From the NCBI GenBank assembly GCA_902570715.1, contig CACFZB010000006.1:1-34463 (forward strand): a stretch of DNA of 34,463 bases, read 5' to 3'. The first letter of the stretch is position 1. The number at the start of each line of letters is the position of its first letter. This stretch comes from an uncultured Pelagibacteraceae bacterium (GTDB lineage: Bacteria > Pseudomonadota > Alphaproteobacteria > Pelagibacterales > Pelagibacteraceae). A model generated the notes under the pieces. The model searched no databases and had not been told where the DNA came from. It was given only the letters and a program-made list of their open reading frames with translations. Below are positions 1-34,463 of the stretch, in pieces. A program made the translations under genes and the position numbers.

Positions 1-643
1 ATATTAATTCACGTCTTGCTTTTCCATTGCCCCAAACTACAAGCTTATTCTTCTTTTTAATTTTTATTTCATGAATTTTTCTTATGAGTGCTGGAAAAAA
101 ATGAGATGTTTCTAAATTATAATTATCATTTGGTCCAAAAGTATTACAGGGCATTAAACATTTATAATTCAAAGAATATTGATTACTGTAACTTTCACAC
201 ATCTTAATTCCAGATATTTTAGCGACTGCATATGGCTCGTTCGTTTTTTCTAAAGAGTCGGTTAAAAGATATTTTTCTTTAATAGGTTGTTTGCTAAATT
301 TTGGGTATGCACAACTTGATCCAAAGAAAATTAAGTTTTTTATTTTATTTAAATAAGCCGAGTGAATTAAGTTAGTATTTATCATTGTGTTTTTGTAAAT
401 AAAGTCTGCTTTAAAATCGTTATTAGCCTTTATCCCCCCAACAAATGCTGCTGCAATAATTATGCATTTTGGCTTATATTTTTTTATAAATTTGAATGTT
501 TTATTTTGATTTATTAAGTCAAGTTGTAGGCTATTTCTTGTAATAATATTTTTAAAACCTTTTTTTTTTAAATTTCTTAAAATTGAACTACCTAAAAGTC
601 CTTTATGACCAGCTAAATATATTAGGTCATTTTTTCCAATCAT
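1..643 (-). CDS. fcl: GDP-L-fucose synthase (NAD-dependent epimerase/reductase), 3' end cut off by the window edge
   Basis: Manual translation from ATG at 643: MIGKNDLIYLAGHKGLLGSSILRNLKKKGF...; contains GSSCAYP, YAVAKISG (YxxxK), CNTFGPNDNYNLETSHFFPALIRKIHE and WGNGKARREL, typical of GDP-fucose synthase. Not in the ORF track because it is open at the window edge. Adjacent to gmd. Confidence 0.9.
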   Translation of the reverse strand, partial: MIGKNDLIYLAGHKGLLGSSILRNLKKKGFKNIITRNSLQLDLINQNKTFKFIKKYKPKCIIIAAAFVGGIKANNDFKADFIYKNTMINTNLIHSAYLNKIKNLIFFGSSCAYPKFSKQPIKEKYLLTDSLEKTNEPYAVAKISGIKMCESYSNQYSLNYKCLMPCNTFGPNDNYNLETSHFFPALIRKIHEIKIKKKNKLVVWGNGKARRELI

Positions 644-645
644 AC

Positions 646-1674
646 TTAATTTAAATCCATCTCATATTGGATCATTTCTTTCACCAATTGTTTTAAATTA
701 ATTTTTGGTTTCCACTTCAATATTTTAGCTGCTTTGGAGGCATTTCCTATCAAATCTTCAACATCAAGAGGTCTAAAATATTTTTTATCGCATGCAATAA
801 TCGGTTTTCCATCATGATATCCTTTTTCATTTATGCCTTTGCCTCTCCATTGGATCTTCATATTCAATTGTGAAGAGACTATTTCTATAAATTCTTTTAT
901 TGAATACTGTTTGCCTGTTGCAATTACAAAATCATCTGGTTTTTTATGTTGTAATATTTTCCACATTGCTTCACAATAATCTTTTGCATGGCCCCAATCA
1001 CGTTTAGCATATAGATTACCAAGAAAAAGTGTTTTTTGTTTTTTAAGCTTAATTTTACATAAGGCAGCTACAATTTTTTTTGTAACAAAAGTTTCACCTC
1101 TTCTTGGACTCTCATGATTAAATAAAATTCCGTTAGATGCAAAAATACCATAAGCTTTTCTATAATTAATTGTAATCCAATGTGCATATTGTTTTGCTAC
1201 ACCATAAGGACTTATTGGATTAAATGGAGTATTTTCATTTTGAATTTTTTCTCTTATTTTGCCGAACATTTCTGAAGTTCCAGCTTGATAAAATTTGGTT
1301 TTTTTTGCTAATTTATGAAATCTAATAGCCTCTAAAATTCTTAATGCACCAAGAGCGTCCGCATTTGCAGTGTACTCTGGCACTTCAAAAGAAACAGCTA
1401 CATGAGATTGTGCTGCAAGGTTATATATTTCATCTGGACTTATCTCTTTGATAATTTTTGAAACTACAGTTGAGTCTGTAATATCACCATAATGTAATAT
1501 AAAGTTTCTTTTTATTTCGTGTGGATCCTGATAAATGTGATCGACTCTTTGAGTGTTTATTGATGATGATCTTCTTTTAACGCCATGGACCACATAACCT
1601 TTTTTTAATAAAATTTCAGAAAGATAGGATCCGTCTTGACCAGTTACTCCAAATATAAGTGCTTTTTTTTTCAT
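646..1674 (-). CDS. gmd: GDP-mannose 4,6-dehydratase
   Basis: 342 aa; GVTGQDGSYLSE, KRRSSSINTQRVDHIYQDPH, QAGTSEMFG (T-S-E), SPYGVAK, FNHESPRRGETFVTKKI, RDWGHAKDY; canonical Gmd. Confidence 0.96.
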   Translation of the reverse strand: MKKKALIFGVTGQDGSYLSEILLKKGYVVHGVKRRSSSINTQRVDHIYQDPHEIKRNFILHYGDITDSTVVSKIIKEISPDEIYNLAAQSHVAVSFEVPEYTANADALGALRILEAIRFHKLAKKTKFYQAGTSEMFGKIREKIQNENTPFNPISPYGVAKQYAHWITINYRKAYGIFASNGILFNHESPRRGETFVTKKIVAALCKIKLKKQKTLFLGNLYAKRDWGHAKDYCEAMWKILQHKKPDDFVIATGKQYSIKEFIEIVSSQLNMKIQWRGKGINEKGYHDGKPIIACDKKYFRPLDVEDLIGNASKAAKILKWKPKINLKQLVKEMIQYEMDLN

Positions 1675-1678
1675 TAAT

Positions 1679-2356
1679 TCAGATCTTTTTAAATAAGAAG
1701 CTAATTAAACCAATTAATATTAAAAATCCATCTTTTAAAGCATTTACTTTTTTAAAACCCCCAATTCTTGATCTTTCAAAACTAGGAATGGAGGTATACT
1801 TATATCCCTTTTTCTTTGCTTTAATAGGAATTTCTACACAAAGTCTAAAATCTAAATAACTTAAGTTTAAATTTTTAAAATATTTTGTTTTTCCTAATAT
1901 ATAAGTAAATAAAATATCTGACATATTCAAATTGTATAATATGTTTCCAAGAAAAGTAAAAATTTTATTTCCTACTAAAGTAACAATTGTATCATCATCA
2001 CTTCCTGCATTCTTTTCATATCTTGAACAAAAAATTAAGTCATTAGATTCACAAAGTTTGAGCATTTCAGTTAGATATTTGGGATCCATGGAACCATCTG
2101 CATTAATTATACAACAATATTTTGTCACACAATTTTCTATTCCCTCAATAATAGCTGCACCATAACCATTTTTTTTTTGGTATTGTACATTAAGATTTTT
2201 AACATTCTTAATAGAGTCAATCGTTTCAATATCATTTTCTTGTAGAATAATTGTAATATTAACGTTTAACTTTTCAACTTCATTCAAAAAAATTGGAAGT
2301 GTTTCTGCCTCATATTTTGCAGGAATAATTAATGTTAATTCTCTCAAATTTGTCAT
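1679..2356 (-). CDS. Family 2 glycosyltransferase (dolichol-phosphate-mannose synthase-like)
   Basis: 225 aa; LTLIIPAKYEAETLP, KNGYGAAIIEGI, INADGSMDPKYL, C-terminal hydrophobic segment. Confidence 0.8.
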   Translation of the reverse strand: MTNLRELTLIIPAKYEAETLPIFLNEVEKLNVNITIILQENDIETIDSIKNVKNLNVQYQKKNGYGAAIIEGIENCVTKYCCIINADGSMDPKYLTEMLKLCESNDLIFCSRYEKNAGSDDDTIVTLVGNKIFTFLGNILYNLNMSDILFTYILGKTKYFKNLNLSYLDFRLCVEIPIKAKKKGYKYTSIPSFERSRIGGFKKVNALKDGFLILIGLISFLFKKI

Positions 2357-2437
2357 TTTTTGTGATCATTCAATTTAATCTAAATATAAAAAAAAGTAAT
2401 TAAAATAAATGACTTGAAAGAATCATTTGATAAGCGA

Positions 2438-4099
2438 TTATTCTTTGTAAAAAACAATATAATTATTTATTTTTTTTGCTTTTAAATTCTTTTTGTACGG
2501 ACATGGAGAAGGAATATTCCAGCAATTATTATTAAGCGGTTCATAAACTTTAATGTCATTTTTTAAATCATGTTCTATAAATTTAACTTCAGGGATATTA
2601 TAATAGGGAAAATTAATATATTTATACATATCGTTACGGTCAAATTCGTGAGATATTCTTAAAAAATTTTTCGCAACAAAAAATATTAATCCAAAAAAAA
2701 TTAAAAATTTCAATTTATTCAAAAATTTTTTTTCATTTAATTTAAATTTATTTAAATATAAAGAAACTGGTATTAAAAAGATTAGAAAAAAAGGTGCATA
2801 TCCTCCATACCTTAGAGCAGGGTGTTTAAAAAACCAAAAAAAACTAATAAATAAAACTAATGAATAAACCAACGAAAAATTACTTTGTAAAATTGCTTCT
2901 TTTTTATTTTTTGAGGAAAATAAAAATAAAAATAATATACTAATTGTAATTATTAGAATTAGATTGTCCAAAAATCTTCCAAAAAAATAATTTTTGAACC
3001 AAATTTTTACCCAATATAAATTTTTAATTAAATTATCAGAATCTTCTGCCACATAACCTGCTCCAGCAATAGATTTAGCCCATTTCTCATACCAAATTTT
3101 ATATTCTATTACCTCCTCTTTTGGCATCGCCCATAAAAGATTTTCAAAACATAAAAAAGGTATTGGATAAATTATACACCCAGATGAAAATATATTTAAA
3201 GTAATATAGCTGCATGTAAAGGCTATTAAAAAAAATAAGAAATATTTGTTATTAATTATTATTTTTAAATAGTCTTTAATATTTATTTTATAAATCATTA
3301 AAGCATATATCAAAAAATAAAGAATAAAGTATGTTTTAATAGTAAAACAATAAAGACATATAATACCACTTAGTATAATTACTTTTTCTTTTTGAAGTTT
3401 GTCCTTTAATAAAAAAAAGTAAAATACTAGATACGTAAATATAAGTATTAATAATTGACCAATTATATCTGTCCCATATTCAGCAGACCTTGTAAATTTC
3501 AAAAGAATATAAAATAAAGTCATTAATGAAAAAATTTTTAAAAACTGATTATTTTTTTTATTAACTGAAAAGTTAATTAAAGCTAGTACTACACCCGTTA
3601 GGAATAATTGATTTGGTGCATTAAAAAAATAATACTTAAAATATGGAAGATTAAATAAGGAATTAAGATATAACAAAGAGGAATGTTTAGCATAACTAAA
3701 ATCCAAATTTGATAGACCTATCTGAATTTTATTTCTAGTCAAGTTCAATGCAGTTTGAAAATGATAAAAAGCAAAATCATCATGTGTTTTAGAAACTAAT
3801 AAGCCTATAAATAAAATTGTTGTTATAAAAAAAACAAATCTAAGATTTTTAATAATTCTAAAATTTTTTAAAAAAAAGATAAATCCAATAAAAAAAATTA
3901 CCAAATTTAATAAATAATTATGTGGAATAAAAAAAATTGTTACATAAGAAATTAAAGTCAAAAAAATCAAACCTAAAATTACTATTATCCCAATATTATC
4001 TTCGTATTTTATGGCTAAAAGTCTATTGAAACAAAAACCATAACCACAAACTGAAAAAAAGAGAATGAGATAAACAAGAAAAAATATCAATAATTCCAT
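2438..4099 (-). CDS. Multipass membrane protein, possible GT-C-type or polymerase-like surface glycan protein
   Basis: 553 aa, many hydrophobic segments, large soluble loop and C-terminal soluble part; located in a glycan locus. No diagnostic motif recognised. Confidence 0.55.
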   Translation of the reverse strand: MELLIFFLVYLILFFSVCGYGFCFNRLLAIKYEDNIGIIVILGLIFLTLISYVTIFFIPHNYLLNLVIFFIGFIFFLKNFRIIKNLRFVFFITTILFIGLLVSKTHDDFAFYHFQTALNLTRNKIQIGLSNLDFSYAKHSSLLYLNSLFNLPYFKYYFFNAPNQLFLTGVVLALINFSVNKKNNQFLKIFSLMTLFYILLKFTRSAEYGTDIIGQLLILIFTYLVFYFFLLKDKLQKEKVIILSGIICLYCFTIKTYFILYFLIYALMIYKINIKDYLKIIINNKYFLFFLIAFTCSYITLNIFSSGCIIYPIPFLCFENLLWAMPKEEVIEYKIWYEKWAKSIAGAGYVAEDSDNLIKNLYWVKIWFKNYFFGRFLDNLILIITISILFLFLFSSKNKKEAILQSNFSLVYSLVLFISFFWFFKHPALRYGGYAPFFLIFLIPVSLYLNKFKLNEKKFLNKLKFLIFFGLIFFVAKNFLRISHEFDRNDMYKYINFPYYNIPEVKFIEHDLKNDIKVYEPLNNNCWNIPSPCPYKKNLKAKKINNYIVFYKE

Positions 4100-4232
4100 A
4101 TACTAATAGATTAATAATAATGATTAATTTTAAATATATCTAATCATATTTATTTTACTTAATTAATACTAAAATTAAATTAATTATTATATTTTATTTG
4201 TATGAAATATTAACTTTGTTATAAGAATTGTT

Positions 4233-4442
4233 GTGAAAACTTTAAAATTAATATTTGTTACTGGAAGTTTACTTTTTGTAAGTGAAGTACCTGCTTTTTC
4301 TTATATTGACCCCGGAACAGGAAGCTTCATCCTACAAGCATTACTTGGTGCATTAGCAGCAATTGGAACTACAATCACAATATACTACCAAAAGATTAAA
4401 AACTTTTTTTCAAGATTTAAAAAAAAAAAAGATAAAAAATAA
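4233..4442 (+). CDS. Small secreted or membrane protein with the YIDPGTGSFILQ motif
   Basis: 69 aa: signal-peptide-like N-terminus (MKTLKLIFVTGSLLFVSEVPAFS), YIDPGTGSFILQALLGALAAIGTTITIYY, Lys-rich tail. Ends 3 nt before the next CDS. Confidence 0.75.
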   Translation: MKTLKLIFVTGSLLFVSEVPAFSYIDPGTGSFILQALLGALAAIGTTITIYYQKIKNFFSRFKKKKDKK

Positions 4443-4445
4443 GTA

Positions 4446-5894
4446 ATGAGTAGATCACTGTATAATCTATATGGTGTTTTTGGTCTTGTACCAATATGGA
4501 TTTTTAGATCAAATTTTAATATTAAAGAAATAGCTATCATTTTAATTTTTTTTTATTTTATTCCTCTAATTTTTCATATTTTTATAGGAAAATTTTTACA
4601 TAAGAATGATAAGACCAAATCATTATATATTAGTATTATCTTTTTTTACTCAATTGATAATAACATAGGCCTTTGGGTTTTAGCAGATAAGTTACCTTTC
4701 TTTTTTTATTCTTATTATTTACATGCAATGATTATAAGTCTAGCAATTATTTTAATATCAAGTCTTATTTTAATATATGAGAAAAAAAACTTTTCAAAAG
4801 TTTTTTTTGTATTCCTAATAACTGTATTAATTTTTAACGTATTTAATTTTGATAAAAATCCTAGTAACTTTCCTAAAAAAGAAATTAAAGATCCAAAGGA
4901 CCTTAATAATAAAACAAAGGAATTTGTTCTTATTCTTGATGAAATGTCCGGAATTGAAAGTGTTGATAGTTACAATGAAAATGGAGTCGCAACAAAAGAG
5001 TATTTAATGAAAATTTTGAAAAAAAACAATTTTGATATTTTTACAAATAGTTATTCTGACTATGGAAAAACACTACATTCAATTCCAACTGCTTTAAATG
5101 GTATTATTGATAGAAAAAAATATTTGTCTAATTTATCTAATCAAAAACCTTACAAATTTTTAACAAAATCAAATAACTATTTTATAGTTTGGAACTTAAA
5201 CAAAAATGAATTTTTTGATAAATATGTTGATAAAAATATAATAGTATTTCAATCAATGTTCATTAATTTTTGTAAACATCCCTCTGTAGTAAGATGTTAT
5301 CAATACAACCCTTTTAAAAAATATGAAAAATATATAGATGGATTTAACTATAATTTACCAGGAAGAGTAATCTCATATTACAAAAATAATTTATCTATAA
5401 CTGGTAATACTTTTTGGAGAATGGTAAGGCATTTTAAATTGGCTGATAGTATATTAGATCCAGAGGGTGAAAAGGCAATATTTCCAACCTTAATTGATCA
5501 AATTCAAAAAGAAATATTAGATACTAAAAATAATTTAGTATTTGCTCATCTTTTAATACCTCATGTTCCAAATGTGTTTGATGAAAAATGTCGTTATTCT
5601 AGAGACAGAGGTATCTATTATAATTTTTCATCAAGAGAGGAAAAAATTTATCAACATAATCTAGAAAGAAAATGTACATTTGTTTTTTTAGATCAATTAT
5701 TTAGCTCCTTAAAAGAAAAGAAAATATTTGATAGCGTTAAAATAGTTATATTTTCTGATCATGATTCGAGAATAGAAAAAAGAGAAATAAATTCAGTTTT
5801 ATTTGCAATTAAAAAAATAAATTCACAAAAATCAAATATAATTAAAGAGACAATATCATCACAGTCAATTTTTAAGAAAGAATTCCTAAATTAG
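4446..5894 (+). CDS. Membrane-anchored sulfatase/alkaline-phosphatase superfamily protein (phosphoglycerol- or phosphoethanolamine-transferase-like)
   Basis: 482 aa; N-terminal TM segments, then FVLILDEMSGIES, GKTLHSIPTALNG (candidate Thr nucleophile), FAHLLIPHVPNVFD, VKIVIFSDHDSR. Confidence 0.75.
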   Translation: MSRSLYNLYGVFGLVPIWIFRSNFNIKEIAIILIFFYFIPLIFHIFIGKFLHKNDKTKSLYISIIFFYSIDNNIGLWVLADKLPFFFYSYYLHAMIISLAIILISSLILIYEKKNFSKVFFVFLITVLIFNVFNFDKNPSNFPKKEIKDPKDLNNKTKEFVLILDEMSGIESVDSYNENGVATKEYLMKILKKNNFDIFTNSYSDYGKTLHSIPTALNGIIDRKKYLSNLSNQKPYKFLTKSNNYFIVWNLNKNEFFDKYVDKNIIVFQSMFINFCKHPSVVRCYQYNPFKKYEKYIDGFNYNLPGRVISYYKNNLSITGNTFWRMVRHFKLADSILDPEGEKAIFPTLIDQIQKEILDTKNNLVFAHLLIPHVPNVFDEKCRYSRDRGIYYNFSSREEKIYQHNLERKCTFVFLDQLFSSLKEKKIFDSVKIVIFSDHDSRIEKREINSVLFAIKKINSQKSNIIKETISSQSIFKKEFLN

Positions 5895-5903
5895 AAAAAT
5901 AAT

Positions 5904-7124
5904 CTAAGTCGATTTATTTTGAGAATTATATAAAAAAAAACCAAAATTTAATGAGAAAAGAGTTGCATTATAAGTAGTGAAAAAACTACCAGAAGGAAGC
6001 AGGGGTATAAAAGTAACTAAAATATAAGTTAATGAAATATAATTAATTTTGTTCATTGGCTTGTTTAATCTTTTAAAAATTAAGTAAAACAAGGATGAGA
6101 GAATAATTACAGTTCCAATCAGTCCGTGCTCTGAAATTAATTCATAATATAATTGATGAGGATGTGTCGAACAACCTCTTGGTTGAATGTTATATTTATC
6201 TACAATGATTTTTTGATATTCTGTACATGCAATTCTGAAATTTTTATTACCTACACCGAAAAATTTATTGTCTTGAAAGATTTCTAGCGCGGTATAAGCG
6301 TGAGCTCCCCATTGAGAATATTTATAAATTTGAATTAAATTATCTTTTTTATCCTTATAAGTAGTTGATGATTGAAATCTTTTCATAATATTATTACTAG
6401 TAAAAATTAAAGTTAAAAAGCTAATTATAAGGAATGTAAATAAAGTAAAAAAAGTTATCTTAAGGTTTTTTCTCCCCATTAGTAAAAATAAAAAAACACT
6501 AGCCATAATCAAAAATTTCAAAAAATTTGATCTTTCACCTGTTACAAAAGTAGCAGCCAAAAAAATAAATAAAATTGATAAAGCTAACAATCTTTTTTGG
6601 CGAAAATGATAAATAATTGTTAATGATAGAAAACCTAAACCATTTATAATTGATGCAGCCTTCAACTCACTAAAGAAAAAACTGCTATTTCTTGTTGGGC
6701 TTGATGTTTTATAGCCTAAAATATTATGACCAAAATAGCCTTGATAAATAATATCCAAAGATAGAATTATTAGAAGAACAGTCCAAAATATAGATATCTT
6801 TGAAAAGAATTGATCAAAGTTTTCAAAAAAAAATATTAAAATCAAAATTAAACACATAAATCTTAAAAAGAAAATATTTCTTTGAGCAGAAATGATTGGA
6901 TCTATGGATAAAATAGAATTAAATATTAAATATACATATATAATAATAAGTGGCAAAAAATATTCTTTATTAAATTTAATTGAACTATTTTTCATCAAAT
7001 AAAAAAAATAAATAACTGTAACCCCTAAAAAGATATTCACTAATAAAGATCCAGAAATTAAAAAAATAATTATAAGAGAAAAAAGTTGAAGGTAAATTTT
7101 ATTATGAGTTTTTAAAATTTGCAT
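5904..7124 (-). CDS. O-antigen ligase/polymerase (Wzy_C/WaaL-like)
   Basis: 406 aa multipass protein; TGERSNFLKFLIM, FGVGNKNFRIACTEY, STHPHQLYYELISEHGLIG, typical of the O-antigen ligase domain. Confidence 0.85.
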   Translation of the reverse strand: MQILKTHNKIYLQLFSLIIIFLISGSLLVNIFLGVTVIYFFYLMKNSSIKFNKEYFLPLIIIYVYLIFNSILSIDPIISAQRNIFFLRFMCLILILIFFFENFDQFFSKISIFWTVLLIILSLDIIYQGYFGHNILGYKTSSPTRNSSFFFSELKAASIINGLGFLSLTIIYHFRQKRLLALSILFIFLAATFVTGERSNFLKFLIMASVFLFLLMGRKNLKITFFTLFTFLIISFLTLIFTSNNIMKRFQSSTTYKDKKDNLIQIYKYSQWGAHAYTALEIFQDNKFFGVGNKNFRIACTEYQKIIVDKYNIQPRGCSTHPHQLYYELISEHGLIGTVIILSSLFYLIFKRLNKPMNKINYISLTYILVTFIPLLPSGSFFTTYNATLFSLNFGFFLYNSQNKST

Positions 7125-8118
7125 AAAGTTTAAAGTATAAAACTGTATATATCATTAAATTAAACAATATTAAAAATATTGATATAACGGAATCGTATAA
7201 AAAATTTTTAGCTACCAGAAAATTTAAAAATATATAAAAAAGAATAGATAATGAACTAAATGAATTGGCATATTTTGTTTTAAATCTTTTTTTATAAAAT
7301 TTAAATAACAATTGATGCAGATGGTTTTTATCTGCAGAAAATGGGGATGATGTATTTTTAATAAACTTTCTTAAAATTGAAAAAAGAACCTCATAAGATG
7401 GATACCAAACTAAGAATATTATAAACCATGGTGAAACCTCTGGTGTTAGATAGTTAATATTAATTATCATTACTGAAGTAACAAAACCAATTATATAAGA
7501 GCCTGCATCTCCTAAAAAAATAAATCCAAATAAAATAAGAGTAAATAATATTACTAAGAGAATTAAAAAATTTCCATTTGTAAAAAAACTTAAATAATCA
7601 AAATCTTTTGAAAATAAGTATAATAAAGAAGAAAATATTAAAACGAAATAACCCATCGAAAGTCCATTAACTCCATCAATGAAATTAAATCCATTAATTA
7701 GTATTAAAGAACAGAAAGTACAAAATAATAAATTAAAGGGTTCATAGGATAATAAATTATCTAAAAAAGCTATTCTTGTTGATAGAATATTAATTTGAGC
7801 ATAATTAAAAAAAGTAAAAAGAATTATTGTTTGAATTAAAAATCTTACTATAGGCTTATTTAAAAAATTTAAATCACTTAACAAACCAACTAAAAAATAT
7901 GCAAATAAAAAATATGATAGAAAAAAATATTGATCATTTACATTAAAAATAAAGATATATAAGAAATATGCTCCACCAAGCAAAGGTACTCTTTTATTAA
8001 CTGTCAGTTTTTTATGGTCTGAAAAACTTAATTGATCCAATAGAATTTTTTTTTTTTTACAAATTAAACTTAAAATAAAAAAAGCTATCAAAAAAATTAC
8101 AGAATGTATTAAAGTCAT
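7102..8118 (-). CDS. MraY/WecA-type undecaprenyl-phosphate glycosyl-1-phosphate transferase
   Basis: 338 aa multipass protein; INGFNFIDGVNGLSMGY, FLGDAGSYIIGF, ADKNHLHQLLF. Overlaps the downstream ligase ORF by 23 nt. Confidence 0.88.
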   Translation of the reverse strand: MTLIHSVIFLIAFFILSLICKKKKILLDQLSFSDHKKLTVNKRVPLLGGAYFLYIFIFNVNDQYFFLSYFLFAYFLVGLLSDLNFLNKPIVRFLIQTIILFTFFNYAQINILSTRIAFLDNLLSYEPFNLLFCTFCSLILINGFNFIDGVNGLSMGYFVLIFSSLLYLFSKDFDYLSFFTNGNFLILLVILFTLILFGFIFLGDAGSYIIGFVTSVMIININYLTPEVSPWFIIFLVWYPSYEVLFSILRKFIKNTSSPFSADKNHLHQLLFKFYKKRFKTKYANSFSSLSILFYIFLNFLVAKNFLYDSVISIFLILFNLMIYTVLYFKLYANFKNS

Positions 8119-8151
8119 TTATATAATTTTTTTAAATATTTTTTTTTTTCT

Positions 8152-9297
8152 TTAAATGACATGATTTACTACTCTACAAATTTGATCAATTTGGTTTTTT
8201 TTTAGTTTAAGATAACTTGGGAGATATAAACCGTGTTGTGAAATATAATAAGAATTTTTCAACTTTTCTTTATCAAAATTCATTTTAAGTTTTTTAAAAA
8301 CTTTTTGTTTATTCATGGGAAAAAAGAATGGTCTTGTTTCAATATTATATTCTTTTAAAATCATTGATATTTTTTTTGCTTTAATTTTTTTATCCTTTAT
8401 GACTATGCCTACTACCCAATAAATATTTTTATGACCATTTAAATTAATTGGAGGATTGATTAAAATTTTCTTATTTTCTTTTAAATTTTTATAATATCTT
8501 TTTCCAATTTCGATTTTCTTTTTTACAATACTATTTATTCTTTTTAATTGTGAAAAACCTATAGCCGCCTGTAAATTTGTGTATCTATAATTCCACCCTA
8601 TATCATCATGATTAAAACGATCAATTTTACCAAAGCATAAATTTTTTAAATTTTTACATTTTTCATACAATCTTTTGTTATTTGTGCTAATCATACCCCC
8701 TTCACCAGTTGTAACTTGTTTATTTGAATAAAAGCTAAATGTAGATAAGTCACCAAAAGACCCGCATTTCTTTTTTTTAAAGTCTAATCCTAAAACTTCA
8801 GCTGCGTCTTCGATTAAGTAAAGTTTTTTTCTTTTACAAAGTTTTTGAATTTTTTCTATTTCACAAGGAAAATTGTAAATATGAGTGGCTATAATTACTT
8901 TTGTTTTTTTTGTTATTTTTTTTTCGATCTCATTATAATTCATATTCCAATCATTAATTTTACAATCTATAAATTTTGGAGTTGCACCGACTTTTATCAC
9001 TGCTAATGCGTTAGAAATTATCGTAAAATTTGGTATTATAACCTCATCTCCCTTTTTTATATCTAAACTTTTTAATGCAACTTCTAATGCAGCTGTTCCA
9101 TTTGAAACTGTAGTTGAATATTTTACACCAAGATATTTAGAGAAATTTTTTTCAAAATTTTCAATATATTTGCCTGATGATGATATCCAGCCAGATTTTA
9201 TAGCTTTCATTAATTCCCTTTTATCTCTTTGAGTAATTAATGGTTCACTTACAGGTATATAATTTTTAATTCTTAATTCTGATTTTATTTTCATCAA
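8152..9297 (-). CDS. DegT/DnrJ/EryC1/StrS aminotransferase, perosamine-synthase-like
   Basis: 381 aa; IPVSEPLITQRDKRELMKAIKSGWISSSGKYIENFE, SNGTAALEVAL, IEDAAEVLGL, STFSFYSNKQVTTGEGGM (PLP Lys), RYTNLQAAIG. Confidence 0.88.
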   Translation of the reverse strand: MMKIKSELRIKNYIPVSEPLITQRDKRELMKAIKSGWISSSGKYIENFEKNFSKYLGVKYSTTVSNGTAALEVALKSLDIKKGDEVIIPNFTIISNALAVIKVGATPKFIDCKINDWNMNYNEIEKKITKKTKVIIATHIYNFPCEIEKIQKLCKRKKLYLIEDAAEVLGLDFKKKKCGSFGDLSTFSFYSNKQVTTGEGGMISTNNKRLYEKCKNLKNLCFGKIDRFNHDDIGWNYRYTNLQAAIGFSQLKRINSIVKKKIEIGKRYYKNLKENKKILINPPINLNGHKNIYWVVGIVIKDKKIKAKKISMILKEYNIETRPFFFPMNKQKVFKKLKMNFDKEKLKNSYYISQHGLYLPSYLKLKKNQIDQICRVVNHVI

Positions 9298-9700
9298 TAT
9301 TAGTAAATTTTATTTTATCAGTTTTCTCATTATAGGGACCTTGCTTTACTTCAAGCATAACTGTATTTTTTAACGTTTTAAAACCATGCCCTTGATCTAT
9401 CAACATAATTGTATCACCCTTGTTCAATGTTTTGCTAAAAAGATATTTTTTTGATTTATTGTAAAAATCTACTCTAAGTTTTCCACTTATCAAATAGATA
9501 ACTTCAGAAGTGTTAATTTTTTTTAATTTTTTTTGAAAATGCAAATGTGGTCTAATAACATAATTTTTTGCATGATTCATGAAAGCAAATTGAATATTAA
9601 AATAATTTGGAGTGGCAAAACTAACTCCTTTTTTTTTAGAAAAATTTTTTCTAGCAATTAAAGCCATCAATTTTTTTTTATATAAAACTTTTTCTAACAA
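9266..9700 (-). CDS. Cupin-fold protein associated with sugar aminotransferases
   Basis: 144 aa; RPHLHFQKK, EVIYLISGKLRVDFYNKS, LNKGDTIMLIDQGHGFKTL, MLEVKQGPYNEKTDKIKF. Overlaps the downstream aminotransferase ORF. Confidence 0.7.
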   Translation of the reverse strand: MLEKVLYKKKLMALIARKNFSKKKGVSFATPNYFNIQFAFMNHAKNYVIRPHLHFQKKLKKINTSEVIYLISGKLRVDFYNKSKKYLFSKTLNKGDTIMLIDQGHGFKTLKNTVMLEVKQGPYNEKTDKIKFTNIDENKIRIKN

Positions 9701-9701
9701 A

Positions 9702-10403
9702 TTAATCTCTCCTAAATCTTGTTTGTAGAATTCTTATAAAATAAAAATAACCTAAAAATAAAAATCGGAAAATATTAGGTGCAGTCTTGCTATTTCCTTC
9801 AAGATCATTTGGTTGAGTATATGGAATTTCCTTAATTTTTATATTTTTTTTATAACATTGATATAAAAATTCTATAAAAAATTCACCGTGTCCATAACAA
9901 ATTGGAACAACACTATTTAGAACTTCCTTTTTCATTATAAATATTGAGCTAGTAAAGTCCTTTATACTTCTGGTCAAAAAAATATTACAAACAAAATTTA
10001 TAAATTTACTAGAAAAAACTCTTGTTTTATTTCTCTCATCAGAACCTGCTTGAACGTACCTTGATAATAAAACTAAGTCATTATCTTTTAAATTTTCTAT
10101 CATATTTGGAAAATGATTTGATAAATCACCCATATTAGAGTCAAGCCAACCAATTAAGTCTCCAGTCGTATGAAGCATTCCACATAAAAAAGCAGAAGCT
10201 AACCCTTTTGATTTTTTTCTACATATAATCTTAGTATTATCATCTTCAAATTTTTTTAAAATATCAAATGTTCCATCAGGTGAATTATCATCAACGATTA
10301 CTAATTCCAAATTTGTTATTTCCTTTTTCAAACTTTTAATAGTTTTTTCAATACTTACCCTTTCATTATACGTTGATAAGATTATTGATGTTTTTATAGA
10401 CAT
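9702..10403 (-). CDS. Family 2 glycosyltransferase (dolichol-phosphate-mannose synthase-like)
   Basis: 233 aa; SIILSTYNERVSIEKTIKSLKKE, ELVIVDDNSPDGTFDILKKFE, IGWLDSNMGD. Confidence 0.85.
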   Translation of the reverse strand: MSIKTSIILSTYNERVSIEKTIKSLKKEITNLELVIVDDNSPDGTFDILKKFEDDNTKIICRKKSKGLASAFLCGMLHTTGDLIGWLDSNMGDLSNHFPNMIENLKDNDLVLLSRYVQAGSDERNKTRVFSSKFINFVCNIFLTRSIKDFTSSIFIMKKEVLNSVVPICYGHGEFFIEFLYQCYKKNIKIKEIPYTQPNDLEGNSKTAPNIFRFLFLGYFYFIRILQTRFRRD

Positions 10404-11377
10404 TATTTTTTGAGTTCATTATCCATCATAATCTTAATTAGATCATTAAGCTTATAATTAACTTTAAAATTAAAAACTTTTTTAGCTTTATTTGTATTTC
10501 CAATTAAAGTGCTTGTTTTTGTTGGTCTAAAAAATTTTCTATTTATTTTTAAATATTTTTTCCAATCAAGATTGACATATTTAAAACATTTAATCATAAA
10601 ATCTTTTACTGAATGTACTTCGCCAGTTGCAATAATAAAATAATCTGGTTTTTTTTGTTGCATAATTTTCCATGCATTTTCAACGTATTCTTTTGCATAT
10701 CCCCAATCGATTTTAACACTGATATCTCCTAATTCTAAATATTTTCTTTTTCCGTAATATATTTCACAAACATGTTTTACAATTTTTTGAGTTACATATG
10801 AGTCTGTTCTTCTAGGGGATTCATGATTATAAAAAATAGCACCATAAATTTTTAAATTATGAACTTGTTTGTAAAGATTACAAATATAAAAAGCAGAAAC
10901 TTTTGATAAAGCATAAATACTTTGTGGATTAAAAGTGGTTTTTTCATCTTGCTTTAAAGATTTAGAGTCTCCAAACATATTGGATGAAAATGGCTGAAAA
11001 TATTTAATTTTTTTATTAAAACTTCTTATTATTTCTAAAATATTTATTACTGATTGAGCTGTAGTTGTAAAAGAATATATTGGAACAGAAAAACTCCAAC
11101 CTACATGATCTTGATCGGCAAAATTGTAGATTTCATCTGGCTTAACTTTTAAAATTAAATTTCTAATAGAAGCATGATCATTAAGATCCCCTCTTTCTAT
11201 AAAAAATGATCTTTCAAAAATTTTTTTATTTTCTATTAAGTGATTGATGTTTTTTAAATTTCCAGTAGCAGATTTTCTTACAAGACCATAAACTTTATAT
11301 TTTTTTTTTAATAAAAGCTCAGAAATATAAGAACCATCTTGACCAGTCACTCCTAAAATTAATGCTTTTTTAATCAT
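10403..11377 (-). CDS. Divergent Gmd-like NAD(P)-dependent SDR
   Basis: 324 aa; GVTGQDGSYISELLLKKKY, IYNFADQDHVGWSF, QPFSSNMFG (S-S-N instead of T-S-E), YALSK, YNHESPRRTDSYVTQKI, IDWGYAKEYV. Same architecture as Gmd at 646..1674. Confidence 0.85.
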   Translation of the reverse strand: MIKKALILGVTGQDGSYISELLLKKKYKVYGLVRKSATGNLKNINHLIENKKIFERSFFIERGDLNDHASIRNLILKVKPDEIYNFADQDHVGWSFSVPIYSFTTTAQSVINILEIIRSFNKKIKYFQPFSSNMFGDSKSLKQDEKTTFNPQSIYALSKVSAFYICNLYKQVHNLKIYGAIFYNHESPRRTDSYVTQKIVKHVCEIYYGKRKYLELGDISVKIDWGYAKEYVENAWKIMQQKKPDYFIIATGEVHSVKDFMIKCFKYVNLDWKKYLKINRKFFRPTKTSTLIGNTNKAKKVFNFKVNYKLNDLIKIMMDNELKK

Positions 11378-11850
11378 CTATTTATAACTTTAAACTTTGG
11401 ATAAGGTAAAATAAACTTACCTCCTGATTTTAACCATTTTTTTTCACGTTTCATGAACTCATTTATAAACCCATAAGGCATTACAAAAAAGTAGTCAGGA
11501 TTAAGTTTTCTGGCATTTTTCTCTGATAGTATCTTCACACCTGATCCAATTGTATATTTGCCCCATTTTGATTTCGTTCTTTCTGCTGCATAGGGAATTT
11601 CCTTATTTGTAAGACCATAATATTGTAATAAAGTATTTCCCTTAGTGGATGCACCATATAAAAAAATTTTTTTTCCTAATTTATTGTTTTTATGGATAAA
11701 CTTCAAAGTTCTTTGTTTATTTTTTTTGACTCTTTGAATAAATCTAATTATTTCGCTATAGCTAGCTTTTTCTTTATATTTAATTGATTTTTTAATATTT
11801 TTTTTACAATATATTCGATAAGAGCCACCATTAATATTATTTTCACTCAT
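11374..11850 (-). pseudogene. C-terminal part of a frameshifted sugar C-methyltransferase; composite gene 11374..12587
   Basis: 158 aa; MSENNINGGSYRIYC...GKKIFLYGASTKGNTLLQYYGL matches the C-terminal domain of Zn-motif-bearing C-methyltransferases. The N-terminal part lies in the adjacent ORF in another frame. Confidence 0.75.
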
Positions 11851-11861
11851 TTTAAAAATTT

Positions 11862-12587
11862 TTAAACCATTTTTTCAAACAAATATTTTAGTGAATTATA
11901 AGAGTAATATTCTAAATGTTCATGACAAATATTACCTAAATCATTTGTTTTAAACATAGAGTGAGAACACATTAATTGAGCAACAAATATACCATCGTCA
12001 TCTAATGCATCTGCAGCATGCTTTATGAATTCAGAAGGATCTTCAAGATCGTAAAACATACCAATTGCAGAAACAACTTTTAATTTTTGATGCTTCTTTG
12101 GAATCTTTTTTAAATGTTTCGTATGCCAAAAATCATTAATCATATAATGACAGTTTGATTTTAATTCATTTTTTAAATTATTTGCAGGTTCACATCCAAT
12201 AGTAATAATTTGATCTTTTTTAAAATATTTCAAAAATGTACCATCGTTTGCTCCTATATCTAAAATAACCTCACCTGGTTTTATGTTGCAATTTTTTTTA
12301 ATATCATAATAAAGTTCTTTTAACCCATCTCTCATGGTTTTTGTGATACCAGACTTATACCAATAAAATTTCTTATACATGATTTCTTGTGGTGCTGAGT
12401 GCTCAAGTTGAAGTAACTGACATTTTTTACAATAAACTAAATTCAGTGGAGCTTTAATTCCCTTACGAATTGAAGTCTTGTTAACAAAATTACTTACAAA
12501 ATGATTTCCAAAATTATAAATTTGTTTAAGTTTTGAAAATTTACAAAGTCTACACTTTTTAATTTTGGTAGTTTTAGGAATTCTCAT
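11862..12587 (-). pseudogene. N-terminal part of the frameshifted sugar C-methyltransferase (Zn motif plus SAM domain)
   Basis: 241 aa; CRLCKFSKL...CKKCQLLQLEHS (CxxC pairs), EVILDIGANDGTFLKYF, ICHEHLEYYSYNSLKYLFEKMV*. Inserting one T into the T6 tract at 11870-11875 gives FEKNGLKIFKMSENNINGGSYR. Confidence 0.8.
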
Positions 12588-12588
12588 A

Positions 12589-13857
12589 TTAAAATATTAT
12601 ATTATTTGTAAAGTAATTTAGATTTTTAAACAAATTCATCATAAAAAACAAAGAATAAAATACATATAATGAGAAAATATTTGTTTTTTCTTTAAAAAAA
12701 TCATTGCTCAATTTACTGCTAAATAAAGTAAAAAATAATATCATAAAAAGTGGATCATAATATTCATGGTAAAAATAATTAAGTGGGTTCTGTAAAAAAA
12801 GGCACAAGAATATCATTAAATGTAAAAGGAAGTTTAATTTTATTATTGAATAAATTACAATAATTGAAAAGAAACAAATTACAAAAAATATAATATCATT
12901 ACCAAATAATAGATTTGATACTTTAAGAAACACTCCTCCACCAACACCTAATTGACTAACATCAAAATTAAACGAAAGTGACAGTATTATTGTTAATATA
13001 GCTATTAATATGATTTCTACCAATTTAATATTTTTAAATAAAAATAACTTTTTTGAATTAATGAAATAATAAATAAAAAATAAAAAATGAAATAATATTA
13101 TAGATGAAACTATTAAAATTATATTTGAAATATTAAAAGAATAAATTGACTCATTCTCTTGTTGAAGCCTAAAAGGATAATTATTTATGAATAAAATAAA
13201 ATAAAATGCAGGTACTGAAAGTAATATATTTTCCAAAGCTAAAATGAGAGTTTTCCTGGAAACACCAAATACCTTAATGAATTCTATAAAAAAAAGAACA
13301 GAAAATACTGCGTAAATAGGCTTATAATAAGATGATAATGCCAAAAATAATATATTTAGATAAGCATATTTGATTTCATGTTTATCTAAAAATTTAGAAT
13401 AAAAAAAGATTGATAACAAAAAAAATAATAATGATATGATTTCACTACCTGGCCAAAATGATAAAGATCTTACATGAGGTGATAAAATTAAAATAAAAGA
13501 AAATACAAATAATTTATCTGAGTCAACATCTTTGAAAATTTGTTTTAAACAAAGATAGAAAAAAAAAGGAATAAATAAAGCAAAATGAAAAAAAACAAAT
13601 CTGAGCAAATCCTCGCTGCCAAGGATATTAAAAATTACTAATAGTGTGGATATAAATAAAGGAGAATGATCATTTTTATAAACATGATAATTATGTAAAC
13701 TGTAACCAAAATCTATATTAAATCCCAACATAACCTCATAGTGATGTTTGAAATCATTTAACGCCCCTCCGCTTGAATTTTCATTTAAAAAAAATCCTAA
13801 TAGTAAAGATGAATAAGCTATGAAAATAACAATAAATTTTACTTTATATTTATGCAT
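12589..13857 (-). CDS. Multipass membrane protein, GT-C-like glycosyltransferase candidate
   Basis: 422 aa with many TM segments; early loop NDFKHHYEVMLGFNIDFGYSLHNYHVYKNDHSPLF resembles first-loop acidic regions of GT-C enzymes. Overlaps the neighbouring gene by 8 nt. Confidence 0.5.
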   Translation of the reverse strand: MHKYKVKFIVIFIAYSSLLLGFFLNENSSGGALNDFKHHYEVMLGFNIDFGYSLHNYHVYKNDHSPLFISTLLVIFNILGSEDLLRFVFFHFALFIPFFFYLCLKQIFKDVDSDKLFVFSFILILSPHVRSLSFWPGSEIISLLFFLLSIFFYSKFLDKHEIKYAYLNILFLALSSYYKPIYAVFSVLFFIEFIKVFGVSRKTLILALENILLSVPAFYFILFINNYPFRLQQENESIYSFNISNIILIVSSIILFHFLFFIYYFINSKKLFLFKNIKLVEIILIAILTIILSLSFNFDVSQLGVGGGVFLKVSNLLFGNDIIFFVICFFSIIVIYSIIKLNFLLHLMIFLCLFLQNPLNYFYHEYYDPLFMILFFTLFSSKLSNDFFKEKTNIFSLYVFYSLFFMMNLFKNLNYFTNNIIF

Positions 13858-14620
13858 TAATTTTATTTTGAATTTTTTTTAATATATTAAAAAATACCAA
13901 CACTAAAAGTCTATATACTGAGGTAACAAAATTTATTTTTTGATACTTATAATAAACTAAAAAAGCATTAATTAATTTTGTATAAAAGTTTCTTGATAAC
14001 GAATTATGAGAGGATCTCCAGCTACTAAGAGTCAAGTACATACCATTTAAACTTTTTTTTTTTGATATATTAAGCCAAGTAATATAATCTTCTTGAGTTG
14101 ATATATTTTTAAACAAATTTTTTTGAATTAATGTTTTTAGAACAATTACCGATGATGTGCCTATATAACAACATTTTAATAGAGCATTATAACTCAAACT
14201 TTTTTTAGCATTTTGTTTTCCAATTTTTTCTCCTTTTTCATTTATTATATCGTAAGAGGTGTGAGAAAAGTTTAAATTGTTCATTAACATCCATTTTAAT
14301 TGAATTTCAATTTTATTTTTTTTCCAAAGATCATCACAATCTAGAAAAGCAATAAACTTGCCCTTACTTTTTTTTATTCCTATATTTCTAGAAAGTGCTA
14401 CCCCTAAATTTTTTGAATTGTAATAAATTTTTGTTTTTTTATTTTTTTCATAATTTTTTAAAAATTTTTTTGCTCTTTCAGTATTTTCATCACAAACGAT
14501 TATAATCTCAATATTCTTATATGTTTGCTTAACTGCTGAATTGTACGCTTCTTTGAAATATCTTTCTTTTTTATAAAAAGGCATGATAATTGAAACTAAG
14601 TTATTTTTTTTTACTGTCAT
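13850..14620 (-). CDS. Family 2 glycosyltransferase
   Basis: 256 aa; LVSIIMPFYKKERYFKEAYNSAVKQTYKNIEIIIVCD, NLGVALSRNIGIKKSKGKFIAFLDCDDLWKKNKIEIQ. Confidence 0.92.
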   Translation of the reverse strand: MTVKKNNLVSIIMPFYKKERYFKEAYNSAVKQTYKNIEIIIVCDENTERAKKFLKNYEKNKKTKIYYNSKNLGVALSRNIGIKKSKGKFIAFLDCDDLWKKNKIEIQLKWMLMNNLNFSHTSYDIINEKGEKIGKQNAKKSLSYNALLKCCYIGTSSVIVLKTLIQKNLFKNISTQEDYITWLNISKKKSLNGMYLTLSSWRSSHNSLSRNFYTKLINAFLVYYKYQKINFVTSVYRLLVLVFFNILKKIQNKINA

Positions 14621-15511
14621 TTAAATATATTTTTTTGGAAAAAAACCAAAAAGCCCAACTAGAATTGAAAATACGCGAACTAAATTTTTTAATGACTCTA
14701 ATAAATTTTTTTTTGGACTAAATAATATTAATAAAAAATTTAATAGAAATAAGAACAAATAATAATTAATTTTTAGAATACTTAAAATTAAGCCTTTAAT
14801 AAATCCAAGAGAATATCTATCTATTAAAACACTCGATGATGCATATCTAAAATTTCTTTTTAAAAACCAAGAGATACTCTCTCTTTTTTTTTGATATTTT
14901 TCAATCACAGCAGTATTTTGATTCCACCTTATTTCAAATCCTTTTAGAAATAATTTTTTAAAAAAAAGCTGATCTGATCCTCCAATATTACTTAGTCTTT
15001 CATCAAAATTAATTTTTTTATCACTTATAAGTTTTTTTTTAAAAATTACGTTGTTTGTTGAACACCAGGTAATTTTACTTAGATGTTTAAATTTTGGTTT
15101 TAAAACTTCATAAAAGATATGTTTTTTTGATGAATGTTGTGGACCAGATATAATTGAGCATTTTTTAAACTTATTAAAAATTTTTAAATTTTTAATTAGC
15201 CAATTTTTTTCTACGAATGAATCATCATCAAAAAAACATATGTAATTTGCATCTATTTCTCTTGCTTCTTTTAAACATCTGTTTCTAATCTTGGGAATAC
15301 CATTTTTTTTTTCGAAAAAATAATAAATCTTATAAAATTTCTTTTTTGATATTATCTTAATATAATCTTGTATTTTAATATTATTAGAATTATCTATTAT
15401 CAAAATAGAAACTTTGAAATTATTTAATAATTTCATTTCTAAAAGACTTGATATTGTGACTTTCAATTTATTTACGTTGTTAGAACATATACAAATTAAA
15501 AATTTTACCAT
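14621..15511 (-). CDS. Family 2 glycosyltransferase
   Basis: 296 aa; ILIIDNSNN, GIPKIRNRCLKEAREIDANYICFFDDDSFVEKNWL; C-terminal hydrophobic segment. Confidence 0.85.
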   Translation of the reverse strand: MVKFLICICSNNVNKLKVTISSLLEMKLLNNFKVSILIIDNSNNIKIQDYIKIISKKKFYKIYYFFEKKNGIPKIRNRCLKEAREIDANYICFFDDDSFVEKNWLIKNLKIFNKFKKCSIISGPQHSSKKHIFYEVLKPKFKHLSKITWCSTNNVIFKKKLISDKKINFDERLSNIGGSDQLFFKKLFLKGFEIRWNQNTAVIEKYQKKRESISWFLKRNFRYASSSVLIDRYSLGFIKGLILSILKINYYLFLFLLNFLLILFSPKKNLLESLKNLVRVFSILVGLFGFFPKKYI

Positions 15512-15555
15512 AAGTTATTTGTCTATATGAATTTGGCAAAAATTAGTACCTTAAG

Positions 15556-16668
15556 ATGAAAAAACTTAAAAATTTAATTATTTTTCATCCATATTCTGGA
15601 ATGGGTGGGGCTGACAGGTCTTTAGCAAGACTTATCAATAATTTAGATGAAAAAAAATACAAAATTCATTTTATCTCAATTTCAAAACCACTAATTAAAG
15701 GATTTATAAAAAAAAAAATTTTTTACTATAGAGTTAAGTCTAAAAGAACTATTCTATCAATTTTTGAAGTAAGAAATATTGTTAATAAAATTTTGGATAA
15801 AAAAAATAAAAATATTTTTATTTCTAACCAAAATTTTGCAAATATTGTTTCATTTTTTATACTTTTCAAATTAAAAAGGATTAAACATATTTTGATAGAA
15901 AGAAATAGTTTAAATGAGTTAGATAATTCCTATAATTTTTTAGATTATCTAAAAAAAAAGACAATTAAATTTTTAGTACGTACCACTTATAAATATTCTG
16001 ATATTGTAATCTGTATTTCAAATGATTTGAGAAAAGAAATAAAAAATTTTACAAAATCTAAAACTTTTACTATATACAACCCATCCTTGGATCAATCTAT
16101 CTATAAAACTAAAAGTTATAAAGAAAAAATAAAAATACCTAAAAATCTTATTTTAAATATTGCAAGATTAGAAAAACAAAAAGATCAATATACCTTAATT
16201 AAAGCATTTAAAAAGTTGAATAACAAAAAAAATTTCAAACTTTTTATTGTTGGTTATGGATCACAATATCATAGACTAATAGAACAAATCAAAAAATATA
16301 AACTTGAGAATGAAATTAAAATTTTTACAAAATTTAAAAATCCAAATTTCATAATTAAAAAAGCAAAACTTTTTATTTTAAGCTCCAGATATGAGGGATT
16401 TGGAAACGTATTAATTGAGGCCGGAAAAAATAAAATTCCAATCATATCTTCTAATTGTCCCCATGGACCCAATGAAATACTTAATAATGGAAAATTTGGT
16501 GATTTATTTCAAGTTAGAAATTCTAATCATTTAAGTTCAAAGTTACAAAATTTTTTAGATAACCCAAAAAAATTAAAAATAAAATCAGATTTATTTTTTA
16601 AAAGCTTAAAAAGATTTGATACAAAAAAAATAATAAAAAAATATGAACATATTTTTGAAAATATATAA
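15556..16668 (+). CDS. Family 4 glycosyltransferase
   Basis: 370 aa; IFHPYSGMGGADRSLARLINNL, ILNIARLEKQKDQYTLIKAF, FILSSRYEGFGNVLIEAGKNKIPIISSNCPHGPNEIL. Confidence 0.93.
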   Translation: MKKLKNLIIFHPYSGMGGADRSLARLINNLDEKKYKIHFISISKPLIKGFIKKKIFYYRVKSKRTILSIFEVRNIVNKILDKKNKNIFISNQNFANIVSFFILFKLKRIKHILIERNSLNELDNSYNFLDYLKKKTIKFLVRTTYKYSDIVICISNDLRKEIKNFTKSKTFTIYNPSLDQSIYKTKSYKEKIKIPKNLILNIARLEKQKDQYTLIKAFKKLNNKKNFKLFIVGYGSQYHRLIEQIKKYKLENEIKIFTKFKNPNFIIKKAKLFILSSRYEGFGNVLIEAGKNKIPIISSNCPHGPNEILNNGKFGDLFQVRNSNHLSSKLQNFLDNPKKLKIKSDLFFKSLKRFDTKKIIKKYEHIFENI

Positions 16669-16672
16669 AAAC

Positions 16673-17791
16673 CTATTTAAATATTAATTTCATTTTTTTG
16701 TAATGCTCTTCTGAAGAATATAAATAAGATTTATTTTTAGAAAAAGAAATTATATCATTTTTATCTTTGTCATTAAGATTTAACATTTTATCGAAATTTT
16801 CCAAAAAACTTTCAATATTATTTGACTCATATAAAAGCCCAGCTTTATTATTTTCTATGAACTCTCTAGGGCCATTAGGACAATCACTAGATAGAATAAA
16901 TGTTTCATTCATAGCTGCTTCGATAAGTACAAAACCCGGATCCTCCCATAAAGAGGACAAAATAAAACATTTAGACTCTTTAAAATAATCATTTACGTTA
17001 TCTTTGTGTCCAATTAGATAAACGCTATTTTCTAGTTTAAGTTTTGAAACCAAATTTTCTAGATCATTTCTTTGCTCTCCATCTCCGAGAATATTCAATT
17101 TATAGGTTCCGGGATATTTTTTTTCTATGTAAGAGAAACAATTAATTAAAAAATTAAAATTTTTTTGTTTTGTTAATCTTCCAATTGCCAAGAGATTATT
17201 AGATTTTTTCCCACTATTATTTTTAATTTCCTCGAGATTAAATACAGGATCCTCGATTCTGTGAATACCATTTTCTTTAAAAATTTTTTTTTCCTGTAAT
17301 AATTTTTTTGTTAAATCTGTTGGACAAATTATAGCAAAAAGTTTCTTTGAAAACATTTTCCATAAAAAATGCCTTAAAAAATGAAGCTTTGGATATCCTG
17401 AAATTCTAATAATAAATTTTATCTTAAAGAAATGACTTAAAATCATAATCATTAAGGTATTTAAATGTGCAATAAAATAATTAGGTTTTACTTTTACTAG
17501 AGTAAAGATTAATGGTAGCAAAGTCACAAAAGATATGATGATTAAACTTAGCCTACTTTGTAAATAACCATTTTTAGGTAGATAATTGTGCAAATTAAAA
17601 CTTATCAAATTAATGATTTTTAAATTTTTACTCTCAATTTCATTTTTATAATCATTCCATTCCCCCACCGAATTAATAATATAAACTTCAGATAAATGAT
17701 CTTTTTTTTTTAAAATTGAAGCAGAATTAATTACAGATTTTATTGTTGCAATTTTAGTAAGAAATGGGGACCAATAAAATATTTTTTTCAT
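16673..17791 (-). CDS. Family 4 glycosyltransferase
   Basis: 372 aa; LLAIGRLTKQKNFNFLINCFSYI, FILSSLWEDPGFVLIEAAMNETFILSSDCPNGPREFI. Confidence 0.93.
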   Translation of the reverse strand: MKKIFYWSPFLTKIATIKSVINSASILKKKDHLSEVYIINSVGEWNDYKNEIESKNLKIINLISFNLHNYLPKNGYLQSRLSLIIISFVTLLPLIFTLVKVKPNYFIAHLNTLMIMILSHFFKIKFIIRISGYPKLHFLRHFLWKMFSKKLFAIICPTDLTKKLLQEKKIFKENGIHRIEDPVFNLEEIKNNSGKKSNNLLAIGRLTKQKNFNFLINCFSYIEKKYPGTYKLNILGDGEQRNDLENLVSKLKLENSVYLIGHKDNVNDYFKESKCFILSSLWEDPGFVLIEAAMNETFILSSDCPNGPREFIENNKAGLLYESNNIESFLENFDKMLNLNDKDKNDIISFSKNKSYLYSSEEHYKKMKLIFK

Positions 17792-17885
17792 TAAAAAAAT
17801 GCTATTAACAATTACTATTCTTATATCTTTTATTTTAAAAATAAATATTAATAATATGTTCTGTAATTAAATTACAAATTTTAAA

Positions 17886-19682
17886 ATGTGTGGATTTTTA
17901 GGATATATAGTTGAAAAAAATAGTCATAAATCTGGACTGGATCAAAAATTTGATTTTTATCAAAAAAAAATGAATCATAGAGGACCAGATTTTCAAACTA
18001 AAATAAAGTTTGAAGAAAATGATACGATTGCTTGTTTTGGTTTTAATAGATTGTCAATTCAAGATTTAAATACAAATGCTAATAGGATTTTTAGAAATGA
18101 TGACTACCTTCTTTTATTTAATGGAGAAATCTATAATAAGCTAAATTTAATTCAAAAATATTTAATTAATCAAAAATTTGATACTCAAAGTGATACTGAA
18201 GTTTTATTTAAATTGTTAACAAAATTTGGAACAAAAATTATCAAAGAAATAGAGGGTATTTTTTCAATAATATTTTACGATATTAATAGTTCTAATTTAT
18301 ATATGATAAGAGATTATACTGGAACAAAACCTCTTTATTACTTTAATGATGAAAAAAATTTATATTTCGCATCTGAGGCATGGTTTTTGTATTCATTATC
18401 TAAAAAAAAATTGAATTTTGAATGTTTAAATTTTTATTTTAGATATGGTTTTTCACCCAATTCAAAGACTCTTATAAATAATGTTTTAAAAGTTAAGCCA
18501 AATACTATTTTAAAATTCAATATAAAAAAAAATCAAATTTTAGATTATAAGATAATTGATTTTTCAAAAAAAAATAATTTTTTAAAAGAAAATAATTCAT
18601 CTTTAAGAAAAGACTTAAGTAAATCAATAGAAAAAAATTTAATAGGTGACCGAAAAATTGGAGTATTTCTCTCGGGGGGAATAGACTCAACTATTATTTC
18701 GTTAACCACAAGAAAAATTAATGAAAAAATTGAAGCGTACACATCTATTTATGAAGATAATGAACTTGAAAAAGATATAGATTATGGATACACAAAAAGG
18801 ATCTGCGATCAATTTAATATCAAATTGAATTTAGCTACAATTACAAAAAAAGAAATTTTTAATGGAGATTTATTAAATAGGATTTCATCTTTTTTTGATG
18901 AGCCAGTAGCAAACTTAAATATAATTTCATCCTATAAACAATCTAAACTTGCTAATCAAAATGATCTTTCTGTTATTATTACAGGAGACGGTGCAGATGA
19001 AATTTTTGGAGGTTATAGAAAATATCAAACTTTAGAAATTTCCCGTAAACTAAAATACTTATCTTTTTTAAATAAAAAGATTAAAAGTTACACAATAAAA
19101 AATGATAAAATTCCTTATTTATTTTTTAAAAAAAATGATAATGAAAATTATAAGTATATATTCAAAAACGACTTTTTTAATTCTATTATACAAATTAAAA
19201 ATCATCTTTTTGAAAATTACAATGAAGACAATCTTACAAAATTAAATAAATTTGATTTTTATAATTGGCTACCTGATGAGCATAATCTTAAACTTGATCG
19301 ATGCACAATGGCCAATTCGGTTGAGGGAAGAGTACCATTTCAAGATTTAACAATTTTAAAATATTTTAATCCAGAAAAAATAAAAAATAAAATAAACTTG
19401 AATAAAAATAAACTAGAGTTAAGAGAGGCATTTAGCGATTTACCTAATTATATTTTGAATAGAAAAAAAAGAGGTTGGTTTTTAGATGACAAAAAAATAC
19501 TAAAACATTTTTTGCAAAAAAATGCTTATGATCTTTTCAAGACAAATTCTGGGGAGGAAAAAATATTTAATGAAGAAAATCTTTTAAATTCAATAAATCA
19601 AGATAACAAATTGCTAAATAAGTTTAGTCTTACTACAATAGTAATGTTCAAACTGTGGTACAGACAAGTGATGGATTGTTAA
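17886..19682 (+). CDS. asnB: Asparagine synthetase (glutamine-hydrolysing)-like amidotransferase
   Basis: 598 aa; MCGFLGYIV (Cys2 nucleophile), MNHRGPD, LLFNGEIYN, GVFLSGGIDSTIIS (PP-loop), ITGDGADEIFGGY. Confidence 0.94.
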   Translation: MCGFLGYIVEKNSHKSGLDQKFDFYQKKMNHRGPDFQTKIKFEENDTIACFGFNRLSIQDLNTNANRIFRNDDYLLLFNGEIYNKLNLIQKYLINQKFDTQSDTEVLFKLLTKFGTKIIKEIEGIFSIIFYDINSSNLYMIRDYTGTKPLYYFNDEKNLYFASEAWFLYSLSKKKLNFECLNFYFRYGFSPNSKTLINNVLKVKPNTILKFNIKKNQILDYKIIDFSKKNNFLKENNSSLRKDLSKSIEKNLIGDRKIGVFLSGGIDSTIISLTTRKINEKIEAYTSIYEDNELEKDIDYGYTKRICDQFNIKLNLATITKKEIFNGDLLNRISSFFDEPVANLNIISSYKQSKLANQNDLSVIITGDGADEIFGGYRKYQTLEISRKLKYLSFLNKKIKSYTIKNDKIPYLFFKKNDNENYKYIFKNDFFNSIIQIKNHLFENYNEDNLTKLNKFDFYNWLPDEHNLKLDRCTMANSVEGRVPFQDLTILKYFNPEKIKNKINLNKNKLELREAFSDLPNYILNRKKRGWFLDDKKILKHFLQKNAYDLFKTNSGEEKIFNEENLLNSINQDNKLLNKFSLTTIVMFKLWYRQVMDC

Positions 19683-19684
19683 AT

Positions 19685-20803
19685 TTAATTACTAAATTCT
19701 TTAAAATATTTATCTTCAATTTTTTTTACTCTTAAATCCCAGGTAAATTTTTTTGCAGTTTTTTTAGCATTAATCTTTAACTTTTTATTTTTGATTAAAT
19801 TATTAAACGCATAATAAATTTTTTTTTTCCATTCTTTTAAATTCTCAGGGTCAACTAAAATACAATTATAACGATCTACCAAAATATGATTATAAATTTT
19901 AAGTTTTGAGGCAATTATTATTTTGCCGCTTGCTAAATAGTCAAACATTTTCATTGGTGAAGTAGAATTTGAAATATCAATATTTCCTCGACCAAAATTT
20001 TTTTTTTGAAGTGGCATTAGTACTACCTCATATTGGTTTAATAAATCTGGAATTTTGGAATAATTTATAAAATCAAAGATCTTTAAATTTTTTAAATAAG
20101 TTTTTTTAATATTCTCAGGTAAAAATTTTTTGTCACCGTAAACGTGAAATTTAATTTCTGGACATAGTTCTGCCAATTCAATCAACTGCTCTAAACCTTT
20201 TCCTTTATGAAAGCTTCCAACATAAAGACATGTTAATTTAAACTTTTTATTTTTATTTTTAAATTTTTCAAATTGCTCAACATCAACTGCATCATCTAAA
20301 ATTAAAGCCTGCTTTAAATTTAGTAATTTTTTTAAATTTCGGTTTATGATTATGAATTTTATATTATCAAAATATTTAAATATTCTTATTAGATTATAAA
20401 AAAACTTAGAAAATCCCTTTAATTCATGATGCAATTCAAGAATATTTTTAAAATCAAACAGAGATAGGGATAAACTTGAAATAATAGATCTTGAAAAGAT
20501 AATTTTTTTTTGATTTTTATATTTTTTATTATTTAAGAAAAAAAACAACCTTATGATAAAAATAAATTTATTAATAAAATTTAAATTTTTTTTCTTTTTA
20601 AATGTTGATAAAACATGAAACTTATTTTTGATGTTGTATACATTTTTTAAACCGCTAAAATTTATTGAAGAGTACGGTGTAACCAAAATTACATTATACT
20701 TTTTTGATAATTTATCACACATCTTAGCTACATGAATTGAATATGCTGAGGTCGATGGAAAGTCACATTCACAAATATAAAACAAAAGTTTTTTTCTGAT
20801 CAT
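19685..20803 (-). CDS. Family 4-like glycosyltransferase
   Basis: 372 aa; FYICECDFPSTSAYSIHVAKMCDKLSKKY, CLYVGSFHKGKGLEQLIELAEL, VVLMPLQKKNFGRGNIDISNSTSPMKMFDYLASGKIIIAS. Confidence 0.88.
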   Translation of the reverse strand: MIRKKLLFYICECDFPSTSAYSIHVAKMCDKLSKKYNVILVTPYSSINFSGLKNVYNIKNKFHVLSTFKKKKNLNFINKFIFIIRLFFFLNNKKYKNQKKIIFSRSIISSLSLSLFDFKNILELHHELKGFSKFFYNLIRIFKYFDNIKFIIINRNLKKLLNLKQALILDDAVDVEQFEKFKNKNKKFKLTCLYVGSFHKGKGLEQLIELAELCPEIKFHVYGDKKFLPENIKKTYLKNLKIFDFINYSKIPDLLNQYEVVLMPLQKKNFGRGNIDISNSTSPMKMFDYLASGKIIIASKLKIYNHILVDRYNCILVDPENLKEWKKKIYYAFNNLIKNKKLKINAKKTAKKFTWDLRVKKIEDKYFKEFSN

Positions 20804-20816
20804 ATAAAAATAAAAT

Positions 20817-21176
20817 CTATTTATTTTTCGAATATTTCTTTAAAATTCTATCTGTTTTTAAATCCTTTATATTTAGCGATTTATCATCAACAAAATAATC
20901 ATAACTTGGTTTTCCCATGATTAATTCATCAAAATTTAATCCCCATTTTTTCAGCTGATTATAAGTTGTTTTAAAATATTTTTTTTTAACAATTTTGGAA
21001 TTTTCTAAATTTCTCCCCATATATCTACTTGTAAAAATTTTTATGTAATGACCATTTTCCTTGATAGAATTAATCATACTTATCAATTTTTTATTTGGTT
21101 TTGATTTTGAATAAAAGTTTTTTTTTGTTTTGCAAATAGTATTGTCTATATCAAAGATGAAAATTTTTTTTTTCAT
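20817..21176 (-). CDS. HAD-superfamily phosphatase (capsule biosynthesis type)
   Basis: 119 aa; IFDIDNTICKT (DxDxT), IKIFTSRYMGRN, MGKPSYDYFVDDKSLN. Confidence 0.85.
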   Translation of the reverse strand: MKKKIFIFDIDNTICKTKKNFYSKSKPNKKLISMINSIKENGHYIKIFTSRYMGRNLENSKIVKKKYFKTTYNQLKKWGLNFDELIMGKPSYDYFVDDKSLNIKDLKTDRILKKYSKNK

Positions 21177-22147
21177 TTAAACAAATTTTGATTTTCTAAA
21201 AACCATTTGTATGTTTTATTAATACCACTTTTTATATCTATGAATGGATTTCTACCCTTTTTAAAATATTGATTTATTTTATTATTAGACCCATGAGTTT
21301 TATAAACTTCAGTATTAAAACTTTTAGTATAAATAATCTTTTTGTAATTTGTTAATAAAATTAAATGAGAAACAATCTTCCTTAAACTTTCACTTTTTCC
21401 TCTACAAATATTGAAAATATGATTACCTTTCTTAAATTTATTTATATTTTTTATTAGATTAAATGTCATTTCTATTGTGTCGTTGATATAGGTAAAATCA
21501 CGAAAGTGATTTCCTTTATTATAAACATAAATTTTTTTTTTGTGAATTACACTTTGTAAAAACTTTAAAATGAACATGTCTGGTCTTCCATACTCCCCAT
21601 AAACTGTGAAAAATCTTAAACCTACTGCTGTAATTCCGTAAAATTTAGCATATAGATTTGCAGTTTCTTCATTATTTTTTTTTGTCAAAGAATAAATATT
21701 ATTTGGTTGAAGTAAGTCTGATTCCTTTTTAGGAAAACTTTTACTATCACCATATACAGAACTTGATGAGGCATAAAAAAATTTAAGTTTTTTTTCTTTA
21801 ATAAAATCAATAATATTGGAAAATACTAATATATTATTTTTAACATATGTCTCTGGGTGTTTAAGGGAGTATCTTACCCCAGGTTGAGCTGCTAAATGAA
21901 TAACAAATTTATAATTGTATTTACTTAATAATTTAAAAGTTTTTTTTCTATCAGAAAGATCAATTTTTAAAAACTTAAAATTTTTTTTTTTCTTTAATAT
22001 ATTTAGTCTTCTATACTTTAGTTTAGGATTATAATAATTATTAACACTATCAACACCAATTAAGTTGTAGTTTTTTTTTAATAATTTTTCTGATAAATGA
22101 AAACCAATAAATCCAGCACAACCTGTCAAAAGTATGTATTTTTTCAT
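21173..22147 (-). CDS. NAD-dependent epimerase, UDP-glucuronate 4-epimerase-like
   Basis: 324 aa; LLTGCAGFIGFHLSEKLLKKNYNLIGVDSVNNYYNPKLKYRRL, HLAAQPGVRYSLKHPETYVKNNI, ASSSSVYG, YSLTKK, LRFFTVYGEYGRPDM, DFTYINDTIE. Confidence 0.9.
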   Translation of the reverse strand: MKKYILLTGCAGFIGFHLSEKLLKKNYNLIGVDSVNNYYNPKLKYRRLNILKKKKNFKFLKIDLSDRKKTFKLLSKYNYKFVIHLAAQPGVRYSLKHPETYVKNNILVFSNIIDFIKEKKLKFFYASSSSVYGDSKSFPKKESDLLQPNNIYSLTKKNNEETANLYAKFYGITAVGLRFFTVYGEYGRPDMFILKFLQSVIHKKKIYVYNKGNHFRDFTYINDTIEMTFNLIKNINKFKKGNHIFNICRGKSESLRKIVSHLILLTNYKKIIYTKSFNTEVYKTHGSNNKINQYFKKGRNPFIDIKSGINKTYKWFLENQNLFK

Positions 22148-22193
22148 AACAAAGTTTATTTTATAATAATTTAATATAAACTATAAACTCATA

Positions 22194-22961
22194 ATGATTT
22201 TTGATAAAAAAAACAAAGAAAAAAAACAATTAATTCAATCAAATCAATATAACTTTCCTTATCATTATATTCCTGTAATTGATTCAGAGTTAAAAGATTT
22301 TAAATCATTCAAAAATTGGAATTTTTCACTTAGTTACTCGATTTCATATTTAAAAATTTTAGAATTGTTAAGCAAAAAAAATCCGAAAAAACATATTGAT
22401 ATAGGTTGCGGAGATGGAAGACTAATGAATGAACTTTCAACAAAACTTAGTCAAATAAGTTTTACTGGTTTAGATTATGATCAAAAATCTATTGATTGGG
22501 CTAATATGTTTAAAAATGAAAAAAATGTAAATTTTATATGTCTAGATATAGAAAATGTTGAAAAAAATATTTATAACTCAGCAAGCTTGATAGAGACCTT
22601 AGAACACATACCTTTAAACAAGGTTGAAAAATTTGTTAAAGATATTTCAAATATAATATTACCTGGTGGAGATTTGTACATAACTGTTCCCCATTCAAAC
22701 CAAAAAGTTAGTGAAAAACACTACCAACATTTTAATTTTGATACCTTAAAAAAACTTTTTAATGATGAATTTAATATTGTTTCAATAAAAGGTTTTGATA
22801 AATCAAGTTTTTTTCAAAAAATGATCAATAAATTTTTTAAAAACAGGCTATGGTTTTTTGAGATATATTCATTAAATAAAATTATTTTAAATAATAAATA
22901 TAAGTTTTTTGATAATGAAAATCATGTGCAGAGAATTTTTTTACATTTAACAAAGAAATAA
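22194..22961 (+). CDS. Class I SAM-dependent methyltransferase
   Basis: 255 aa; KKHIDIGCGDGRLMNELS, FTGLDYDQKSIDWA, SASLIETLEHIPLNKVEKFV, LPGGDLYITVPHSN. Confidence 0.88.
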   Translation: MIFDKKNKEKKQLIQSNQYNFPYHYIPVIDSELKDFKSFKNWNFSLSYSISYLKILELLSKKNPKKHIDIGCGDGRLMNELSTKLSQISFTGLDYDQKSIDWANMFKNEKNVNFICLDIENVEKNIYNSASLIETLEHIPLNKVEKFVKDISNIILPGGDLYITVPHSNQKVSEKHYQHFNFDTLKKLFNDEFNIVSIKGFDKSSFFQKMINKFFKNRLWFFEIYSLNKIILNNKYKFFDNENHVQRIFLHLTKK

Positions 22962-23043
22962 GTTTATTATATTGTGTATCTAATTACTTTCAAAAGTTAT
23001 AGTACTTGTTTGTTTTTAATTTGATGTTATATAGTTAATTTTA

Positions 23044-24129
23044 ATGAAAAATAAATTAAACAGTGCTGTGGTAAAAACTGACAACGAAAAATTTGCTGAA
23101 AATTATAATGAAGAAAACGATGATGAGTTAAATGGTCTTTATTCACATTACGAAATAGTTAAAAAGAATATTAATGCTAATTACAGAAATTTACCTGAGT
23201 ACAAGTCTTATAGAAATTTGTGGAGAGAAACTGCAGTAAATCATATAAAAACAGAATTTCCACTACACCTTGATATTGAAATAACGTCATATTGCAATTT
23301 AGCTTGCCCAATGTGTCCACGAACTCATAGAGTTGAAATGGGTCAGTGGCAAAACAAAATGATGAAATTTGAAATTTTTAAAAAAATTATTGATGAAGGA
23401 TCTGCTAAAGGCTTAAAAGCTATTAACTTGAATAATTTTGGAGAATCTTTTTTTAATAAAAATTTAATCAAAATGATCAGCTATGCAAAATCTAAAGGTG
23501 TTTTAGATGTTATGCTTCACACTAACGGTACAGTCATGGATGAGAAGCTTGCTGAAGAAGTTATTAATTCTGGTTTAGATAGAATAATTTTTTCTTTAGA
23601 CTCTATTTCTAAAGAACTTTATGAAAAAATAAGAGTAAATGCTAAGTTTGAGGATACTGTTGAAAAAGTTAGACTTTTTCATAAGATTAAAAAAAAATTG
23701 AATGCTTATAAACCTGTCATAAGAGTAAGTATGGTTCGAATGAAAGAAAACGATCACGAAGCTAAAGAATTTGAAAATTTTTGGGGTCCTTATGCTGATG
23801 AAGTTACCTACACTGACTATAGGAACCAAGATGGATTAGATAAAGAGGATAGATACGCAAGATTAAAAAAAGAGAATAAATCATATTCCTGCCCTGCTTT
23901 ATGGCAAAGATTAACAATCAATGCGACTGGTGAGGTAACTGCATGTTGCAGAGATGCTGGTAAAAGATTGACACTAGGAAAAATGGGCAATGAAAGTTTA
24001 ACTGAGATTTGGAACGGAAAAAGTTTAGATGTAGCAAGAAATCTTCATGAAGCAAAAAAAGCATATGAAATTGATGCTTGTAATGGTTGTGATCATATCA
24101 GGGGACATATCTTACCTGAGGAAAATTAA
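23044..24129 (+). CDS. Radical SAM/SPASM domain protein
   Basis: 361 aa; HLDIEITSYCNLACPMCPRTH (CxxxCxxC), LNNFGESFFN, VMLHTNGTVMDEKLAEEVINSGLDRIIFSLDS, LTINATGEVTACCRDAGKRLTLGKMGNESLTEIWNG, CNGCDHIRG. Confidence 0.92.
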   Translation: MKNKLNSAVVKTDNEKFAENYNEENDDELNGLYSHYEIVKKNINANYRNLPEYKSYRNLWRETAVNHIKTEFPLHLDIEITSYCNLACPMCPRTHRVEMGQWQNKMMKFEIFKKIIDEGSAKGLKAINLNNFGESFFNKNLIKMISYAKSKGVLDVMLHTNGTVMDEKLAEEVINSGLDRIIFSLDSISKELYEKIRVNAKFEDTVEKVRLFHKIKKKLNAYKPVIRVSMVRMKENDHEAKEFENFWGPYADEVTYTDYRNQDGLDKEDRYARLKKENKSYSCPALWQRLTINATGEVTACCRDAGKRLTLGKMGNESLTEIWNGKSLDVARNLHEAKKAYEIDACNGCDHIRGHILPEEN

Positions 24130-24148
24130 ATGATTTAATAAATAAACT

Positions 24149-25507
24149 CTAATTTTTTGTCATCTCATAAACAATCGTAGAAACTTTTTTATTACCCTCA
24201 ATATTAAAGTGAGGGGTCCCAAATTCATAAGCAAAAAGAGTTAGTGGATTTATATTAGTTTTCAAAATTTCTTTATGAACATTAATAAAAGGGATATTTA
24301 AATTTTTACATAAATCTTTAATTAAACTGAAATAAGCATTATCGTAATTTTTTTTAGTAAAGCGATTAATATCAGGCAAATAAACAAAGTATAAATCTGA
24401 ATTATTTTTATTCGTCAAATCCTTTGTTAATCTTAATATCTGTTTAAATCTATCTAATTTATATTGCTCTTGATATGGCTCAGTTGATATTGAGGCTGAC
24501 GGTATAATTGATAATAAAACTCTTAAATTTAAAAGTTTAATAAAATTAATAAAGTTATAAATAAAATTATCTTTCTCTTTTTTTATTCTCTCTTTTTTTC
24601 TTTCTATTTTAATCAAATCATTAGCTAAACTATTTATCTCATCTTGTTTTAATTTAAGATTTTGACTAAAATTTGGATCATTTAAATAATTCAGTAAAAT
24701 ATCATTTTTTTCTTCTGAAACTAAATTTCGTAAATCATTCCCCTCAAAGTAAAACCATAATACTTTTTTGGCATTTAAATTTAAATATTCTCTTAAAGTT
24801 GCGTACTCAATTAAAGGACCATTAGAACTATATGCTAAGTTTAAAACTGATTTATTTGACAATTTTCTTAAATTAGAAGGAATATCATTTGGTCTATTTA
24901 CGCATTCCCCAGCAACAAAAGAATCTCCAACAACAATATATTCAACTATTTTATTATTCCATTCTTCGTCAGGGTTATTAAATCCATATCTGTCGCTCTG
25001 ATAAATTGAATAATATCCATTTTCATTGCAGTGAACTGTTTTTGAATTTGAGATACCTGATAAAGGAAATAATTTATATCCTTCTTTTTTGTAGTATTCA
25101 CTTGGATTTACATTCACAACAACACTATCGTCTTTTTTTTTTAAATCTTCGTAAAATTCAAATTTCGATCTTTTGTCATATATTTTACCTGTTTTGTTTT
25201 TGAATAATTTACTTTTTAAATATAATTCTGTTGAAGTTTTATTTTTTAAAATCAAAAAACCTTCAATAAGATAGAGTGAAACTAAAAAACTAACACTTAT
25301 AATAATTACATACTCTTTGATTTTTTTATTTATTAAAAAAGTGAAAATTGAAAAGAAAAATAAGGATAATGATATAATGTAATTAAAAAAATAATAATTC
25401 CTTTTTTCACCATTCCAAAAAATTTCAGATTTATAAAATGTATAAAATAGTAAAAATGTTGAAAGTACAAAAATAATTGGTGAGAAAAACTTTTTGAAAG
25501 AATTCAT
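24149..25507 (-). CDS. Membrane-anchored SGNH/GDSL-hydrolase-like protein
   Basis: 452 aa; N-terminal TM segments, IVVGDSFVAGECVN, LNLAYSSNGPLIEY, WFYFEGNDL, C-terminal FGTPHFNIEGNKKVSTIV (His block). Confidence 0.75.
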   Translation of the reverse strand: MNSFKKFFSPIIFVLSTFLLFYTFYKSEIFWNGEKRNYYFFNYIISLSLFFFSIFTFLINKKIKEYVIIISVSFLVSLYLIEGFLILKNKTSTELYLKSKLFKNKTGKIYDKRSKFEFYEDLKKKDDSVVVNVNPSEYYKKEGYKLFPLSGISNSKTVHCNENGYYSIYQSDRYGFNNPDEEWNNKIVEYIVVGDSFVAGECVNRPNDIPSNLRKLSNKSVLNLAYSSNGPLIEYATLREYLNLNAKKVLWFYFEGNDLRNLVSEEKNDILLNYLNDPNFSQNLKLKQDEINSLANDLIKIERKKERIKKEKDNFIYNFINFIKLLNLRVLLSIIPSASISTEPYQEQYKLDRFKQILRLTKDLTNKNNSDLYFVYLPDINRFTKKNYDNAYFSLIKDLCKNLNIPFINVHKEILKTNINPLTLFAYEFGTPHFNIEGNKKVSTIVYEMTKN

Positions 25508-25516
25508 CAGATGAAA

Positions 25517-26770
25517 TTAATCTTTAAATTCAAATAAATAAGTTTGATCATCAAAGTATAAACCTCTTCTCAAATAATCTGGATCTATTAAACATCCATT
25601 CTTCCACAAGAGAAGTTTTAATTTTGGTTTTTCCTTTTGATTTATTAATGAAACATTCTTAAAATTAGATCTATCGGGAAATTCAACTATAAAATTTCCG
25701 TTAAAATCTTTATGAAATGTTCCTGAAAGTCTACTATAATAAATTGTTTTTTCAATCAATTCTTTGATTTCTCTAAATTTCCATCTGCCTTGAGTATTTA
25801 ACGTTAAAACATAATTAGTTTTTAAAAATTTTTTTTTAAACTTTTTGTAAATATTTTTTAAATCTTTTTCCAAAGTATTTGATGGTTTTATCTTTACTAA
25901 ATTATTTACTTTTCTTAAATTCAAATCAGTTATAACCACAATAACTGGCTTTCCCAAATTTGAATAAAAAATATTTTTTTTCAGTGAGTCTATTTTTTTA
26001 TTAACTGAACTTTTATTTTTTTCTCTTCTTGCATTTATTATAATCAAAAAATTAAAGTAACTACTTTTCAAAAATTTACATCTATTCCATATTTTTAAGA
26101 AATTTTTGTTTAATATATCTACAGTTCTTTGAGACCTAAGAGTTTCATCATTATGCTGGTGAATTCCATGTAAGTGGAACACTTCAGCTGTTGGGTTGTA
26201 CCCAATTTTTCCACCCCTTTTTGTCTCATTAATTGCCCATAATCTATCCTCAATGTTGGTTACATTAGTGTTAAATAAATTTTTTTTTAAATTATCTGCC
26301 AAATAAATAGAATTAGCATTGCTTATATATGGATCTTTATGATGAATAATAATTTCATCACGAAAAATTATATTCATATCTAAAGCATTTTTACTATTCG
26401 TACCTGGAAGTGGAATTTGTTTACCATACGATGCTGATAAATTAGGATTATCAATTTGAAATTTCACTAAATTCTTTAACCAATTTTTTGAACAGGGGAT
26501 ACAGTGTGATGATATAAAAACTAAATATTTGCCTTTAGCTATTTTTACTCCTTTGTTCAAAGATAAACCGGGAGTATACTTTTTTATCTTTAATATTTTT
26601 TTGATATTAAATTTCTTACAAACTTCAATACTATTGTCAGAACTATCATTGTCACAATAAATTATTTCATAATCTTTGTATGTTTGTAAAAATAACTCTC
26701 TAAGTAAAATCTTTAACCACTTTGACTCATTTTTTCCTCTTATAATTATAGATATTTTAGGATGTTTCAT
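25517..26770 (-). CDS. Family 2 glycosyltransferase with an extra C-terminal domain
   Basis: The ORF track starts at 26824, but MKHPKISIIIRGKNES (ATG at 26770) is the more likely start and cuts the overlap with the upstream neuB-like gene from 68 to 14 nt. ISIIIRGKNESKWLKILLRELFLQTYKDYEIIYCDNDSSDNS, GLSLNKGVKIAKGKYLVFISSHCIP; about 180 further residues of unclear type. Confidence 0.85.
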   Translation of the reverse strand: MKHPKISIIIRGKNESKWLKILLRELFLQTYKDYEIIYCDNDSSDNSIEVCKKFNIKKILKIKKYTPGLSLNKGVKIAKGKYLVFISSHCIPCSKNWLKNLVKFQIDNPNLSASYGKQIPLPGTNSKNALDMNIIFRDEIIIHHKDPYISNANSIYLADNLKKNLFNTNVTNIEDRLWAINETKRGGKIGYNPTAEVFHLHGIHQHNDETLRSQRTVDILNKNFLKIWNRCKFLKSSYFNFLIIINARREKNKSSVNKKIDSLKKNIFYSNLGKPVIVVITDLNLRKVNNLVKIKPSNTLEKDLKNIYKKFKKKFLKTNYVLTLNTQGRWKFREIKELIEKTIYYSRLSGTFHKDFNGNFIVEFPDRSNFKNVSLINQKEKPKLKLLLWKNGCLIDPDYLRRGLYFDDQTYLFEFKD

Positions 26771-27581
26771 TCCATCTACCTCTATAATTTTTGAATATAT
26801 CAAATTCATTTTTTTGTAATCCAAGGCCTTTTTTAATTTTAAAATCTTGAACTAAATGAATCCATTCTTTTAATTGTTTTAATTGCCCAGGTAAAATAGC
26901 AAATTTATTATCTCTACCTGGTAATTTTTTATTTAAGGTAAAATGTTTTTCAATTATTGAAGAACCGTTGCAAATTGCATAAACAGCATCTTCAATACCA
27001 TCTAAATGTCCTGAATACCCAAAATATTTATAATTATTTCTTAAATAATCTAATTTCTCAAAATTACATTTTTTACTTTCCAAAGGATAACTACTGACAC
27101 AATGCAAAGGAATAAATTTTTTATTGTCTCTAAATTTCAATAATTTATGAAGCTCATTTTTTTTTAATGCACCAACGGAAACTATTACTTGCTTAAAATT
27201 TTTAAGAGAATATTGAATTAAGTCTAAATTATAAGCTTCATGAGATGGTATCTTAATCACTTTATCTTTTGCAGCAATCAATAAATCTACGCCTCTATGA
27301 GTGAAGGCTGACGCAAAACATTTAATATTATTTTTTTTTGAAAAATTTTTAAGTTTTAGATATTTATCTAAGTTTAAATAAGATTTTTCATAAATTTCTT
27401 TTCTTCCATCATTATCCCATGGACCATCTTTTAAATAATTAGGATCCCAAATTTGGAATTTAACTACATCAGCCCCATTTTTTTTGGCTACTAAAATCAT
27501 CTTTTTTGCCAGTTTAATATCTCCTAAAAAATTCCAACCTATTTCGGCAACTAAAATAGTACTTTTAAAATTAAATATCAT
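26757..27581 (-). CDS. NeuB-family (sialic/nonulosonic acid) synthase-like TIM barrel without a SAF domain
   Basis: 274 aa; LVAEIGWNFLGDIKLAKKMI, GADVVKFQIW, KIPSHEAYNLDLIQY, IPLHCVSSYPLE, YFGYSGHLDGIEDAVYAI, IIEKHFTLNKKLPGRDNK; ends at FKNYRGRWNETS. Confidence 0.88.
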   Translation of the reverse strand: MIFNFKSTILVAEIGWNFLGDIKLAKKMILVAKKNGADVVKFQIWDPNYLKDGPWDNDGRKEIYEKSYLNLDKYLKLKNFSKKNNIKCFASAFTHRGVDLLIAAKDKVIKIPSHEAYNLDLIQYSLKNFKQVIVSVGALKKNELHKLLKFRDNKKFIPLHCVSSYPLESKKCNFEKLDYLRNNYKYFGYSGHLDGIEDAVYAICNGSSIIEKHFTLNKKLPGRDNKFAILPGQLKQLKEWIHLVQDFKIKKGLGLQKNEFDIFKNYRGRWNETS

Positions 27582-28120
27582 GCTTTCTTTGTAATTTTAT
27601 CAACTACAGCTAATAGACAAGTTTGATGAACATTTTCTACAAAATTATAATTATTTGAGTCTACCCAAAAATTGATTTTCCCAAATGATTTAAGTTTATT
27701 TCTTTTATTAAAACCTGTTACAGTTATTAAGTTAATTTTTCTTTTTTTACAAAACTCAGCAGCAGTAATCATATTTTTTGAATTTCCACTACTGCTTATA
27801 AGAATAATTAAATCCTGTTGTGAAGCATAATATTCTATTGCTTTTTTTATCCATTTATCAAAGCCATAATCATTTGACATACATGTGATAAAATTGAAAT
27901 CCGAAATAGTAAATGCCCTAATACCACACATTTTAACAAGATCTGTTGCAAAATGAGAAGCAATTGAAGCACTACCACCATTTCCAAAAATTAAAACTTT
28001 ATTTTTTTGTCTCCTGTATCTTATTAACTCTTTTTCAATTAAATTTAGTTTATCAAAAGATATATTTTTTAGTATTGAGCAGTATTTATTAAGATAAGTA
28101 TTATAAAAATTTTTTTTCAT
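27578..28120 (-). CDS. SIS-domain sugar-phosphate isomerase (GmhA-like)
   Basis: 180 aa; VLIFGNGGSASIASHFATDLVK, DLIILISSSGNSKNMITAAEF, NFVENVHQTCLLAVVDKI. ATGA overlap with the neuB-like gene. Confidence 0.88.
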   Translation of the reverse strand: MKKNFYNTYLNKYCSILKNISFDKLNLIEKELIRYRRQKNKVLIFGNGGSASIASHFATDLVKMCGIRAFTISDFNFITCMSNDYGFDKWIKKAIEYYASQQDLIILISSSGNSKNMITAAEFCKKRKINLITVTGFNKRNKLKSFGKINFWVDSNNYNFVENVHQTCLLAVVDKITKKA

Positions 28121-28121
28121 A

Positions 28122-29825
28122 TTATTCCTTTATAATACTTAATTTTTGATTATTCATTTCATAAATTTTTTCACATTTTTGAATTATTTCAAGATTATGT
28201 GAAATTATTATAACTGTGGTTTTTTTATCATTTAAAATATTATCAATTATATCTTTTTGTGTTTGATAATCTAAATTTACTGTTGCCTCATCTAATATCA
28301 TTATAGGTTTGAAAAAATACAAAGATCTAGCTATTAAAATTCTTCTTTTTTCACCCTCAGAGACATTAAAATTAATTCCATCTATTTCAAAATTTAGGTC
28401 TCTGTCTATTTTATTAAAGAAAGTGTTCAATCCTGCTTTTTTAATAACATTAAGAACATTTTTTTCATCGATCTTATCTTCCTCAATTCCAAATGCTATG
28501 TTATTTTTTAATGCAGCATTTAAAAGTAATGATGATTGACTAATTAAAGAAATATTATTCCTAGAAAAATTTATTATTTCATCTGTTGTTAATTTTTTAC
28601 CATCTAAAATATAGTCCCCATCAGCAAAATATTTACCGCAAATTATATTTATTAAAGTTGATTTACCTGATCCTGATGCTCCATAGATACCTATCTTTGC
28701 ACCTTTATTAACTTCAAAATTAAGATTAGAGATAATTTGTTTTTTATTTATTTTAAAATCAATTGTATTTAATTTTATATTGTTGAAATCAATTTCTATT
28801 TTTTCTATTTTTTTATTAGTATCTTGAATATTTTTAAAATCAATTTTATCAAAATATGCTAATTTTTTTTTACAACTTTTGAAAAAAGCATCATCAAATT
28901 GGAAACCAGCAATTTTGGAAATAGCAGTTTTTAGGGGTTGTATTAATCTCAATCCAACTGCAAAAATTGCAGTAAATTGGACAATTGCTTCATTAAATCC
29001 ATAGATATTAAGTAAGACAATTAAATAAACAAACAGTAAAGTGACTAAAGTTATTTCTAACACAAATTTAATTGCGTTAGTTACCTTGTGTCTAAAAATC
29101 ATTAAATCTTGCTCTTCTGATGTAACCTTTGAAAATTTATCTATAAAAAATTCTTGTGCGAAAAAATTTTTAATATCTTCAGAAAATCTTACTAAAATAG
29201 ATCCATATTTAAGCTTATTCCTCATATATTTTAAAATCTCATTTGAAATTTTATGAAAAAAATTTTTTTTATAAAAAAGTAAATATAAAAAACTTATTAG
29301 AGAAATAATAATTACATAATAAAAGTTGTAGATATTATTAAATACCAGAAAAACCAATAGTGAACCCAAAGTAATCAATGATCTAATTAAATCTAAATAA
29401 CCGGGGAAATTTTTAAAGAATGCAGGAATTTCTTGATTAAGAAATGTATTAGTTTCTGTCTCATCAAAATCATTAGTTTGAAGTCTATTTAATCTTATGA
29501 TCTTAAAAAAAATTTCATCTTGAAATAACCTTAAAGATTGAGAGTATTTTTTAATTAACCATACAGAGTTAAAATACGTTACATATGACCTCAAAATAAA
29601 AATAAAAATTGGTACGTATATTAATACATTTTGATTTATATTAAAAAAAAAATTCAATTTTGATCCAACTAATTGTCCGGTGAGAGCCACAAGGGATAGA
29701 ACAAAAATTACATCAAGTAACGACTCGAACAAAGATAAAATGATATATTTTATAAATATATTATCATTATCACATACCTGTAATAATAATCTAAATTTTT
29801 CAGAATAATCTTTAAAATTTATCAT
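28122..29825 (-). CDS. ABC transporter, fused permease/ATPase (PglK/MsbA-like glycan flippase)
   Basis: 567 aa; N-terminal TM domain; Walker A GASGSGKSTLI, signature-like VSEGEKRRILIARSL, Walker B PIMILDEATVNLD, H-loop VIIISHN. Confidence 0.92.
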   Translation of the reverse strand: MINFKDYSEKFRLLLQVCDNDNIFIKYIILSLFESLLDVIFVLSLVALTGQLVGSKLNFFFNINQNVLIYVPIFIFILRSYVTYFNSVWLIKKYSQSLRLFQDEIFFKIIRLNRLQTNDFDETETNTFLNQEIPAFFKNFPGYLDLIRSLITLGSLLVFLVFNNIYNFYYVIIISLISFLYLLFYKKNFFHKISNEILKYMRNKLKYGSILVRFSEDIKNFFAQEFFIDKFSKVTSEEQDLMIFRHKVTNAIKFVLEITLVTLLFVYLIVLLNIYGFNEAIVQFTAIFAVGLRLIQPLKTAISKIAGFQFDDAFFKSCKKKLAYFDKIDFKNIQDTNKKIEKIEIDFNNIKLNTIDFKINKKQIISNLNFEVNKGAKIGIYGASGSGKSTLINIICGKYFADGDYILDGKKLTTDEIINFSRNNISLISQSSLLLNAALKNNIAFGIEEDKIDEKNVLNVIKKAGLNTFFNKIDRDLNFEIDGINFNVSEGEKRRILIARSLYFFKPIMILDEATVNLDYQTQKDIIDNILNDKKTTVIIISHNLEIIQKCEKIYEMNNQKLSIIKE

Positions 29826-31132
29826 AATAGTTTTTCAATTTCCTCTATATATCTTTTTGTAACACCTTTAACTGGATCAATAAGTAATTTTTTTGCTTTT
29901 TTGTTATTTATAGATAATTTCTTGTTCTTTAAGTTAATATAAAGCTTATCCAATGAATAGAAAATTAAATTATTTTTTTTAAGATTCAAAAAATATTGTT
30001 TTTTAAAATTAATATCATCTTTAAAAAGTGAAATATTTGCAGTTGGAACATTTAATGCCATAGCATCTAATGTCATGGATGTACCAGCAGTAAGAACTAA
30101 ATTTGAATTTTTTAAACTTTTAATAAGCACCTTAATATCTTTAAAACTAGAATAAGTTATTTCAATATTAGAAGATTTAAATAAAGATCTAATTTTTTTT
30201 TTATAAAATTTATCGTGTGGATGTGTTCTAATTATGAATTTCACATTTTTAATTTTCTTAGAGAAAAAAGAAATTATTTTTTCAATAGTTTGTAGTTCAT
30301 TAATATTTATTCTATTTGTTGAAAGAGCATAAAAGATTGTAAAATATTTACTTTTTTTCTTTATTTTGATATTTCTTAAAAATTCTAAATAATAATTTCC
30401 AAAATTTCTCACATTTTTTGGAGCTATATTATGAAATCTTATAACTTCTCTTTTCATTTGTTGACTGTTTACTATGTAATTTAAATTATTTAATTTAGGA
30501 ATATATCCTTTTAATGTCGGTCTATCCCAACCATAGATTGAAGCTAATAATTTTATATTTTTTTTTTCTGAAATTTTAATAAGTTCATAACTTTCTGCTC
30601 CCTGTACATCTGTTAAAAAAACTAAATCTGGTTTTTCTTTCTCAATATACTTATTTAGACTTGGGCTTATAAATTTTTTTGAAAAATATATATTTTTAAA
30701 AAAATTAAATATTAATTGATTTTTTTCAAAAGGAAATCCATGTATTCTTTTTAAAAAATTTCCTGCTTTTTCCTCGGCATTAATATCAAAAATATGATTG
30801 GGATATTTTGCCTTTAAATTTTGAAATCCAAGTTTGTTTATTATGTTAAAACGAGAAGAAATAGATTTAAAATTCAAATTAAATAAAGAAATAATATCTA
30901 AAACTTTAAAAATAAAATAATTAAAAAAAATAAATGGATCAAAAAAAAAATTATTCAAAGAAAAATTTGATTCTATAATTATTTTATTTCTCAAATTTTT
31001 TTCAAATTTTGAATTTTGATGTATTAAATATGTAACTTTATATTTTTTTTCTATCTTTTTTTTAAGTAAAGAAAAATAAAAAGTTCTGATAAATTTGTCA
31101 CTTTTAAAATATATACATATTTTTTTTTTCAT
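29822..31132 (-). CDS. Surface carbohydrate biosynthesis protein, GT-B-like (glycerophosphotransferase or epimerase fold)
   Basis: 436 aa; LASIYGWDRPTLKGYIP, IVNSQQMKREVIRFHNIAPKNVRNFGN, VKFIIRTHPHDKFYKKK, NLVLTAGTSMTLDAMALNVPTANISLF. Confidence 0.65.
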   Translation of the reverse strand: MKKKICIYFKSDKFIRTFYFSLLKKKIEKKYKVTYLIHQNSKFEKNLRNKIIIESNFSLNNFFFDPFIFFNYFIFKVLDIISLFNLNFKSISSRFNIINKLGFQNLKAKYPNHIFDINAEEKAGNFLKRIHGFPFEKNQLIFNFFKNIYFSKKFISPSLNKYIEKEKPDLVFLTDVQGAESYELIKISEKKNIKLLASIYGWDRPTLKGYIPKLNNLNYIVNSQQMKREVIRFHNIAPKNVRNFGNYYLEFLRNIKIKKKSKYFTIFYALSTNRININELQTIEKIISFFSKKIKNVKFIIRTHPHDKFYKKKIRSLFKSSNIEITYSSFKDIKVLIKSLKNSNLVLTAGTSMTLDAMALNVPTANISLFKDDINFKKQYFLNLKKNNLIFYSLDKLYINLKNKKLSINNKKAKKLLIDPVKGVTKRYIEEIEKLL

Positions 31133-31833
31133 TAAAATGAGAATAATTTCTTTTTTAATATAAAATTAGCTACTTCAAAATCATATTTATTATGAATATC
31201 AATATAATCAAATGGATTTTCGTATTTAATTATTTTTATTTTTTTTCCAATTCTTTTTTTATCTAAAATATTTTTCTTAGTTGTGACGCAAACTATACCT
31301 GTGTCTTCTCTGAATAAGTTTTTCTTCTTTTGTCTTGGTAATCCATATTTTTGAAAACTATTTAGTCTTTTTAATTTTTTTCCTTTGTCAGTCCAAAGAT
31401 TTTTTTTAAAAGGTTTTGCTGCAAACACAGTATCACAATTACCTTTTAGAATTAATTTGATTGCACTATCAATAATTTTTGTAGTTTTAAATGGTTCAGT
31501 TATTTGACTGTAAACAATTAAATCAGGATTAAAATATTCTTCATCAATAATTTTTTTAAGAGTATAGTGTAAAGCTTCTTCAGAAGTTGATAAATCTCTC
31601 GCAAAACTTTTTGGTCTTAAAAATGGAACATCCGCACCAAATTTTTTTGATATATTTGATATATTCTTACAATCAGTGCTTACTATTATTTTATCAATAT
31701 ATTTTGATTTTTTTAAAACATTTATAGTGTAAAAAATTAATGGTTTTCCATTTAAAATTTTAATATTTTTATTTCTTAAGCCTTTAGAATTTTTTCTAGC
31801 TAATATAATTGCCAATATCTTCAACTTTTTCAT
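31132..31833 (-). CDS. neuA: CMP-sugar cytidylyltransferase (NeuA-like)
   Basis: 233 aa; LAIILARKNSKGLRNKNIKILNGKPLIFYTINVLKKSKYIDKIIVSTD, GADVPFLRPKSFARDLSTSEEALHYTL, SQITEPFKTTKIID, YIDIHNKYDFEVA. Confidence 0.9.
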   Translation of the reverse strand: MKKLKILAIILARKNSKGLRNKNIKILNGKPLIFYTINVLKKSKYIDKIIVSTDCKNISNISKKFGADVPFLRPKSFARDLSTSEEALHYTLKKIIDEEYFNPDLIVYSQITEPFKTTKIIDSAIKLILKGNCDTVFAAKPFKKNLWTDKGKKLKRLNSFQKYGLPRQKKKNLFREDTGIVCVTTKKNILDKKRIGKKIKIIKYENPFDYIDIHNKYDFEVANFILKKKLFSF

Positions 31834-32360
31834 ATGATAGTTAATTTTTTAAAATATTTTTCTGGTTTTTTGTAAAGTTTAAAATAAAAATTTGCGATCT
31901 TAGAAAAAGATTTTATCTCTTTATTTTTCCATGAATTAATATTTTTATTATTAAACTTATTATCATTACTTCCTCTTAATAGGCTTTTCTTTTTTATTTT
32001 CATGAAATCAGACTTTGAAAGTTTCTTTTTAATTTTAAATATATTTCTTAAATTCAGATAAAATTTATAATTTTGATCTGCTTTTTTAAGATTAAACAAA
32101 TAAATTTTTTCATTCTTGATTTGTGAATAAATGCTTTTAATCGTTGTATTCATGTACCAAGCAATTTTTAATCTTGAAGATTTTTTATACCAGGCTTTAA
32201 AATTTTTACCGACTGGTGTTACTCGTCCAAAATAATGAGAAATATCATTATTATAATATTGTTGTAGACCTGTGATTTCACAATTTTTTGAACTAATTAA
32301 TGTATTTTTAAACATTCCTTTATTGTAAAAGGAATTAGCTGTGAAAAATGGCTCATTCAA
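31830..32360 (-). pseudogene. C-terminal part of a frameshifted sulfotransferase-like protein; composite gene 31830..32775
   Basis: 176 aa; the reading frame stays open upstream of the listed ATG (ATA ATT AAA GAG CTT AAA CCT GAT TAT TTA ATT CTT AGT TTG AAT GAG = IIKELKPDYLILSLNE), meeting the upstream ORF at the 9-T tract 32399-32407. Confidence 0.7.
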
Positions 32361-32391
32361 ACTAAGAATTAAATAATCAGGTTTAAGCTCT

Positions 32392-32775
32392 TTAATTATT
32401 TTTTTTTAAACCAAATGTAAAATATGGTGAACAGATTATTGATGAATCTGAGTTTCTCCAATCTTCTAAAATTTGTGATTTTAATTGGTAAAAAAAGGGC
32501 GCATCATCAATTTTTAACTTATAATAATTACAATAATGATAAAAACTTTCTCTTAATACATCTCTTTCTGTGCCTCCATTAAACTCATTTTGATGTTCAG
32601 TAAAAATTTTAGTTAACCACCTACTTCCTGATCTTCCAATTGTAATATTTATAATTAATTTTTTTTTTCTTTTTTTTATATTATACTTTTTTGAAATACT
32701 CTCATAAGTTTGATTGTAATTAATTTGAATTGTATTTTTATTATAAAATTTTTTTATAGTGTTAATAAAGTACAT
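32392..32775 (-). pseudogene. N-terminal P-loop part of the frameshifted sulfotransferase-like protein
   Basis: 127 aa; LIINITIGRSGSRWLTKIFTEHQNEFNGGTERDVLRE (PAPS-binding-like loop); ends FTFGLKKNN* in the A9 tract. Removing one A gives FGLKKIIKELKPDYLILSLNEPFF. Confidence 0.7.
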
Positions 32776-32796
32776 GTCTAAAATTTCATAAATTTA

Positions 32797-33627
32797 TTAA
32801 ATATAAGATTCTTTTAAATATGGTGATTTTTTATTCGTGAATGAAAATATTGCTAATTTTCTAATACCCTCATTGACATATCCTCCTCTGTGTAAACCAG
32901 TAGTATTATAAAAAAATATATCACCCTCTTTACCTATTGATTTAAAAACTTGTTTTTTTGAAAATAAAATCTTTATCAACCATTCAGGATAGTATGCGCT
33001 TATATGTGGAAAATTATATAGTCTAAGAAAAAATTGTTTTAGCGAGAAGGACAAAAAACTTCCTTTTATATACTCAGTTGGACCTGTGTTTTCTGAAACA
33101 TCGTCAAAATAGAAAAAAATCTTAATTACTTTATGAAATTCAGGATCACTATGCCACCTTTGGCTAGCTTGTCTTTTTTCTAAACTTTTATTTTTAAAAG
33201 AAATCCAAAAATCATTTTGAAAATTTATTGTATCTATGCCAAAAAAATTATTTAAAATTTCCTTTATTATCAAAAGTTCATTAATAGATTTAAAATCTTT
33301 ATCAAATTTTGAATAATGTTGCGAACCAAAAGCTCTAATTTGGTAATCTGACTTACGTGAATCTTTATTTATATGATCATCAAAATTATTGATTTCATTT
33401 AAAAAATCAAAAAAATTTTTTTTGGTTTTACTAAAAAAATTTTTTAACTCTTCTGATGAACTGTTATTTTCTAAATCATAAATATTTATTTTTGAGTATC
33501 CTTTTTTTGAAATTTCCATAAAAATCTTTTCAGATATATCAGATGTAAAATTATTCACTTTGTTTTTTGTTTGGTTTTTAAAAAAATCTTTCCAAATTTC
33601 AAATGATTTATTTATTTTCTTCTTCAT
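32797..33627 (-). CDS. Phytanoyl-CoA dioxygenase (PhyH)-family Fe(II)/2-oxoglutarate oxygenase
   Basis: 276 aa; RWHSDPEFHKVIKIFFYFDDVSENTGPTEYIKGS (HxD), GDIFFYNTTGLHRGGYVNEGIRKLAIFSF (distal His and Arg). Confidence 0.85.
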   Translation of the reverse strand: MKKKINKSFEIWKDFFKNQTKNKVNNFTSDISEKIFMEISKKGYSKINIYDLENNSSSEELKNFFSKTKKNFFDFLNEINNFDDHINKDSRKSDYQIRAFGSQHYSKFDKDFKSINELLIIKEILNNFFGIDTINFQNDFWISFKNKSLEKRQASQRWHSDPEFHKVIKIFFYFDDVSENTGPTEYIKGSFLSFSLKQFFLRLYNFPHISAYYPEWLIKILFSKKQVFKSIGKEGDIFFYNTTGLHRGGYVNEGIRKLAIFSFTNKKSPYLKESYI

Positions 33628-33778
33628 AAAATTGTTTAGTTTCTATTTTTTTTTTCTCAATATTATAATCTACAAGGCCGCTTTTATTTTTTCTGTTGGA
33701 GTATTCAGACAGGTTAATCTCTAAATAATTCTTGCTTACAATTTTGTGTTTTTTATTTTTTTTAAATATTGCTACCAT
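33608..33778 (-). pseudogene. Probable C-terminal remnant of the upstream MycE-like methyltransferase (56 codons, different frame)
   Basis: Manual translation: MVAIFKKNKKHKIVSKNYLEINLSEYSNRKNKSGLVDYNIEKKKIETKQFYEEENK*. The stop overlaps the PhyH start by 20 nt, as expected of a real gene end in this operon. Confidence 0.5.
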
Positions 33779-34463
33779 TTTTGGAAATAAAAAATTTTTT
33801 CGATATCAATAAATTTTTTTCTTTGATCATAAATTTCTTTATAAAGCATATGTGAATTAACATTATGACAAAATTGAGAAAAATAGGTGATATTGTTTTT
33901 TTCTACAGATAAATCTGGATCACCTCTAAGTGCTTTTTCGTAACTGCCTGACATATCCTCAATTATATAAACCCCATCGTCATTTAAATGATGAAACAGA
34001 TTTGAAAATGAAATTCTTTGGTGATCACAAAAATGACTTCCGTCATCAATGATTATATCAAAGGTTCTAAATTTTTTTGCTAAATTTTCTAAATCACTTT
34101 GATTACTTTGATCTAAAATAATAGTTTCAATATTTTTTTTATTCAAAAAACTTTTATCAACAATATCAGCTCCAATTATTAATGAGTTAGGAAAAAAACT
34201 TGATAATGCTAATATGGAATTTCCTCCATCATAGTCTTTATTGTGTCCGCCTACACCTATCTCTAAAATTTTTAATTTTTTTTTTCTATCTAAGGTCGCA
34301 AAAATTGTATCGTAATTATTTGCATACTGCTCATATTTGTCAGATTTGTAAATTTTAAAAAAGATGGATAGTTTTGGTTTAATAGAAAATGTCTTATAAA
34401 TAAGTAAAGCAAAATTTGCTCTTAAATTTTTTAAGTAAAAAATTATTTTTTTTTCATTATGTT
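33772..34463 (-). pseudogene. SAM-dependent methyltransferase (MycE / rhamnosyl O-methyltransferase-like), 5' end uncertain at window edge
   Basis: The listed ORF starts at a TTG (34146), but the frame is open to the window edge: EKKIIFYLKNLRANFALLIYKTFSIKPKLSIFFKIYKSDKYEQYANNYDTIFATLDRKKKLKILEIGVGGHNKDYDGGNSILALSSFFPNSLIIGADIVDKSF + LNKKNIETIILDQSNQSDLENLAKKFRTFDIIIDDGSHFCDHQ...GVYIIEDM. The only nearby ATG (34457) is out of frame because of an A9 tract. Confidence 0.7.

What the first reader, a model, noticed from the sequence alone, without database searches (positions are those of the whole stretch)
4233..5894. Two-gene 'YIDPGTGS' small protein plus sulfatase/phosphotransferase-like module
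A 69-aa protein with a signal-like N-terminus, the motif YIDPGTGSFILQALLGALAA, one TM helix and a Lys-rich tail sits 3 nt upstream of a membrane alkaline-phosphatase-superfamily protein. That larger protein has a candidate nucleophile (GKTLHSIPTALNG) and metal motifs (LDEMS, SDHDS). The pair is on the + strand, with a leftward gene on each side, so it looks like a self-contained cassette. From memory, similar YxDPGTGS small proteins occur beside surface-glycan enzymes, but I know of no assigned function. Inference: the small protein is an accessory or partner for transferring a phospho-substituent onto the glycan.
Basis: partly seen in the sequence, partly recalled or inferred. Interest (0 to 1): 0.62.

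Follow-up and report, generated by a model that had tools for sequence, protein, structure and literature searches.

The report
Small membrane partner of NoeB-like enzyme
An ocean bacterium carries a gene pair, a tiny membrane protein plus a periplasmic enzyme that probably attaches a phosphate-containing group to surface sugars; the same tiny protein sits, largely unnoticed, beside related enzymes across bacteria, including a classic operon that controls which legumes rhizobia can nodulate.

Summary
In detail: a 69-aa protein (4233-4442, +) lies 3 nt before a 482-aa membrane alkaline-phosphatase-superfamily protein (4446-5894, +), in a SAR11 surface-glycan island. The link is not chance. The small protein belongs to a widespread family with no Pfam or NCBIfam model. 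In 79 of 80 loci from many phyla it lies within 2.6 kb of a NoeA-like kinase-methyltransferase (60), a NoeB-like sulfatase-fold membrane enzyme (68), or both. Reverse searches agree: every full-length NoeA-like gene found in 197 SAR11-order and 299 Pseudomonadota genomes lies beside it. One SAR11 ORF fuses the small protein to the enzyme. In Sinorhizobium meliloti it is a 'hypothetical protein' between nodL and noeA, an apparent extra gene of the nodL-noeA-noeB operon. The window holds a reduced version without NoeA. A homologous branch (YxGPG instead of YxDPG) sits beside arylsulfotransferases and sulfotransferases. Best explanation: a dedicated membrane partner of an EptA/LtaS-like enzyme that transfers a phospho-group to a surface glycan in the periplasm. 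Chemistry and physical contact are inferred; AlphaFold gave no confident docking. NoeA/NoeB pairing was already known; the small third partner and its two branches appear new.

The parts
4233..4442 (+). small protein, type I 'YxDPG' family, 69 aa (GTG start)
   Evidence: family alignment A3; purifying selection in the family
4233..4301 (+). signal-peptide-like N-terminus (residues 1-23, A-F-S before Y24; AxA-type cleavage site inferred)
   Evidence: family column -3 is A/S/G and -1 is A (63/64; S only in the window); not tested with a signal-peptide predictor
4302..4325 (+). YIDPGTGS motif (residues 24-31), presumed periplasmic N-terminus of the mature protein
   Evidence: Y and D in 21/21 type I members found by BLAST/HMM, not by pattern
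4326..4391 (+). single transmembrane helix (about residues 32-53)
   Evidence: hydropathy, AF2 helix 32-60 at low confidence
4392..4439 (+). Lys-rich tail, presumed cytoplasmic
   Evidence: sequence; tail net charge positive in most of 64 relatives
4446..5894 (+). NoeB-like membrane enzyme of the alkaline phosphatase superfamily, 482 aa: N-terminal helical bundle (to about residue 132) and extracytoplasmic catalytic domain
4938..4940 (+). metal ligand D165 (ILDEMS)
   Evidence: 31/32 conserved
5070..5072 (+). candidate nucleophile T209 (GKTLHS)
   Evidence: T 23/32, S 9/32
5547..5564 (+). H368-x3-P-H373 motif
   Evidence: 31/32
5757..5762 (+). metal ligands D438-H439 (SDHDS)
   Evidence: D 32/32, H 31/32
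5904..7124 (-). context: O-antigen ligase-like protein (Wzy_C PF04932)
   Evidence: E 1.7e-15
7102..8118 (-). context: WecA-like initiating sugar-phosphate transferase (PF00953)
   Evidence: E 1.2e-13

Best explanation
The pair is a reduced SAR11 version of a widespread envelope-modification module: small YxDPG protein, NoeA-like kinase-methyltransferase, NoeB-like enzyme. The larger protein works like EptA/LtaS: its catalytic domain faces the periplasm, a metal-activated Thr takes a phospho-group from a donor and passes it to a surface glycan (here probably the Und-PP-linked polysaccharide made by the island before O-antigen ligation). The small protein, after signal-peptide removal, would be a one-helix membrane protein with its conserved Tyr-x-Asp-Pro end at the periplasmic face and a basic tail in the cytoplasm, and would be a dedicated subunit or assembly partner of that enzyme. 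Shown: genes, conservation, fold class, genomic linkage, one fusion. Inferred: topology, complex formation, donor, acceptor and direction of the reaction.
For: 79/80 loci have NoeA-like (60) or NoeB-like (68) genes within 2.6 kb, 49 have both; the median small-NoeA gap is -4 nt. Where NoeA is absent, the NoeB-like gene is near in 19/20, usually within 160 nt. Reverse test in SAR11: 6/6 full-length NoeA-like genes lie next to the small gene, and 10/10 genomes with the NoeB-like gene carry it. In a Pseudomonadota sample, 6/6 NoeA-like genes lie within 2 kb of it while it occurs in only 13/299 genomes. L040 fuses both in one 556-aa ORF. S. meliloti: nodL - small protein - noeA - noeB; 61 rhizobial plasmid records carry noeA and 61 carry the small ORF, with the same breakdown by genus. 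AF2 of the enzyme is mostly confident and the top PDB match is full-length EptA, with MCR-1 and LtaS also matched. The window's neighbours include O-antigen ligase, WecA-like, NeuB and a cytidylyltransferase.
Against: AlphaFold on the fused pair left the small protein unplaced (pLDDT 34-58), and the natural fusion modelled poorly (57.7). Gene linkage does not prove contact. Only one fusion was seen, none in 201 further genomes. A hydrolase is not excluded by fold. In the proposed Nod-factor role of NoeA/NoeB the acceptor would be a lipochitooligosaccharide, not a polysaccharide.
Confidence: 0.6

Rival explanations
1. The small protein mainly serves the NoeA-like kinase-methyltransferase, recruiting this cytosolic enzyme to the membrane through its basic tail; the NoeB-like enzyme is a downstream partner only.
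For: NoeA-like is the immediate neighbour in most of the 60/80 loci that have it, with a median overlap of 4 nt.
Against: In 20 loci without NoeA, the small gene stays near the NoeB-like gene in 19, as in the window; the only fusion is to the NoeB-like protein; no NoeA-like gene was seen beside the type II branch.
Confidence: 0.15
2. The larger protein is a hydrolase that trims phosphate, sulfate or another ester from glycans, and the small protein is a membrane anchor or regulator.
For: Many PDB matches are sulfatases.
Against: The catalytic position is Thr/Ser in 32/32 rows and the window reads T-L-H-S-I, without the Cys/Ser-x-Pro/Ala-x-Arg signature of formylglycine sulfatases; a membrane bundle joined to the domain is the EptA/LtaS plan, and full-length EptA is the top match; the gene sits with glycan synthesis genes.
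Confidence: 0.15
3. The linkage only reflects general clustering of envelope genes in glycan islands.
For: The window and many loci are glycan islands.
Against: Very short gaps, the same partners across phyla, 6/6 and 6/6 reverse matches and a fusion.
Confidence: 0.04

Closest known systems
S. meliloti nodL-noeA-noeB operon (nod box n5)
   Same: The NoeB-like enzyme, and a small YxDPG ORF between nodL and noeA.
   Different: The window has no NoeA-like gene or NodL and lies in a SAR11 polysaccharide island; the small ORF is not part of the published operon name.
Legionella Lani_1193-1194-1195 neighbourhood (PMC9758233)
   Same: Kinase-methyltransferase beside an alkaline-phosphatase-fold protein; the Legionella loci L104, L106, L110 have NoeB-like, NoeA-like and small genes in that order.
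   Different: That paper calls the neighbours likely effectors and does not, in the text read, describe the small protein; that Lani_1193 is the small protein is my inference.
EptA / MCR-1 phosphoethanolamine transferases and LtaS
   Same: N-terminal membrane helices plus extracytoplasmic alkaline-phosphatase-fold domain with Thr nucleophile; among the best structural matches.
   Different: About 12-15% identity; no such enzyme is known to me to need a small YxDPG partner.
WbdD kinase-methyltransferase (O-antigen chain terminator)
   Same: Same two-activity combination as the NoeA-like partner.
   Different: A separate kinase-methyltransferase family (PMC9758233 likens it to another Legionella family, Lcin_0519, and calls even those two only remotely related); no such gene beside the pair in the window.

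Membership tests
NoeB-like membrane enzymes | significant profile similarity to S. meliloti NoeB | tested here: met
   profile A5, whose first row is the window protein and which does not contain NoeB, finds NoeB at 131.6 bits over both halves
NoeB-like membrane enzymes | conserved D, T/S, H-x3-P-H, D-H motifs | tested here: met
small protein - NoeA - NoeB module | NoeA-like kinase-methyltransferase gene beside the pair | tested here: not met
   none in the locus or in the 55% complete genome
small protein - NoeA - NoeB module | small YxDPG gene beside the NoeB-like gene | tested here: met
   3-nt gap
small YxDPG family (unnamed) | signal-like N-terminus, AxA-Y-x-D-P motif, one helix, basic tail | tested here: met
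   A3 profile E 2.2e-27 against the window genome (the window is one of its rows); the type II profile, which lacks the window, gives E 9.4e-9
EptA/LtaS-type extracytoplasmic transferases | membrane bundle plus alkaline-phosphatase-fold domain | tested here: met
EptA/LtaS-type extracytoplasmic transferases | phospho-group transfer activity | not testable with these tools
   needs biochemistry
Formylglycine (type I) sulfatases | Cys/Ser-x-Pro/Ala-x-Arg at the catalytic site | tested here: not met
   the window reads TLHSI at T209; the position is T/S in all rows; Pfam Sulfatase below cut-off

The most novel reading that the evidence does not exclude
The small proteins are covalent group carriers. 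After signal-peptide removal the mature chain would begin with a Tyr that is kept in both branches; that phenol would carry phosphate (YxDPG branch) or sulfate (YxGPG branch) and hand it to the periplasmic NoeB-like enzyme or arylsulfotransferase. This would supply the natural aryl donor of bacterial arylsulfotransferases, which to my knowledge is unknown. Against it: the Tyr is predicted to face the periplasm, out of reach of the cytosolic kinase or sulfotransferase.
Probability: 0.05. Interest if true: 0.9.

Novelty: new variant of a known kind. Interest (0 to 1): 0.6.

Why it matters
A small-protein family without a database model tracks two kinds of extracytoplasmic group transferase (phospho-type NoeB-like, sulfo-type ASST) across phyla, with one residue (D or G after Y-x) matching the partner. 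It also points to an overlooked gene inside a genetically studied host-range operon of S. meliloti, where a truncated noeA was found in a strain that fails to nodulate some Medicago (PMC4053727). So a question left open since 1995, what NoeA and NoeB do, gains a third component that can be tested in a laboratory strain.

Tried and rejected
Pfam and NCBIfam scans of the pair: nothing above cut-off. The small protein was not found in phage records by direct search; direct plasmid searches with the SAR11 and a Rhizobium small protein found nothing, and the noeA route did. A first fused alignment for AlphaFold (A6) was discarded because MAFFT placed enzyme N-termini on the small protein. AlphaFold of the fused pair (A7) gave a good enzyme but no placement of the small protein; the natural fusion modelled poorly. 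No further fusions in 201 genomes of the genus. Paper search for the motif string was useless. Promoter scan was at chance level. Matches in 480-483-aa frames such as L045 look spurious: L045 resembles a DegP-like protease.

Full report
What is there. The window is 34.5 kb of a SAR11 (Pelagibacter) type genome (relatives are Pelagibacteraceae) and is a surface-glycan island: GDP-mannose dehydratase, DegT aminotransferase, O-antigen ligase, WecA-like transferase, NeuB, cytidylyltransferase and an ABC transporter pass Pfam cut-offs.

The small protein. No Pfam or NCBIfam model fits it. BLAST in 197 genomes of the order found 24 matches, a few of them weak or spurious; a motif-seeded scan of GTDB genomes confirmed 341 places, of which the best 80, from many phyla, were fetched. 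That scan required [SA][YF]AY[LI]DPG[TS], so motif invariance in those rows is partly by construction. In 21 type I members found by BLAST or HMM instead, Y and D are 21/21 and P 20/21, while the following G varies (16/21). Residues -3 and -1 before the Tyr fit a signal-peptidase site, so the mature protein probably begins with Tyr. Ten close pairs show purifying selection.

The partners. Clustering of neighbours gave two dominant families. One is a ~464-aa protein with a C-terminal methyltransferase domain (weak Pfam matches); its invariant D118, N123 and D135 fit the kinase motifs described for the Legionella Lani_1194/NoeA family (PMC9758233). S. meliloti NoeA scores 561 bits with its profile. 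The other is the sulfatase-fold membrane enzyme, to which the window protein belongs; S. meliloti NoeB scores 132 bits. Of 80 loci, 60 have the first, 68 the second, 49 both and 79 at least one within 2.6 kb; the commonest order is small - NoeA-like - NoeB-like (31 loci). Several loci without a NoeB-like gene end soon after NoeA. Some of the 80 are the same genomes as those or close relatives of each other, so they are not 80 independent events.

Reverse association. In the same 197 SAR11-order genomes there are six full-length NoeA-like genes, all next to the small gene, and ten genomes with NoeB-like genes, all carrying it; the small gene is present in about 22-25. In 299 Pseudomonadota genomes the six NoeA-like genes all lie within 2 kb of it, although only 13 genomes have it. 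If presence were independent between genomes the chances would be about 1e-6, 3e-11 and 2e-9; relatedness of genomes makes these too small, but the adjacency is independent evidence. NoeB-like copies away from the small gene exist (two in G107, two in G022), so the enzyme can occur alone.

Fusion and the nod operon. L040:5998-7668 (G080) encodes a small-type N-terminus (E 3.6e-13) continuous with a NoeB-like domain. In S. meliloti pSymA the 71-aa 'hypothetical protein' overlapping noeA is MPIIMSVVGFLILSIVPAHAYLDPGTGSMLVQ..., a clear family member. The plasmid collection has 57 Sinorhizobium, 3 Rhizobium and 1 Ensifer records with noeA and the same numbers with the small ORF, strain 1021 included. 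NoeA and NoeB are host-range proteins hypothesised to modify Nod factor (PMC9048898), and a strain with truncated noeA failed on many Medicago genotypes (PMC4053727).

The window's variant. There is no NoeA-like gene in the locus and none in the 55% complete genome. The pair L026/L028 shows the same change in one genomic place: same flanking genes, NoeA present in one and absent in the other. So the NoeB-like enzyme and small protein can persist without the kinase-methyltransferase.

Fold. AlphaFold of the two proteins as one in-frame read-through chain gave a good enzyme (pTM 0.79) and an unplaced small protein (pLDDT 34-58). Foldseek against PDB ranks full-length EptA first (E 4.4e-7), then sulfatases, MCR-1 and LtaS. 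TM-scores are low (about 0.35), so this supports fold class and architecture, not substrate.

A second branch. The type II small proteins (AY-x-GPG) are homologous by profile comparison (98.6% probability) and reciprocal search, with the caution that both share signal-peptide and helix composition. In the Pseudomonadota sample all eight lie beside an arylsulfotransferase and/or a sulfotransferase. D follows Y-x in 21/21 type I and G in 13/13 type II. Both branches thus pair a small membrane protein with a periplasmic group transferase and, usually, a cytosolic enzyme that could add the group or its precursor.

Mechanism. I think it most likely that the small protein is a membrane subunit or assembly partner of the periplasmic transferase, and that the window enzyme moves a phospho-substituent onto the island's glycan. 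Steps not shown: contact, donor, acceptor, direction. Prior work covers NoeA/NoeB and their shared neighbourhood; I found no description of the small protein as a family, but the library searched is open-access only and the supplements of PMC9758233 were not read (its Lani_1193 may be this protein).

Noticed in passing
L036, L039, L041, L043, L044, L133, L134, L136, L137, L142-L145: A homologous small-protein branch (AY[LIVSM]G[PA]G) sits beside ASST-type arylsulfotransferases and PAPS-type sulfotransferases, parallel to the NoeA/NoeB branch.
   Followed up: partly
L146:4811-5026 (S. meliloti pSymA): A 71-aa ORF annotated only as hypothetical lies between nodL and noeA and belongs to the small YxDPG family.
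   Followed up: yes
L027, L031, L035, L042, L046, L048: In some SAR11 loci the small gene abuts a ~370-aa glycosyltransferase-like protein (weak Epimerase_2 match) instead of the NoeA-like gene, with the sulfatase-fold gene nearby.
   Followed up: partly
L026 and L028/L049: Same chromosomal place in SAR11 with and without the NoeA-like gene between the small and NoeB-like genes; also a conserved ~237-aa membrane protein just upstream.
   Followed up: partly
window 2438-4099 (-) and 29822-31132 (-): 553-aa multi-pass membrane protein and 436-aa protein, both without any Pfam match, inside the glycan island.
   Followed up: no
L126 (IMGVR_UViG_3300048852_000112): A contig in the viral collection carries the small gene and a sulfatase-fold gene; whether it is truly viral was not checked.
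   Followed up: no
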